In this document: positions 1 to 64,000 of the stretch, one piece after another | Numbering within the stretch: position 1 is the stretch's first letter | How the letters are laid out: each line of letters starts with the position of its first letter | From: Halomonas stenophila | GTDB taxonomy: Bacteria > Pseudomonadota > Gammaproteobacteria > Pseudomonadales > Halomonadaceae | Direction of reading: 5' to 3' | DNA: 64,000 nt | Assembly: GCF_014192275.1 (NCBI RefSeq) | Contig: NZ_JACHXR010000003.1 | Span: 1-64,000, forward strand | Translations under genes and position numbers: made by a program | Notes under the pieces: generated by a model | Told to the model about the DNA's origin: nothing | Databases searched by the model: none | The model's input: the letters and a program-made list of their open reading frames with translations, nothing else

Positions 1-414
<414 letters not shown>

Positions 415-430
415 GCCGTCGGGCCGCGCC

Positions 431-820
431 TCAGCGGGCCGGGCGCCCGGCCCGCTGCCCCCACCAGGCGGCGGCGAGCCATAGCGGCACGCTGCCCAGA
501 CCATAGACCAGGGCCAGCCAGGGGCGCGAGGCCTCCAGCAGATAGAGCGTCTCGAGCCCGAACAGCGAGAAGGTGGTGAAGCCGCCGCAGAAGCCGGCGA
601 CCAGGAAGGGCTGCCAGCGGGCGGCGCGCCCGGTGATGCGATGGGAGGCCCGGGCGACGAAGGCGGCGATCAGCCAGGAACCGACCAGGTTGACGGCCAG
701 GGTGCCCCACAGGAAGGCACTGCCGAGCCACTGCAGCACGCCCAGCGAGACCAGGTAGCGCAGCACCGCGCCCAGGCCACTGCCCACCCCCACCGCCAGA
801 TAGCCCTGCCAGCTCGTCAT
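431..820 (-). CDS. crcB: Fluoride ion channel CrcB/FluC, second gene of the pair
   Basis: A 129-residue protein with four predicted membrane helices, the usual Fluc/CrcB size. It would export toxic fluoride through the inner membrane. Family marks are the WGTLAVNLVGS segment in helix 2 and GGFTTFSLF, the phenylalanine-box region of helix 3. The ATG at 820 overlaps the stop of the preceding crcB copy as ATGA, so the two are translationally coupled. Fluc channels are antiparallel dimers. Two different adjacent genes suggest a heterodimer, although two independent homodimers cannot be excluded. Confidence 0.93.
   Translation of the reverse strand: MTSWQGYLAVGVGSGLGAVLRYLVSLGVLQWLGSAFLWGTLAVNLVGSWLIAAFVARASHRITGRAARWQPFLVAGFCGGFTTFSLFGLETLYLLEASRPWLALVYGLGSVPLWLAAAWWGQRAGRPAR
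433..456. terminator. Perfect 24-nt palindrome just after pgi
   Basis: AGCGGGCCGGGC is followed directly by its reverse complement, so RNA from either strand can form a strong GC hairpin of about 10 bp. It starts 19 nt after the pgi stop and lies in the last codons of the downstream crcB gene. There is no U tract, so it may be an intrinsic-like or Rho-assisted 3' end rather than a classical terminator. Confidence 0.45.
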
Positions 821-1197
821 GCACCGCCTCCGGCCAGCCACCAGCCCGCGGCCGCGGCGATCACCCCCAGCCCCAGGGTGGCCAGGCCATTGGCCAGGGC
901 CGCCGCTGTGCGGCCTGCCTGCCACAGGCCGAGGGTCTGCAGGCTGAAGGAGGACACGGTAGTGAAGCCTCCCAGGCCCCCGACCGCCAGGCCCAGCCAG
1001 GCCGGCGAATCGCCGGGGGGCCAGCCGAGGCGCGCGGCCAGCGCGCCGAGGGCCAGGGTCCCGCTCAGGTTGACCATCAGGGTGCCCCAGGGAAAGGCCC
1101 GCCCCAGCCATCGCGCGGTCAGCTCGGTCACGGCCAGGCGCGCCATGCCGCCCAGCGCCCCGCCCACCGCCACCAGTCCCAGGCTTGCCAGCCCCAT
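817..1197 (-). CDS. crcB: Fluoride ion channel CrcB/FluC, first gene of the pair
   Basis: A 126-residue, four-helix CrcB-family protein with WGTLMVNLSGT and GGFTTVSSF, the motifs that line the fluoride pores. The ATG at 1197 follows an AGGGAGG ribosome-binding site. Longer in-frame extensions upstream would read through the leader terminator and are unlikely. It overlaps the second crcB gene by 4 bp. The two proteins share motifs but are clearly diverged, as expected for paired Fluc subunits of opposite topology (inference). The minus-strand leader carries an intrinsic terminator, so expression is probably conditional. Confidence 0.93.
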   Translation of the reverse strand: MGLASLGLVAVGGALGGMARLAVTELTARWLGRAFPWGTLMVNLSGTLALGALAARLGWPPGDSPAWLGLAVGGLGGFTTVSSFSLQTLGLWQAGRTAAALANGLATLGLGVIAAAAGWWLAGGGA

Positions 1198-1253
1198 GTG
1201 TCTGCCTCCCTGACGCCTTCGCGTCGATGCTAGCCGAGCCGGGTGCCGGCCAC

Positions 1254-1281
1254 AAAAAACGCCACCCGGGACCGGGTGGCG
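1254..1281 (-). terminator. Intrinsic terminator inside the crcB leader (possible attenuator)
   Basis: Read on the minus strand, a stem of about 9 bp (CGCCACCCG with CGGGTGGCG, 4-nt loop) is followed directly by six T residues, a textbook Rho-independent terminator. It lies 57 bp upstream of the first crcB ATG and points toward it. No minus-strand gene lies upstream that it could serve, because the next gene (1475) is on the plus strand. It therefore either attenuates crcB or ends a short RNA. Confidence 0.8.
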
Positions 1282-1346
1282 AGCGTTCATGCTTGCCTTG
1301 CAGGGGTATAGGAGGCATTCAGGCAATGCCTGCCAGAAAATATGAC
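1282..1346 (-). promoter_or_regulatory. Structured leader upstream of crcB; fluoride-riboswitch consensus not seen
   Basis: On the minus strand the transcript before the terminator can form TTGCCT...AGGCAA and the competing palindrome CAGGCATTGCCTG, so alternative pairings exist. A weak promoter lies just upstream: TTGTAC, 17 bp, TCATAT, near 1338-1366. A ligand-controlled terminator fits crcB, which is often under a fluoride riboswitch, but the characteristic AACC and GCTGATG blocks of the crcB motif are not obvious. Function is inferred from position only. Confidence 0.4.
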
Positions 1347-1474
1347 ACAATATCCCGATCATGTACAATTCTCGTACACTACCCTGAAGACTCATCGAGG
1401 CCCGACACCTCCGGCCATGGTAGCCTGACGACGACATCCTCGCCCTATCCACGCCCAGACACGGAGGCCCAAGC

Positions 1475-3772
1475 GTGCGCACCAGACGACTCCTCTCCCT
1501 GGCCAGCGGCTGGCTGCTGGCCATCCTGATGCTGGCCCCCCTCCCGGCCATGGCCCAAGCGACCGACGGGGGAGGCCAGGCCCCGGCCAATGCCACCCTG
1601 GCCAATCTCCTCGAGAATCCCGAGACGCGCCAGCAGCTGATCGACCAGCTGCGCGGGGCGGCCAGCGAGTCGGGTGCCGAGGCCGCCGCGAGCGAGGCGG
1701 CGTCGCCGTCGCTGCCCCGCCAGCTGGCCGAGACCACCAGCCGCATCGTCGGCGAGCTGGGCAGCCAGCTCGGCCAGGTCCTCGATGCCGTGAGCGGCCT
1801 GCTCGCGGCCTCCCCGAGCACCTTCGACCTGCCCGCCTTCACCAGCGCGGCCATCAACCTCGGGCTGGTGATCCTCGCCACGGTCGTGCTGTTCATCGCC
1901 GTTCGCCGCCTGGCCCGGCCCCTGTTCACCCGCCTCAGCCAGTGGTCGCTGACCGGCAAGGGCCTCCAGCCGCTGCTGCGCCTGGTGCTCAGCGTGGGCG
2001 TGGCGGTACTGATCGATGCCCTGGTGGTCGCGCTGGCCTATGTCGGCGGCAACCTGGTCGCCACCTTCGCGGTGGGCGAGAGCGGTGAGCTGTCGACCCG
2101 CGCCTCGCTGTTCCTCAACGCCTTCCTGGTGATCGAGCTGCTCAAGGCCGCGGTGCGCATGCTCTTCGCCTCCCGCTACGAGGGCCTGCGCCTGCTGCCC
2201 ATCGCCGCCGCCTACGCCGCCTACTGGAACCGCTGGATCGCACGCCTGATCGGGCTGGCCGGCTATGGCCTGATGGTGGTGGTGCCGCTGGTCAACGCCT
2301 ACCTGTCGCCGGCCCTCGGCGAGGGGATCGGCACCCTGATCATGATCGGCGCCTATGTCTACGCCGTGGTCGTGGTGCTCAAGAACCGCAAGCGGCTGCG
2401 CGACGCCCTGAACCGCAAGGCTGGCCAGACCACCATGGCCGCCAGCCGGATATCGCTGCAGCTGTTCGCCCGGACCTGGCACCTCTTCGCCCTGGCCTAC
2501 TTCACCATGGTGCTGGTGCTGACCCTGACCCGTCCCGAGGACGCCCTGCCCTTCGTGCTGCTGGCCACCCTGCAGACCCTGGTCACGGTCCTGGTGGGCA
2601 TGCTGGTGTCCTCCCTGCTCACCCAGACCATCGGCCGGCGCATCCGCCTGGGTGACGACCTGCGCCGCAAGTTGCCGATGCTCGAGGCGCGCCTCAACCG
2701 CTACGTGCCCACCGCCCTGCGAGTGATACGCGCGGTGATCCTGATCGCCGTGGTGATGGTGGTGCTGAGCGCCTGGGGCGCCTTCGACCTGGCCGGCTGG
2801 TATGCCTCCGAGGCGGGACGTGGCCTGGTCGGCAAGCTGCTCAGCGTGTTCGTGATCCTGGTGGTGGCCGCCGCCGTCTGGCTGGGACTGGCCAGCCTGA
2901 TCGAGCACAAGCTCAACCCCGAGACCGGCGGCGGCGTGCCCTCGGCCCGGGCCCAGACGCTGCTGTCGCTGTTCCGCAATGCCCTGGCCATCGCCCTGAT
3001 CACCCTGACGGCGATGATCGTGCTCGCCGAGATCGGCATCAACATCGGCCCGCTGATCGCCGGTGCCGGGGTGCTGGGCCTGGCCATCGGCTTCGGTGCC
3101 CAGAAGCTGGTGCAGGACATCATCACCGGGGTCTTCATCCAGGTGGAGAACGCCATGAACACCGGCGACGTGATCACCGTGGGGGGCATCACCGGGGTGG
3201 CCGAGAAGCTCAGCATCCGCTCGGTGGGCATCCGCGACCTCAGCGGCACCTACCACATCGTGCCCTTCTCCAGCGTCGACACCGTCTCCAACTACATGCG
3301 CGACTTCGCCTACCACGTCGGGGAGTACGGCATCGCCTATCGCGAGAACATCGACGAGGCGATCCAGGCGCTGCAGGAGGCCTTCGAGGCGCTCCGCGAG
3401 GACGAGGAGCACAAGGGCAAGCTGCTCGAGCCGCTGGAGGTCGCCGGCGTGATCGCGCTGGCCGACAGCTCCGTGAACATCCGCGTGCGCATCAAGACCA
3501 CGCCGGGGGACCAGTGGGCCGTGGGCCGCGCCTACAACCGCCTGGTCAAGCTGCACCTCGACGCGGCCGGCATCGAGATCCCCTTCCCCCATACCACCCT
3601 CTACTTCGGCGAGGACAAGGACGGCGGCGCCCCGCCGGCCAACGTGCGGGTCATCCGCCAGCAGGCGCGCGAAGTCGCCGCCGCCTCGGCCGACGAGGAT
3701 CCCGCGGTGGCCACCGACACCCAGGCCCCCCAGGAGGTCCACAACCAGGAAGACTACGACGGCGAGACGTAA
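1475..3772 (+). CDS. Mechanosensitive channel of the MscS superfamily, YbiO-like
   Basis: A 765-residue inner-membrane channel that would release solutes on hypo-osmotic shock. A signal peptide (about residues 1-28, ending PAMAQA) leads into a periplasmic Gln/Ala-rich segment, then about ten hydrophobic segments between residues 125 and 540. The MscS pore and beta domain follow from about 510: GAGVLGLAIGFGAQKLVQD is the Gly/Ala-packed TM3 pore helix, then the DVITVGGITGVAEKLSIR beta fold. Length and layout resemble E. coli YbiO (about 740 aa) rather than small MscS or the much longer MscK. Such a channel is expected in a halophile that accumulates ectoine. The 277 bp before it hold the divergent crcB leader. 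Confidence 0.85.
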   Translation: MRTRRLLSLASGWLLAILMLAPLPAMAQATDGGGQAPANATLANLLENPETRQQLIDQLRGAASESGAEAAASEAASPSLPRQLAETTSRIVGELGSQLGQVLDAVSGLLAASPSTFDLPAFTSAAINLGLVILATVVLFIAVRRLARPLFTRLSQWSLTGKGLQPLLRLVLSVGVAVLIDALVVALAYVGGNLVATFAVGESGELSTRASLFLNAFLVIELLKAAVRMLFASRYEGLRLLPIAAAYAAYWNRWIARLIGLAGYGLMVVVPLVNAYLSPALGEGIGTLIMIGAYVYAVVVVLKNRKRLRDALNRKAGQTTMAASRISLQLFARTWHLFALAYFTMVLVLTLTRPEDALPFVLLATLQTLVTVLVGMLVSSLLTQTIGRRIRLGDDLRRKLPMLEARLNRYVPTALRVIRAVILIAVVMVVLSAWGAFDLAGWYASEAGRGLVGKLLSVFVILVVAAAVWLGLASLIEHKLNPETGGGVPSARAQTLLSLFRNALAIALITLTAMIVLAEIGINIGPLIAGAGVLGLAIGFGAQKLVQDIITGVFIQVENAMNTGDVITVGGITGVAEKLSIRSVGIRDLSGTYHIVPFSSVDTVSNYMRDFAYHVGEYGIAYRENIDEAIQALQEAFEALREDEEHKGKLLEPLEVAGVIALADSSVNIRVRIKTTPGDQWAVGRAYNRLVKLHLDAAGIEIPFPHTTLYFGEDKDGGAPPANVRVIRQQAREVAAASADEDPAVATDTQAPQEVHNQEDYDGET

Positions 3773-3790
3773 CCACCGTCACCCACGCCA

Positions 3791-3828
3791 ATGCAAGAGG
3801 GGCTGCCATTCGGCAGCCCCTCTTGCAT
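3791..3828. terminator. Bidirectional hairpin between ybiO-like gene and hemY
   Basis: A perfect 17-bp inverted repeat with the 4-nt loop ATTC lies between two converging genes, starting 19 nt after the channel stop and 24 nt from the hemY stop. No T run follows on either strand, but stem strength and position make it a likely shared 3' end. Confidence 0.7.
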
Positions 3829-3851
3829 GCTGGGTCGGGCGCGGGCGACGC

Positions 3852-5105
3852 TCAGGACGCCGCCTGGGCCGTCTTCGCCGGCGTGTCCTCCGGCTCGGTG
3901 GGCTGGGGCAGCGAGGGCAGCGACCGGTCAAGCAGCTCGACGCTCTGCCGGTAGTACAGCTGGCTCTTGTTGTGCTCGCCCAGGTTGGCATAGAGCCGGG
4001 CCAGCTCGGCGCAGACCACGCCGCTGGGCCGCTGGCGCTGGCTGGCCTCGAAGTATTCCTGGGCCTTGCCCCAGTAGGCGTTGCGCAGCGAGAGCCGGCC
4101 CAGGGTGAGCAGCAGATCCGGGTCGTTGGGCCGCTCCTGCAGCCACTTCTCGGCCACCACCAGCTGGCGCGCCGCCTCCACTTCGAGCAGCCCGTAGCGC
4201 TGCACCAGGCGGCTGTCCCAGTGCTCCTTGAGGGAGTGACGCAGCAGCCGCTCGGCGATGCCCTGCTCGTTGCCGCGCACCAGGGCCTCGGCATAGAGCA
4301 CGATCAGGTCGACGTTGCCGCGCAGGTGGTCGGGCATGTCGGCCCAGAGGTTGCGCACCCGCTCGATGTCACCGGGCTGGCGGGCCTCCTGGGAGATCAG
4401 CTCGCGATAGGCGCGCTGCTCGAGCTGCTCGCGCTCCTCCCGGGAGATCAGGTGCTGCGCGCCGAGGCGCGGCATCAGCCGGCGCAGGCCGTCCCAGTCG
4501 CTGAGGCTGATATAGGCCTGCTTGAGCTGCTTGAGCACCTGCGGGTGGTTGGGCAGGTGGCGATCGAGGCGGGTGAGGATCGCCAGGGCCTCCTCGTACT
4601 GCTGGCGGTCCAGCATCAGTTGGGCCTGCATCAGGCCCACCGCGGTGTCGGCCCCCTCGGTGCTGAGGTGGGCGCGCTTGAGCAGGGTGTCGGCCTGCTC
4701 GTAGCGCCCCTGGTAGTGGGCCGCCAGGGCGGCGGAGAGGTAGTTGACCAGCGGCGTGCTGGAGTCGTCGGCGGCCTTGACCAGGGCCTTCTCGGCGCGC
4801 TTCCAGCGTCCCTCGGCCAGCGCCACCAGGCCGCGCACGGTGCGCCGCATGGCGGTGCGGTTGCGCGAGCGGCTGTTCCACACCTTGAAGCGGGTCACCG
4901 GGCGCGAGAGGCGCATCAGCAGCCGCAGGCCGAAATGCACCACCACCAGGGCCGCCAGCAGCAGCACCAGGCCGAACCAGAAGGAGGTCTGGACCGAGGT
5001 ATCGCCCACCCGGACCAGCCAGTAGCCGGGCACCGACATCATCAGCTGGCCGAACAGGGCCCCGATCGCGAGGCCGAGGACCACGAGCAGGATCAGCTTT
5101 CTCAT
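3852..5105 (-). CDS. hemY: HemY, membrane-anchored TPR protein of the haem operon
   Basis: A 417-residue inner-membrane protein with two N-terminal membrane helices (about residues 5-25 and 40-62) and a cytoplasmic tail of tetratricopeptide-like helices, including NDPDLLLTLGRLSLRN near residue 329. It belongs to the proteobacterial HemY_N family, whose exact role in haem synthesis is unsettled; it is unrelated to the Bacillus protoporphyrinogen oxidase also named HemY. The start overlaps the hemX stop by 4 bp, so translation is coupled. It is the last gene of hemCDXY and ends at the shared hairpin. Confidence 0.93.
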   Translation of the reverse strand: MRKLILLVVLGLAIGALFGQLMMSVPGYWLVRVGDTSVQTSFWFGLVLLLAALVVVHFGLRLLMRLSRPVTRFKVWNSRSRNRTAMRRTVRGLVALAEGRWKRAEKALVKAADDSSTPLVNYLSAALAAHYQGRYEQADTLLKRAHLSTEGADTAVGLMQAQLMLDRQQYEEALAILTRLDRHLPNHPQVLKQLKQAYISLSDWDGLRRLMPRLGAQHLISREEREQLEQRAYRELISQEARQPGDIERVRNLWADMPDHLRGNVDLIVLYAEALVRGNEQGIAERLLRHSLKEHWDSRLVQRYGLLEVEAARQLVVAEKWLQERPNDPDLLLTLGRLSLRNAYWGKAQEYFEASQRQRPSGVVCAELARLYANLGEHNKSQLYYRQSVELLDRSLPSLPQPTEPEDTPAKTAQAAS

Positions 5106-6760
5106 GCCTCATCTCCCTGGCCGCCGTTGCCGGCCTCGAAGCGGTGCTCGATGAAGCTCGCCAGCGCCTGCTGGGAGCCGCTGATGTCCGGCAGTTCCGG
5201 GCGGATGGCGCGGCCCTTGAGCTCCTCGAGGCGCGACAGCACCGCCTGGACGCCGCTGTCGCCGGTGTCGTAGTAGCCCTGGATCAGGGTCAGGGCCTTG
5301 TCGAGGCTGGCCTCATAGAGCGGCGGCTCCTCCTTGAGCAGCGCCAGCTGGGCCTGCTCCAGGACCAGGCGCACGCTCTGGCGCAGGTAGGACTCCTGCT
5401 CCGGCGAGATCAGCGCCTCGAGCGCCTCGTCGTGCTGGCGGACCGTGACCAGGTCCTTGAGTTCGCCGCCGAAGCGCGCCAACTGCGACTGCCAGCCGCC
5501 GGAGGGCGCCTCCTCGATGGTCGAGTCGGCGGCGATCTCCTCAATGTCCTGGGCCAGCGGGCGACCGGCGATCTGCTCCTGCTGGGCGTTCAGCGCCAGG
5601 TAGAGGCCGGTGCGGTCGACGCGGGGCACGGATTCCAGCGCGGCCAGCTCGGAGGCGATCTCGCGGCGCACCGGCATCAGCGCCGGGTTGTCGGCCTCGC
5701 GCAGCCGCTCGTCGGCGGTGCGCAGCAGGGCGGCGGCCCCCTGGACGTCGCGTTCCAGCTGCAGGCGCTGGTTGGCCAGGCGCAGCAGGTAGGCGGCCTC
5801 GGCGTGCAGCCAGTCGCGCTCGTCGGTCTGCTGCTCGCTGGACAGCTCCTGGAGCACCTTGTCCAGGGTCTGGTCGACGTCCTGGCGATAGTCGGAGAAG
5901 TCGCTGCGCAGCGTGCTCACGGCCTCGTCCAGGGCGGCATTGCGCTGCTGCTCGCCACTCTCCAGGCGCCCCGCGAGGTCGTCCAGCGCCGACTGGCTGG
6001 CCACCTGGGCCGGCAGGGCGGCCAGGCGCTGTTGCTGGGTATCCAGCTTCTGCCAGACTTGCCAGCCGAACAGCGCGCCGCCCGCGCCCAGCAGGACCAC
6101 CAGGCCCAGGGCGACTGCCCCGGTCTTGCCGCCCTTGCCGGAGCCGCCCTGGCCGCCGCCCGGAGTCCCGGTGGCGCCCTGGCCGGCGGACGCCGGCTGG
6201 CCCTTGGCGTCGCCGCCCGACGCCTTGCCGCCCGACGCCTTGCCGGACGAGGCCTTGGCGGTGGAGGCGGAGGAGGAAGCGGCGCTCTTGGCGGTATCGC
6301 GCTTGGTGGCGGCGCTATCGGAGGCCTTGCCGGACGTGCTCCGGGTCTCGGCGGCGGCGGTGCCGGCGGCCGTGGCGGAGGACGCCGAGGCATCGGTCGC
6401 CTTGCCGGCCTCGCCCTTGGCGGAGCTCTCCTTGATGGCATCGCCCTTGGCGGGGTCGGCCTTGGCCGCCGCGGCCGGCTGGCCCGTCTCGGCGGGCTCG
6501 CCGCCGGCCGCGGCCCTGCCCGGGGTGGCCTGGGCCTGGGTCGTGGACGTCGTCGAGGAGGGCTTGGCGTCGGCCTTCGCCTCGGCGGCTTGGCTCGCCG
6601 ACGAGGCGCTGCCCTTGCCGCGACGCCGCGAGCGGCGCGACGATGAGCCGCCGCCCTTGCCGGCCTCGGCGCCCGCTCCCGTCGTCGCCGAGCCGGCGCC
6701 GCCCTGGGCGTCGCCGGACGGCGTCTGCTGTTCGTCCTGATCGTGTCGTTGCTTGCTCAT
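5102..6760 (-). CDS. hemX: HemX, uroporphyrinogen-III C-methyltransferase-like membrane protein
   Basis: A 552-residue HemX-family protein. Residues 1 to about 205 are a charged, Ala/Ser/Gly/Lys-rich low-complexity region with repeated SGKAS-type motifs. One membrane helix follows (about 212-232), then a coiled-coil-rich periplasmic domain. Despite its family name it lacks the SAM-binding core of true methyltransferases, so enzymatic activity is doubtful. E. coli HemX is only about 390 residues, and the extra length is nearly all in the disordered N-terminus. It sits 6 bp after hemD and overlaps hemY, so it belongs to the haem operon. Confidence 0.9.
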   Translation of the reverse strand: MSKQRHDQDEQQTPSGDAQGGAGSATTGAGAEAGKGGGSSSRRSRRRGKGSASSASQAAEAKADAKPSSTTSTTQAQATPGRAAAGGEPAETGQPAAAAKADPAKGDAIKESSAKGEAGKATDASASSATAAGTAAAETRSTSGKASDSAATKRDTAKSAASSSASTAKASSGKASGGKASGGDAKGQPASAGQGATGTPGGGQGGSGKGGKTGAVALGLVVLLGAGGALFGWQVWQKLDTQQQRLAALPAQVASQSALDDLAGRLESGEQQRNAALDEAVSTLRSDFSDYRQDVDQTLDKVLQELSSEQQTDERDWLHAEAAYLLRLANQRLQLERDVQGAAALLRTADERLREADNPALMPVRREIASELAALESVPRVDRTGLYLALNAQQEQIAGRPLAQDIEEIAADSTIEEAPSGGWQSQLARFGGELKDLVTVRQHDEALEALISPEQESYLRQSVRLVLEQAQLALLKEEPPLYEASLDKALTLIQGYYDTGDSGVQAVLSRLEELKGRAIRPELPDISGSQQALASFIEHRFEAGNGGQGDEA

Positions 6761-6766
6761 GTGTCG

Positions 6767-7558
6767 CTAGCCCTTTTCGAGATCGTCATGATCGACATCG
6801 GCCCTCTCCGGGTCCCTGGCCCTGGCCACGGCGGCCGCCAACGCGTCGGGCGTGGCGCCCGACGCCACGACGGGAAGACGAAACCCCAGTGTGCCGGCCA
6901 GTGTCGCCAACCGGGTACTGGACACGATTAGCGGTTGGTTCAAGGCGGCCTGTGAGCACCATCTTGCCAGATGTTCGAGGATTTCTCCGCTACTCACCAC
7001 CAACGCCTGATAGTCGCCGCCCGCCAGCCGACGCCGCAAGGTCGGCGAGGGCTCGAGCAGGCGACGCCGGTAGACCGCCAGGCGCGTCAGGCGGGCGCCT
7101 CGGGCGGCGAGGGTCTCGGCCATCAGGGCGCGCCCCCCTTCGCCGGCCACCAGCAGGAGGCGCTGCCCGGCGAGCCGCTGCAGCGAGCCGAGCGCGAGCA
7201 GCGCCTCGCTGGTGTCCTCGCCGCCGGCCGGCGGCAGGTGCACCCGCACGCCCAGCAGGCGATGCAGGCTGGCGGCCGTGGCGGCGCCCACGGCATAGTA
7301 GTCGATGCCCACGGGAAGCTGTGGCCAGTAGCGGTCCAGCGCCTCGGCGAGACACTCGGCGGCGAAGGGACTCACCACCACCACCCGCCGGAACTGGTCG
7401 AAGTCCAGCCAGGCGGCACGCTGTTGCGGGGTCTCGGGCAGCGGCTCGAGGGCCATGGCCTCGCCCCGCTCGACCGCAAAGCCCGCCTCGGCGATGGCCT
7501 CGGCCAGCGCCGCGGCCCTCGGCCCGGGACGGCAGATCAGTACCGGCGGGGTCGCCAT
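6767..7558 (-). CDS. hemD: Uroporphyrinogen-III synthase
   Basis: A 263-residue cytoplasmic enzyme that closes and inverts ring D of hydroxymethylbilane to give uroporphyrinogen III, the branch point of haem, sirohaem and cobalamin. The family pattern is seen in FRRVVVVSPFAAECLAEAL near residue 56 and QALVVSSGEILEHL near residue 182. Sequence conservation in this family is low, so the call also rests on the operon. Start chosen at 7558, whose ATG shares one base with the hemC stop (TGATG). Longer upstream extensions would run inside hemC. Confidence 0.92.
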   Translation of the reverse strand: MATPPVLICRPGPRAAALAEAIAEAGFAVERGEAMALEPLPETPQQRAAWLDFDQFRRVVVVSPFAAECLAEALDRYWPQLPVGIDYYAVGAATAASLHRLLGVRVHLPPAGGEDTSEALLALGSLQRLAGQRLLLVAGEGGRALMAETLAARGARLTRLAVYRRRLLEPSPTLRRRLAGGDYQALVVSSGEILEHLARWCSQAALNQPLIVSSTRLATLAGTLGFRLPVVASGATPDALAAAVARARDPERADVDHDDLEKG

Positions 7559-8499
7559 CAGCCGGCGCCGTAGACCTCGGCGAGGATCTCGCCGGCGCCC
7601 ATGTCCAGCAGTTCCTCCGCCACGCGGATGCCCAGCGCCTCGGGCTCGTGGATGGAGCCGCGGCCCTCGGCGCGCAGCACCTCGGTGCCCTCCGGGTTGC
7701 CCACCAGGGCGCGCAGCCACAGGGTCTCGCCATCGTCCTCGAACACCGCATGGCCGGCGATGGGCACCTGGCAGCCGCCCTCGAGGCGGGTGTTCATGGC
7801 CCGCTCGGCGCGGACCCGGGTCGCGGTGGCCGGGTCATCCAGCGGCGCCAGCAGCGAGATCAGCTCGGCATCATGCATGCGGCACTCGATGCCCAGGGCG
7901 CCCTGGCCGCAGGCCGGCAGACAGACCTCCGGCGGCAGCTCCATGGTGATGCGTGCCTCGAGGCCCAGTCGCTTGAGGCCCGAGGTGGCCAGCAGGATGG
8001 CGTCGTACTCGCCGGCATCGAGCTTGCCCAGCCGGGTCTGGACGTTGCCACGCAGGTTGAGCACCTGGAGGTCGGGGCGCGCCTCGCGCATCTGCAGGCC
8101 GCGACGCAGGCTGGACGTGCCGATGCGCGCGCCCTCGGGCAGCGCGTCCAGGGAGGCGTAGTGGTTGGAGACGAAGGCGTCGGTGGGCTCGGCCCCCTCG
8201 AGGATCACCGACAGGCCGAGGCTCTCGGGGAAATGCATGGGCACATCCTTCATGGAGTGCACGGCGATGTCGGCACGGCCGTCGAGCATCGCTTCCTCGA
8301 GCTCCTTGACGAACAGCCCCTTGCCGCCGACCTTGGCCAGCGGCGTGTCGAGGATCTTGTCGCCCCGGGTGGCCATCGCCACCAGTTCGACCTTGAGCCC
8401 CGGATGAGTCGCCATCAGGCGGTCGCGGACATATTCGGCCTGCCACATGGCCAGTTGACTCTTGCGCGTGGCGATACGCAGCGTTTCGATGGCTTGCAC
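7558..8499 (-). CDS. hemC: Porphobilinogen deaminase (hydroxymethylbilane synthase)
   Basis: A 313-residue cytoplasmic enzyme that polymerises four porphobilinogens into hydroxymethylbilane. Visible marks are [15 protein letters not shown] at the N-terminus, [15 protein letters not shown] in the middle and [13 protein letters not shown], whose Cys at about 243 carries the dipyrromethane cofactor. I chose the GTG at 8499 because GGGGAG lies 6 nt upstream and the protein then has the usual length. An ATG at 8580 would add 27 atypical residues. It is first in hemC-hemD-hemX-hemY and divergent from argH. Confidence 0.95.
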
Positions 8500-8761
8500 G
8501 TGGTTCTCCCCGTCCCGGTTCGCTTGCACTCGGCGCCCCTTGCGCCGGCGCCCGGTGATGTCTTGGTTTGCTGCCATCATAAAGGACCCGGGAGGCCAGG
8601 AAAAATCGTCACGTCCCGGCCCTCTCGCCGCCCGGGGCCCCTCGCCTGGCCCGTGGACTCTGGTACACTTTCCCGCATGTCAAGCCAGCGCGGCCTCGCC
8701 GAGCTGCGGCGGCACACCGCCGGCCCTCACCCACCGACCAGCCATGCAGGATGTCAGCCCG

Positions 8762-10198
8762 ATGAGCCCAAGCCCGACGAACCACCGCACCAACCAGTCC
8801 TGGGGCGGCCGCTTCAGCGAGCCCACCGATGCCTTCGTCGCCCGCTTCACCGCCTCGGTCGACTTCGACCGGCGCCTGGCCCTCCACGACATCCAGGGCT
8901 CGCGGGCCCACGCCACCATGCTGGCCCGGGTCGAGGTGCTCACCGAGGCGGAGCGCGACGCCATCCTCGAGGGCCTCGACGAGGTCCAGGCCGAGATCGA
9001 GGCCGGCACCTTCGACTGGTCGGTGGCGCTCGAGGACGTGCACATGAACATCGAGGCGCGCCTCACCGACAAGATCGGCATCACCGGCAAGAAGCTGCAT
9101 ACCGGGCGCTCGCGCAACGACCAGGTGGCTACCGACATCCGCCTCTTCCTGCGCGACGAGATCGACAGCGTGGCCGCCGAACTGACTCGGCTGCGCGAGG
9201 GGCTGATCGCGTTGGCCGACCGCGAGGCCGATACCATCATGCCCGGCTTCACCCACCTGCAGACCGCCCAGCCGGTGACCTTCGGCCATCACCTGCTGGC
9301 CTGGCAGGAGATGCTCGCCCGCGACCAGGAGCGGCTCCTCGACTGCCGCAAGCGAGTCAACGTGCTGCCGCTCGGCGCCGCCGCCCTGGCCGGCACCACC
9401 TACCCCATCGACCGCCATGTGACGGCCGAGCTGCTGGGCTTCGACCGCCCCGCGGAGAACAGCCTCGACGCCGTCAGTGACCGCGACTTCGCCATCGAGT
9501 TCACCTCCTTCGCCAGCGTGCTGCTGATGCACCTGTCGCGGATGAGCGAGGAACTGGTGCTGTGGACCAGCGCCCAGTTCGACTTCATCGACCTGCCCGA
9601 CCGCTTCTGCACCGGCTCCTCGATCATGCCGCAGAAGAAGAACCCGGACGTGCCGGAGCTGGTGCGCGGCAAGACCGGCCGGGTCTATGGCCACCTGATG
9701 GGCCTGCTGACGCTGATGAAGTCCCAACCGCTGGCCTACAACAAGGACAACCAGGAGGACAAGGAGCCGCTGTTCGATGCCCTGTCCACCGTCCAGGATT
9801 GCCTGAAGGCCTTCGCCGACATGGTGCCGGCCATCGAGGCCAAGGCCGACAACATGCGCGAGGCGGCCCGCAAGGGCTTCTCCACCGCCACCGACCTGGC
9901 CGACTACCTGGTCTGCCGCGGCGTGGCCTTCCGCGACGCCCACGAGATCGTCGGCCAGTCGGTGGCCTTCGGCATCAAGGAGGGCAAGGACCTCTCGGAG
10001 ATGAGCCTCGAGGAACTGCGCCAGTTCTCCGACGCCATCGACGAGGACGTCTTCGCCGTGCTGACCCTGGAGGGCTCGGTGGCCGCGCGCAACCATATCG
10101 GCGGCACCGCCCCGGACCAGGTGCGCGCCGCCGCCCAGCGGGCCCGCGAGGCCCTGGCGGCGCTGTCTTCCCGGGACGGCCAGGGGAGCCGGGGCTGA
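8762..10198 (+). CDS. argH: Argininosuccinate lyase
   Basis: A 478-residue cytoplasmic enzyme that splits argininosuccinate into arginine and fumarate, the last step of arginine synthesis. The fumarase/aspartase-superfamily signature [12 protein letters not shown] is near residues 285-296, with [15 protein letters not shown] near 163. I prefer the ATG at 8762, preceded by AGGA about 10 nt upstream; an in-frame ATG at 8744 is an alternative. The 262 bp to the divergent hemC hold the promoters of both operons, and TGGTACACT near 8660 resembles a -10 region on the plus strand. The stop overlaps lptM. Confidence 0.96.
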
Positions 10199-10413
10199 TG
10201 CGCCTCGCCGCCCTGCTCGCGCTGCTGGCGCTGCCCCTGCTGCTGGCCGGCTGCGGCCAGAAGGGGCCGCTCTACCTGCCCGGCGACACCGCGGCGGAGG
10301 AGCGCTACGGCCCCCGCGACCCCGAAACCAGCGACGACGACGCACCGGACGCCGAGGCGTCGGACGCCGCCGCCGACGACGCCACCCGCCCCGCCGACGA
10401 GGACGATACCTAG
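10198..10413 (+). CDS. lptM: LptM (YifL) small outer-membrane lipoprotein
   Basis: A 71-residue lipoprotein. The signal peptide ends in LLAGC, so Cys18 is the lipidated residue, followed by GQKGPLYLP, the hallmark of the YifL/LptM family. In E. coli LptM helps the LPS translocon LptDE to mature; the same role here is inferred. The rest is an acidic Asp/Ala tail. The start overlaps the argH stop as TGATG, and lysA begins 3 nt later, matching the lptM-lysA-dapF order common in gammaproteobacteria. Confidence 0.9.
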   Translation: MRLAALLALLALPLLLAGCGQKGPLYLPGDTAAEERYGPRDPETSDDDAPDAEASDAAADDATRPADEDDT

Positions 10414-10415
10414 GC

Positions 10416-11696
10416 ATGGATCATTTCGAGTACCGCGACGGCGTGCTGCACGCCGAAGAGCTGCCGCTTGCGCGCATCGCCGAGGAGTTCGGCACGCCCT
10501 GCTACGTCTATTCCAAGGCCACCCTGGCGCGCCACTTCCGGGCCTATACCGAGGCTCTGGGCAGCCATCCCCACCTGATCTGCTACGCGGTCAAGGCCAA
10601 CTCCAACCTGGCGGTGCTGGGCCTGCTGGCCCGCCTCGGCGCCGGCTTCGACATCGTCTCGGTGGGGGAACTCGAGCGGGTGCTGACCGCCGGCGGCGAC
10701 CCCGCCCGGGTGGTGTTCTCCGGCGTGGCCAAGCAGGAGAACGAGATGGCCCGCGCCCTCGCCGTGGGCATCAAGTGCTTCAACGTCGAGTCCCGGGCCG
10801 AGCTCGAGCGGCTCGACGCCGTGGCCCGCGGCCTGGACCGGGTCGCCCCGGTCTCGCTGCGGGTCAACCCCGACGTCGACGCCGGCACCCACCCCTACAT
10901 CTCCACCGGGCTCAAGGCCAACAAGTTCGGCATCGCGGTGGACGAGGCCCGGGAGGTCTACCGCCAGGCGGCGACCATGGACAACGTGCGAGTCGTGGGG
11001 CTCGACTGCCATATCGGCTCCCAGCTCACCGAGACCGCGCCCTTCCTCGACGCCCTCGACCGCCTGCTGGTACTGCTCGACCGGTTGCGCGAGGACGGCA
11101 TCGAGATCGAGCACCTGGACCTCGGTGGCGGCCTGGGCGTGCCCTATCACGACGAGCGCCCGCCCCAGCCCTTCGACTACGCCACCGCCCTGCTCGAGCG
11201 GCTGTCGCGCTGGCCGGGCAGCGACCGGCTGACCCTGCTCTTCGAGCCGGGACGCTCGATCGCCGCCAACGCCGGCGTTCTGCTGACCCGGGTCGAGTTC
11301 CTCAAGCCCGGCGAGACCAAGAACTTCGCCATCGTCGACGCGGCCATGAACGACCTGATCCGTCCGGCCCTCTACCAGGCCTGGCAGGCCATCCTGCCGG
11401 TGGACACCACCCAGGCGCGGGAGAGCGGCACCTATGACGTGGTCGGCCCGGTCTGCGAGACCGGCGACTTCCTGGGCCAGGACCGGGAGCTGGCCATCGC
11501 CGCCGGCGACCTGCTGGCGGTGCGTTCCGCCGGCGCCTACGGCTTCGTCATGGCCTCCAACTACAACAGCCGCCCGCGGCCACCCGAGGTCATGGTGGAC
11601 GGCGACCGCACCCACCTGGTGCGTCGCCGCGAGCGCCTGGCGGACCTCTGGGCCGGCGAGGCCACACTGCCCGACGACGGCGCGGAGACGCCCTGA
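10416..11696 (+). CDS. lysA: Diaminopimelate decarboxylase
   Basis: A 426-residue PLP enzyme that decarboxylates meso-diaminopimelate to lysine. The PLP lysine sits in [13 protein letters not shown] (Lys60), the glycine-rich phosphate loop in [10 protein letters not shown] near residue 236, and the substrate-binding Cys-Glu in [11 protein letters not shown] near 345. It fits the bacterial type III decarboxylase family. Its stop overlaps the start of dapF, so the two diaminopimelate genes are coupled. Confidence 0.96.
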
Positions 11697-12529
11697 TGCT
11701 GCTGCAGTTCACCAAGATGCACGGGCTCGGCAACGACTTCATGGTGGTCGACCTGATCACCCAGCGGGCGCGGCTGCGCGACGAGCAGATCCGTGCCCTG
11801 GCCGACCGGCGCTTCGGCATCGGCTTCGACCAGCTGCTGGTGGTCGAGCCGCCCCGGGACCCGGACATGGACTTTCGCTACCGCATCTACAACGCCGACG
11901 GCAGCGAAGTGGAGAACTGCGGCAACGGGGCACGCTGCTTCGCCCGCTTCGTGCGCGACCAGCGGCTGACCCACAAGCGCGAGATCCACGTCGAGACCGC
12001 CGGCGGCCCGCTCACCCTGGTGGTGGGCGACGACGACCGCGTCAACGTGGACATGGGGCCGCCGCGCTTCGCCCCGGAGGCGCTGCCCTTCGCGGCCGAC
12101 GAGGACCGGGCCCTGCACGCCCTGGACGTCGAGGGCCGGCGCCTCGAGGTCGGCGTGGTGTCCCTGGGCAACCCCCACGCGGTGCTGCGGGTGGACGACG
12201 TGGACACCGCCCCGGTGGCCACCCTGGGACCGGCCATCGAGGCCCACCCGCGCTTCCCGCGGCGGGTCAACGCCGGCTTCATGCAGGTGGTCTCGCCCCA
12301 CGAGATCCGCCTGCGCGTGTACGAGCGGGGCAGCGGCGAGACCCTGGCCTGCGGCACCGGCGCCTGCGCCGCGGTGGCCACCGGCATCCGCCTGGGCTGG
12401 CTCGAGAGCCCGGTCACCGTGCACCTGCCCGGTGGCGACCTGGAGATCACCTGGCCCGGCGGTGACGCCAGCCTGATCATGACCGGCCCCGCCGAGCGAG
12501 TCTTCGAGGGCCGCGTGCCCCTGAACTGA
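11696..12529 (+). CDS. dapF: Diaminopimelate epimerase
   Basis: A 277-residue cofactor-independent racemase that converts LL- to meso-diaminopimelate for lysine and peptidoglycan. Both catalytic cysteines are present: Cys75 in ENCGNGARC and Cys219 in LACGTGACA. The N-terminal [11 protein letters not shown] is the family signature. ATG overlaps the lysA stop. DUF484 follows after 22 bp with its own GAGGAG site. Confidence 0.97.
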
Positions 12530-12551
12530 GCGTCGAACCGAGGAGAAGCGC

Positions 12552-13271
12552 ATGACCCGAGCCGCCCCCGAGCCACTCAAGACCCTGGACCCGGACGTCG
12601 TGGCCCAGTGGCTCGCCCGTCACCCCGACTTCTTCGTCGGCCGTGAGGGCCTGCTCCAGCAGCTCAAGGTGCCCCACCCCGAGGCCCGCGGCGCCACCTC
12701 GCTGCTGGAACGCCTGGTGGCGGACCTGCGCACCCGCGCCGAGCAGGCCGAGTGGCGCCTGGAGCAGCTGCTGGAATCGGCCCGCCACAACGAGGCCCAG
12801 TACCGCCGGACCCGGGAGCTGGTGCTGGCCCTGCTGGAGGCCGAAGACGGCGACGCCCTGGGCCAGGCGCTGGCCACCCAGTTCAGTGAGCGCTTCCAGA
12901 CCCCGGCGCTGGCCCTGTGGTGCCCGGCCAGCCTCACCGACCGGGAGGCGCAGCCGCCCCAGGCCCCCCGCCAGGTGCTCGACGACCACGTGGCCCAGCG
13001 CCTGGCCGCCCTGCTGGACGGCCGGGCGAGTCGCTGCACCCGGCTGACGCCCACCGACTGGAAGCGCCTGTTGCCCCACGCCAAGGCACCGGACAAGGCC
13101 GGCTCCTGTGCGCTGGCCCGGCTGACCCTGGGCGAGCCGCTCGGCTACCTGGTGCTGGCGAGCCCCGACCCCGACCACTTCCGCGCCAGCATGGACACCC
13201 TGTTCACCGAGTACGTCGGCGACGTGGTGGCCCGCCTGCTGGTGCGCCTGGCGCCGCCCCGCCATGGCTGA
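12552..13271 (+). CDS. DUF484 family protein
   Basis: A 239-residue cytoplasmic protein of the DUF484 family, which has a GAF-like fold; its biochemical role is not established. An N-terminal helix (VAQWLARHPDFF near residue 17) and a coiled-coil stretch (about 45-90) precede a mixed GAF-like domain. It is nearly always encoded just before xerC in gammaproteobacteria, as here, where the last 8 bp overlap xerC. A link to recombination is suggested by context only. Confidence 0.88.
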   Translation: MTRAAPEPLKTLDPDVVAQWLARHPDFFVGREGLLQQLKVPHPEARGATSLLERLVADLRTRAEQAEWRLEQLLESARHNEAQYRRTRELVLALLEAEDGDALGQALATQFSERFQTPALALWCPASLTDREAQPPQAPRQVLDDHVAQRLAALLDGRASRCTRLTPTDWKRLLPHAKAPDKAGSCALARLTLGEPLGYLVLASPDPDHFRASMDTLFTEYVGDVVARLLVRLAPPRHG

Positions 13272-14178
13272 GCCGACCCGGCTCGGCGACCAGCTGGCCG
13301 CCTACCTGGCGGCCCTGGCCCGCACCGCCAGCCCGGCCACGGTGGCGGCCTATCGCCGCGACCTGGCCGCGCTGGGCGACTTCCTGGCCGACCAGGGGGT
13401 GGACGACGGCGCCGCCCTGGACGCCGCCCTGCTGCGTCGCTTCCTCGGCGGCGAACGGGCCCGGGGCCTGGCACCCCGCAGCCTGGCCCGGCGCCGGGCG
13501 GCCATCTCCGGCTTCGCCGACCACCTGCGCGCCGCCGGCGTGCTGGACCACAACCCGGCCAGCCTGGTGCGCACGCCGCGCCTGCCCAAGGACCTGCCGC
13601 GACCGGTGGACGTCGACGCCCTGGCGCGCTTCCTCGACACGCCCCACGACGGCTCGCCGCTGGCCTGCCGCGACCAGGCCATGCTGGAGCTGTTCTATTC
13701 CAGCGGCCTGCGTCTCGCGGAGCTCGCCGCCCTGGCCCTCGCCGACCTGCAGCCCCAACGGGTGCGGGTGCTGGGCAAGGGCGGCAAGCCACGCCAGGTG
13801 CCGGTGGGCCGGCGCGCCCGGGCGGCGCTGGAGACCTGGCTCGGCGTCCGCGGCGCCCTGGCCGCTGACGGCGAGACGGCACTGTTCGTGGGGGTACGCG
13901 GCGCCCGGCTCGGCCACCGGGCCATCCAGCAGCGCCTGGCGGCCCTGGCCCGGCAACGCGGCCTGGCCGAGCACCTGCATCCCCATCGGCTGCGCCACTC
14001 CTTCGCCAGCCACCTGCTGGAGTCCAGCCAGGACCTGCGGGCGGTCCAGGAGCTGCTCGGCCATGCCAACCTGGCCACCACCCAGGTCTACACCCGGCTC
14101 GACTGGCAGCACCTGGCGGCCAGCTACGACGCCGCCCACCCCCGCGCCCGACGCCGCCGCTCCGACGACAGTGACTGA
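13264..14178 (+). CDS. xerC: Tyrosine recombinase XerC
   Basis: A 304-residue site-specific recombinase that acts with XerD at dif to resolve chromosome dimers. The N-terminal SAM-like DNA-binding domain spans about residues 1-100. The catalytic set is visible: Arg in SSGLRLAELAAL (about 145), Lys in LGKGGKPRQVPVG, HPHRLRHSFASHLLE (His-x-x-Arg), the His of LLGHANL and the nucleophilic Tyr in TTQVYTRLDWQ (about 279). Its place after dapF and DUF484 favours XerC over XerD or a mobile integrase. Confidence 0.96.
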   Translation: MAEPTRLGDQLAAYLAALARTASPATVAAYRRDLAALGDFLADQGVDDGAALDAALLRRFLGGERARGLAPRSLARRRAAISGFADHLRAAGVLDHNPASLVRTPRLPKDLPRPVDVDALARFLDTPHDGSPLACRDQAMLELFYSSGLRLAELAALALADLQPQRVRVLGKGGKPRQVPVGRRARAALETWLGVRGALAADGETALFVGVRGARLGHRAIQQRLAALARQRGLAEHLHPHRLRHSFASHLLESSQDLRAVQELLGHANLATTQVYTRLDWQHLAASYDAAHPRARRRRSDDSD

Positions 14179-14182
14179 TCCC

Positions 14183-14932
14183 ATGACCCGACTGCGCCTC
14201 CAGGCCCTGACCTTCGACCTCGACGACACCCTCTGGGACAACCGCGAGGTGATGACCCGTACCGAGCAGGGCCACTACGCCTGGCTCGATGACGCCCTGG
14301 CCGAATGGCTCGCCGCGCGAGGCGAGCAGCACCTGGGGCGCTTCGCCGAGTGGGTGCCGATCACGGCCTACCAGCGGCGCCGGCAGGAACTCGCCGAGCG
14401 CCACCCGCTGCGCCGCGGCGACTTCACCTGGATCCGCGAGCATGCCCTGGCCTCGCTGCTGAGGGAGTTCGGCCTGCCCCATGAGGCGGCCTGGCACTGG
14501 GCGACGCGCGCCATGGAGCGCTTCCATGAGCTGCGCGTGCGGGTCTCGCCCTACCCGGAGGTGGAACCGCTGCTCAGCGAGCTAGGGACGCACTACCGGC
14601 TGGGCTCCATCACCAACGGCAACCTGGCCTTCGACCGCCTGCCCCTGCGCCGCCACTTCGCGGTGGCCATCGCCGCCGGGGAGATGCATGCGCCCAAGCC
14701 CGACCCCCGCCCCTTCCTGATGGCCCTGGCCAAGCTCGGCGCGTCGCCCGCCCGGGCGATGCATATCGGCGATTCCTGGAAGGAAGACGTCCTGCCGGCG
14801 ATCCGACTGGGAATGCAAGCGGCCTGGATCGCCGGCGACACGCCCCACGGCGCACCACTGCCCGAGGGCGTCCATCGCCTGGAACATATCCGCGAGCTGC
14901 CGGCGCTGCTGGAGAGATTGGGGCAGGAGTAA
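14183..14932 (+). CDS. HAD-superfamily phosphatase, YigB-like
   Basis: A 249-residue cytoplasmic haloacid-dehalogenase hydrolase. Motif I is FDLDDTLWDN near residue 9, motif II is the SITNGN region and the acidic motif is HIGDSWKEDVL. E. coli YigB, encoded after xerC as here, dephosphorylates FMN in riboflavin metabolism; the same substrate is inferred from position and general similarity. It starts 4 bp after xerC and ends the transcription unit. Confidence 0.85.
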   Translation: MTRLRLQALTFDLDDTLWDNREVMTRTEQGHYAWLDDALAEWLAARGEQHLGRFAEWVPITAYQRRRQELAERHPLRRGDFTWIREHALASLLREFGLPHEAAWHWATRAMERFHELRVRVSPYPEVEPLLSELGTHYRLGSITNGNLAFDRLPLRRHFAVAIAAGEMHAPKPDPRPFLMALAKLGASPARAMHIGDSWKEDVLPAIRLGMQAAWIAGDTPHGAPLPEGVHRLEHIRELPALLERLGQE

Positions 14933-14959
14933 TCCATCACGGCATGGCAGCCGTCTAAT

Positions 14960-15160
14960 GGAGTGACTCAGCAAGGGAGAGTGGATGCCCGGGGACAAGC
15001 CTTCGCGAGGGCGCTGTAAACCCATCCCTGGGCGCTCTCGCGCCCTGCTCCGCTCGCAGGGCCGGTGCTGGCCATCCATGGCCAGCCCGTTCGGAGCGGT
15101 GCTCCTCACCCATGGCGTAGGACCCTCGCTGCGCCTTGCCTCCGGGCCCGACGCTGGGAG
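14960..15160. repeat. Probable dispersed Halomonas-type intergenic repeat
   Basis: The 245 bp between the HAD gene and engB contain no credible gene but several short dyads, including the perfect 9-bp inverted repeat GCTGGCCAT/ATGGCCAGC at 15067-15086. The phrases GCTGTAAACCCATCCCTGG and GCCATCCATGGC look like the intergenic repeats I associate with Halomonas genomes. That is from memory, and only one copy is present here, so repetition cannot be shown from this window. Confidence 0.45.
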
Positions 15161-15177
15161 GAAAGTCCCGAGCGGAT

Positions 15178-15792
15178 TCAGTCAGCGCTGGAGAGCAGCC
15201 AGTCGTCCAGGCGCTGATGCACCTCCTCGAGGCCCTGCTTCTTGAGCGCCGAGAACAGCTGGACGCTCACCAGGTCCTCCCACTCGCGCAGCCGCGAGCG
15301 CACCTGCTGCAGGGCATTCTTCGCGGCGCCGGCCTTCAGCTTGTCTGCCTTGGTCAGCAGGATGTGCACCGGCATGTCCTGGTCGTCGGCCCAGCCCAGC
15401 ATCGTCTGGTCGAACTCGGAGAGCGGGTGGCGCACGTCCATCACCAGCACCAGGCCACGCAGGGAGGCGCGTCGCCGCAGGTAGTCCGCCAGGTGGCGCT
15501 GCCACTCGAGCTTGACCTGCTCGGGCACCTTGGCGTAACCATAGCCCGGCAGGTCGACCAGTCGGTGGTCGGTGTCCTCGCCCAGGACGAAGAAGTTGAT
15601 CAGCTGGGTACGGCCGGGGGTCTTGGAGGTCCGGGCCAGCGCCTTCTGGCGCGTCAGGGCGTTGATGGCGCTGGACTTGCCGGCGTTGGAACGCCCGGCG
15701 AAGGCCACTTCGGCGCCGCCATCCGACGGGCATTTCGCCAGGGTCGGCGCACTGATGAGGAAGCGGGCGGCCTGGTAGTTGAGTCGCGACAT
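15178..15792 (-). CDS. engB: Ribosome-biogenesis GTPase EngB (YihA/YsxC)
   Basis: A 204-residue essential GTPase that helps assemble the large ribosomal subunit. The G motifs are GRSNAGKSS (G1, about residue 34), DLPGYG (G3, about 79) and TKAD (G4, about 147). Length and motif spacing match the YihA branch. It is transcribed away from the cytochrome c4 gene; the 243 bp between carry promoter-like sequence. Confidence 0.95.
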
Positions 15793-15858
15793 GGCGGGGG
15801 TTTCCTGACGTTGATCAAGGGTGCCGCGGCTTGCATTCCCGCAGCACGGGTGTTCCGT

Positions 15859-15864
15859 TATAAT
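15859..15864 (+). promoter_or_regulatory. Consensus -10 hexamer upstream of cytochrome c4 gene
   Basis: A perfect TATAAT lies 172 bp upstream of the cytochrome c4 ATG in the divergent gap from engB. The -35 at 17-bp spacing (TTCCCG) is poor, so an activator may be needed. The rest of the gap shows no gene. Confidence 0.45.
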
Positions 15865-16035
15865 GCAGTGACTTTTGTCTGCGACCCGGGGCGCGCAAGT
15901 ATACCACCGTGCTCCCGCCGGCAGCGACCGATCCGGGTGCGTCGACGGCTTCCGGCAGCAAGGCTCGCCCGGCGTCTCTCGGGCGGCACCCGGGCTACGT
16001 ACCGGTCAACAACATAACGGCATAGTGGATCAGCG

Positions 16036-16656
16036 ATGAGAAAGCTACTGGCAAGCCTGGCAATCACCATGAGCGCCGTCGGCGCCGCCCACGCGGACCT
16101 CCAGTCGGAGGCGGATGCCGCCGCCGGCCGCGAGAAGGCACAGCCCTGCGCCGCCTGTCACGGCCAGGAAGGCATCAGCCCGTCCGGCGCCTTCCCCAAC
16201 CTGGCCGGCCAGCAAGCCTCCTATCTCGCCAAGCAGATCATGGATATCCGCGACGGCAACCGCAACGTGCCGCAGATGGCCGGTCAAGTGGACAACTTCT
16301 CCGACCAGGACGCCTGGGACGTGGCCACCTACTTCGCCGAGAAGGAGCCGGCCCTCGGCCAGGCGGACCCGGAGCCGGCCCTGGTCGAGCACGGCCGCGA
16401 GCTGTACCGGGCCGGCGACCTGGCCAAGGGCCTGCCGGCCTGTTCCGCCTGCCACAGCCCGACCGGCCAGGGCATCGGCACCGCCGTGTATCCGGCACTG
16501 TCCGGCCAGAAGAGCGAATACGTGGTCGCGACCCTGCAGGCCTTCGCCGCCGGCGAGCGGACCAACGACCCCAACGCCATCATGCGCGACATCGCCACCA
16601 AGATGAGCGACCGTGACATGGAGGCCGTGGCCAACTACGTGCTCGGCCTGCACTGA
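16036..16656 (+). CDS. Dihaem cytochrome c4
   Basis: A 206-residue periplasmic c-type cytochrome. A signal peptide ends near AHA at residues 18-20. Two haem-binding motifs, CAACH (38-42) and CSACH (136-140), sit in two similar halves, each followed by a distal Met as haem ligand. Cytochrome c4 passes electrons to terminal oxidases such as cbb3. The neighbouring dsbA, which affects cysteine oxidation before haem attachment, is a common arrangement in pseudomonad-like genomes. Confidence 0.92.
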   Translation: MRKLLASLAITMSAVGAAHADLQSEADAAAGREKAQPCAACHGQEGISPSGAFPNLAGQQASYLAKQIMDIRDGNRNVPQMAGQVDNFSDQDAWDVATYFAEKEPALGQADPEPALVEHGRELYRAGDLAKGLPACSACHSPTGQGIGTAVYPALSGQKSEYVVATLQAFAAGERTNDPNAIMRDIATKMSDRDMEAVANYVLGLH

Positions 16657-16682
16657 GCGCCTCCCGGCCACCGGCATGCGAA

Positions 16683-16705
16683 GAGGGCGGCCCTGGGCCG
16701 CCCTC
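16683..16705 (+). terminator. GC hairpin after cytochrome c4
   Basis: GAGGGCGGCC, a 3-nt loop and GGCCGCCCTC form a 10-bp stem starting 27 nt after the stop. No T run follows, so termination is likely incomplete; dsbA begins 102 nt downstream. Confidence 0.5.
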
Positions 16706-16806
16706 GGCGTCTCCGGGAACCCGAACGCCCGGCCACACTCCAACTCGGCGGTGCCGTGCCGATGGCGCCCCACCTGGATCATGACTCACTCAAGGAGAGC
16801 CCCTTC

Positions 16807-17439
16807 ATGTTCAAGTCCCTGATCGTCGCCCTGGCAGGCCTGGGCCTGTCCACGCTCGCCTCCGCCGCCAACCTGGTGGAGGGCGAGCACTACACCGTCC
16901 TCGACGAGCCGGTGAAGACCCAGGTCGAGGAGGGCAAGATCGAGGTCACCGAGGCCTTCTGGTACGGCTGCCCGCACTGCTACAACCTGGAGGAGCCGCT
17001 CAACGCCTGGGTCGCGGAGCTGCCCGAGGACGTGGTCTTCCAGCGCATGCCGGCCACCATGGGCGGCGCCTGGAACCAGCACGCCACCGCCTTCTACGCC
17101 GCCAAGCAGCTGGGCATCCAGGAGGACCTGCACGACGACTTCTTCGACGCCTATCATGAGCAGGGCCAGCGCCTGACCGAGGTCGAGGACATCGCGGCCT
17201 TCTTCAGCGACTACGGTGTCAGCGAGGAGGAGGCCAGCGAGGCACTGACCTCCTTCGGCGTCAAGTCCCAGGTCAACCAGGCCCATGCTCGCATGCGCAA
17301 CATGCAGTTGATGGGGGTACCGGCGCTGATCGTCGATGGCCGCTACGTGGTGACCCCGAGCACCGCCGGCAGCCTCGACAACATGCCGCAGGTCGCCGGC
17401 GCCCTGGTGGACAAGGTGCGCGAGGAACGGAAGGACTGA
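16807..17439 (+). CDS. dsbA: Thiol:disulfide interchange protein DsbA
   Basis: A 210-residue periplasmic oxidant that forms disulfide bonds in exported proteins. A signal peptide covers about residues 1-19 (ending ASA). The active site is CPHC at 55-58, exactly the DsbA form, with the cis-proline loop in MGVPALIVDGRY near 168. I chose the ATG at 16807, which AAGGAG precedes; the ATG at 16756 would add residues ahead of the signal peptide. The next gene starts 1 nt after the stop. Confidence 0.95.
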   Translation: MFKSLIVALAGLGLSTLASAANLVEGEHYTVLDEPVKTQVEEGKIEVTEAFWYGCPHCYNLEEPLNAWVAELPEDVVFQRMPATMGGAWNQHATAFYAAKQLGIQEDLHDDFFDAYHEQGQRLTEVEDIAAFFSDYGVSEEEASEALTSFGVKSQVNQAHARMRNMQLMGVPALIVDGRYVVTPSTAGSLDNMPQVAGALVDKVREERKD

Positions 17440-17440
17440 G

Positions 17441-18250
17441 ATGACTTCGTCGCTGGCCGATGTCAGGTGGCCGCACCGCGAGCGCGACCACCTGAAACTG
17501 CTGACCTTCAACCTGCAGGTAGGCATCCAGACATCGGCCTACCACCACTACCTGACCCGCAGCTGGCAGCACCTGCTGCCCCACCCGCGACGCCTCAAGC
17601 GCCTCGACATGATGAGCGAGGTGCTGGGGCGCTTCGATATCGTCGGCCTCCAGGAGGTCGACGGCGGCAGTTTCCGCTCCGGCCGGGTCAACCAGGTGGA
17701 GTACCTGGCGACTCGTGCCGGCTTTCCGCACCACTACCAGCAGCTCAACCGCAACCTGGGCCACCTCGCCCAGCACAGCAACGGGCTGCTGTCACGCCTG
17801 CCGCCCGCGCGGGTCGAGGAGCACAGCCTGCCCGGCACCCTGCCCGGCCGCGGCGCCATCCACGCTCGCTTCGGCGAGGGGCCCGACGCCCTGCACCTGT
17901 TCGTCGCCCACCTGGCGCTGAGCCATCGTGGCCGGGTGCGCCAGCTCGACTACCTCAGCGAGATCATTACCCCGCTGCGCCATGTGGTGGTGATGGGCGA
18001 CCTCAACTGCACCCCGGACCAGCTCCACGCCCACTCGCGATTCCGCGACTCGCTGCCGCTGCACCCGGTGCGCCCGCCGCTCAGCTACCCGTCCTGGCAA
18101 CCCCGCCGGGCCCTGGACCATATCCTGCTCTCGGACTCCCTGGAGGCCCACCGGGTCCAGGTGCTGGAACACCTCTTCTCCGACCACCTGCCCGTGGCCA
18201 TCGACGTCAGCCTGCCCGAGGCCTGCCACGCCACCCTGGCCAAGGGGTAA
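17441..18250 (+). CDS. Endonuclease/exonuclease/phosphatase (EEP) family protein
   Basis: A 269-residue protein of the EEP fold shared by exonuclease III, DNase I and sphingomyelinases. The metal and catalytic motifs are VGLQEVDGG near residue 68, VMGDLNCTPD near 184 and SDHLPVAIDV near 247. I see no signal peptide. The substrate (nucleic acid or phosphoester) cannot be told from sequence. It follows dsbA by 1 bp, so the two are likely co-transcribed, a neighbourhood also known in pseudomonads. Confidence 0.8.
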   Translation: MTSSLADVRWPHRERDHLKLLTFNLQVGIQTSAYHHYLTRSWQHLLPHPRRLKRLDMMSEVLGRFDIVGLQEVDGGSFRSGRVNQVEYLATRAGFPHHYQQLNRNLGHLAQHSNGLLSRLPPARVEEHSLPGTLPGRGAIHARFGEGPDALHLFVAHLALSHRGRVRQLDYLSEIITPLRHVVVMGDLNCTPDQLHAHSRFRDSLPLHPVRPPLSYPSWQPRRALDHILLSDSLEAHRVQVLEHLFSDHLPVAIDVSLPEACHATLAKG

Positions 18251-18296
18251 GACCATTGTCGGCCCCATCGTTGTAACAGACGCTGAACGATTCCCG

Positions 18297-18302
18297 TATA
18301 GT
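18297..18302 (+). promoter_or_regulatory. Possible -10 hexamer of the TRAP operon
   Basis: TATAGT stands 69 bp before the small-permease ATG in the 120-bp gap after the EEP gene. A TTGTAA lies upstream, but at a spacing of about 20 bp, longer than optimal. Weak evidence. Confidence 0.3.
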
Positions 18303-18370
18303 CTGGGAGACCGCGCCGCGGACGCGTGGCGCCAACGTCTTGACGTCAAAGCAACCCCGAGCAATTCTCC

Positions 18371-18928
18371 ATGCCCCAATCCCACGAGCTTCCGAGCCTG
18401 ATCGACCGGCTCGACCGCCTCTCCGAGTGGCTCGGCCGGAGCCTCTCCTGGCTGGTCCTGCTGATGATGCTGATCGAGTTCCTGATCGTGGTGCTGCGCT
18501 ATGCCTTCAGTGTCAACAGCATCCCCATGCAGGAATCGGTGATGTACATGCACGCCACGGTCTTCATGCTGGCCGCGGCCTACACCCTGCGCCACGACGG
18601 GCACGTGCGGGTGGACATCTTCTATCGGGCCATGCCGGTGAAGCGCCAGGCGCTGGTCGACCTGCTCGGTCACCTCTTCCTGCTGATGCCGATGATGATC
18701 TTCGTGATCCTCGTCAGCCTCGGTTACGTCGGCAAGTCCTGGCGCATCCTCGAGGGCTCGCCGGACTCCGGCGGCATCCCCGGGGTCTTCCTGCTCAAGA
18801 CGCTGATTCCGCTGTTCGCCGGCCTGATGCTCCTGCAGGGCCTGGTCGAGGCCTGGCGCAACGTGCTGGTCATGACCGGGCGCATCGCCCCCAAGGAAGA
18901 AGAAGAACACCACGAGGAGCACCTGTGA
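18371..18928 (+). CDS. TRAP transporter small permease (DctQ family)
   Basis: A 185-residue inner-membrane protein with four predicted helices (about residues 25-45, 60-80, 100-125 and 145-165) and the DctQ pattern EFLIVVLRYAF followed by HVRVDIFYR. It pairs with the large permease to form the membrane part of a sodium-driven TRAP importer. The charged Glu/His-rich tail (EEEEHHEEH) is unremarkable. The stop overlaps the large permease start by one base, and the binding protein follows. Confidence 0.92.
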   Translation: MPQSHELPSLIDRLDRLSEWLGRSLSWLVLLMMLIEFLIVVLRYAFSVNSIPMQESVMYMHATVFMLAAAYTLRHDGHVRVDIFYRAMPVKRQALVDLLGHLFLLMPMMIFVILVSLGYVGKSWRILEGSPDSGGIPGVFLLKTLIPLFAGLMLLQGLVEAWRNVLVMTGRIAPKEEEEHHEEHL

Positions 18929-20331
18929 TGCTGGAGTTCATGCCACTGGTGCTGTTCGCCGTGATCTGCGCCGTCCTGATGGCCGGCTACCCCGTCGCGC
19001 TGTCCCTGGCCGGCACCGCCCTGGCCTTCTCCGGACTGGGCACAGGCCTGGAAGCCATGGGCATCGACGCCCACTTCGATGCCGGCTACCTGTCGGCCTT
19101 CCCCAACCGCCTCTACGGCATCATGACCAACCAGACGCTGCTGGCGGTGCCGCTCTTCGTGCTGATGGGCGTGCTGCTGGAGAAGTCGCGGGTGGCCGAG
19201 ACCCTGCTCGAGGCCATGGCCCTGCTGTTCGGCTCGCTGCGCGGGGGGCTGGGCATCTCGGTGACCCTGGTCGGCATGCTGCTGGCGGCCTCCACCGGCA
19301 TCGTCGGCGCCACCGTGGTGACCATGGGCCTGATGTCGCTGCCGACCATGCTCAAGCGGGGCTACAGCATGCCGCTGGCCACCGGCACCATCTGCGCCAC
19401 CGGCACCCTGGGCCAGATCATCCCGCCCTCCATCGCGCTGGTGCTGCTGGGGGACGTGCTCTCCTCGGCCTACCAGCAGGCCCAGCTGTCGATGGGCATC
19501 TTCAGCCCCAAGACGGTGTCGGTGGGCGACCTCTTCATGGGCGCCCTGGTACCCGGCCTGCTGCTGGTGGTGTTCTACATCGTCTATGTGTCGATTATCG
19601 CCTGGCTCAAGCCCGGCGCCGCGCCGGCCGTCGATCGCCGCGACCTGATGGAGGAGCTCGGCCACCACGGCGGCCTCGGCCTGCTGCTGCTCAAGGGGCT
19701 GGTCCCGCCCATCGTGCTGATCGTGGTGGTGCTGGGCTCGATCCTCGGCGGCTTCGCCACGCCCACCGAGGCCTCGGCCGTGGGGGCCTTCGGCGCCCTG
19801 ATGCTGGCCCTGGCCTATCGCCGCCTGGACGTCGCCACCCTCAAGGAAGCGCTGCGCTCCACCGTCAACGTCACCACCATGGTGTTCCTGATCCTGATCG
19901 GCGCCGCGCTGTTCTCGCTGGTGTTCCGCGCCTATGGCGGCGAGCACCTGGTGACCGAGGTCTTCGAGAGCATGCCCGGCGGGGTGATCGGCGCGACGCT
20001 GGTGGTGATGCTGGTGATCTTCCTGCTCGGCTTCATCCTCGACTTCATCGAGATCACCTTCGTGGTGGTGCCCATCGTCGGGCCGATCCTGCTGGCCATG
20101 GGCCTGGATCCGATCTGGCTGGGCATCATGATCGCCATCAACCTGCAGACCTCCTTCCTCACGCCGCCCTTCGGCTTCGCGCTCTTCTACCTGCGCGGCG
20201 TGGCGCCGGAGTCGGTGCCCACCTCGTCGATCTACCGCGGGGTCATCCCCTTCATCGTGCTGCAGCTCGGCATGCTGCTGGCGCTGTCCTGGTTCCCGGG
20301 GCTCGCCACCTGGCTGCCGGACCAGTTCTGA
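18928..20331 (+). CDS. TRAP transporter large permease (DctM family)
   Basis: A 467-residue inner-membrane permease with about a dozen hydrophobic segments, the transport channel of the TRAP system. Typical DctM segments are FVLMGVLLEKSRVAETL near residue 73, GIVGATVVTMGLMSLPTML near 126, the GFATPTEASAVGA loop near 274 and the QTSFLTPPFGFALFY repeat near 406. The ATG at 18928 shares a base with the stop of the small permease (TGATG), so the two are coupled. The substrate follows from the binding protein. Confidence 0.93.
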   Translation: MLEFMPLVLFAVICAVLMAGYPVALSLAGTALAFSGLGTGLEAMGIDAHFDAGYLSAFPNRLYGIMTNQTLLAVPLFVLMGVLLEKSRVAETLLEAMALLFGSLRGGLGISVTLVGMLLAASTGIVGATVVTMGLMSLPTMLKRGYSMPLATGTICATGTLGQIIPPSIALVLLGDVLSSAYQQAQLSMGIFSPKTVSVGDLFMGALVPGLLLVVFYIVYVSIIAWLKPGAAPAVDRRDLMEELGHHGGLGLLLLKGLVPPIVLIVVVLGSILGGFATPTEASAVGAFGALMLALAYRRLDVATLKEALRSTVNVTTMVFLILIGAALFSLVFRAYGGEHLVTEVFESMPGGVIGATLVVMLVIFLLGFILDFIEITFVVVPIVGPILLAMGLDPIWLGIMIAINLQTSFLTPPFGFALFYLRGVAPESVPTSSIYRGVIPFIVLQLGMLLALSWFPGLATWLPDQF

Positions 20332-20373
20332 CGGCACGTGGAATCAGCCGTCTATCGTGACTCGAGTTTCACC

Positions 20374-20393
20374 GGGAGGGCGGATGCCCTCCC
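20374..20393 (+). terminator. Hairpin between TRAP permease and binding-protein genes
   Basis: GGGAGGGC, the loop GGAT, then GCCCTCCC: a perfect 8-bp stem in the 121-bp gap before the binding-protein gene, without a T run. Such structures often protect or separate the more abundant binding-protein mRNA from the permease part (inference). Confidence 0.45.
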
Positions 20394-20452
20394 CTGCCGA
20401 CCGGCCCGACGCGGGCCACATCCCGACAAGGCACACAACGAGAGGGAATCGC

Positions 20453-21550
20453 ATGCATCCGAAAGCACTCGCCATGGCCATCGGCGGCGCCGCCGCCGGC
20501 CTGATGCTGGCCGCGGGCACCGCCCAGGCCCAGGACACCCACGAGTGGAAGATGGTGACCTCCTGGCCGAAGAACTTCCCCGGCGTGGGCCAGGGGCCCG
20601 AGCGGCTGGCCAAGCTGGTCGACGAGATGTCCGATGGCCGCCTGACCATCGAGGTATTCGGTGCCGGCCAGCTGGTGCCCGGCTTCGAGGTCTTCGACGC
20701 CGTCGCCGAGGGCACCGCCGAGATGGGCCACTCCGCGTCCTACTACTGGAAGGGCAAGGCACCGGCGGCGCAGTTCTTCGCCGCCGTGCCCTTCGGCATG
20801 AACGCCCAGGAGATGAACGCCTGGCTGCACTACGGCGGTGGCCTGGAGCTGTGGAACGAGCTGTACGACGATTTCGGCGTGGACGTCATGGCCGCCGGCG
20901 CCTCCGGCGTGCAGATGGGTGGCTGGTACAATCAGGAAATCGACTCCGTCGACGACCTCGAGGGCCTGAAGATGCGCATGCCGGGGCTCGGCGGCGAGGT
21001 CATGAGCCGCATGGGCGTGGCCATCGTCAACATGCCGGGCGGCGAGATCTTCACCTCCCTGCAGTCCGGCGCCATCGACGCCACCGAATGGATCGGCCCC
21101 TACAACGACCTGGCCTTCGGCCTGCACCAGGCGGCGGACTACTACTACTACCCCGGCTGGCACGAGCCGACGGTGATGTTCGAGGCCATCGTCAACGAGG
21201 AGGCCATGGCCTCGCTGCCGGCGGACCTGCAGGCGATCCTGCGCACCGCCGTGCGTGACGTGAACGCCGACGTGCTCGACGAGTACACCGCCCGCAACAA
21301 CGACGCCCTCGAGACGCTGATCAACGAGCACGACGTGGAACTGCGTCGCCTGCCGGACGATGTCCTGGCCCAGGCCAAGGAGCACTCCGCAGACGTGGTC
21401 GCCGAGCTCGCCGAGTCCAGCGAGATGGCCCGGAAGATCCACGACTCCTATCGCGCCTTCCAGGACAAGGTGGTGAACTACCACGCCATCTCCGAGCAGG
21501 CCTACTACAACGCCCGCAACCCCGAGGGCGCCCCCACCAGCGGCGAGTGA
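20453..21550 (+). CDS. TRAP transporter substrate-binding protein (DctP family, TakP-like)
   Basis: A 365-residue periplasmic binding protein with a signal peptide ending TAQAQ (about residue 24). DctP-family features are FGAGQLVPGFEVFDAV near 64, SASYYWKGK near 90 and GGWYNQEIDSVDDLEGLKMR near 157; the last contains the Arg that clamps a substrate carboxylate. Length and sequence resemble the TakP subfamily, which binds 2-oxo acids, so a carboxylate is likely but unproven. I chose the ATG at 20453 because GAGAGGGA precedes it and a signal peptide follows; the ATG at 20357 would place 32 non-signal residues ahead. Confidence 0.9.
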   Translation: MHPKALAMAIGGAAAGLMLAAGTAQAQDTHEWKMVTSWPKNFPGVGQGPERLAKLVDEMSDGRLTIEVFGAGQLVPGFEVFDAVAEGTAEMGHSASYYWKGKAPAAQFFAAVPFGMNAQEMNAWLHYGGGLELWNELYDDFGVDVMAAGASGVQMGGWYNQEIDSVDDLEGLKMRMPGLGGEVMSRMGVAIVNMPGGEIFTSLQSGAIDATEWIGPYNDLAFGLHQAADYYYYPGWHEPTVMFEAIVNEEAMASLPADLQAILRTAVRDVNADVLDEYTARNNDALETLINEHDVELRRLPDDVLAQAKEHSADVVAELAESSEMARKIHDSYRAFQDKVVNYHAISEQAYYNARNPEGAPTSGE

Positions 21551-21559
21551 TCGCCGAGC

Positions 21560-21594
21560 GCCCCCGCGGCCCCGCTCGACGGGCCCGCGGGGGC
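21560..21594. terminator. Bidirectional GC hairpin between TRAP operon and nuo operon
   Basis: GCCCCCGCGG pairs with CCGCGGGGGC across a short GC-rich middle, in the 53-bp gap between two converging operons. There is no T run, but position and stem strength favour a shared 3' end. Confidence 0.6.
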
Positions 21595-21603
21595 CCCCTC
21601 GCC

Positions 21604-23046
21604 TCAGCCGCCGGTCAGCATGCCGAGCCCCCGCACCCAGTCGATCATCGGCGCCGGATAGACGCCCAGCAGCAGGGTCACCAGGGCCAGCCCCGCCACC
21701 ACCAGGCCACCGGCCCGCACGCCCCAGTCTGCCGTGACATCGCGGCGACGCATGCCCGGCTCCACCAGGTAGAGGGTGACCATCACCCGCAGGTAGTAGT
21801 AGAGCCCGATGGCGCTGCCCAGCACGATGCCGGCCACCAGCCACCAGCGCTGGGCCTCGACGCCCAGGGCCAGCAGGTAGAACTTGCCGATGAAGCCGGC
21901 GGTGAAGGGGATGCCGGCCAGCGACAGCAGGCTCACGGTCAGCACCCCGGCCAGGTAGGGGTGGCGCCAGAACAGGCCACGGTAGTGGTGCAGCGCGGCG
22001 GCATCCTCGCCGCCGTGGGGACTCGACAGCAGGGTCACCACGCCGAAGGCGCTGAGCGTGGTCACCAGGTAGGTGACCAGGTAGACGCCGCCGCTCTCCA
22101 CGGCCAGGTCGCCGGCGACCACCAGCACCAGCATCAAGTAGCCGAAATGGGCGATCGAGGAGTAGCCCAGCAGGCGCTTGAGGTTGGCCTGGCGCAGCGC
22201 CAGCAGGTTGCCCACCAGCATGCTGGCCAGGGCCAGCCCCGCCAGGATGGCGCCCATGGCCTCGCTCCGGAAGACCGGGGCGGTCGTCACCAGGCGCAGG
22301 ATCACCACGAAGACCGCCACCTTGCTCGCCGTGGCCAGGAAGGTCGCGGCGGGGCCCGGCCCGCCCTCGTAGACGTCCGGCGTCCACAGGTGGAAGGGCA
22401 CCACCGACAGCTTGAAGCCCAGCCCCACCAGCATCAGGCCGGCCCCGGCCAGCCCCCAGGCCCCCGGGCGGTCGGCGAGGCCCGCCGTCAGGGCGGCCAG
22501 CTCCAGCTGCCCGGTCTGGGCATACAGCAGCGCCATGCCGAACAGCAGGAAGGCCGAGGCCGTCGCGGAGAGCAGCAGGTACTTGATCCCGGCCTCCAGC
22601 GAGCGGCGCTCGTGGTAGGCATAGGCCAGCATCCCGTAGAGCGGCATCGACAGCAGCTCGAGGCCCAGGAACAGCGATGCCAGGTGGCGGCTCATGGCGA
22701 GGACCATGGCCCCCGCGGCGGCGCTCAGCAGCAGCAGGTAGAATTCCTCGCGGGCGCCGCGATAGTGGTCCAGGTAGGCATGCCCCAGGGTGGCGCAGGC
22801 CAGCGCCGCGACCAGGATCAGGGCCGCCGCGAACAGCGCCAGGCCGTCGACCACCAGCAGCGGGGTGGCCAGCGGCGCGACCCGCCAGGCCAGCGGCAGC
22901 ACCGCCAGCGCCAGGCCGAGGCCGATCACGGTGGCCACCGCCGTCGCGGCATGCCGGCGCCGCCAGGCGATCCCCAGCAGCACCCCCAGCAGGGTCGCGG
23001 CGACGATGGCCAGGGGCGACAGGGCCAGCAGCGCGGGCGGGCTCAT
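21604..23046 (-). CDS. nuoN: NADH-quinone oxidoreductase subunit N
   Basis: A 480-residue, about 14-helix antiporter-like subunit of the complex I membrane arm. The proton-channel family core is visible in LLGLELLSMPLYGMLAY near residue 125, with its conserved Glu, and in LKRLLGYSSIAHFGYLMLV near 279 with its Lys. The start at 23046 overlaps the nuoM stop as ATGA. Last gene of the nuo operon, ending just before the shared hairpin. Confidence 0.96.
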   Translation of the reverse strand: MSPPALLALSPLAIVAATLLGVLLGIAWRRRHAATAVATVIGLGLALAVLPLAWRVAPLATPLLVVDGLALFAAALILVAALACATLGHAYLDHYRGAREEFYLLLLSAAAGAMVLAMSRHLASLFLGLELLSMPLYGMLAYAYHERRSLEAGIKYLLLSATASAFLLFGMALLYAQTGQLELAALTAGLADRPGAWGLAGAGLMLVGLGFKLSVVPFHLWTPDVYEGGPGPAATFLATASKVAVFVVILRLVTTAPVFRSEAMGAILAGLALASMLVGNLLALRQANLKRLLGYSSIAHFGYLMLVLVVAGDLAVESGGVYLVTYLVTTLSAFGVVTLLSSPHGGEDAAALHHYRGLFWRHPYLAGVLTVSLLSLAGIPFTAGFIGKFYLLALGVEAQRWWLVAGIVLGSAIGLYYYLRVMVTLYLVEPGMRRRDVTADWGVRAGGLVVAGLALVTLLLGVYPAPMIDWVRGLGMLTGG

Positions 23047-24581
23047 GGGCCCACCTCCCCGGCCAGGGCCGGCCACGTCGCGCCGGCCTCGAACAGCCGC
23101 TCGACCGCGCCCATGGCGTCCCCGGTGGTATCCAGCAACGGCTGGGGGTAGAGGCCGAACAGCAGGACCAGGGCCACCAGGCCGAGCATCATGGCATACT
23201 CGCGGCGGTCGAGGTCGGCCCAGTTGCCCTCGCCCCGGGGAGCGCCGAAGTGCACCCGCTGCATCAGCAGCAGGGAATAGATGGCGGCCAGCACCAGGCC
23301 CGCGCTGGCGACCACCACCACGCCGGGCGCCACCGGGAAGCTGCCGAACAGGATCATGAACTCGCCCACGAAGTTGGCCGTGCCCGGCATGCCCAGCGAG
23401 GCCACGGCGAAGCACAGGGTGAAGGCCGGCAGGCTGCCCAGGCGCCCCCAGAGGCCGCCCATCTCGCGCATGTCCCGGGTATGCAGCCGCTCGTAGAGCT
23501 GGCCGCTGAGGATGAACAGCCCGGCCGCCGAGAAGGCATGGGCCACCATCATCACCACCACGCCCTGCAGGGCCAGCTGGGTGCCGGCATAGATGCCGAT
23601 CAGCACGAAGCCCATGTGGGCGATGCTGGTATAGGCGATCAGCCGCTTGATGTCCTGCTGGCCACAGGCCAGCAGCGCGCCGTAGACCACCCCGACCAGG
23701 CCCAGCCCCATGGCCACCGGGGCGAAGGCCTGGGAGGCCTCGGGGAACAGCGGCAGGGCGAAGCGCAGCATGCCGTAGGCCGCGGTCTTGAGCAGGATCC
23801 CCGCCAGGTCGACGCTGCCGGCGGTGGGGGCCTGGGCGTGGGCATCGGGCAGCCAGCCGTGCAGCGGCACCACCGGCAGCTTGACCGCGAAGGCGACGAA
23901 GAAGCCCAGCATCAGCCACATCGCCAGGCCATCGGAGAGCGGCGTCTCGCGCAGCACCGCATAGCTGAAGGAATACTCGCCGCTGTGGGCATGCTCGGCG
24001 AAGACCAGCCCGAGGATGGCCACCAGCATCAACAGGCCGCTGGCCTGGGTGTAGATGAAGAACTTGACCGCCGCCCGGATGCGGGTCCTGCCCGGCGCGC
24101 CGCTGTGTCCCCACAGGGCGATCAGGAAGTACATCGGCACCAGCATCATTTCCCAGAAGAAGAAGAACAGGAAGAGGTCGATGGCCAGGAAGACGCCGAC
24201 CACCCCGCCGAGGATCCACAGCAGATTGAGGTGGAAGAAGCCCACCCGACCGACGATCTCCCGCCAGGAGCACAGCACCGCCAGCAGCCCGAGCAGGCTG
24301 GTCAGGGCGATCAGCACCAGCGACAGGCCGTCCAGCGCCAGGTGCACCTCGATGCCGAAGCGCGGGATCCAGGGGGCCCGCCACTCCAGCCCCCAGGCCG
24401 GGCCGGCCTCCACCTGCGGCAGGCGGTAGTCGCCGCCCCACCACAGCGCCAGGGTGATCGCCAGCTCGAGCGCCATGGCCGCCAGCGCCAGCCAGCGGGG
24501 CGCCATCTCGCCGACGCGCTCGGCCTGCCAGCACAGCAGGCCGCCGATGAAGGGGATCAGGATCAGCCAGACCAGGGTCAT
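23043..24581 (-). CDS. nuoM: NADH-quinone oxidoreductase subunit M
   Basis: A 512-residue antiporter-like subunit of the membrane arm, a proton-pumping channel. FFFWEMMLVPMYFLIALWG near residue 140 carries the conserved Glu; LPDAHAQAPTAGSVDLAG near 230 and IKRLIAYTSIAHMGFVLIG near 310 carry the conserved His and Lys. It begins 42 bp after nuoL and overlaps nuoN by 4 bp. Confidence 0.97.
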   Translation of the reverse strand: MTLVWLILIPFIGGLLCWQAERVGEMAPRWLALAAMALELAITLALWWGGDYRLPQVEAGPAWGLEWRAPWIPRFGIEVHLALDGLSLVLIALTSLLGLLAVLCSWREIVGRVGFFHLNLLWILGGVVGVFLAIDLFLFFFFWEMMLVPMYFLIALWGHSGAPGRTRIRAAVKFFIYTQASGLLMLVAILGLVFAEHAHSGEYSFSYAVLRETPLSDGLAMWLMLGFFVAFAVKLPVVPLHGWLPDAHAQAPTAGSVDLAGILLKTAAYGMLRFALPLFPEASQAFAPVAMGLGLVGVVYGALLACGQQDIKRLIAYTSIAHMGFVLIGIYAGTQLALQGVVVMMVAHAFSAAGLFILSGQLYERLHTRDMREMGGLWGRLGSLPAFTLCFAVASLGMPGTANFVGEFMILFGSFPVAPGVVVVASAGLVLAAIYSLLLMQRVHFGAPRGEGNWADLDRREYAMMLGLVALVLLFGLYPQPLLDTTGDAMGAVERLFEAGATWPALAGEVGP

Positions 24582-24623
24582 GGGCGTGCTCGTTCCTTGC
24601 GTGAATGCCTCAAGTCGCGCTCC

Positions 24624-26474
24624 TCAGTGGCCGACGGTCAGTCCCAGCAGGACCAGGGTCGCGCCGACCACCATGACGGTGGCATAGCGGCGCAACCGGC
24701 CACTCTGGGTCCGTGACAGGCCGCGGTGCATCCACCAGGCCTGGGCGGCGAGGCGCTGCCAGCCGGCGTCGATGACATCGCCGTGCAGTCGGCGCACCAG
24801 TCCGCGGTAGGGCCGTGCCAGCAGCGCCTCGAAGAGCGCATCGAAGCCCCAGGCCTGGTGCCACCAGTGCCACAGCCGGGCGCCCCAGCCCCGGGCGACG
24901 ATGCGCCCGAGCCAGTCCCGGCGCCAGCCCCACAGCCAGGCCCCCAGGGCGAGGCCCGCCAGCGCCGTCGCCGAGGCGGCCGCCTCCAGCAGGCCGTGGC
25001 CGCCATGGGCGTCCACCCCGGGGCTCGCCGGGAACAGGCCCGCCAGGGGCGGGGCGATCCCGGCGCCGACGGCGGTCGAGAGCACCGCCAGCACCACCAG
25101 GGGCAGGCCATGGACGAGGCCCCGCCCCGGCCGGGCCTGGCGCGCGGCATCGCTTCTCGCCTCGCCGTGGAAGGTGAGCACGATCAGCCGCAGGGTATAC
25201 AGGGAGGTCAGCAGGGCCCCCAGCAGGCCGGCCAGCAGCAGCCCGCCCCGTCCCGCGGCCAGGGCCTGCCAGAGGATCTCGTCCTTGCTGTAGAAGCCGG
25301 CGCTGACCAGCGGCAGCGCGGCCAGGGCCGCCCCGCCGACCAGGAAGCCGGCGTAGGCCAGCGGCAGGCGCCGCCACAGCCCGCCGAGCCGGCGCATGTC
25401 CTGCTCGTGGTGGCAGTTGACGATGACCGCCCCGGCGGAGAGGAACAGCAGCGCCTTGAAGAAGGCGTGGGTCATCAGGTGGAAGATTGCCGCCTCGAAG
25501 GCGCCCACGCCGAGGGCCAGGAACATGTAGCCGATCTGGCTCATGGTCGAGTAGGCCAGCACCCGCTTGATGTCGGTCTGCGCCAGGGCGGCGACGCCCG
25601 CCATCAGCAGCGTCAGGCCGCCGATCACGCCGACCAGCAGGAGCACCGCCGGGGCCAGCACGAAGAGGCCATGCAGGCGCGCGATCAGGTAGACGCCGGC
25701 GGTGACCATGGTCGCCGCATGGATCAGTGCCGACACCGGGGTGGGGCCGGCCATGGCGTCGGCCAGCCAGGTATGCAGCGGCAGTTGGGCCGACTTGCCG
25801 AGCGCCCCGCCCAGCACCAGCAGCGCCGCCAGCGAGGCCACGGGATCCCCCCGCGTCCAGGCCTCGGGGGCCCGGCGGAGGAGCTCGGCGATGTCCAGGG
25901 TGCCCAGCTCGTGGAACAGCAGGAACAGGCCGAGGGCCAGGAAAACGTCGCCGATGCGGGTGACGATGAAGGCCTTGAAGGCCGCCCAGCCGTTGGCGGC
26001 GGTCCGGTAGTAGTGGCCGATCAGCAGGTAGCTGCACAGCCCCACGCCTTCCCAGCCGAGGAACAGCAGCAGCAGGTTGTCGCCCAGCACCAGCAGCACC
26101 ATGCTGGCCACGAACAGGTTCATGTAGGCATAGAAGCGCCGGCTGCCGCCCTCGCCGCTCAGGTACCAGGCGGCGAACAGGTGGATCAGAAAGCCCACGC
26201 CGGTGATGACGCCGAGCAGGGTCAGCGACAGGCCGTCCAGCCACAGGCCGATGGTCGGACGGAAGTCGCCGACGGCGATCCAGGTCCACAGGGTCAGGCC
26301 GGCGGCTCCGTCCTCGAGGAAGCGCGCGGCCAGCCCGGCGGTGACCAGGGCCGCCAATCCCACGCTGGTCACCCCGACCCAGGCGCAGGCCCGCTCGCCG
26401 GGGCCGCGACGCCACAGCGCCAGCACCAGGGTGCCGGCCAGGGGCAGCAGGAAGGTCAGGGGCAGCAGCGCCAT
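24624..26474 (-). CDS. nuoL: NADH-quinone oxidoreductase subunit L
   Basis: A 616-residue subunit with an antiporter core and a long lateral C-terminal helix running along the membrane arm. Core segments include [20 protein letters not shown] near residue 133, [21 protein letters not shown] near 234 and [19 protein letters not shown] near 309. I chose the ATG at 26474 because GGAGG lies 5 nt upstream and the length fits E. coli NuoL (613). An ATG at 26489 overlapping the nuoK stop is an alternative that adds five residues. Confidence 0.95.
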
Positions 26475-26485
26475 CGGGGCCTCCA

Positions 26486-26794
26486 TCATCCGCGCATCCG
26501 ATTGGCCGCATCGACATCCAGCGTCCGGAAGCGGTGCTGGAGCTGGATCAGCAAGGCCAGGCCCACGCTGGCCTCGGCCGCCGCCAGGGTGATCACCAGC
26601 AGGAACATGGCCTGACCCTCGGGCTGTCCCCAGGCGGTCCCGGCGACGATGAACGCCAGCCCGGCGGCATTCAGCATGATCTCCAGGCTCATCAGCACGA
26701 ACAGCATATTGCGCCGCATCATCAGTCCCGCCAGACCCAGGGCGAACAGCGTCGCCGCCAGCGCCAGGCCATGCGCCATGGGGACGCCGCTCAT
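26486..26794 (-). CDS. nuoK: NADH-quinone oxidoreductase subunit K
   Basis: A 102-residue, three-helix subunit of the proton-translocating membrane arm, standard size. The conserved membrane glutamates are in [17 protein letters not shown] near residue 36 and [15 protein letters not shown] near 71. The start overlaps the nuoJ stop by 4 bp. Confidence 0.96.
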
Positions 26795-27324
26795 GAGCGG
26801 TCCTCCCCCGGCGGCGAGCCGGCGCCGTCCCGGCTCGCCAGGCGGCCCACATGGGAGGCGGTGACCAGGGCCGCCAGCAGCAGCAGCGCGGCCAGTTCCA
26901 CGGCGATCAGCCAGGGGCCGAACAGCGTCATGCCCACCGCCTTGGCGGTCAGCAGCTCGCCCGCGATGGTCCGGCCGCCATCGCCTCGCCAGAGCTCGAA
27001 AGCGAGCACGCCCAGCAGCAGCCCGGCCAGCAGCGCCGGCCCCAGCCAGGTCGACGGCCGCAGCCAGGCGCGCTCCTGGGCGACGGCGGCACCGCCGAGG
27101 TTGAGCATCATCACCACGAAGACGAACAGCACCATGATCGCGCCGGCATAGACGATGATCTCCAGGGCCCCGGCGAAGGGCGCGCCGAGGGCGAAGAACA
27201 CCATCGCCACGGCGATCAGCGAGACGATCAGGTAGAGCAGGGCGTGCACCGGATGGGTGTGGGTGATGACGCGAAGCGTCGCCAGGATGGCGACCAGACC
27301 ACTCAGGTAGAAGGCGATTTCCAT
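26791..27324 (-). CDS. nuoJ: NADH-quinone oxidoreductase subunit J
   Basis: A 177-residue membrane-arm subunit with five helices. [21 protein letters not shown] near residue 53 is the NuoJ signature, containing the tyrosine and the pi-bulge helix of TM3. I chose the ATG at 27324, which gives the usual length; it lies 29 bp after the nuoI stop, with AGGGAGATA upstream. It overlaps nuoK by 4 bp. Confidence 0.95.
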
Positions 27325-27353
27325 GGCTATCTCCCGTGGCGGATGGCGGTGGC

Positions 27354-27893
27354 TCAGGGCAGCAGGGTCCTGACGTCCACCGGGTCCCTCTCGTCGCTGG
27401 CCTGGCCCTTGCCCTTCCCGGCGATCGCCAGGCCCGCCACCTTGTAGAAATGGTAGTCGTGATCCTTGCCGGGACCGTCGATCAGCAGGTCGGCCTTCTC
27501 GTAGACCAGCTCCTGTCTTCGGTACTCGCTCATCTCGAAGTCCGGCGTCAGCTGGATGGCCGAGGTGGGGCAGGCCTCCTCGCACATCCCGCAGTAGATG
27601 CAGCGCGAGAAGTTGATGCGGAAGGTTTCGGGGTACCAGCGCCCGTCGTCCTTCTCGCCCTTCTGCAGGGCGATGCAGTCCACCGGGCAGGCCACCGCGC
27701 AGAGGTTGCAGGCCACGCAGCGCTCCTCGCCGTCCGGGTCCCGGGTCAGCACGATGCGCCCCCGGTAGCGGGGCGGCAGGTAGACCGCCTCCTCGGGATA
27801 CTGGACCGTCTCGCGCCGGCGGAAGCCGTGCAGGAAGATCATGTACAGCGTCCTGAGCTGCGATACGGTGCCCTTGATCAGCCACATCAGCAT
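27354..27893 (-). CDS. nuoI: NADH-quinone oxidoreductase subunit I
   Basis: A 179-residue ferredoxin-like subunit that carries clusters N6a and N6b between NuoG and NuoB. Both CxxCxxCxxxCP motifs are intact: [12 protein letters not shown] near residue 60 and [12 protein letters not shown] near 99. The ATG at 27893 has a strong AGGAGG site. It follows nuoH by 14 bp. Confidence 0.96.
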
Positions 27894-27907
27894 CGTCTTT
27901 CCTCCTC

Positions 27908-28888
27908 TCAGCTCGGCGCGACGAGCAGGATCACCGCCCCGGTCACCAGCAGGTTGATCAGGGTCAGCGGCAGGCAGACCTTCCAGCCGAACCGCATCAC
28001 GCCGTCGTAGCGCGGCCGCGGCAGGGCCGCGCGCAACAGGATGAACAGCGTCACCAGGACCAGCGTCTTGATCGCGAACCACAGCCAGGGCGGCAGCCAG
28101 GGGCCCAGCCAGCCGCCCAGGAAGAGCGTCACGATCAGCGCCGAGACCAGCACGATGCCGATGTACTCGCCGATGAAGAACATCCCGAACTTCATGCTGG
28201 CGTACTCGATGTGGTAGCCGTCGGCCAGCTCCTGCTCGGCCTCGGGCTGGTCGAAGGGATGGCGGTGGGTCACCGCGATGCCGGCGATCAGGAAGGTCGC
28301 GAAGCCGAGGAACTGCGGCAGGATGAACCACAGCCCCTGCTGGGCCGCGACGATCTCGCGCAGGTTGAAGGACCCGGCCATGGCCACCACGCCCATCAGC
28401 GCCAGGCCCATGAACACCTCGTAGGAGAGTGTCTGCGCCGAGGCCCGCATGGCGCCGATCAGCGCATACTTGTTGCCGCTCGACCAGCCGCCGAGCAGCA
28501 CCGCATAGACGTTGATGCCGGCCATGGCGAGGAAGAACAGCAGGCCGATATGCCAGTCCGCCACCCCCCAGTCCGGGGTGAAGGGGATGATCATGAACGA
28601 CAGCAGCAGCGAGGCCATGGCGATGGCCGGGGCCATCACGAAGAGGCCACGGTCGGCGAAGGGCGGGATCCAGTCCTCCTTGAAGAAGATCTTGATCATG
28701 TCGGCGACCAGCTGCAGCGAACCGCCCGGCCCCACCCGGTTGGGCCCGTAGCGGTCCTGCCAGAGCCCCAGCAGGCGCCGCTCGACCACCGTGAGCACCG
28801 CCCCCAGCAGCACCGCCCCGAGCAGGATGACCAGGGCCTGGAGCATGGCGACGAGCACCGCGACGACCTCGGGGGTGAGCAGGGTCAT
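27908..28888 (-). CDS. nuoH: NADH-quinone oxidoreductase subunit H
   Basis: A 326-residue, eight-helix subunit that forms much of the quinone chamber and links the peripheral and membrane arms. Family marks are [19 protein letters not shown] near residue 36, the quinone-site loop [20 protein letters not shown] near 208 and the acidic positions around it. The start overlaps the nuoG stop by 4 bp. Confidence 0.96.
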
Positions 28889-31620
28889 GGGCGCCTCCCC
28901 TCGCCGGCGGGCTCGAGCCGGCCCCACTGGCCGGTGGCGAGGCCCGGCACCAGGCCGGCCGGCACGCCGACCAGGCCGGGCGCCAGCCCGGCCGAGCAGG
29001 ACAGCGGCAGGCTCAGCCGTCCGACCGGGGTGACCAGCGCCAGCCGGTCGCCCTCGGCGAGCCCCAGCCGCGCGGCATCCGCCGCCGCCAGCTGCAGCGC
29101 CGGGGCCGCCGCCCGGGCGGCGATCATCGGCGCCCGCCGCGAGGTCTCCTCGCCACCGAACAGCCTCGGCAGCACCACCAGTTGCCACTCGCCGTCACGC
29201 CGGACGAAGCCCTCCGCAACGATCCGGGCGTAGGCGTAGCCACCGGGCACGGGGCCCAGCAGGCGCCGCCCGGGATCGCCGCCGCGCAGATGGCCGCCGA
29301 CCTCGTCGGTGAACTTGTTCCAGGCCTGGGGGGAGTTCCAGCCCGGGGCCCAGGCGAAGGCATTCTCCCGCTGGGGTCGCCCGGGGCCGGCATAGCCCTC
29401 CATGGAGAAGGCGAAGGGCGAGTCCGGGTCCTGCGGCGGGCGCGGCTCGCCGACCGCCAGGTGGGCACGCAGCGCGGTGCGGCCGCTGTAGCGGTGCGGC
29501 GCGCGGGCCTGACGCAGCCCCTGCACCCGATGGTCGGCATGGTCCGCGGCCTCGACGATGGCCGACAGCGCCGGATGGTGTCGCGCGCAGTCCCGGGTCT
29601 CGGCGTCGAGGCGGGTGTCCCCGACCCGACGGCGCTGCAGCGTCCCCTGCAGGGCATGCAGCCAGCGCCAGCTCTCGCGGATGCGGCTCTCGGGGCGCAG
29701 CACGCGCGGCTCGAACACCTGGAAGAAGCGCTGGGCGCGGCCCTCCAGGCTGACCAGGGTGCCGTCGCCCTCGGCGAAGCTCGCCGCCGGCAGGCCGATC
29801 CCGGCCCGGGCCCAGACGGCGGTGCGCTGGTGATCCAGGACCACCAGGGTCGTCAGGGCGTCCAGGGCCCGCTCGAGCCGCTCGCCGGGCAGCCGGGCAT
29901 GCAGGTCGTTCTCGAGCACCACCAGGGCGTCGGCGCGGCCCGCCTCGATCTCGTCGAGGGCCCATTCCAGGGGCTCGCCGCCGAGCATCGCCACCCCGGT
30001 GCTGTTGGTCTCGGCGCGGATCAGGCCGAGGCCGCCCGGGCGGGCCCGACGGGCCAGGGCCCGGGCGACGTTGCCGGCCGCCTCGAGGACCGCCGTCGAG
30101 CCCAGGGCATCGCCGCTGACCACCAGGGGACGCTCGGCGGCGAGCAGGGCCGCGGCGATGCGCCGGGCCTCGGCCGCCAGGCTCGGGTCGAGGGTCGCCA
30201 CCGCCGGCGCCGCGGGGTCCAGGGCATGGGCCACGGCGGCGCCCAGGCGGGCGATGTCGTCCGGCGCCAGGGCCCAGTGGCCGGCCGCGATGGCGTCGAG
30301 GCCGGTCGCGGCCGGGTAGGCGATGAACAGCGGGTGGCGCCGGTCCTGGGCCAGGGTCTTGACCGCCTCGGCGTTCCAGGCCGGGATGCCGCGCTCCGCG
30401 GCCAGCGCCTCGCGGCGGCCGAGCACCGCCTGGCGCAGCGAGAGCCCCAGCCGGGCGGCACTCTGCAGGGGGTCCTCGCCGAGCACCAGTACCGCGTCAT
30501 GGGCCTCGATCTCGCGCAGGCTCGGCGAGGGCAGCCCGCACTCCCGCTGGAGCCGGGCCATGGTCGCCAGGCAGGCCGCCTCGACGGCGGTGACGCCGAG
30601 CGAGAAGTGCTCCGCCCCGACCAGCTCGCGCAGCCGATGGTTGCTCTCCAGGCTCGCCCGGGGGGAGCCGATGCCGATCACCCGGCGGGCACTGCGCAGC
30701 CGGTCGCCCGCCCGGTCCAGGGCGGCGTCGACCTCCAGGGTCACGGTCGCCGCCCCGGGGGCCTCGCGCCACTCGGGCAGCCGCGGGCGGTCGTCGCGAT
30801 TGACGTAGCCGTAGCCGTAGCGCCCGCGGTCGCAGAGGAAGAAACGGTTGACCTCGCCGTGGTAGCGGTTCTCCACCCGGCGCAGCTCGCCATAGCGCTC
30901 GCCGGGACTGATGTTGCAGCCCACCGCGCACTGGTGGCAGACGCTCGGGGCGAACTGCAGGTCCCACTTGCGGGTGTAGTGATCGTCCGGCGGGCGGTCG
31001 GTGAAGACGCCGGTGGGGCACACCTCGCTGAGGTTGCCGGCGAAGGGACTCTCCAGCACGCCGTCGCGGTGGCGCCCGAAGTAGATGTTGTCGCCGGCGC
31101 CGAAGGCGCCGAGGTCCTCGCCGCCGGCATGGTCGCGATAGAAGCGCACGCAGCGGTAGCAGGTGATGCAGCGGTTCATCTCGTGACCGAGGAAGGGCCC
31201 CAGGTCCTGGTTGCGGTGGGTCCGCTTGGTGAAGCGGTAGCGCCGCCGGGCATGGCCGGTCATCACCGTCATGTCCTGCAGGTGGCAATGCCCGCCCTCC
31301 TCGCACACCGGGCAGTCGTGGGGGTGGTTGAGCATCAGCCACTCGATGACCCCGCGCCGGAAGGCCCGGGCCTCGGCGTCGTCGATCGACAGTCGGGTGC
31401 CGTCGGCGGCGGGAGTCATGCAGGCCATCACCAGGCTGCCCTGGTCGTCGTCGGCATCGCGGTACTGCTTGACCGCGCACTGGCGACAGGCGCCCACGCT
31501 GCCGAGCGCCGGGTGCCAGCAGAAATAGGGCAGGTCGAGGCCGAGCGACAGGCAGGCGGCGAGCAGGTTGTCGTCGCCGTCGACCCGGTAGGCCTGGCCG
31601 TCCACGTGGATCGTCGCCAT
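28885..31620 (-). CDS. nuoG: NADH-quinone oxidoreductase subunit G
   Basis: A 911-residue iron-sulfur subunit of the peripheral arm, close to E. coli NuoG (908). The N-terminal [2Fe-2S] N1b motif ends in GACRQCAV near residue 43. The N5 ligands include [16 protein letters not shown] near 97, and [10 protein letters not shown] near 150 begins N4. CHQCAVGC followed 27 residues later by Cys (from about 221) is the extra N7 motif found in E. coli-type enzymes. The C-terminal half is a molybdopterin-oxidoreductase-like domain without a cofactor role. It overlaps nuoH and lies 2 bp after nuoF. Confidence 0.95.
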
Positions 31621-31622
31621 GC

Positions 31623-32972
31623 TCAGCCCTCCTCGCCGACGGGGCGCGGGGCGCGCGACGAGGCGATGCCGGCTTCGAACTCGTCGCGGAAGTGGGCCAG
31701 GGCGCTCGCCAGCGGCATGGCCGCCCCCGGGGCATGGGCACAGAAGGTGCGGCCGGGGCCGAGATCCCGGGCCAGGTCCTCGAGCAGCTCGATATCGCCC
31801 GGCTCGCCCTCGCCGCGCTCCAGGGCCGCCAGCAGCCTCACCGTCCAGGGCAGGCCATCGCGGCAGGGCGTGCACCAGCCGCAGGATTCCCGGGCGAAGA
31901 AGGCCTCGAGGTTGCCAAGCAGCGGCACCATCGGCTGGTCGTCGGGCACCACCGTCAACAGGCCGGTGCCCAGGCGGCTGCCGGCGTCGCCAATGGTGTC
32001 GAAGTCCAGCGCCAGCGAGAGGTGCTCCGGCAGCAGGAAACCGGTGCTCGCGCCGCCGGGCAGCCAGGCCTTGAGGCGGCGCCCGCCGGTCAGGCCGCCG
32101 GCGCGCTCCAGCAGCTCGCCGGCGGGCGTGCCCATGGGCAGCTCCCAGAGCCCCGGGTGCGCGACCCGGCCCGAGACCCCGAACAGCTTGGTGCCGCCGT
32201 CCTCGCTGAGCCCCCCGGACAGCGCCTGGTACCAGTCGGCGCCGTGACGCATCACCCCCGGCACGTTGCACAGCGTCTCGACGTTGTTGACCACGGTGGG
32301 CTTGCCCCAGGCCCCGGACTGGCCGGGAAAGGGCGGCTTGGCACGGGGGTTGGCGCGATGCCCCTCCAGGGAGCTGATCAGCGCCGTCTCCTCGCCGCAG
32401 ATGTAGCGCCCGGCGCCGGTATGCAGGGCGATGTCGAAGTCGAAGCCGCTGCCGGCGATGTCGGGGCCCAGCCAGCCGGCGTCGCGGGCCTCGTCGAGGG
32501 CCAGGACGAGGGCCCGGGCGGCCTCGCGGTACTCGCCGCGCAGGAAGATGTAGCCCTGCCGCGAGCGGTTGGCGAAGCCGGCCAGGATCATGCCCTCGAT
32601 CAGCAGATGGGGCAGCTGCTCCATCAGCAGGCGATCCTTGAAGGTCCCGGGCTCCATCTCGTCGGCGTTGCACACCAGGTAGCCCCGGGGCAGGTCGCCG
32701 CCGGTCAGCGTCAGGCTCCACTTGGTGCCGGCGGAGAAGCCGGCCCCGCCCCGGCCGCGCACGTTGGCCGCCTTCAGGGTGGCGATCACCGTCTCGGGCG
32801 TCTGCTCGCCGAGCACCTCGCGCACCGCGGCGTAGCCGTCCCCGGCGAGGTAGTCGTCGAGGGCGACCCGCCGGCCATCCTCGCGCAGCCGCCAGGTCAG
32901 CGGATGGGTCTCGGCGCGGCGCTCGGCGGGCGCCTGGCGCAGCCGGCTGTGGTAGCGGGGCGCGACGCTCAT
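31623..32972 (-). CDS. nuoF: NADH-quinone oxidoreductase subunit F
   Basis: A 449-residue subunit that binds NADH, FMN and the [4Fe-4S] cluster N3, the electron entry point of complex [14 protein letters not shown] near residue 72 is the NADH site, [19 protein letters not shown] near 188 the FMN region, and [12 protein letters not shown] near 358 gives the N3 cysteines. The start overlaps the nuoE stop by 4 bp. Confidence 0.97.
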
Positions 32973-33493
32973 GGATAGCCCTCCAGCAACGCGTCGAGGT
33001 CGTCGGGGGCCAGCGGCCCGTAGGTGTCGTCATCGATCATCAGCGCCGGCGCCCCGTCGCAGGCGCCCAGGCAGCACACCGGCAGCAGCGTGAAGCGGCC
33101 GTCCGCGGTGGTCTGGCCCAGGCCGATCGACAGCCGTTCCTCCAGGGCGGCCCGCAGCTCGGCGAAGCCGCACAGGAAGCAGGAGCTGCTGTCGCAGAGC
33201 AGGATCACGTGACGACCCACCGGTTGGCGGAAGATCAGGCTGTAGAAGGTCGCCACGCCTTCCACGTCGGCGACGCCGATGCCCAGCGCCTCGGCAATCG
33301 CCGGGATGGCGCCGTCGGGCACCCAGCCGTGGCGGCGCTGGACGATCTTGAGCGCCTCGATGCAGGCCGCCTGGGGCTGCTCGTAGTGGTCGCGCTCGCG
33401 GCGCATCGCGCGGCGGTCCGCGGCGTCGAGCACGAAGCCGTCACCGTCGGAGGCGATGGGAGCGCGGGGTGGGGGTGTCGGGGTCTCGGCCAT
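32969..33493 (-). CDS. nuoE: NADH-quinone oxidoreductase subunit E
   Basis: A 174-residue thioredoxin-like subunit carrying the [2Fe-2S] cluster N1a. Its four ligands are in CDSSSC near residue 100 and CCLGAC near 140, as in E. coli NuoE. The N-terminal 25 residues are Pro/Ala-rich and variable. It begins 2 bp after the nuoCD stop. Confidence 0.96.
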
Positions 33494-33495
33494 GA

Positions 33496-35265
33496 TCAGC
33501 GGTCCACGTCGGCCATCACGAAGTCGATGCTGCCCAGATGGGCGATCAGGTCCGGCACGAAGCCGCCGCGCATCAGCGCCGGGATCTGCTGCAGGTGCGG
33601 AAAGCTGGGCGTGCGGATGCGGGTCCGGTAGCTGGTGGTGCCGCCATCGCTGGTCAGGTAGTAGCCATTGATGCCCTTGGTGGCCTCGACCATCGCCAGC
33701 GACTCGCCGGGGGGCAGCACCGGCCCCCAGGAGACCTGCAGGAAGTGGGTGATCAGGGTCTCGATGTGCGCGAGCATGCGCTCCCGGGGCGGCGGCGTGG
33801 TCAAGGGGTGGTCGGCCTTGTAGTCGCCGGCGGGCATGTGGTCGATGCACTGCTGGAGGATGCGCAGGCTCTGGCGCATCTCCTCGATGCGTATCCGGCC
33901 GCGGTCGAAGGCGTCGCCGCGGCTGCCCAGGGGCACCTCGAAGTCGAACTGCTCGTAGCCGGAATAGGGGCGGCGCTTGCGCAGGTCGAAGTCCAGCCCG
34001 GTGGCCCGCAGGTTGGGGCCGGTCACGCCCCAGGCCAGGGCCTCCGCGCCGTCGAAGGCGGCCACGTCGCGGGTGCGCTCGCGGACGATGGCGTTGTCCA
34101 TCATCGACCGGTCGTACTCCCTGAGGCGTTTCGGCATCCAGTCGACGAAGCCCTGCATCAGGGTGTCCCAGCCCCGCGGCAGATCCTGGGCGACGCCGCC
34201 GATGCGATACCAGGCCGGGTGCATGCGAAAGCCGGTGATCGCCTCGATGACCTCGTAGGCCTTCTGGCGATCGGTGAAGGTATAGAACACCGGCGACATG
34301 GCCCCCAGGTCCTGGAGGTAGGTGCCCAGGAACAGCAGGTGGCTCGAGATGCGGAACAGCTCGGCCATCATCACGCGGATGGTCGCCACCCGCGCCGGCA
34401 CCTCGATGCCGGCCAGCGTCTCCACCGCGAGCACGTAGGGCAGGTTGTTCATCACCCCGCCGGTGTAGTCGATGCGGTCGGTGTAGGGGATGAAGCTGTG
34501 CCAGGTCTGGCGCTCGCCCATCTTCTCGGCGCCGCGGTGGTGGTAGCCGATGTCCGGCACGCAGTCGACGATCTCCTCGCCGTCGAGCTGCAGGATGATG
34601 CGAAAGGCGCCGTGGGCCGAGGGGTGGTTGGGACCGAGGTTGAGGAACATGAACTCGGTGTCCTCGCGCTGGCGGCGCATGCCCCAGGCCTCGGGGTCGA
34701 AGCGCAGGGCCTGCTGCTCGCGCTGCTGGCCCGCCACGGTCAGGGTGTAGGGATCGAACTCGGTGGCGCGGGCCGCGTGGTCCTTGCGCAGCGGGTGGCC
34801 CTGCCAGGTCGGCGGCATCAGCAGCCGCGTCAGGTGCGGGTGCCCGGCGAAGCGGATGCCGAACATGTCCCACACCTCACGCTCGTACCAGGCCGCGTTG
34901 GGGAACACCCCGACACAGCTGGGCACCTCGAGGTCGGCACCGTCCAGCGCCACCTTGAGCATCACATCGCGGTTACTCGCCACCGACAGCAGCTGGTAGA
35001 AGACCGTGAAATCCGCCGCCGGCAGGCCCTCGCGATGGTCGCGCAGGCGCTCGTCCACCGCCGAGAGGTCGAACAGCATGGCGAAGGACGCCGGCAGGTC
35101 ACGCAGCGCCGCCAGGGCCTCGAGGAGGCAGCCCCGGTCCAGCCACAGCACCGGCATGCCAACCTGGCTCGCCGGTTCGACCCATGCGCGGTCGCCGAAG
35201 CGATGCCTGAGGGTCTCGACGGCGGGGTCGGCCTCGCTGCGACTCGATGGCGGCGCGACGCGCAT
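33496..35265 (-). CDS. nuoCD: NADH-quinone oxidoreductase fused subunit CD
   Basis: A 589-residue fusion of NuoC (about residues 1-180) and NuoD (about 195-589), the form found in E. coli and many gammaproteobacteria. NuoC is marked by [19 protein letters not shown] near 127. NuoD is marked by [13 protein letters not shown] near 207, which holds the quinone-site His, and [14 protein letters not shown] near 237. The C-terminal VMADVDR is typical. NuoD sits at the quinone pocket with NuoB and NuoH. Confidence 0.97.
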
Positions 35266-35307
35266 GGCGGTGGATCCTCCCGTCTCGGTGATGGGGTGGC
35301 CTTCGGC

Positions 35308-35988
35308 TCAGATGCCGTCCGGCGAGCGCAGCTCGGTGGCCTGGATGCGCTGCTCCCGCCAGCGCTCGCGCTGGGAGGGCATCTCGGCCCGGTAGACGCC
35401 CTGGTCGCCGACCACCCAGGACAGCGGGCGCCGCTCCTGCTGGATCGCCTCCTGGAGCAGCATCAGGCCCTGCAGGAAGGCCTCGGGGCGCGGCGGGCAG
35501 CCCGGCACATAGACGTCCACCGGCAGGAACTTGTCGACTCCCTGGACCACCGAGTAGATGTCGTACATGCCGCCGGAATTGGCACAGGAGCCCATCGAGA
35601 TCACCCACTTGGGCTCGAGCATCTGGTCGTAGAGCTGCTGGATCACCGGTGCCATCTTGAGGAAGCAGGTCCCGGCGATGACCATGACGTCGGCCTGCCG
35701 CGGCGAGGCGCGGATGACCTCGGCCCCGAAGCGGGCGATGTCGTGGGGGGACGTGAAGGCCGTGGTCATCTCCACGTAGCAGCAGGACAGGCCGAAGTTG
35801 TAGGGCCACAGCGAGTTCTTGCGCCCCCAGTTGACCGCCGAATGGAGGATCTCCTCGAGCCGGCCGGTGAAGACGCTGCGGTGCACCTGCTCGCGCAGGG
35901 GATCCGGGGTCGAGCGACTCTCGCCCAAGGGGTAGCGGGCACCGTCAGGCGGCTCGTCCGCCTCGGCGCGCGTCAAGGTGTACTGCAT
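35308..35988 (-). CDS. nuoB: NADH-quinone oxidoreductase subunit B
   Basis: A 226-residue subunit that holds cluster N2, the last iron-sulfur centre before quinone. Its ligands are the tandem cysteines of GLSCCYVEM (about residues 64-65) plus those in [15 protein letters not shown] and [10 protein letters not shown]. It lies between nuoA and nuoCD with gaps of 57 and 42 bp. Confidence 0.97.
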
Positions 35989-36045
35989 CGGGCACCTCCC
36001 TCTGCCCGGCCGCCTGGCCGGGTCATGGCGACATCATGGAACGGA

Positions 36046-36468
36046 TCAGGCGTCGGGCCGGCGCGTCGGGGCGGGACGGCCCCGTCCCTTCGGCGCCCAG
36101 TCCAGCACTCCCACCCGGCTGTCGTAGAGCAGTCCGGCCAGCAGCACGACGATGAACAGCGCCGCGGCCCAGAAGCCGGCCCAGCCCACCTCGCGCACCG
36201 ACACGGCCCAGGCGAACAGGAAGACGGCCTCGATATCGAAGATCACGAACAGCATCGCGACCAGGTAGAACTTGACGGAGAAGCGGTGACGGGCGCTGCC
36301 GACGCCCGTCACGCCGGATTCGAAGGGGAGCGTCTTGCTGGGGCCGCGACTGCGGCCGCCGAGCAGGCTGGAGAGCCCCATCATCAGGGCACAGAGGGTG
36401 ACCACGGCAAGCAGGAAGAGCCCGATGGCCCAGTGCTCGGCAACCAGTGCTGTGGCGTCTTGCTCCAT
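36046..36468 (-). CDS. nuoA: NADH-quinone oxidoreductase subunit A
   Basis: A 140-residue, three-helix membrane subunit at the junction with the peripheral arm. [21 protein letters not shown] near residue 45 is the conserved TM1-2 loop, with PFESG as its core, and [14 protein letters not shown] near 75 carries the conserved acidic residues. First gene of the operon. The 144 bp upstream to the yqaA-like stop should hold the promoter, but no strong -35/-10 pair stands out. Confidence 0.95.
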
Positions 36469-36612
36469 GGCAGGCCCTCGCCGCCGGATCCCTGGCCGGT
36501 CAGTCAGCGCCGGCCCCGATCATTCACCGCGGCCCACCGTCGCCCGGCGTGGCCGCGCCGTATCGACAAGCCTAGAAGATGCTCGGGGTTTTGCGCGAGG
36601 CCGGCGCGCGTC

Positions 36613-37047
36613 TCATGCTCGGCACAACGGCGCCAGCCAGGCCTCGGCGAGCCACAGCACGACGCCGTAGCGGCCGCCCTTGGCGACGACGATCAGCGCC
36701 GCCGCTCGCCACCAGGCCAGGCGGAAGATCCCGGCCAGCACGGTGAGCGGATCGCCGATCACCGGCGCCCAAGCCAGCAGCAGGCTCCACTCGCCGTAGC
36801 GGTGGTACCAGCGCTCGCCCCGCGCCAGCCCCCGCGGCGAAACGGGGAACCAGCGTCGCGCCTGGGAGTGGCGCGCATAGCGCCCCAGGGCCACGTTGAT
36901 CAGGCTGCCCAGGCTGTTGCCGGCGGTGGCCACCGCCCACAGCCCGAGCCCGCTCGGGTCCTGGCACCACTGCCGGGCCAGCCACACCTCGGAGCCGCCG
37001 GGCAGCAGGGTGGCGCTGGCCAGCGCCACCAGGAACAGGCTCAACAT
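36613..37047 (-). CDS. YqaA-family small membrane protein (VTT/DedA-related)
   Basis: A 144-residue inner-membrane protein with about four hydrophobic segments. LLPGGSEVWLA near the N-terminus and GNSLGSLINVALGRYA followed by WAPVIGDPLTVLAGIFRL are the VTT-domain (SNARE-associated) pattern of the YqaA group, distant relatives of DedA lipid flippases. Its own substrate is unknown. It stands alone, in the same direction as nuoA and divergent from thiD. Confidence 0.8.
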   Translation of the reverse strand: MLSLFLVALASATLLPGGSEVWLARQWCQDPSGLGLWAVATAGNSLGSLINVALGRYARHSQARRWFPVSPRGLARGERWYHRYGEWSLLLAWAPVIGDPLTVLAGIFRLAWWRAAALIVVAKGGRYGVVLWLAEAWLAPLCRA

Positions 37048-37110
37048 GGCCGAGTCCCGGCCGGCTGCAGTATGCTGAGCGCCGGTTCATGACGACAAGA
37101 TGACAAGACG

Positions 37111-37932
37111 ATGTCCTCCATTCCCCATACCCTGACCATCGCCGGCTCCGATCCCTCCGGCGGCGCCGGCCTGCAGGGCGATCTCAAGACCCTCTCGGCG
37201 CTGGGCACCTATGCGACCAACGTCATCACCGCGGTGATCGCCCAGAACACCCGGGGCGTGGCCGCGGTGCACCCGGTCCCGGCGCCGGTGATCGCCGAGC
37301 AGCTCGACAACCTGCTCGAGGACGTGCATATCGATGCGGTGAAGATCGGCATGGTCGCCGACCGCGAGGTGGCCGAGGCGATCGCGGCGGCGCTGCGCCG
37401 GCATCGGCCGCGCTGGATCGTGCTCGACCCGGTGATGGTGGCCAAGAGCGGAGACATCCTGGTGGATGCCGCCGGCATCGCCGCGGTGCGCGATGTGCTG
37501 GTGCCGCTGGCCGACGTCATCACCCCCAACCTGCCCGAGGCCGCCGTACTGCTCGACAGCGAGGCCCCGCGCACCCCGGATGCCATGGAGGCCATGCTGC
37601 CCGGCCTGCAGGCCCTGAAGGCGCCCTACGTGCTGCTCAAGGGCGGCCACCTGAGCGGCGAGGGCTGCCCGGACCTGCTGGCCACGCCCGCGGGCAGCGC
37701 CTGGCTGCCGGCGCCGCGCATCGCCACCGACAACCTGCACGGTACCGGCTGCGCGCTGTCCTCGGCCATCGCCGCCCGCCTCGCCCACCTGCCGCCGGAC
37801 GCCTCGATCGAGGCCATCGCCGAGGCCATCGGCGAGGCCAAGCGCTGGCTGCATGCGGCCCTCGAGGCCAGCCGGCGCCTGGCCGTGGGTCAGGGCCGGG
37901 GCCCCGTGCATCACTTCCACGCCTGGTGGTAG
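37111..37932 (+). CDS. thiD: Hydroxymethylpyrimidine/phosphomethylpyrimidine kinase
   Basis: A 273-residue ribokinase-fold enzyme that phosphorylates HMP and HMP-phosphate for thiamine synthesis. Marks are TIAGSDPSGGAGLQGDLKT near residue 8, KIGMVAD near 77, LDPVMVAKSG near 106 and the catalytic GTGCALSSAIAA near 211. It is a lone thi gene here; thiS and thiG are at 52866-53910. No TPP riboswitch is apparent in the 63 bp before it. Confidence 0.95.
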   Translation: MSSIPHTLTIAGSDPSGGAGLQGDLKTLSALGTYATNVITAVIAQNTRGVAAVHPVPAPVIAEQLDNLLEDVHIDAVKIGMVADREVAEAIAAALRRHRPRWIVLDPVMVAKSGDILVDAAGIAAVRDVLVPLADVITPNLPEAAVLLDSEAPRTPDAMEAMLPGLQALKAPYVLLKGGHLSGEGCPDLLATPAGSAWLPAPRIATDNLHGTGCALSSAIAARLAHLPPDASIEAIAEAIGEAKRWLHAALEASRRLAVGQGRGPVHHFHAWW

Positions 37933-38006
37933 CGCATCCGGCTTGCGCCCCGCGCCGGGGCCGCCCATGCTGAGACGGTGATCTCCGGCGTCCTGAGGGT
38001 TGTGCC

Positions 38007-38852
38007 ATGTCCCGCACCCTGCTGTTTGCCTGTGACCTCTCGGCCGAGAACCGCGCCGCCTTCGCCCGGGCCATCCGCCTGGCCAACCAGAGCGGCGCCC
38101 GCCTCGACATCGTCCACGTGCTCGACCCCTATCTGCCGCGTCGGGTGCTGCACGACCTCGAGGAGGCGGTGGTGGCGGACATCGCCGCCACCCTGACCGA
38201 CATCCGCGAGGACTATGCCCTGGACGAGCCGGCCAGCCTGATCCAGACGGTGGCCGGCGAGCCCTATGCCGAGATCATCCGCGAGGCCCATGACCGCGAG
38301 GCCGACATGATCATCCTCGGCGCCCATCGCAAGCGCGGTCAGCCCGACCTGGTCGCCGGCACCACCCTGGCCCGGGTGCTGCGCAGCGCCCCCTGCCCGG
38401 TGCTCTCGGTCAGCCACCCGCCCACCCAGGAGTGGCACGACATCCTGGTGCCGGTGGACTTCTCGCTGACCTCCCGGCACACCCTGCGCGAGACCCTCAA
38501 GCGCTTCCCCGAGGGCCGCCTGACGCTGTTGCATGCCTGGAACATCCCCGGCGAGCGGGAGCTGGGCTCCGATACCGACTACGCGCGCTGGCGGGATCGC
38601 GAGGTGGAGCAGCTGCGCCGCCACCTCGAAGAGGAGACCGAGCAGCTGATGAGCGAGCTCGATGACGTGCCCGACCTGGAGCTGGTGCTGGAACAGGGCG
38701 ATCCCCTCGACGTGCTGATGACCCACCTGCGGCGCCAGCCTCCCGACCTGCTGGCCCTGGGCAGCCGCGGCCAGCTGGGCCGCCACAGCCAGATCACCGA
38801 GCGGCTGCTGGCCGAACCCCACTGCGACATCATGCTCTGCCGCGCCTGGTAG
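38007..38852 (+). CDS. Tandem universal stress protein (two UspA domains)
   Basis: A 281-residue cytoplasmic protein of two UspA folds, about residues 1-140 and 145-281. The first domain ends in [21 protein letters not shown], a degenerate ATP-loop. The second has [18 protein letters not shown], without the usual Gly-Ser at the end, so ATP binding is uncertain. The layout resembles UspE-type tandem proteins. It stands alone after thiD and is probably stress-induced. Confidence 0.88.
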
Positions 38853-39072
38853 GGCGGCCACGCCCTATACAGAACTCCTACAGAGGCGCTGTCATCACGG
38901 GATACCGTTCCCACGTGGCGGTGTCCCATGCCGATCGCGCGAGGCGCTCTCCCCGCCTGCTGGTCGTCCCCTGGCCGCGGTGGTCCCTGGGCGAGGCCTT
39001 CCGGGACGCCCTGCTGGGGCGCTGAGCCCGGGCCATGCTAGGCTCCCGGCTTCAGCCAACGAGGGAGCCCCC

Positions 39073-39513
39073 ATGAAAGCCCTGATCCAGCGCGTGCGCC
39101 ATGCCAGCGTGACCGTGGACGATCGCGAGACCGGCGCCATCGACCACGGCCTGCTGGCCTTGGTCGGCGTCGAGAAAGGCGACGACGAGCCCCAGGTCGA
39201 GCGGCTGCTGCACAAGCTGCTGCACTACCGGGTGTTCGGCGATGCGGACGGCAAGATGAATCGCAACCTGCAGCAGGTCGATGGCGGCCTGCTGCTGGTC
39301 TCCCAGTTCACCCTGGCCGCCGATACCCGCAAGGGACTGCGTCCCAGTTTCTCCAGTGCCGCCCCCCCGGCCGAGGGTGAGCGCCTCTTCCGGCGGCTGG
39401 TCGAGCGGGCCCGGGCCACCTGGCCACGGGTGGCCACCGGCGAGTTCGGTGCCGACATGCAGGTGGCGCTGGTCAACGACGGCCCGGTGACCTTCCTGCT
39501 GGAGAGCCACTGA
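39073..39513 (+). CDS. dtd: D-aminoacyl-tRNA deacylase
   Basis: A 146-residue cytoplasmic proofreading enzyme that removes D-amino acids (and Gly mischarged on tRNA-Ala) from tRNA. The substrate site motifs are [15 protein letters not shown] near residue 75 with SQFTL, and the conserved Gly-cisPro type motif near the C-terminal half ([12 protein letters not shown]). I chose the ATG at 39073, preceded by GAGGGAG; the ATG at 38980 would make the protein 31 residues too long. The 220 bp upstream show no convincing gene. Confidence 0.95.
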
Positions 39514-39573
39514 CCCCGACCGTGGTCGTAGGCGAGGCGCGCCAGGCCTCGTCCTGAGCCGCACCGCTTCCTG

Positions 39574-41517
<1,944 letters not shown>

Positions 41518-41570
41518 GCAGGCTCCACTCCGATACGTGAGGCTGCCGCCATCGCGACGACAACCGTGTC

Positions 41571-42086
41571 ATGACCGACGATTCTACCGAATTGCCGTCG
41601 ACTCTGCGGTCCCGCCTGGCCGCCGCGCCGCTGTGGGACTTCGCCCTGGCCCTCTATGGCCGTCCCGGCGTCGAGGCCGCCTGCCTGCACCTCCAGGACG
41701 ATGCCGGTATCGACGTGACCGAGCTGCTCTGGCGCTGCTGGCTCTATCGCCACGGCCTGGCGACCGGCGAGGCGCCCGCGGCGGTCAGCCGCTGGCAGGC
41801 CGAGGTCACGGCACCGCTGCGCCGGCTACGCCGCGCCCTGAAGGACGAGGCGCCTCACCGGAAGGGGGTCGCCGCCCTGCGCGAGCGCCTCAAGGCGTGC
41901 GAACTCGATGCCGAGCGCGAGGCGCTCGCGCGCCTCGAGGAACACAGCCTCGCCGGCCACGCCCTGCGCCCCCTGTCGAGCCCCGCCCCGGGACTGGAAA
42001 CCGTCCTGCCTCTTGTCTCGCAACTACAGAAAAAATCGCATCTTTTTGCCTTGAGAGCGTTGGAAGGCCAGCTTGACCCCTCCTGA
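41571..42086 (+). CDS. TIGR02444 family protein
   Basis: A 171-residue cytoplasmic, mostly helical protein. PLWDFALALYGRPGVEAACLHLQ near residue 20 and LLWRCWLYRHG near 49 are the pattern of the TIGR02444 family, which is of unknown function and often stands beside the YheS-like ABC-F gene, as here (divergent, 53 bp apart). The final codons overlap the -35 element of the tea promoter. Confidence 0.8.
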   Translation: MTDDSTELPSTLRSRLAAAPLWDFALALYGRPGVEAACLHLQDDAGIDVTELLWRCWLYRHGLATGEAPAAVSRWQAEVTAPLRRLRRALKDEAPHRKGVAALRERLKACELDAEREALARLEEHSLAGHALRPLSSPAPGLETVLPLVSQLQKKSHLFALRALEGQLDPS

Positions 42087-42101
42087 CCCCCCAGCTAGCC
42101 T
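42073..42101 (+). promoter_or_regulatory. Sigma70-like promoter of teaABC
   Basis: TTGACC (42073-42078), a 17-bp spacer and TAGCCT (42096-42101) lie 84 bp upstream of the teaA ATG. The -35 falls inside the last codons of the preceding gene. In H. elongata the tea genes are induced by osmotic stress, so further control is expected; no regulator site is recognised here. Confidence 0.6.
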
Positions 42102-42184
42102 GAATTCACCTGCAACAATAAGACCATCGTTTGCGCCGGGCGATATCACCTTGATTCTCCGGCCATATCAGCAGAGGAAGCTAT

Positions 42185-43213
42185 ATGAAGACGTCACACA
42201 AGCTGTTGGCCACCGCCGGCATCGGCGCCGTGGTGCTGGGCATGTCCACCGCCGCCTATGCGGATAACTGGCGCTATGCCCATGAGGAGTACGAGGGCGA
42301 TGTGCAGGACGTTTTCGCCCAGGAATTCAAGCGCTATGTGGAGGAAAACTCCGACCACAGCGTGCAGGTCTACCGCTTCGGTGAGCTCGGCGAGTCCGAC
42401 GACATCATGGAGCAGACCCAGAGCGGCATCCTGCAGTTCGTCAATCAGTCGCCCGGCTTCACCGGCGCCCTCATCCCGGCGGCGCAGATCTTCTTCATTC
42501 CCTACCTGATGCCCACCGACATGGAGACGGTGCTTCAGTTCTTCGACGAGAGCAAGGCCATCAACGAGATGTTCCCCGAGCTCTACGCCGAGCATGGCCT
42601 GAAGCTGCTCCAGATGTATCCGGAAGGCGAGATGGTGGTCACCGCCGACGAGCCGATCACCGAGCCCGCGGACTTCAACAACAAGAAGATCCGCGTGATG
42701 ACCAACCCGCTGCTCGCCGAGACCTACAACGCCTTCGGCGCCACCGCCACGCCGCTGCCCTGGGGCGAGGTCTACGGCGGCCTGCAGACCGGCATCATCG
42801 ACGGCCAGGAGAACCCGATCTTCTGGATCGAGTCCGGCGGCCTCTACGAGGTCTCCCCGCACCTGACCTTCACCCGGCATGGCTGGTTCACCACCGCCAT
42901 GATGGCCAACCTGGACTTCTACGAGGGGCTCTCCGAGGAGGACCAGCAGCTGGTGCAGGACGCCACCGACGCGGCCTATGACCACACCATCGAGCATATC
43001 CAGGGCCTGGCCGAGGAATCGCTGGCCAAGATCCAGGAGGCCTCCGACGAGGTCACCGTGACGCGCCTCACCGACGAGCAGATCCAGGCCTTCAAGGAGC
43101 GCGCGCCCCGGGTCGAGGACAAGTTCCTCGAGATGACCGGCGAGGACGGCAAGGCGCTGCTCGAGCAGTTCAAGGCCGATCTCGAGGCCGTGGAGGGGCA
43201 GGATCAGGGCTGA
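42185..43213 (+). CDS. teaA: TeaA, ectoine/hydroxyectoine-binding TRAP protein
   Basis: A 342-residue periplasmic binding protein with a signal peptide ending TAAYA (about residue 26). Mature sequence such as DNWRYAHEEYEGDVQDVF and IDGQENPIFWIESGGLYEVS matches H. elongata TeaA closely as I remember it, which makes ectoine the likely ligand. The Arg within NNKKIRVMTNPL lies where DctP proteins hold the substrate carboxylate. GAGGAAG precedes the ATG. With TeaB and TeaC it imports ectoine from outside and recovers ectoine that leaks from the cell. Confidence 0.95.
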   Translation: MKTSHKLLATAGIGAVVLGMSTAAYADNWRYAHEEYEGDVQDVFAQEFKRYVEENSDHSVQVYRFGELGESDDIMEQTQSGILQFVNQSPGFTGALIPAAQIFFIPYLMPTDMETVLQFFDESKAINEMFPELYAEHGLKLLQMYPEGEMVVTADEPITEPADFNNKKIRVMTNPLLAETYNAFGATATPLPWGEVYGGLQTGIIDGQENPIFWIESGGLYEVSPHLTFTRHGWFTTAMMANLDFYEGLSEEDQQLVQDATDAAYDHTIEHIQGLAEESLAKIQEASDEVTVTRLTDEQIQAFKERAPRVEDKFLEMTGEDGKALLEQFKADLEAVEGQDQG

Positions 43214-43244
43214 TCCCGGCCCACGGCCGCCAGCACCCACGGGA

Positions 43245-43275
43245 GGGGGCAGCCAAGCTGCCCCCGCTTTGTTTC
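43245..43275 (+). terminator. Terminator-like hairpin between teaA and teaB
   Basis: GGGGGCAGC, the loop CAA, then GCTGCCCCC form a 9-bp stem followed by GCTTTGTTT. It starts 32 nt after the teaA stop. Partial termination here would give more binding protein than permease (inference). Confidence 0.65.
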
Positions 43276-43399
43276 CGGCCCCCGTCCATCAGCGTTCACG
43301 CAACGTTGATCCCACGGGCGCCCCGACACGACGCGAGCCATTACGCTGCTCGACAGGGATGCCGGTTTTCCGCCATGTCCGCTGCAAGGGAGTACGGCC

Positions 43400-43978
43400 A
43401 TGACCGACGAAGATTCCGAGAAGCACTACCGCTCCGGACTGCCGGGATTCCTCGGCACCATCGATACCTTCATCAGCAAGGTCGAGGCGGTCATCCTCGC
43501 CATGGGCGTACTGTTGATGGCCACCAATACCATCGCCAATGTCATCGGCCGTTTCGTCTTCGGCTCCAGCATCTTCTTCTCCGGGGAGATCAATCGCATC
43601 CTGATCATCATGATCACCTTCGCCGGGATCGGCTATGCGGCGCGCCACGGCCGCCATATCCGCATGTCGGCGATCTACGACGCCCTGCCGGTGGGCGGCC
43701 GCCGGGCCCTGATGATCGTGATCTCGCTGTTCACCTCCCTGGTGATGTTCTTCCTGCTCTATTATTCCATCATCTATATCCTCGATCTCTACGGCAGGGG
43801 GCGCATCCTGCCGGCCCTGGGCTTCCCCATCTTCATCATCTATGTCTGGGTCCCCCTGGGCTTCCTGATCACCGGCATCCAGTACCTGCTCACCGCCATC
43901 AAGAACATGACATCCCACGATGTCTACCTGTCGACCACGGTCGTCGACGGCTACAAGGATACGGAAACGGAAGTCTGA
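43400..43978 (+). CDS. teaB: TeaB, small permease of the ectoine TRAP transporter
   Basis: A 192-residue DctQ-family inner-membrane protein with four helices. [21 protein letters not shown] near residue 70 and the following [12 protein letters not shown] are the family pattern. The gap of 186 bp from teaA holds the hairpin and no gene. TeaB associates with TeaC to form the sodium-driven membrane unit. Confidence 0.93.
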
Positions 43979-44008
43979 CGCAGGGCTGCTGACCCGGGGG
44001 AACGCTAG

Positions 44009-45292
44009 ATGACGACAGTAATGGTTGTGACCATGATCGCCCTGCTGCTGCTGGGCTTTCCGATGATGATCCCGCTGATCTCCGCGGCGGTCATCGGCTT
44101 CTACATGATGTTCAACGGCCTGGGGCAGATGGACACCCTGATCCAGCAGATGATGGCGGGCATCCGGCCGGCCTCGCTGATCGCGGTACCCATGTTCATC
44201 CTCGCCGCCGACATCATGACCCGCGGCCACTCGGCCGACCGGCTGATCAACATGGTGATGTCCTTCATCGGCCACGTGAAGGGCGGCCTGGCGGTCAGCA
44301 CCGCGGCGTCCTGCACCCTGTTCGGGGCGGTCTCCGGCTCCACCCAGGCCACGGTGGTGGCGGTGGGCTCCCCGCTGCGCCCGAAAATGCTCAAGGCCGG
44401 CTACTCGGACTCCTTCACCCTGGCGCTGATCATCAACGCCAGCGATATCGCCTTTCTGATCCCGCCCAGCATCGGCATGATCATCTACGGGGTCATCTCC
44501 GGCACCTCCATCGGCGAGCTGTTCATCGCCGGCATCGGGCCGGGGCTGCTGATCCTGCTGATGTTCGCCGTCTACTGCGTGATCTATGCGGTGGTGCGCG
44601 ACGTGCCCACCGAGCCCAGGTCCAACTGGCGCGAGCGCCTGAGTGCGGTGCGCATGGCCCTCTGGCCGCTGGGCTTCCCGGTGATCATCGTCGGCGGCAT
44701 CTATGGCGGCATCTTCAGCCCCACCGAGGCGGCCGCGGCCTGCGTGCTCTACGCCACCCTGCTGGAGTTCGTCGTCTTCCGCTCCCTGAAGATGGGCGAC
44801 ATCTACGCCATCGCCAAGTCCACCGGCCTGATCACCGCCGTGGTGTTCATCCTGGTGGCGGTGGGCAACGGCTTCTCCTGGATCATCTCCTTCGCCCAGA
44901 TCCCCCAGACGATCCTCGAGGCCGTGGGCATCAACGAGGCGGGGCCCACCGGGGTACTGATCGCGATCTGTATCGCCTTCTTCGTGGCCTGCATGTTCGT
45001 CGACCCCATCGTGGTGATCCTGGTGCTGACCCCGATCTTCACCCCCGCCGTGGAAGCCACCGGCCTGGACCCGGTGCTGGTCGGCATCCTGATCACCCTG
45101 CAGGTGGCCATCGGCTCGGCGACGCCCCCCTTCGGCTGCGACATCTTCACCGCCATCGCCATCTTCAAGCGGCCCTACCTGGACGTGATCAAGGGGACGC
45201 CGCCGTTCGTCTTCCTGCTGATCCTGGCCGCGGCCCTGCTGATCATGTTCCCGCAGATCGCCCTGTTCCTGCGCGATCTGGCCTTTCGGTAG
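44009..45292 (+). CDS. teaC: TeaC, large permease of the ectoine TRAP transporter
   Basis: A 427-residue DctM-family permease with about eleven hydrophobic segments. Characteristic parts are [21 protein letters not shown] near residue 57, [23 protein letters not shown] near 107, [19 protein letters not shown] near 235 and the final [17 protein letters not shown] near 371. It follows teaB after 30 bp with GGGGGAA before the ATG. In H. elongata loss of this permease causes ectoine leakage, which shows the system's recovery role. Confidence 0.94.
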
Positions 45293-45303
45293 CTGACCCT
45301 GAA

Positions 45304-45442
45304 GCTTTGTCTGAAAAGTCGGCGAGCGATGGCCAGACAAGGCAAAAATCGGAGAAAAGACGGAGTTTACGCGGTGTAAATGAGTATTTTGAGCCGATTT
45401 TTAACGCCGGATGGGCGAGCGCAGGCAGTTTTCAGACAAAGC
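45304..45442. mobile_element. MITE-like element between teaC and teaD
   Basis: A 139-bp unit bounded by perfect 14-bp inverted repeats, GCTTTGTCTGAAAA at the left and TTTTCAGACAAAGC at the right. Inside are the inverted pair AAAAATCGG/CCGATTTTT and the small palindrome TTTACGCGGTGTAAA, so the RNA can fold into a long hairpin. It is more AT-rich than its neighbours and encodes nothing. I recall near-identical sequences scattered through Halomonas, Marinobacter and Pseudomonas genomes. No clear target duplication is seen. Confidence 0.8.
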
Positions 45443-45459
45443 GTAGGAGGGAGGCGACG

Positions 45460-45903
45460 ATGTTCCATCGGATCATGGTGCCGGTCGACGGCTCCAAGGG
45501 CGCCATCAAGGCGCTGGACAAGGCCGTCGGCCTGCAACGGCTCACCGGCGCCGAGCTCTATCTGCTGTGCGTGTTCAAGCACCACAGCCTGCTGGAGGCC
45601 TCGCTGTCCATGGTGCGGCCCGAGAAGCTCGATCTGCCCGACGACGCCCTCAAGGAGTACGCCACCGAGATCGCGGTGCAGGCCAAGGCCCACGCCGCCG
45701 AGCTCGGCGTCCCCGCCGACAAGCTGCGCGCCTTCGTCAAGGGTGGCCGCCCCTCCCGTACCATCGTGCGCTTCGCCCGCAAGCGGGAGTGCGACCTGAT
45801 CGTGATCGGCGCCCAGGGCACCAACGGCGACAAGGGGCTGCTGCTGGGCAGCGTCGCCCAGCGGGTCGCCGGCTCTGCCCACTGCCCCACCCTGGTCGTC
45901 TGA
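45460..45903 (+). CDS. teaD: TeaD, ATP-binding universal stress protein that regulates TeaABC
   Basis: A 147-residue UspA-fold protein, the length of H. elongata TeaD. It has the full ATP motif G-x2-G-x9-G-S in [20 protein letters not shown] near residue 112. In H. elongata TeaD binds ATP and lowers ectoine uptake through TeaABC. I chose the ATG at 45460 after GGAGGGAGG; the longer frame from 45307 would translate the MITE. That element separates teaD from teaC and may affect their co-expression. Confidence 0.94.
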
Positions 45904-46041
45904 GTCCTTGCCTCCATCGTTGCCCCGAGGCCGGGCCGGTTGCGCTCCCTTGCGACGGATGCGGAACCGGCCCGGCCCTGTTAGAGTCCCAGAGATTCCT
46001 CACACCCATGGCGCCGAGGCGCCGGAGCCCAAGGTTCTTTC

Positions 46042-46740
46042 ATGAAGAGACTGCTGACTACCGCTTCCCTGACGGCCCTGCTGACCGCCGCCCCGCTGGC
46101 CCTGGCCGCCGCCCCCGAGACCGACGATGAGCGACTGGGCTACAGCCTCGGCGTGACCCTCGGCAAGAGCATCCAGCAGGATGTCGAGGACCTGGACATC
46201 GATGCCTTCACCCAGGCCATCCGCGATGTCTTCGAGGGCAACGAGCTGGCCATGAGCGACGAGGAGATGGCCGCCGCCCTGAGCCAGTTCCAGCAGCAGG
46301 CCATGGAGGCCCGCGCCGCCGAGGCCGAGCAGAAGGCCGAGGCCAACAAGGCCGAGGGCCAGGCCTACCTCACCGAGAACGCCGAGCAGGACGGCGTGAC
46401 CGTCACCGACTCCGGCCTGCAGTATCGCGAGCTCGAGTCCGGCGACGGCGCCACGCCCGGCGCCGACGACACCGTCGAGGTCCACTACGAGGGCCAACTG
46501 ATCGACGGCACCGTCTTCGACAGCTCCTACGAGCGCGGCGAGCCGGTCAGCTTCCGGGTCGGCCAGGTCATCGAGGGCTGGCAGGAAGCCCTGCAGCTGA
46601 TGAGCGTGGGCGACACCTGGGAGGTCGTGATCCCCTCCGAGCTGGCCTACGGTGCCCAGGGGCAGGGCCCCATCGGTCCCCACGAGACCCTGGTGTTCAA
46701 GGTCGAGCTCCTCGACGTGACGCCCGCCGACGACGAATAA
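46042..46740 (+). CDS. FKBP-type peptidyl-prolyl isomerase (Mip/FkpA-like)
   Basis: A 232-residue periplasmic or surface foldase. A signal peptide (about 1-23, ending LALAAA) is followed by an N-terminal dimerisation domain with a long Ala/Glu/Gln helix (about 75-115) and a C-terminal FKBP domain. The FKBP core is VEVHYEGQLIDGTVFDSSYERG near residue 147 and VIEGWQEALQLMSVGDTWEV near 173. The layout is that of Mip, FkpA and FklB; the signal peptide points to an exported form. The next gene starts 6 bp after its stop. Confidence 0.92.
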   Translation: MKRLLTTASLTALLTAAPLALAAAPETDDERLGYSLGVTLGKSIQQDVEDLDIDAFTQAIRDVFEGNELAMSDEEMAAALSQFQQQAMEARAAEAEQKAEANKAEGQAYLTENAEQDGVTVTDSGLQYRELESGDGATPGADDTVEVHYEGQLIDGTVFDSSYERGEPVSFRVGQVIEGWQEALQLMSVGDTWEVVIPSELAYGAQGQGPIGPHETLVFKVELLDVTPADDE

Positions 46741-46746
46741 GCGCGG

Positions 46747-47796
46747 ATGAGCGTTACCGCCCTGCTGCTGGCGGCCGGCCTCGGCCTGGGGCTGGCCACC
46801 CCGCTTCAGGCCCAGGAAACGCCGGCCGCGCTGCCCGCCCTGGCCGCCAGCACCGAGGCGACGAGCGTGATCGGCGTCTCCGCCGGTGGCTACATGGCCA
46901 CCCAGCTCGCCGTGGCCTGGCCGTCGCGCTTCAGCGGCCTCGGCGTGGTGGCGGCCGGCCCCTGGGCCTGTGCCCGGGGCGAGCTCGGCCGCGCCCTGGG
47001 CCAGTGCATGTTCACCCGCCTCGGCCCTCCCGACCTGGCGGCCATCCAGGCACGCCACCGCGACTACCTGTCCCGCGACCTGGTCGGTGCCCCCGAGGCA
47101 CTGGCCGACCTGCGCGTCTTCGTCTGGCACGGCGACGCCGACCCAACCGTCGATCCATCCCTGGGCCGGTCCCTGGTCAAGCAGTTCGAGGGCTGGCTGG
47201 CGACACCGGACCGGCAGCTTCGCTTCCGGGAAGGCGAGGGCGCGGCCCATGGCTGGCCGGTCGGCGCCGGGAGCGACGCTCCGACGGACGCCTTGGCGGA
47301 CTGCGGCGAGGGCGGCGGCAGCCACCTGCTGGCCTGCGAGCCGGCCATCGCCGAGGCGGCGCTGACCTGGCTGCACGGCGCGCCGGCGGCCGGCGAGCCG
47401 GGCGAGACCGGCGGCCGGCTGGTGCGCTTCGACCAGTCGGACTTCGCTGCCCGGGGACTCGCCGATAGCGGTTACCTGTTCGTTCCGGCGGGCTGCGAGG
47501 CGGGTGGCTGCGCGCTGACCGTGGCCCTGCACGGCTGCGAGATGAGCGCGGCGGAGGGCGACGAGGCCTTCGTCCGTTACAGCGGCCTGAACCACCGGGC
47601 GGCCGCCGACCGGCGGGTGGTGCTCTACCCCCAGGTGGAGGCGAGCCTCGCCAACCCCAAGGCCTGCTGGGACTGGTGGGGCTACGCCGAGAGCGCCTGG
47701 CAGCTCGACCCGCTGCATGACTCCCGCCGGGGCAGCCAGATCGAGGCCCTGATGGGCATGGTCGACCGGCTGCAGGCCACCCCGGACGCCGACTGA
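46747..47796 (+). CDS. PHB-depolymerase-like esterase with circularly permuted alpha/beta-hydrolase fold
   Basis: A 349-residue exported hydrolase with a signal peptide ending LQA (about residue 22). The nucleophile motif GVSAGG (Ser45) comes first, then Asp about 132 in HGDADPTV and His about 168 in AAHGWPVG. The oxyanion-hole motif ALHGCEMS (about 258) and CWDWWGY come last. In ordinary PHB depolymerases the oxyanion motif precedes the serine, so this is the permuted order known from Penicillium funiculosum depolymerase and type II bacterial enzymes. No linker or polymer-binding domain follows. A polyhydroxybutyrate or oligomer substrate is likely but unproven. Confidence 0.8.
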   Translation: MSVTALLLAAGLGLGLATPLQAQETPAALPALAASTEATSVIGVSAGGYMATQLAVAWPSRFSGLGVVAAGPWACARGELGRALGQCMFTRLGPPDLAAIQARHRDYLSRDLVGAPEALADLRVFVWHGDADPTVDPSLGRSLVKQFEGWLATPDRQLRFREGEGAAHGWPVGAGSDAPTDALADCGEGGGSHLLACEPAIAEAALTWLHGAPAAGEPGETGGRLVRFDQSDFAARGLADSGYLFVPAGCEAGGCALTVALHGCEMSAAEGDEAFVRYSGLNHRAAADRRVVLYPQVEASLANPKACWDWWGYAESAWQLDPLHDSRRGSQIEALMGMVDRLQATPDAD

Positions 47797-47810
47797 CGCC
47801 AGACCGCGGC

Positions 47811-48407
47811 TCAGCCCTCGCCGAGCTCCGCCGCGAGGGCCGCCTGGAGAGGCCCCGGAGTCGGGGAATGCAGGACCCGGCGGTGAATCTCGCCGTCGCG
47901 ATCCACCAGGTACAGCGAGGCGCTGTGGTCGACGGTATAGCCCATGGCCGACTCCGGCGTCTCGACCTTGCGCCACACCACGCCGTAGCGCTCGGCGATC
48001 TCCTCGAGCTGGGCCCGGCTGCCGGTGGCGCCGATGAAGTCCTCGCCGAAGTAGGCCAGGTATTCCTCCAGCCTCGCCAGGGTGTCGCGCTCGGGGTCCA
48101 CGGAGACCATCAGCGGCACCACCCGGTCGCGCCGCTCGGGGGACATCCGCTGGCGCACCTGGCGCACCACGGCCAGGCTCATGGGACAGACGTCCGGGCA
48201 CCAGGTATAGCCGAAGAACACCACCGCCAGCTGGTCGTCCTCCAGCTGGCTCAGGGAGAAGTCGCCCCGGGTCGAGGGCAGCTCGATGGGCCCGCCGGCG
48301 GGCAGGCCCTCGTCACGCCCGACCCATTGCTGGTAGGCCCACAGGCCACCGACCGCCAGCAGCAGGGCGACCCCCGCCCCCATCACGCTTCGCCATCGTC
48401 GTGTCAT
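47811..48407 (-). CDS. SCO1/SenC family copper chaperone
   Basis: A 198-residue protein with one N-terminal membrane anchor (about residues 8-28) and a periplasmic thioredoxin-like domain. The copper ligands are all present: CPDVC at 70-74 and His at about 161 in VDHSASLYL. SCO proteins help insert copper in the CuA site of cytochrome oxidase or keep thiols reduced. Translation is coupled with the gene upstream by a 4-bp overlap. Confidence 0.92.
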   Translation of the reverse strand: MTRRWRSVMGAGVALLLAVGGLWAYQQWVGRDEGLPAGGPIELPSTRGDFSLSQLEDDQLAVVFFGYTWCPDVCPMSLAVVRQVRQRMSPERRDRVVPLMVSVDPERDTLARLEEYLAYFGEDFIGATGSRAQLEEIAERYGVVWRKVETPESAMGYTVDHSASLYLVDRDGEIHRRVLHSPTPGPLQAALAAELGEG

Positions 48408-48913
48408 GTTGCCTTCCTCGTTACCTCGAAGTCGAACCAGCTTCCCAGGCGCCCCCCGGGCGTGTCCACCACCACCCGGGCGCGCCAGCGCATCGCCGCC
48501 TCGCTGCACAGCGCGACCTGCCCATCGCCGCGGAACACCCCACCACCGGCCGCCGCGAGGGAAAAGCGGTGGAGCCCCATGTCCATGTCGCGGCCGACGA
48601 AGGTCACCACCGCGGCCTCGGCCGGCGCTCCCGCCAGCTGCACCTCGAGGGGCAGCACCGTCAGGGCGTGGATGGGCCCCTTGCCGGCGAGGTCCAACGT
48701 CAGCGTGACGCCCTCCCCGAGCTCGGTCCGGCAGGGGCCGGCCTGGAGATCGCAGGGCGTCGATGGCGGTGTCCACTGGACATCGTCACCGTCCAGGGAA
48801 TGCCGCACCAGGTACCCCAGCATCACGCCCAGGGTCAGCAGAGTCGTGACGATCAACAGGCGCAGCAGCGGCGGCCGCGAGGCGGCGCGTCCGGCAGGGG
48901 CGGAAGGGGCCAT
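48404..48913 (-). CDS. Unrecognised single-pass membrane protein coupled to SCO1
   Basis: A 169-residue protein with one N-terminal helix (LLRLLIVTTLLTLGVMLGYLV region, about residues 17-38), then a periplasmic domain rich in beta strands. It has two cysteines as PC-x6-C and VGRDMDMGLHRF, a Met/His pattern that could bind metal. I do not recognise the family; a FixH- or copper-handling-like role is only suggested by the coupled SCO1 gene. ATG at 48913 is the likeliest start although its ribosome site is poor; an ATG at 48967 is possible. Confidence 0.6.
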   Translation of the reverse strand: MAPSAPAGRAASRPPLLRLLIVTTLLTLGVMLGYLVRHSLDGDDVQWTPPSTPCDLQAGPCRTELGEGVTLTLDLAGKGPIHALTVLPLEVQLAGAPAEAAVVTFVGRDMDMGLHRFSLAAAGGGVFRGDGQVALCSEAAMRWRARVVVDTPGGRLGSWFDFEVTRKAT

Positions 48914-49023
48914 GGCGGTGAAGCGACGCCTCCATCGGTGACGGGATAGACTGGATCTTATCAGCATTCGCCCGAGCCGCCGTGTGCACGGATGTCGCAG
49001 GGCCGAGTCGACGAGGAGGCGTC

Positions 49024-49938
49024 ATGGACGGCGTGGCACAGGCCCTGGGGCCATTGTTCTTGTTGATCCTGCTGGGGGCGGTGCTGGCCCGGCTCCAGCA
49101 ACCCGGCGGCGACTTCTGGCCACGCATGGAGCGGCTGATCTACTTCCTGCTGTTTCCCGCCATGCTGGTCGCCACCCTGGCCGAGGCCGATATCCGCCAG
49201 GTCCCGGTGGGCCGGCTCGCCCTGGTGCTGCTCGGGGCCATCGGCGTGCTCGGCCTGTCGCTGTGGTGCCTGCGCCATCGCCTGGGGCTGGCCGCACCGG
49301 CCTTCACCTCGGTCTTCCAGGGGGGGCTGCGGTTCAACACCTATGTGGGCGTGGCCGGGGCCGCGGCCCTGCATGGCCAGGCCGGCGCCACGGTGGCCGC
49401 GGTGGCCGTGGCGCTGATGGTGCCGGTGATCAACGTGCTGTGCGTCGCGGCCTTCATCGCCGCCGGCACCCTGGGAGCGGCCGGGCTCGGGGCCAGTCTC
49501 GCCGCCCTGGCACGCAACCCCCTGATCCTGGCCTGCCTGGCCGGCATCGCCCTCAACCTCTCCGGCATCGGGCTGCCCGGCTGGAGCCAGGACACGGTGG
49601 CCCTGCTGGGCCGGGCGGCACTGCCCCTTGGCCTGGTGGCGGTCGGCGTCGCCCTGCGTCCCCCGGCCCTGCTGCGCCGTGACCGGGGCGTCTGGGCCGC
49701 CAACCTGGTCAAGCTGGTGCTGATGCCCGCGGCGGTGCTGGCCCTGGCGCTGCTGCTCGGCCTCGACCCCGTGAGCCGCGACGTGGCCCTGCTGTTCGCC
49801 GCCCTGCCCACCGCCACCTCGGCCTATATCCTGGCTCGCCAGCTGGGCGGCGATGCCGAGCTCATGGCCGCCCTGATCACCGGCCAGACCCTGCTCGCCA
49901 TGCTCACCCTGCCGCTCTGGCTGCGCCTCGCCGGCTAG
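49024..49938 (+). CDS. AEC (auxin efflux carrier) family permease
   Basis: A 304-residue inner-membrane protein with ten predicted helices in two halves of five, as in the AEC/BART transporters. FLLFPAMLVATLAEADI near residue 41, FQGGLRFNTYVGVAGAAALHG near 98 and FAALPTATSAYILARQLGGDA near 259 are the family pattern. Bacterial members export or import small organic acids or amino acids; the substrate here is unknown. The ATG at 49024 follows GAGGAGG. Confidence 0.88.
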   Translation: MDGVAQALGPLFLLILLGAVLARLQQPGGDFWPRMERLIYFLLFPAMLVATLAEADIRQVPVGRLALVLLGAIGVLGLSLWCLRHRLGLAAPAFTSVFQGGLRFNTYVGVAGAAALHGQAGATVAAVAVALMVPVINVLCVAAFIAAGTLGAAGLGASLAALARNPLILACLAGIALNLSGIGLPGWSQDTVALLGRAALPLGLVAVGVALRPPALLRRDRGVWAANLVKLVLMPAAVLALALLLGLDPVSRDVALLFAALPTATSAYILARQLGGDAELMAALITGQTLLAMLTLPLWLRLAG

Positions 49939-49950
49939 GCAAATAAAAAA

Positions 49951-49992
49951 AGTTCTCGTTTACATTGACGAGATGAATGAGAACGATTTACT
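49951..49992 (+). promoter_or_regulatory. Fur-like box overlapping a sigma70 promoter
   Basis: TTGACG (49965-49970), a 16-bp spacer and TTTACT (49987-49992) form a good promoter. Overlapping the -10 is AATGAGAACGATTTACT (from 49976), close to the Fur consensus AATGAGAATnATTnTCATT. A second half, the reverse complement of ACGAGAAC, lies at 49952-49959. Repression by Fur with iron is therefore likely. The promoter fires into the gap before the LysR gene. Confidence 0.6.
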
Positions 49993-49999
49993 CTTGGCC

Positions 50000-50117
50000 C
50001 ATGGCGTTGATGAGGCGCCATCCCGGTCAGGGAGCTTGCCAGCCCCTGGTCCCGGTTTCTCCTCCTCATTGCTAGTCACGGTCTTTTCGCCGCCCTCCGG
50101 GGCGGCTTCTTTTTTCC
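50000..50117 (+). ncRNA. Candidate small RNA of about 118 nt, probably iron-regulated
   Basis: Between the promoter above and an intrinsic terminator there is no complete reading frame; the only frame, from 49973, runs through the terminator without a stop. The RNA would fold into ATGGCG/CGCCAT, then CAGGG/CCCTG, then an unpaired pyrimidine-rich stretch TTTCTCCTCCTCATTGC, then the terminator. That stretch is complementary to Shine-Dalgarno plus start regions. The layout resembles RyhB/PrrF-type RNAs, but I see no sequence match to them. The 3' end of AEC mRNA is an alternative reading. Confidence 0.5.
50089..50117 (+). terminator. Intrinsic terminator of the candidate small RNA
   Basis: GCCGCCC, the loop TCCG, then GGGCGGC and TTCTTTTTTCC: a 7-bp GC stem with a U tract on the plus strand. 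It ends right at the stop of the convergent LysR gene. On the minus strand the hairpin is not followed by T residues. Confidence 0.8.
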
Positions 50118-51002
50118 TCACTCGCGCCGCCCCAGGCGCTGCTTCAGCAACTCGCCCAGTGCCTCCACCGCCGGCCAGGAGGCGGCGGCCACCTGGCGCC
50201 CGTAATGCAGCTGGGCCTCGCAGGCCGGCAGCGGCGGCAGGCCCTCGGCCTCGCCCATCTCGCGCATGGCCGGCGTCAGCCGGTCCCGCTCGAGGATGCT
50301 CACGGCCAGCCCGGCCTCCACGGCCGTTTCCAGCGCATGAATGCTGGTGCTGGTGAACACCGCATGCCAGGAGTGACCGATGGCCTCCAGGGCCTCGACC
50401 CCCAGGTGACGATAGGGGCAGTCCACCGGGTGCAGGGCCAGCGGCAAGGGCTGATCCGGCGCCAGGACCAGCTCCCGGGCCCCCGCCCAGACCGGCGTGG
50501 TGCGCCACAGCGGCTCCCCCCCGACCAGCCGGTGCGGGCGATCCAGGGCCACGATCAGCGACAGCTCGCCCCGCTTCAGCCGCCTCGCCAGGTCGCCGCT
50601 GGTGGCGGTCACCGCCTCCAGCACCACGTCCGGGTGGCGGGCCAGGAAGTCCGGCAGCAGCCGTCCCACCAGTCGGCTGGCATAGTCCTCCGGCAGGCCG
50701 AAGCGCACCCGGCCACTCAGGCCCCGGCCACTGATCCGGGCCACCAGGCCATCATGGTGGCGCAGCAACTCCCGGGCCTCGCCGAGCAGCGTCTCGCCGG
50801 CGGCCGTGGGCGTCATGCCGCGGGGCCCACGCAGCAGCAGGCGCGTACCCAGCCGCGCCTCGAGCCGCTTGATCTGCATGCTCAGGGCGCTGACCGTGCG
50901 ATGGCGCTGCTCGGCGGCCGCGGCCAGGGAGCCGAGGCGTGCCACCACGACGAAACTGCGCAGGGCCTCCAGGTCCAGGGTTTCCGAGGAGACTTCAGCC
51001 AT
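50118..51002 (-). CDS. LysR-family transcriptional regulator
   Basis: A 294-residue regulator. The N-terminal winged helix-turn-helix (about residues 10-68) has FVVVARLGSLAAAAEQRHRT and SALSMQIKRLEARLGTRLL; the effector-binding domain follows from about 90. I chose the ATG at 51002 after GGGAG; the longer frame from 51074 adds non-conserved residues. It is divergent from the EamA exporter gene 93 bp away, the classic layout for a LysR regulator and its target. The effector is unknown. Confidence 0.9.
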   Translation of the reverse strand: MAEVSSETLDLEALRSFVVVARLGSLAAAAEQRHRTVSALSMQIKRLEARLGTRLLLRGPRGMTPTAAGETLLGEARELLRHHDGLVARISGRGLSGRVRFGLPEDYASRLVGRLLPDFLARHPDVVLEAVTATSGDLARRLKRGELSLIVALDRPHRLVGGEPLWRTTPVWAGARELVLAPDQPLPLALHPVDCPYRHLGVEALEAIGHSWHAVFTSTSIHALETAVEAGLAVSILERDRLTPAMREMGEAEGLPPLPACEAQLHYGRQVAAASWPAVEALGELLKQRLGRRE

Positions 51003-51095
51003 ATTGAACGCTCCCTGAAAAAAGTTTCGATTCCCGAAAGACTCTAGGCGCCCCAGACTCCCCCCACAAGTCACCGGATGTCTCGGGGAGGTCCC

Positions 51096-52154
51096 ATGCG
51101 CGCCTTCACACGCCTGTCGCTAACCGGCTGGCCACGGCCGGGCGCCGCGCCACTGGGCGGCCTCGCCGTGGCCGTCGGCTTCGTGCTGTGCTGGAGCAGC
51201 GGCTTCGTGGGCAGCCGCCTGGCCGTGGCCGTCGACACGCCGGTCCTGTCGCTCTATGCCTGGCGCTTCGCGCTGGCCACCCTGCTGGCGGGACTCTGGT
51301 GGGCCCTGCGGGCCACCCGGCGCCGGGGACCGGGCCTGTCACCCCGCGCCCTGGCCCGCGAGGCCCTGGTCGGCAGCCTGACGGTGGGCGCCTACCTGCT
51401 GGCCATGCTGCTGGCGGTCGAGGCCGGCGTCAGCGCCGGCGTGGCGGCCCTGATCGGCGCCCTGCAACCCCTGGCGGCCACCACCCTGGCCGGCTGGTGG
51501 CTGGGCGAGCGCACGCGTCCGGCCCAGTGGCTGGGCATGTCGGTGGCGACCCTGGGGGCCGGACTGAGCGTGCTGGATGACCTGCAGGGCGTGGGCGGTG
51601 CGCCGGCCTGGGCCTACGGCCTGCCACTGCTGGCGGTGGCGGCCGTGACCCTGGGCAGCGTGCTGGGCGTCCGGCGACCGGCGGCCCTGGGGATGGAGGC
51701 GCGGCTGACCAGCCAGTTGGGGGCGGCGACGGTGGTGTTCTGGCTGGCCGCCGTGGCGCGTCAGGGAGACTGGCCGGCGCCGCCGCCCCTCACCCCGGAC
51801 ACGCTGACGGCGCTGGCCTGGCTGATCCTGCTCGCCACCTTCGGCGGCTACGGCTTCTTCATCGAGAGCCTGCGCCGCTTCGGGGTGAGCCACAGCGCCG
51901 CGCTGGTCGCCCTGACACCGGCGGTGACCCTGGGCTGGACGGCCCTGCTGTTCGGGGAGCTGCCGGGCGGGCTCGGCGCCGCCGGCATGGGCCTGGGACT
52001 GCTCGGCGCCGGGGCCGCCCTGGTCGCGGGTCGGCGCCGGGGGCGCGGGGCCAGCGGCCACGCCGGCACCGGAAGCCCGCTCAGTCGACGCGGCGGTAGA
52101 TCAGATCCCAGACCCCGTGCCCCAGCCGCTCGCCGCGGGCCTCGAACTTGGTGA
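51096..52154 (+). CDS. EamA/DMT-family exporter
   Basis: A 352-residue inner-membrane protein with ten helices in two EamA repeats (about residues 25-150 and 165-310). [16 protein letters not shown] near residue 35 and [21 protein letters not shown] near 127 are typical of drug/metabolite transporters such as RhtA/YedA. The substrate is unknown. The C-terminal 40 residues are Arg/Gly-rich and the last 74 bp overlap trmB on the other strand. GGGGAGG precedes the ATG. Confidence 0.87.
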
Positions 52155-52827
52155 GGGGACGAAAGGCAGGACGCGGCACGTAGGGGGCGGTCTCCGGCGA
52201 GGCGGTGTTGGCATAGCCCAGGGCCTCGTCCATGACCCCGGCCATCCACTCGGCGTAGGCCTCCCAGTCGGTGGCCATGTGCAGGGTGCCGCCGGGCTTG
52301 AGCCGGGTGCGCACCAGGACGACGAAGGCCGGCTGGACGATGCGCCGCTTGTGGTGCTTCTTCTTCGGCCAGGGATCGGGGAAGAACAGCTGCAGGGTAT
52401 CGAGGCTGGCCTCGGGCAGGCACTGCTCGAGCACCGCCAGGGCGTCCTCGCGATAGACGCGCAGGTTGGTCAGGCCGCGCTTGTCGGCCTCGTCGAGCAG
52501 CTTGCCGACCCCGGGAGCGTGCACCTCGATGCCGATGAAGTCGGTGTCGGGATGGGTCTCGGCCTGCTCGATCAGCGAGGCGCCCATGCCGAAGCCGATC
52601 TCCACCACCCGGGGAGCCTGGCGGCCGAAGAGGGCCTCGAGGTCCTGGCGGCCGTCGGCGAGCGTCAGCCCCAGCCGCGGCCAGACCTCCTCGAGGCCCC
52701 GGGTCTGGGCGGCGGTCATGCGCCCGGCGCGCAGCACATAGCTCTTGATGCCCCGGCGGTGCAGCGAGGCGTCGGGACCTTCCGGGCCGGTGGTCGAGGC
52801 GGTGTCGTCGTGGTGCGGTGCGTTCAT
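52081..52827 (-). CDS. trmB: tRNA (guanine-N7-)-methyltransferase
   Basis: A 248-residue SAM-dependent enzyme that makes m7G46 in the variable loop of tRNAs. [16 protein letters not shown] near residue 73 is the SAM site, [13 protein letters not shown] near 97 the acidic post, and [16 protein letters not shown] near 148 the TrmB signature that touches tRNA. It follows thiG by 38 bp, an order seen in pseudomonads, and converges on the EamA gene with a 74-bp overlap. Confidence 0.96.
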
Positions 52828-52865
52828 GCGCGGCGTCGGATCTCGTGGCTCAGGGGGTGAAGGCG

Positions 52866-53663
52866 TCAGGCGTTGATGCGGCCGGCCAGCGGCGAGGACG
52901 GGTCGGCGCTCTGGCGGCGCGGCATGCGCCCGGCCAGGAAGGCCTCGCGGCCGGCCTGGACGGCCTGCTTCATGGCGCTGGCCATCAACAGCGGCTGCCG
53001 GGCGTGGGCGATGGCGGAGTTCATCAGCACGCCGTCGCAGCCCAGCTCCATGGCCAAGGCCGCCTCGGAGGCGGTGCCGATGCCGGCATCCACCAGCACC
53101 GGCACGCCGGCCCGCTCGACGATCAGGCGAAGGTTGTAGGGGTTCTGGATGCCGTGGCCGGAGCCGATCAGCGAGCCCAGCGGCATCACGGCGCAACAGC
53201 CCAGGCGCTCCAGCTCGCGGGCGACGATGGGATCGTCGCTGGTGTAGACCATCACGTCGAAGCCGTCGTCGATCAGCGTCTCGGCGGCGGCCAGGGTCTC
53301 CACCACGTTGGGATAGAGGGTGGTGTCGTCGCCCAGCACCTCGAGCTTGACCAGGTTGTGGCCGTCGAGGAGCTCGCGGGCCAGCCGGCAGGTCCGCACC
53401 GCATCCTTGGCGGTATAGCAGCCCGCGGTGTTGGGCAGCAGGGTGTAGCGCTCCGGCGAGACGACGTCGAGCAGGTTCGGCGCCGCGGCGTCCTGCCCCA
53501 GATTGGTGCGCCGCACCGCGAAGGTCACCACCTCGGCACCGCTGGCGGCGATGGCCTCGCCGGTCTCGTCGAAGTCGCGGTACTTGCCGGTGCCCACCAG
53601 CAGGCGCGAGGTGAATTCGCGGCCGGCGATGCGCAACGGCGCGTCCTGAAAGATGTCGGTCAT
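52866..53663 (-). CDS. thiG: Thiazole synthase
   Basis: A 265-residue TIM-barrel enzyme that builds the thiazole phosphate of thiamine from deoxyxylulose 5-phosphate, dehydroglycine and the ThiS thiocarboxylate. The catalytic Lys sits in [11 protein letters not shown] near residue 104; [18 protein letters not shown] near 163 and [21 protein letters not shown] near 190 form the phosphate site. I chose the ATG at 53663. It lies 46 bp after thiS, its sulfur-carrier partner. Confidence 0.96.
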
Positions 53664-53709
53664 GGTTGTCGTGCTCCTGTGTGCGGGTTCGCGGGACCGC
53701 CTCGGCGCG

Positions 53710-53910
53710 TCAGCCGCCACCGATGGCGTGGACGATCTCGACCCGGTCCCCCTCGGCCAGGCGCGTCTCGGCGTGGACGCTCCTGGGCACGATCTCCTCG
53801 TTGACCTCCACGGCGATGCGGCGGCCGGTCAGGCCGAGGGACTCGACCAGCCGGGCCACCGAGGCATCGGCCTCCAGGGTGCGGGCCTCGCCATTGAGCT
53901 GGATCTGCAT
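53710..53910 (-). CDS. thiS: ThiS sulfur-carrier protein
   Basis: A 66-residue ubiquitin-fold protein ending in Gly-Gly (HAIGGG), which is adenylated and thiocarboxylated to donate sulfur for thiazole. The N-terminal [12 protein letters not shown] and the NEEIVPRS loop near residue 37 are the ThiS pattern. First gene of thiS-thiG-trmB. I find no TPP riboswitch in the 97 bp upstream. Confidence 0.94.
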
Positions 53911-54007
53911 GGCATCCTCTCCGGGGCTGCGGATTCGCGGGCCCATATTGTAGCGCCTCAGGGCCGGGCCGGGTACGGTAACCACGAGACGATCGCAGGA
54001 GACCGAG

Positions 54008-54400
54008 ATGCAGGACCGACCCTGGTGGCTGGCGGCGGCGCTGTCCGGCGCCCTGATGGTGATGGCCGGGGCCTTCGGCGCCCATGCCCTGGAGGGCAGC
54101 CTGGCCCCGCGGCTGGTGGCGGCCGTCGAGACCGGGGTGCGCTATCAGGCCTGGCACACCCTGGCGATGCTCGGGGTGCTGGCCTGGCGCGCCGCCTGCC
54201 CGCGCCCCGGTCAGCGCCTGGCCCTGGGCCTGTGGGCGGCGGGCATGCTGCTGTTCTCGGGCTCGCTGTATGCCCTGGCCCTGTCGGGACTGGCGGGCCT
54301 CGGCCTGGTCACGCCGCTGGGCGGGGTGCTGCTGATCGGCGGCTGGCTGGCGCTGGCCGCGACGGCGGGCCGGGCTCAGTCGCCGTCCGGCAGCACATAG
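54008..54400 (+). CDS. DUF423 family membrane protein (YgdD-like)
   Basis: A 130-residue inner-membrane protein with four helices. AGAFGAHAL near residue 20 and YQAWHTLAMLGV near 46 are the DUF423/YgdD signature, and LFSGSLYALALSG near 82 is also conserved. The family has no known biochemical role. Its last 25 bp overlap the convergent thioesterase gene. Confidence 0.88.
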   Translation: MQDRPWWLAAALSGALMVMAGAFGAHALEGSLAPRLVAAVETGVRYQAWHTLAMLGVLAWRAACPRPGQRLALGLWAAGMLLFSGSLYALALSGLAGLGLVTPLGGVLLIGGWLALAATAGRAQSPSGST

Positions 54401-54789
54401 GTCGCCGTGACCAGGGCCACCGGGGCCTCGTCGCCGGCGGAGAACAGCTGGACCTCGCCCACCGCCAGGCGCCGTCCCAGCTTGAGCAGCCGCGCGTTGG
54501 CGATGATGTCGCGGTCGCCCCGCGGGCGACGCAGGAAGCGACAGTGCAGGTCACTGGTCACGGCCATCGGCTCGGGACCGACCTGGGCCAGGATCGCCAC
54601 ATAGAGGCAGACATCGGCGAGCCCCATCAGGGTGGGACCGGACACGCTGGCGCCGGGACGCAGGTGCTCGTCCTCGATGGCCAGGCTCATGGTGGCGCGC
54701 ATCTCGTCGATGCCCTCGATGGTGCCGGAACGCTGGGGGAAGACCTCGTCGAGGAAGTCCTCGATGGCGGCGGCGGTCATCACGGTCAT
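54376..54789 (-). CDS. PaaI-family thioesterase (hotdog fold)
   Basis: A 137-residue cytoplasmic protein with a single hotdog domain. LRPGASVSGPTLMGLADVCLYVAI near residue 44 has the core helix with the catalytic-type Asp, and DLHCRFLRRPRGDRDIIANARLL near 80 is the following beta region. It likely hydrolyses acyl-CoA thioesters; substrate unknown. I chose the ATG at 54789, with GGGAG 7 nt before it; an ATG at 54780 is possible. Confidence 0.82.
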   Translation of the reverse strand: MTVMTAAAIEDFLDEVFPQRSGTIEGIDEMRATMSLAIEDEHLRPGASVSGPTLMGLADVCLYVAILAQVGPEPMAVTSDLHCRFLRRPRGDRDIIANARLLKLGRRLAVGEVQLFSAGDEAPVALVTATYVLPDGD

Positions 54790-54910
54790 GGGGCGCTCCC
54801 TGCGGCAGTGGACGATGGTCCCCAAGATAGCCCAGCTGGCCGGCCGCGCACAGTCGCCTCAAGGGGCGAGGAATAGTCTATGCCCAAAGTCCTCACCCCT
54901 CAGCCTGAAC

Positions 54911-54959
54911 CTCGAACCTCGAACCTCGAACCTCGAACCTCGAACCTCGAACCTCGAAC
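54911..54959. repeat. Heptanucleotide tandem repeat, seven perfect copies of CTCGAAC
   Basis: Seven exact copies of CTCGAAC (49 bp), preceded by a partial unit CTGAAC, end 2 bp before the malate synthase stop codon. Perfect copies of a 7-bp unit are prone to slippage, so copy number may differ between strains. Because the array lies outside coding sequence, a change should not alter protein. It occupies the place where a glcB terminator would be expected. Confidence 0.95.
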
Positions 54960-54961
54960 GA

Positions 54962-57148
54962 TTATCCCGCCTTGTGCACCGCCCGCCAGTGATGCAGCAG
55001 CGGCTCGGTGTAGCCCGAGGGCTGCTCGAGCCCCTTGAAGATCAGGTCCGAGGCGGCCTGGAAGGCGTGGGAGGCGGAGAAGTCGGCGCTCATCGGCGCG
55101 TAGTCCGGATCCCCGGTATTCTGCTGGTCCACCACCCTGGCCATGCGCTCCAGGGTCGCCCGGACCCGGTCGGCACCCACCACGCCATGATGCAGCCAGT
55201 TGGCCACGTGCTGACTGGAGATGCGCAGGGTGGCGCGGTCCTCCATCAGGCCCACGTCATGGATGTCCGGCACCTTGGAACAGCCCACGCCATGCTCGAC
55301 CCAGCGCACCACGTAGCCGAGGATGCCCTGGCAGTTGTTGTCGAGCTCCTGCTGGATCTCCTCGTCGGACCAGGCCGGGTTCTCGGCCACCGGCACGGTG
55401 AGCAGGTCGTCGAGGAGCTCTTCACGCAGGGCACGCTCGCCCTGGGCCTCCAGCTCGCGCTGCACCTCGGCCACATTGACCTGGTGATAGTGCAGCGCGT
55501 GCAGGGTGGCGGCGGTGGGGGACGGCACCCAGGCGGTGTTGGCGCCGGCCTTGGGATGGCCGATCTTCTGCTCCAGCATGGCGGCCATCAGGTCCGGCAT
55601 GGCCCACATGCCCTTGCCGATCTGGGCATGGCCGCGCAGGCCGCAGGCCAGGCCGACCTGGACGTTGCTGCGCTCGTAGGCGCCGATCCAGGTGCTGTTC
55701 TTCATGTCGCCCTTGCGGATCATCGGCCCGGCGGCCATGACGGTGTGCATCTCGTCGCCGGTGCGATCGAGGAAGCCGGTGTTGATGAACACCACCCGCG
55801 AGGTCGCCTCGTTGATGCAGGCCTTGAGGTTGACCGAGGTGCGGCGCTCCTCGTCCATGATGCCCATCTTGAGGGTGTCCCGGGACAGGCCCAGCAGGTC
55901 CTCGACGCGGCCGAACAGCTCGTTGGCGAAGGCCACTTCCCGGGGGCCATGCATCTTCGGCTTGACGATGTACACCGAGCCCTGGCGGGAATTGCGCGGC
56001 TGCCCCGCGCCCTTCTGGAGGTCGTGCAGGGCGACCAGGCTGGTGAGGATGCCGTCGAGGATGCCCTCCGGCAGCTCGTTGCCCTCGGCATCGAGCACCG
56101 CCGGGGTGGTCATCAGGTGACCGACGTTGCGCACGAACAGCAGGGCGCGGCCCGGCAGGGTCACCTCGCCGCCCCGGGGGTCGGTCCAGGTCCGGTCGCC
56201 GTGCAGGCGGCGGGTGAAGGACTTGCCGCCCTTCTCGATCTGCTCCTCGAGGTCGCCCTTCATCAGGCCCAGCCAGTTGGCGTAGACGCCGACCTTGTCC
56301 TCGGCGTCCACCGCGGCCACGGAATCCTCGCAGTCCATGATGGCGGTCAGTGCGGCCTCGACGACCACGTCCTTGACCCCCGCCGGGTCGGTCTTGCCGA
56401 TGGGATGCCCGGCATCGACCTGGATCTCCAGGTGCAAGTCATGGTTGACCAGCAGGATGGCGGAGGGCGCGGCGGCCTCGCCCTGGTAGCCGACCAGCTT
56501 GCCCGGCTCCTTGAGGCCGGTCTCGCGACCGCCGTCCAGGGTCACCGTGAGGTGGCCGTCACGCAGGGCGTACTTCACCGCCTCGCGGTGCGAGCCGGTC
56601 GCCAGCGGCGCGGCGCGGTCGAGCACGCCACGGGCGTAGGCGATGACCTTCTCCGCCCGCCTCGGATTGAAGCTCTCGCCCTTCTCGGCGCCGTCCTCCT
56701 CGGCGATGGCGTCGGTGCCGTAGAGGGCATCGTAGAGGCTGCCCCAGCGGGCGTTGGCGGCATTCAGGGCATAGCGGGCATTGTTGACCGGCACCACCAG
56801 CTGCGGGCCGGCCTGCACGGCGATCTCGCGGTCGACATCGGTGGTGGTGACCTGGACCTTGGCGGGCGCCTGCTCGAGGTAGCCGACCCGCTCGAGGAAG
56901 CCACGGTAGGCTGGCATGTCGCGGATCGGGCCCGGGTTCTCGCGGTGCCAGGCATCGAGCTCGCCCTGCAGGCGGTCGCGCTCGGCGAGCAGTTCACGGT
57001 TCTTCGGTGTCAGATCATGAAACAGGGCGTCCACGCCGCGCCAGAAGTCGTCGGGGTCGACCCCGGTGCCCGGCAGGGCCTGCTCGTTGATGAAACGGTC
57101 CAGTTCGGCGGCCACCTGGAGACGGTGGCGGGTGATGCGTTGGGTCAT
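54962..57148 (-). CDS. glcB: Malate synthase G
   Basis: A 728-residue cytoplasmic monomer that condenses glyoxylate and acetyl-CoA to malate, allowing growth on acetate, fatty acids or glycolate. The length is that of isoform G (E. coli 723) rather than the shorter isoform A. Visible parts are [17 protein letters not shown] near residue 269, [23 protein letters not shown] near 314 and [17 protein letters not shown] near 398 with the catalytic region. An alpha-clasp domain lies near the N-terminus. No aceA or glc regulator lies in the window. Confidence 0.97.
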
Positions 57149-57233
57149 GGGGTCGTTCTCCTATGCGTGGCGATCCGGCGTCCCCTGGCACCGAACAGCC
57201 GGACAGGGCAAGGTGACTGCGTGATGACAATTT

Positions 57234-57252
57234 TGTGGAAATTGCTTCCACA
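57234..57252. promoter_or_regulatory. Palindromic operator-like site upstream of glcB
   Basis: TGTGGAA, 5 bp, TTCCACA: a perfect 7-bp inverted repeat 86 bp upstream of the glcB ATG in the 240-bp divergent gap to the hydrolase gene at 57389. It is AT-richer than its surroundings. It looks like a site for a dimeric regulator, but I cannot name one. Confidence 0.4.
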
Positions 57253-57388
57253 TGTAAACCCGACACCGGCGGACATCCCCGCAGGGTAGACCAAAAGACG
57301 AGAGCCGGTAGTCTGACTCCCGACATTAATGAACAGTGGTTCCGCCCTCGGCAAGACGCTAGCATGGGCAGTCATTGCGGAGGACTCG

Positions 57389-58381
57389 ATGAGCGATTTC
57401 AGCCCCCTACAGGCCCTGGGCCCGATTGCGCCCGCCGACCGGACCGGCCAGGATCTCGAGCGCTACCTCGGGCACTATGGCCTGGCGCCGCTGCTGGCCG
57501 AGCACGTGGGGCTCTATGTGGGCTACGTGGACGCCCACGGCTTCCGCCTCTGGACCCAGGTGTGGAGCCCACCGGCCCCCATCGGCACGGCCTTCGTGGT
57601 ACATGGTTACTATGACCACCTGGGGCTCTATCGTCACCTGCTCGAGTGCCTGCTCGATCGCGGCTGGCGGGTGGTGCTCTGGGACCTGCCGGGCCACGGG
57701 CTGTCGAGCGGCGCGCGGGCCTCCATCGGCGACTTCGACGAATACGGCGACTGCCTGCGCAGCCTGCAACACCACCTGGCGGCCCAGGACCTGGTGCCCC
57801 AGCCCTGGCTCGGCATCGGCCAGAGTACCGGGGCGGCGATACTGGCCACCGACGCCCTGCGCCGGGGCGATGACGGCCATTGGGCCGGCCTGGCCCTGCT
57901 CGCCCCGTTGGTGCGCCCCTGGGGCTGGTCCCAGTCGAGCTGGCTGCACCGCCTGGTGGGCCCCTTCCTCCGCTCGGTCCCGCGCCGCTTCCGCGACAAT
58001 TCCACGGACAGCGACTTCTCCACCTTCCTGCGCGAGGGTGACCCGCTGCAGCCGGACCGCCTGGCCATGGAATGGGTGGACGCCATGCGGCGCTGGATGC
58101 CCCAGCTGCTGTCCCTGCCGGCCAGCCCCGTGCCGACCCTGATCCTGCAGGGCGAACAGGACCTGACCGTGGACTGGGAGTGGAATCTCGAGGTACTGGA
58201 GCGCAAGTTTCCCAACGCCGTGGTTCATCGCCACCCCGAGGCCCGCCACCACCTGGTCAACGAGGCCGAGCCGATCCGACGGGTGCTGTTCGAGGCGCTG
58301 GAAGGCTTCATCGCCGGCCTCGAGCCCCATCGCGTCGACCGACCGGCGCGTCCGCCGAGTCGGAGGCGCTCGGCCCCATGA
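57389..58381 (+). CDS. Alpha/beta hydrolase, lysophospholipase-like (Hydrolase_4)
   Basis: A 330-residue serine hydrolase without a signal peptide. The oxyanion region is VVHGYYDHLGLYRHL near residue 72, the nucleophile motif GIGQSTG near 147, the acid Asp in LILQGEQDLTVDW near 258 and the His in EARHHLVNE near 289, a complete triad. WDLPGHGLSSG near 99 is typical of lysophospholipase/monoglyceride lipase relatives. I chose the ATG at 57389 after GCGGAGG. The last codons overlap the lipoprotein gene. Confidence 0.85.
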   Translation: MSDFSPLQALGPIAPADRTGQDLERYLGHYGLAPLLAEHVGLYVGYVDAHGFRLWTQVWSPPAPIGTAFVVHGYYDHLGLYRHLLECLLDRGWRVVLWDLPGHGLSSGARASIGDFDEYGDCLRSLQHHLAAQDLVPQPWLGIGQSTGAAILATDALRRGDDGHWAGLALLAPLVRPWGWSQSSWLHRLVGPFLRSVPRRFRDNSTDSDFSTFLREGDPLQPDRLAMEWVDAMRRWMPQLLSLPASPVPTLILQGEQDLTVDWEWNLEVLERKFPNAVVHRHPEARHHLVNEAEPIRRVLFEALEGFIAGLEPHRVDRPARPPSRRRSAP

Positions 58382-58872
58382 CGCGACGCCTGCTGCTCCT
58401 GCTCCCGCTGTTCCTGTTGCTCGTCGGCTGCGCCGGCACCTGGGACGCCCCGGACGCCCCCCAGACCGTGCGCCAGGCGCTGCTGGGGCTCGGCAAGCGG
58501 GCCGCCGAGGAGGTGGCAACGGCATCGCCCCTGCCCCGCCCCAGCGCCGACCAGGTCCTGCTGCTGGCCATGCCCGAGGTCGACCCCGACCTCCCGCTGG
58601 GCGATTCGCGCCTGCTCGAGAGCCTGACCCGGGCCCTGCTCGGCATCGACCAGGGGCCCCAGGTCCTCGACTGGCGGCCGGCCCTGTCCGAGGGCGCCGG
58701 CCGCAACCAGTGGCGCCTGGATAGCCGACTGATCGCCACCGGCCCGCGCCTGACGCTGTCCGACCGGCAGCTGCTGCCCTACCGGCTGCAGCTGACCCTG
58801 CGCCGCCCCGGCAGCGGGACGGCGCTCTGGGAGTCCACCATCGACGGCGCCCTGGATGCTTCCGCGCTCTGA
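58378..58872 (+). CDS. Putative lipoprotein
   Basis: A 164-residue protein with a lipoprotein signal peptide ending LLVGC (Cys18). The rest is soluble, with DQVLLLAMPEVDPDL near residue 60, SRLIATGPRLTLSDRQLLPYRL near 122 and a closing LWESTIDGALD. It resembles small outer-membrane-associated lipoproteins of the LpoB/PenB-activator fold in its beta pattern, but I cannot assign it. The start overlaps the hydrolase stop as ATGA, so both are coupled. Confidence 0.7.
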   Translation: MTRRLLLLLPLFLLLVGCAGTWDAPDAPQTVRQALLGLGKRAAEEVATASPLPRPSADQVLLLAMPEVDPDLPLGDSRLLESLTRALLGIDQGPQVLDWRPALSEGAGRNQWRLDSRLIATGPRLTLSDRQLLPYRLQLTLRRPGSGTALWESTIDGALDASAL

Positions 58873-58888
58873 GCGCCCCCCCGCGCCC

Positions 58889-60394
58889 TCAGCCGCCGCT
58901 GAGTAACCGGTCGAGCTGGCGATAGCCGATGGCCTCGATCAACTGCTCGCGGCCGGGGCGCGGCAGCCCGGCCAGGTCGGCCAGGGTCAGGGCCACCCGC
59001 AGCACCCGGTGGTAGGCCCGGGCCGACAGCCGGAGCCGCTCCAGCACCCCGGCCAGCCAGGCCCGGTCGCCGGCGTCGAGGGCACAGGCGCGCTCCAGCT
59101 CGCCCCCCGCCAGGTGGGCATTGAGCGCGCCCCGGGCCAGTTGGCGCTCGCGGGCCGCCAGCACCCGGGCACGTACCGTCGCCGACCCCTCCCCGGCCTC
59201 CCGGGAGGTCAGCTGCTCGGGCGGCAGCGCCGGCACCTCCACCTGCAGGTCGATGCGGTCCAGCAGCGGTCCCGACAGGCGCGCCTGATAGCGCTGGATC
59301 TGAGCCGCGGTGCACTGGCAGGCCTGTCGGGGGTCGCCCAGGTGGCCGCAGGGGCAGGGATTCATCGCCGCCACCAGCTGGAAGCGCGCCGGGTAGCAGC
59401 GCTCGTGGTTGGCCCGGGCGATGTGGATCCGTCCGGACTCCATGGGCTCGCGCATCACCTCCAGCACCTGGCGGGAGAACTCCGGCAGCTCGTCGAGGAA
59501 CAGCACCCCGTGGTGGGCCAGGGAGATCTCCCCGGGACGCGGTCGCGAGCCGCCACCGACCAGGGCCACCGCGCTGGCGGTGTGGTGCGGCGCGCGGAAG
59601 GGCCGGCGGCCCCACTGCTCGCGCAGCGGCAGGCCGCTCACCGAGCGCACCGCCGCCACCTCGAGGGCCTCGTCCTCGCCGAGCGGCGGCAGGATGCCCG
59701 GCAGCCGGCTGGCCAGCATGGTCTTGCCGGTGCCGGGCGGGCCGGCGAACAGCAGGTTGTGGCCCCCGGCCGCCGCCACCTCCAGCGCGCGACGCGCCTG
59801 GTGCTGGCCGCGCACCTCGCAGAGGTCGGCCCCCGGCGCCTCGCCGATCGCTGGCCGCTCCAGCCGGTGGGCGGGGATGGGCGCCTGGCCCAGCAGGTGG
59901 GCCACCACCTCGAGCAGATGGGCGGCGGGCAGCACCTCGAGCTCGCCGGCCAGCGCCGCCTCGTCGGCGTTGGCGACGGGCACGATCAGTCGGCGACCGG
60001 CGCGCCGCGCCGCCAGGGCCAGGGGCAGCACGCCGGTCACCGGCCGCAGGGCCCCGTCCAGGGCCAGCTCGCCCACGCACTCGGTGGCCTCGAGGGCCTC
60101 GGCGGGCACCTGCCCGGAGGCCACCAGCAGGCCCAGGGCGATGGGCAGGTCGAAGCGCCCGCCGTCCTTGGGCAGGTCGGCGGGCGCCAGGTTGAGGGTG
60201 ATGCGTCGCAGGGGGAAGTCGAAGCCGGCATTGACCAAGGCACTGCGCACCCGCTCGCGGCTCTCCTTGACCGCCGCCTCCGGCAGCCCGACCAGGGTGA
60301 TGCCGGGCAGACCGTTGGCCAGGTGCACCTCCACCAGGACCTCGGGGGCCTCGAGGCCGAGGCCGGCCCGGGTGCGTATGATTGCCAGCGTCAT
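58889..60394 (-). CDS. comM: ComM/YifB family Mg-chelatase-like AAA+ ATPase
   Basis: A 501-residue AAA+ protein. The N-terminal Lon-protease-like domain (about 1-180) is followed by the AAA core with Walker A GPPGTGKTM near residue 220, Walker B GVLFLDELPEF near 294, a zinc-like cysteine cluster CPCGHLGDPRQACQC near 345 and a C-terminal helical domain with ARAYHRVLRVALTLADL near 462. ComM is a branch-migration helicase that aids integration of DNA during natural transformation. It sits next to ubiK, a common neighbour. Confidence 0.93.
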   Translation of the reverse strand: MTLAIIRTRAGLGLEAPEVLVEVHLANGLPGITLVGLPEAAVKESRERVRSALVNAGFDFPLRRITLNLAPADLPKDGGRFDLPIALGLLVASGQVPAEALEATECVGELALDGALRPVTGVLPLALAARRAGRRLIVPVANADEAALAGELEVLPAAHLLEVVAHLLGQAPIPAHRLERPAIGEAPGADLCEVRGQHQARRALEVAAAGGHNLLFAGPPGTGKTMLASRLPGILPPLGEDEALEVAAVRSVSGLPLREQWGRRPFRAPHHTASAVALVGGGSRPRPGEISLAHHGVLFLDELPEFSRQVLEVMREPMESGRIHIARANHERCYPARFQLVAAMNPCPCGHLGDPRQACQCTAAQIQRYQARLSGPLLDRIDLQVEVPALPPEQLTSREAGEGSATVRARVLAARERQLARGALNAHLAGGELERACALDAGDRAWLAGVLERLRLSARAYHRVLRVALTLADLAGLPRPGREQLIEAIGYRQLDRLLSGG

Positions 60395-60458
60395 CGGCGG
60401 TCCCTCGCACGTTGTCTGCCCTCAGGCTAGACCAGCGCCGACGGGACCGCTCGATGGC

Positions 60459-60806
60459 TCAGCGGCCGGTCTCGCCGGCGCCGGCACCCTCCTCGGGCGC
60501 GGCAGGGGGTTCCGGGGCCTCGATGGCCGGGGCCGGCGCCTCGCGGTCGGCCGCCGGCCGGGAGGTCTCCAGCGCCTCCTCCAGGGCCGCGACCTGCTTC
60601 TCCAGGGCCTCGACCCGGCCACGGGTGCGCTGCAGCACGTCCATCAGGATGTCGAAGTCCTCCCGAGACACCAGCTCCAGGCGGTCGAAGGCGCCCCGCA
60701 CGACCTGCTGGATGCCCTTCTGCACCTCCTCGGGGGCCTGGGAGGCGCCCTGCAGGCGTTCGCCGATCTGCTGAGCCAGTCGACTGATGCGATCTTGGCT
60801 GACCAT
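60459..60806 (-). CDS. ubiK: UbiK (YqiC) ubiquinone-biosynthesis accessory factor
   Basis: A 115-residue helical protein of the BMFP/YqiC family: an N-terminal amphipathic helix (RISRLAQQIGERLQG), then LVSREDFDILMDVLQRTRGRVEALEKQVAALEE in parts, a coiled coil near 48-80, and a Pro/Ala/Glu tail. UbiK trimerises and works with UbiJ in aerobic ubiquinone synthesis. I chose the ATG at 60806, with AGGAGAG upstream. Divergent from the PII gene. Confidence 0.9.
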   Translation of the reverse strand: MVSQDRISRLAQQIGERLQGASQAPEEVQKGIQQVVRGAFDRLELVSREDFDILMDVLQRTRGRVEALEKQVAALEEALETSRPAADREAPAPAIEAPEPPAAPEEGAGAGETGR

Positions 60807-60917
60807 GGTGTCTCTCCTGAACGGTGGTGGGATGGCTGTCCGACAGGATACGCAAGGCGCGCGCGGTGCGCATTCCCCCACGCTCGCTGCTTCATGGCGC
60901 AGCCCCGCCGCAGATCG

Positions 60918-60932
60918 GCACCAAGACGGTGC
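60918..60932 (+). promoter_or_regulatory. NtrC-like binding site
   Basis: GCACC, 5 bp, GGTGC: a perfect dyad that matches the NtrC consensus TGCACC-N5-GGTGCA at its core. It lies about 104 bp upstream of the sigma54-like promoter, a normal enhancer distance. A partial second site (GCACCGTGCGGCACC) is at 61052-61066, downstream of the promoter. Confidence 0.65.
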
Positions 60933-60951
60933 ATCGAGGTGCCCCCCATGA

Positions 60952-61440
<489 letters not shown>

Positions 61441-61477
61441 AGCGACCGCCCATCCCCCTTCATGAGGAGTGACCGTC

Positions 61478-62797
61478 ATGACTGAGTTGACCGAGCTGAG
61501 CTACGCGCTCGATACCTTCTACTTCCTGATCTGTGGCGTCCTGGTGATGTGGATGGCCGCCGGCTTCTCGATGCTCGAGGCCGGCCTGGTGCGTTCCAAG
61601 AACACCGCCGAGATCCTGACCAAGAACATCGCGCTGTTCGCCGTCGCCAGCACCATGTACCTGCTGCTGGGCTACTACCTGATGTACTCCGGCTCCGCGG
61701 GCGGCCTCCTGCCCAACCTGGGCTTCCTGCTGGGCGGCGAGAATACCGTGGCCGCGGTGACCGCCGGCGGCGACGACGCGCCCTACTACTCCATGCGCGC
61801 CGACTTCTTCTTCCAGGTCGTGTTCGTGGCCACCGCCATGTCCATCGTTTCCGGGGCCGTGGCCGAGCGCATGAAGCTGTGGGCCTTCCTGGCCTTCACC
61901 GTGGTGATGACCGGCGTCATCTACCCGGTCTCCGGTTACTGGACCTGGGGCGGCGGCTGGCTGGCCGAGGTCGGCTTCTCCGACTATGCCGGCTCCGGCA
62001 TCGTGCACCTGGCCGGGGCGGCCGCGGCGCTGGCCGGCGTGCTGGTGCTCGGCCCGCGCAAGGGCAAGTACGGCAAGGACGGCAGCATCTTCGCCATCCC
62101 CGGCGCCAACCTGCCGCTGGCGACCCTCGGCACCTTCATCCTGTGGATGGGCTGGTTCGGCTTCAACGGCGGCTCCGAGCTGAAGGTGTCCGACGTCAGC
62201 TCGGCCAACAACATGGCCCAGGTGCTGGTGAACACCAACGCCGCCGCCGCCGGCGGGGTGATCGCCGCGCTGATCCTGGCCAAGCTGTGGTTCCGCAAGG
62301 CCGACCTGACCATGGCCCTCAACGGCGCCATCGCCGGCCTGGTGTCCATCACCGCCGACCCGCTGTCGCCCAGCGCCCTGGGCGCCACCCTGATCGGCGG
62401 CGTGGGTGGCCTGCTGGTGGTGGTGTCCATCGTCGGCCTCGACAAGCTCAAGCTCGACGACCCGGTGGGTGCGATCTCCGCCCACGGCGTGGCCGGCCTC
62501 TGGGGCGTGCTGGTAGTGCCGCTCTCCAACGACGGTGCCTCCTTCGGTGCCCAGATCATCGGCATCCTCGGCATCTTCGCCTGGGTGTTCATCGCCAGCC
62601 TGGCCGTGTGGCTGATCATCAAGGCCGTGATGGGCGTCCGGGTCAGCGAGGAAGAGGAATACGAGGGCGTCGACCTGGCCGAGTGCGGTCTCGAAGCCTA
62701 CCCCGAGTTCACCGTCTCCAAGGTGCACGGTGGTGGCGCCGGCCGCAGCCGGGCCGAAGGGCTGAGCCAGCCGCAGATGAGCCCCCGCACCGAATGA
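61478..62797 (+). CDS. amtB: Ammonium transporter AmtB
   Basis: A 439-residue inner-membrane channel with eleven helices that conducts ammonium as a trimer. FYFLICGVLVMWMAAGFSMLEAGLVR (in parts) near residue 14 begins the pore; the twin-His region includes GSGIVHLAGAAAALAG near 173 and ISAHGVAGLWG near 336; Phe gates and the Asp of the recruitment site are in place. Unlike E. coli AmtB it shows no cleavable signal peptide. I chose the ATG at 61478, 8 nt after GAGGAG; a GTG at 61469 is less likely. Confidence 0.96.
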   Translation: MTELTELSYALDTFYFLICGVLVMWMAAGFSMLEAGLVRSKNTAEILTKNIALFAVASTMYLLLGYYLMYSGSAGGLLPNLGFLLGGENTVAAVTAGGDDAPYYSMRADFFFQVVFVATAMSIVSGAVAERMKLWAFLAFTVVMTGVIYPVSGYWTWGGGWLAEVGFSDYAGSGIVHLAGAAAALAGVLVLGPRKGKYGKDGSIFAIPGANLPLATLGTFILWMGWFGFNGGSELKVSDVSSANNMAQVLVNTNAAAAGGVIAALILAKLWFRKADLTMALNGAIAGLVSITADPLSPSALGATLIGGVGGLLVVVSIVGLDKLKLDDPVGAISAHGVAGLWGVLVVPLSNDGASFGAQIIGILGIFAWVFIASLAVWLIIKAVMGVRVSEEEEYEGVDLAECGLEAYPEFTVSKVHGGGAGRSRAEGLSQPQMSPRTE

Positions 62798-62820
62798 CAC
62801 CGATGGCAGCAGGCATCACG

Positions 62821-62848
62821 ATGGCCCCTCGCGGGGCCATTTTTTTAT
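62821..62848 (+). terminator. Intrinsic terminator after amtB
   Basis: ATGGCCCC, the loop TCGC, then GGGGCCAT and a run of seven T: an 8-bp stem beginning 24 nt after the amtB stop. It separates amtB from the second PII gene, which must have its own promoter or depend on read-through; TATGCT at 62865-62870 is a weak -10. Confidence 0.9.
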
Positions 62849-62883
62849 TCCTCCCGCAGGGGGTGTATGCTCTGGCACAATGA

Positions 62884-63278
<395 letters not shown>

Positions 63279-63279
<1 letters not shown>

Positions 63280-63538
63280 TCACCCAGGTGGCGCCGATAC
63301 CTGCCGCAAGATCGGCGACGGCAAGATCTTCGTCACCGCCCTGGAGCAGGTCAGCGGAACGCCGCACCGCCGCCTCCGTACCGGCGAGACCGACAAGGAC
63401 GCGGTCTGATCACCCAGGTGGCACTGACACCTTCAGCAAGATCGGCGACGGCAAGATCTTCGTCACCGCCCTGGAGCAGGTCAGCGGAACGCCGCACCGC
63501 CGCCTCCGTACCGGCGAGACCAACAAGGACGCGGTCTA
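63279..63538 (+). repeat. Two tandem, decayed copies of the PII gene 3' end
   Basis: The last 110 bp of the PII gene (63169-63278) recur as two 130-bp units, 63279-63408 and 63409-63538. All three share about 46 identical bases encoding [15 protein letters not shown] and end in GACGCGGTC plus a stop. Units 2 and 3 carry the same 15-bp and 5-bp insertions, so they are closest to each other. Their frames differ and they have no start codon or ribosome site, so they are probably untranslated remnants. Confidence 0.92.
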
Positions 63539-63578
63539 AGCTCGAAGCAGTAATGCCGAGCTCCTCCCCTGAAACGTC

Positions 63579-63612
63579 AAACCCTCCGAGGCATCACCTC
63601 GGAGGGTTTTTC
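63579..63612 (+). terminator. Strong intrinsic terminator after the PII tail copies
   Basis: AAACCCTCCGAGG, the loop CATCA, then CCTCGGAGGGTTTTT: a 10-bp GC stem extended by A/T pairs and a T tract on the plus strand. It lies 40 nt after the last tail copy, so all copies remain in the PII transcript. It may also serve the convergent porin gene. Confidence 0.92.
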
Positions 63613-63660
63613 TTCCCGCTTCAAGCTTACGGCTTATCGCTCCCGGCGAAGCCGGTTGGC

Positions 63661-64000
63661 TCAGAAGTGGAACTGGGCGCTGGCCATCACGCGGCTGGCA
63701 TCCACCTCCTCACCACTGACCTTCTCGAGGTCGACGTACTGGTACTCGGCGCCCACCGAGAGGCGATCATTGATGTCCCAGATCAGGTTGACATGGGAGA
63801 ACTGCACGGTTTCCGCCAGGTCCTGGAAACCGGCCACCTCTTTCGGGAGATCCTGGTTGACCAGCGAGGTGCCGATGGAACTCGACCAGTCGGCGTTCCA
63901 GCGGTGATCGAGGGCGATACCATAGCTCTGCAGGTCGACGGTCTCCAGCGAGCCGCCGGCATCCAGGAAGGCATCCGGAGCCCGGAAGCGCGCCCCGATC
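63661..64000 (-). CDS. Outer-membrane porin, C-terminal part (DcaP-like)
   Basis: Partial: the frame runs off the window end and covers about 112 C-terminal residues of an outer-membrane beta barrel. Alternating strands such as LSVGAEYQYVDLEKV and the final MASAQFHF, ending in Phe, are the signal recognised by the barrel-assembly machinery. HVNLIWDINDRLSVG resembles the last strands of DcaP-type trimeric porins. The complete gene is needed to confirm the family and any substrate. Confidence 0.8.
   Translation of the reverse strand, partial: IGARFRAPDAFLDAGGSLETVDLQSYGIALDHRWNADWSSSIGTSLVNQDLPKEVAGFQDLAETVQFSHVNLIWDINDRLSVGAEYQYVDLEKVSGEEVDASRVMASAQFHF

Follow-up and report, generated by a model that had tools for sequence, protein, structure and literature searches.

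Iron-sparing small RNAs of the PrrF line include ArrF of Azotobacter vinelandii, which acts on sodB. According to the available text of PMC2851614, the PrrF RNAs of P. aeruginosa are 116 and 114 nt long and sdhCDAB is among the genes that they affect; tandem PrrF copies have been reported for the same species (PMC4211561, available text). In the portion of it at hand, this 2014 review treats PrrF for Pseudomonas species only, and states that PrrF and RyhB have no shared sequence homology (PMC4211561). BrrF of Burkholderia cenocepacia is a low-iron RNA with predicted pairing to sdhC and sodB. In the accessible part of its report (PMC7377471) it is described as having no Fur box directly upstream and as probably co-expressed with hemP, and as showing, per its authors, no sequence similarity to known Fur-regulated RNAs. 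In the literature searched, outside which most subscription papers lie, we recognised no account of a PrrF-type RNA native to Halomonas, and PrrF together with Halomonadaceae returned nothing there.

The locus considered here lies in a 64,000-nucleotide stretch of the Halomonas stenophila genome (hereafter the window). It follows a gene for an AEC-type permease (PF03547), which ends at 49938, and is faced from the other side by a convergent LysR-type gene on the minus strand (50118-51002, its start being taken as the ATG at 51002). Judged by sequence, the segment 49952-50115 comprises a sigma70-like promoter, a Fur-like box and a putative RNA gene of about 115 nt (Table 1). An earlier sequence-only reading had placed a box, a promoter and a terminator between these two genes, and we found them there at the coordinates it gave; its feature list was right in its positions and lacked the upstream inverted Fur-like arm.

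Table 1. Features of the predicted RNA gene and its promoter region, in window coordinates.
Feature	Position	Strand	Basis and remarks
Upstream inverted Fur-like arm GTTCTCGTTTAC	49952..49963	+	Candidate, from sequence only; inverted repeat seen
-35 hexamer TTGACG	49965..49970	+	Sequence; TTGAC in most relatives printed
Fur-like box AATGAGAACGATTTACT, overlapping spacer and -10	49976..49992	+	Sequence; kept in copies
-10 hexamer TACTCT, weak (3/6 consensus)	49989..49994	+	Sequence; 18-bp spacer
Predicted small RNA, ~115 nt	50000..50115	+	Start inferred from the -10; model R2 and Rfam PrrF model
5′ hairpin, stem 50001-50006 / 50016-50021, loop UUGAUGAGG 50007-50015	50001..50021	+	Covariation
Second stem-loop, variable	50026..50055	+	Individual folds
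Conserved core UUUCUCCUCCUCAUUGCUAGUCACGGUC, predicted pairing region	50056..50083	+	Invariant or nearly invariant columns in alignments A2 and A3
Segment complementary to the sdhC start (12/13 positions)	50069..50081	+	Sequence
Intrinsic terminator, stem 50089-50106 and U tract	50089..50115	+	Terminator scan; seen in relatives

The Fur-like box AATGAGAACGATTTACT has a single occurrence in the window, at 49976-49992, even when 3 mismatches are allowed (chance expectation 0.00), and its 13-mer AATGAGAAYSRTT has just two sites in the entire genome of 4.34 Mb, the backward control giving none. The second site (L354:1501-1513, or G000:C14:99393-99405) is found some 120-160 bp before the gene of a SUF-system regulator (TIGR02944, 151.5 bits versus a cut-off of 110.65), which is followed by sufB, sufD and sufS (TIGR01980, TIGR01981 and TIGR01979, all over their cut-offs). 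Fur-mediated iron control of suf genes is known from E. coli. Among 155 distinct copies of the RNA gene, chosen by their Halomonas-type core from the gathered loci, 145 match the box at 11 or more of its 14 bases, versus 13 of 1200 base shuffles (made from 60 copies), and 10 have fewer; these copies are related to each other and therefore do not count as 155 independent witnesses. The claim that a Fur-like box overlaps the -10 was borne out, and by its sequence the segment 49976-49992 is a putative Fur box in the promoter, as in the PrrF lineage. The best match to the upstream arm reaches at least 8 of 11 bases in 148 of the 155 copies, a raw count without shuffle comparison. As the mirror of this arm lies within the downstream box, the -35 is flanked by two arms. 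The arm is present in the copies of the family and not evident in the Pseudomonas-type copies printed, and the inverted repeat spans 49952-49988.

The promoter had been called a good sigma70 promoter. With a -10 of 3/6 consensus, and with a strict promoter scan that accepted no sigma70 site and did not pass TACTCT, the word "good" was an overstatement. Some relatives have better -10 hexamers, for example TACATT.

Could an RNA descended from PrrF answer another signal, its box being read by another regulator or by Fur in another mode? A motif search over 47% of the genome (2.05 Mb) turned up no fur gene, and three genomes hold copies which keep the core and terminator without the downstream box. 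In G024 this is the single match, which retains the upstream arm, and in G022 and G026 it is a second copy elsewhere in the genome (L041:294-443 and L040:342-491, respectively). However, the occurrence of the same 13-mer before the SUF regulator and the suf genes, the retention of the box across the copies and, from the available text of PMC2851614, the repression of Pseudomonas PrrF by Fur all point away from another signal, which we consider improbable.

The segment 49985-50125 folds better than its shuffles (z -2.66), of which 4 in 200 were equally good. The build predicted for the RNA from the sequence alone, with two stem-loops, an open pyrimidine-rich core and a terminator with its U tract, is what we recovered, the second stem-loop coming from individual folds and the terminator downstream from a stem at 50089-50106 with a T tract. 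The 5′ hairpin shows covariation (columns 4-10 with 20-26 of alignment A3): 88.1% of the cells are paired, and both sides have changed in 6 of the 7 pairs. On four of five measures none of 500 shuffles scored as high, and the hairpin also stood above its slid versions; on the fifth measure, further pair types, it was not above shuffles (205 of 500 as high).

It had also been stated that no complete reading frame lies between promoter and terminator. Strictly this is not so, given a 32-aa ORF at 49977-50075 and longer overlapping frames, but the non-coding look of the segment stands. A short coding gene of 21-32 aa could make use of this ORF, or of the ATG in the hairpin loop with the TAG in the core. 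Counted from the loop ATG in the 122 copies where anchoring worked, however, the frame is anywhere between 3 and 44 codons long, most commonly 39 (49 copies), 21 (21 copies) or 6 (15 copies), and one-base indels occur even among near relatives. Since its length is not kept, this frame does not look coding, and the probability that we give to a coding gene is next to negligible.

The element is widespread in the genus and family. BLASTN with 49935-50120 gave a match in 35 of 58 genomes: besides the own genome these are 34 of the other 36 in the genus, the two misses being genomes 79% and 85% complete; in the 21 genomes of other families there was none. Model R1 found it in 214 of 250 genomes of the family, belonging to 17 of 24 genera, and in 9 of 293 genomes of the order, all within the host's family; the base pairs of R1 were placed two columns off (31.7% paired), so that these counts come chiefly from a sequence search and weak matches may be missed. 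Model R2, with correct pairs and made from Halomonas RNAs without promoter or terminator, was run on the already gathered loci only. An exact 19-base piece of the core occurs in at least 118 stretches in named genomes, and among the 80 matches listed all are named Halomonas, Vreelandella, Billgrantia or Halovibrio. Close relatives had been proposed as the place to look for a loss of box and terminator. The opposite was found: both are kept, the box in the 145 copies counted above and the terminator in relatives.

The arrangement of the copies bears on the autonomy of the RNA. With a promoter region that starts only 13 bp past the permease stop, the segment might be a 3′ UTR or an attenuator of the upstream AEC permease and not an independent RNA. 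But the segment comes with a conserved promoter and box of its own, and tandem copies were found in G029, G033 and G035, with a spacing of about 276 bp in G029 and about 354 bp in G033 that leaves no room for a permease gene. Moreover, the further copies of G022 and G026 lie elsewhere in their genomes. We therefore judge a permease 3′ UTR or attenuator very unlikely, and retain an independent RNA gene. R1 gave 5 matches in another genome, G478, the three listed ones lying within 360 bases. Five tandem PrrF-like copies were seen in a genome from another family of the order (L300, G294:C3:1547549-1548839), and L030 shows past position 1622 (minus strand) apparent decayed core/terminator repeats 3′ of an intact copy, perhaps remnants of tandem copies.

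How does this RNA relate to PrrF? The Rfam PrrF model (RF00444) matches the window copy over the whole element (49965-50115) at a score of 22.4 bits (301 bases searched, E 0.09), and a direct scan of 12 loci gave the orthologues L013, L247, L246 and L038 scores of 49.0, 47.3, 43.1 and 35.6 bits, respectively. The gathering cut-off of 90 bits was thus missed by the window copy and by the best orthologue tested, so we speak of a homologue and do not call it a member of RF00444; no Rfam family is over its cut-off in the window. In the order the same model matches 46 of 293 genomes, and 12 of them are over the cut-off, all in one family (f21) that is taken to be Pseudomonadaceae, with no match in 14 controls. 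Below the cut-off are other genera of the host's family, with 51-65 bits, and one same-genus orthologue with 35.6 bits. A search of the own genome with the PrrF model gave no match, the control genomes being equally silent, which makes it uninformative on absence. RyhB (RF00057) gave no match in 46000-54000 up to E 10, nor in 49900-50200.

The link to Pseudomonas is made by intermediates. Three sister-genus loci that adjoin the same permease score 51-61 bits with the PrrF model, and R1, like R2 made solely from Halomonas RNAs with promoter and terminator left off, matches the same three, L294, L295 and L296. R2 gives them 48.6, 45.1 and 39.3 bits, and L297-L299 26-28 bits. The matches of R2 to Pseudomonas-type copies are weak, the best being L313 (18.5 bits, E 0.0016), with L305 at 16.4 bits; in the window it matches 49999-50086 with 96.3 bits, a score to be read knowing that the window sequence is itself in the model. 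The permease of the window shares 79%, 72%, 75% and 79% identity with its counterparts beside L294, L295, L296 and L246, respectively, and the LysR protein of the window is 68% identical to that of L294 and 56% to that of L295; L297 has different neighbour genes. Reciprocal model matches and shared neighbours argue for homology to PrrF via these intermediates, and on this comparison of sequences we regard the locus as sharing common descent with Pseudomonas prrF. The sequence-only reading had likened the RNA to PrrF and RyhB by its build; an iron-sparing RNA of this type is supported, the models matching both ways and the relation to PrrF being one of homology and not of build alone. The suggestion of an undescribed regulator does not hold in the sense of a new kind.

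In its complementarity to iron-protein mRNAs, and it is complementarity that we describe here, the core resembles the PrrF lineage. Two classic targets, sdhC and sodB, had been picked beforehand, and the predicted main target, also the best supported, is sdhC. The 13-mer CCGTGANTAGCAA, a pattern written after the sdhC match had been noticed, has just two sites in the own genome: one is in the RNA gene, on the reverse strand, and the other spans the GTG start codon of sdhC (C1:129247-129259), a gene whose identity is backed by model TIGR02970. All 8 genomes searched carry it at both places, and the backward control has 1 site in the 8 genomes; beyond these, G022 has a site in its second RNA copy, and G009 has one at a locus (L292) that is neither the RNA nor sdhC. 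Codons 1-6 of sdhC do not differ, even at third positions, among 22 of 22 genomes of the genus; further on, codons 13 and 19 are likewise fixed, and variation is seen at 7-12 and 14-18. Other families largely share this sdhC start, so its conservation need not stem from the RNA, and other constraints may contribute. Coevolution of the core with the sdhC site was considered and set aside on the same ground.

Among 1394 gene starts called by script from 1.65 Mb of the own genome, sdhC ranks 28th when the whole core is scored and 1st when the anti-Shine-Dalgarno part is left out of it. Plain duplex energy, by which sdhC was 132nd and sodB 67th of 402 starts, was dropped as a target test: the duplexes ran into long bulges, and in a genome this rich in GC most Shine-Dalgarno sequences pair with the CU-rich core. 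As the score free of the anti-Shine-Dalgarno part was adopted after that result, the 1st place of sdhC is a rank on a post hoc score.

The own Fe-SOD gene (338.5 bits with the [Fe] model, just below the cut-off of 348) ranks 613th of 1394 with the core minus its anti-Shine-Dalgarno part and 189th with the whole core, and the latter rank means that sodB is not distinctive in the own genome. Among 53 SOD loci of relatives, 21 passed the Fe-type motif, and their leaders were scored with the core of the window versus 402 own-genome starts. The leaders L195 and L198 are above all 402 of these background starts, and L189, L192 and L194 are equalled or exceeded by 3, 11 and 6 of them, respectively; the rest do not stand out, as with L206 (95) and L213 (245). 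As far as complementarity goes, Fe-SOD pairing is strong in some relatives and unremarkable in the own genome. The highest complementarity scores that we found belong to the Fe-SOD leaders of G022 and G026.

Other iron proteins stand high on the whole-core score, the top 20 of 1394 including a bacterial globin, HiPIP, CcoG, NadA and the NuoI of the window. Complex I had been proposed as a possible target, and nuoI finds its place on this one score; the best-supported target is sdhC instead. As these proteins were spotted by eye, a count of iron motifs is the fairer test (all p values being uncorrected for multiple tests). The top 100 contains 5 proteins with such motifs where 1.3 are expected (p 0.007), and 12 shuffled cores put 0-4 there; the narrower cuts hold 2 each, at p 0.03 for the top 20 and p 0.13 for the top 50. 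The rank test places proteins with a CxxCH motif high (p 0.001), but not those with Fer4 (p 0.16) or radical-SAM-like motifs (p 0.93); for Fer4 taken singly, as for the top 50, the enrichment is weak. This enrichment gives modest support to the targeting of iron proteins.

Taken with its descent, these features make it very probable that the RNA is a trans-acting, iron-sparing small RNA of the PrrF lineage. When iron is present, Fur would occupy the promoter-overlapping box and silence the RNA gene; when iron is scarce, the RNA of about 115 nt would be made. Its open core, probably with Hfq (an hfq gene is encoded, E 1.1e-28), would pair across the sdhC start codon, and, at least in some species, the CUCCUC part of the core may pair with mRNAs for Fe-SOD and other iron proteins at their ribosome-binding sites. 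Such pairing would block translation and spare iron. Transcription, Fur binding, iron response, Hfq dependence and target repression are steps that we infer by analogy with known systems.

The 5′ loop suggests a further idea. UUGAUGAG or a close variant was found in the searched stretch of 121 of the 155 copies, and UUUGAUGAG is the usual loop form in named Vreelandella copies. All 9 nt of the Halomonas loop UUGAUGAGG are antisense to CCUCAUCAA in the sister-genus core, and the loop pairs partly with the own core, CCUCAUUG. A long-range fold between loop and core is the predicted minimum for many sequences. For 122 of the 155 copies that could be anchored (one of them at a box-like string; 33 were dropped, their loop being outside the stretch or different), the loop adds a median stability of 3.3 kcal/mol versus 1.6 for random loops. 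Random loops did as well in a median of 12% of cases, and in at most 5% for 28 of the 122 copies. These modelled energies lean modestly towards locking of the core by the loop. It could be imagined that in the Halomonas/Vreelandella branch PrrF has become a self-locking RNA, which would alternate between an open state and a locked one that hides both target-binding segments, an idea that we put forward as speculative and rather unlikely to hold. In G022 and G026 the usual 5′ loop is gone from the copy with the box, and the second, box-less copy keeps most of it, hinting at a division of labour.

These results extend the PrrF line across the Halomonas family and, by the Rfam model, to 46 of the 293 genomes of the order, with scores mostly below the cut-off. 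Halomonas is a bioplastic chassis, and it gains a testable candidate for an iron-sparing regulator. According to the available text of reviews, the PrrF1 scaffold of P. aeruginosa has been combined with P. aeruginosa Hfq as an engineered RNA tool in H. bluephagenesis. If H. bluephagenesis has a native relative of the RNA described here, cross-talk with the PrrF1-scaffold tool will have to be considered.

In conclusion, the closest described systems include PrrF1 and PrrF2 of Pseudomonas. The locus shares with them the TTGAC -35 followed by a Fur box, the 5′ hairpin and the terminator, a core of the form CUCCUCAU...GCUA.UCACGGU, the length, tandem copies in some species and sdh among the targets (here predicted). 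It differs from them in its core, which reads CCUCAUUGCUAGUCACGG in Halomonas and CCUCAUCAGGCUAAUCACGG in PrrF, in its 5′ loop, in the additional upstream inverted Fur-like arm and in a score far below the Rfam cut-off. ArrF is likened here by its general description. With BrrF the RNA has in common the predicted pairing to sdhC and sodB, but BrrF is without a Fur box directly upstream. Finally, RyhB of enterobacteria (RF00057) is alike in action, being Fur-regulated and lowering the expression of sdh and sodB (in part from the available text of PMC7377471, in part general background).
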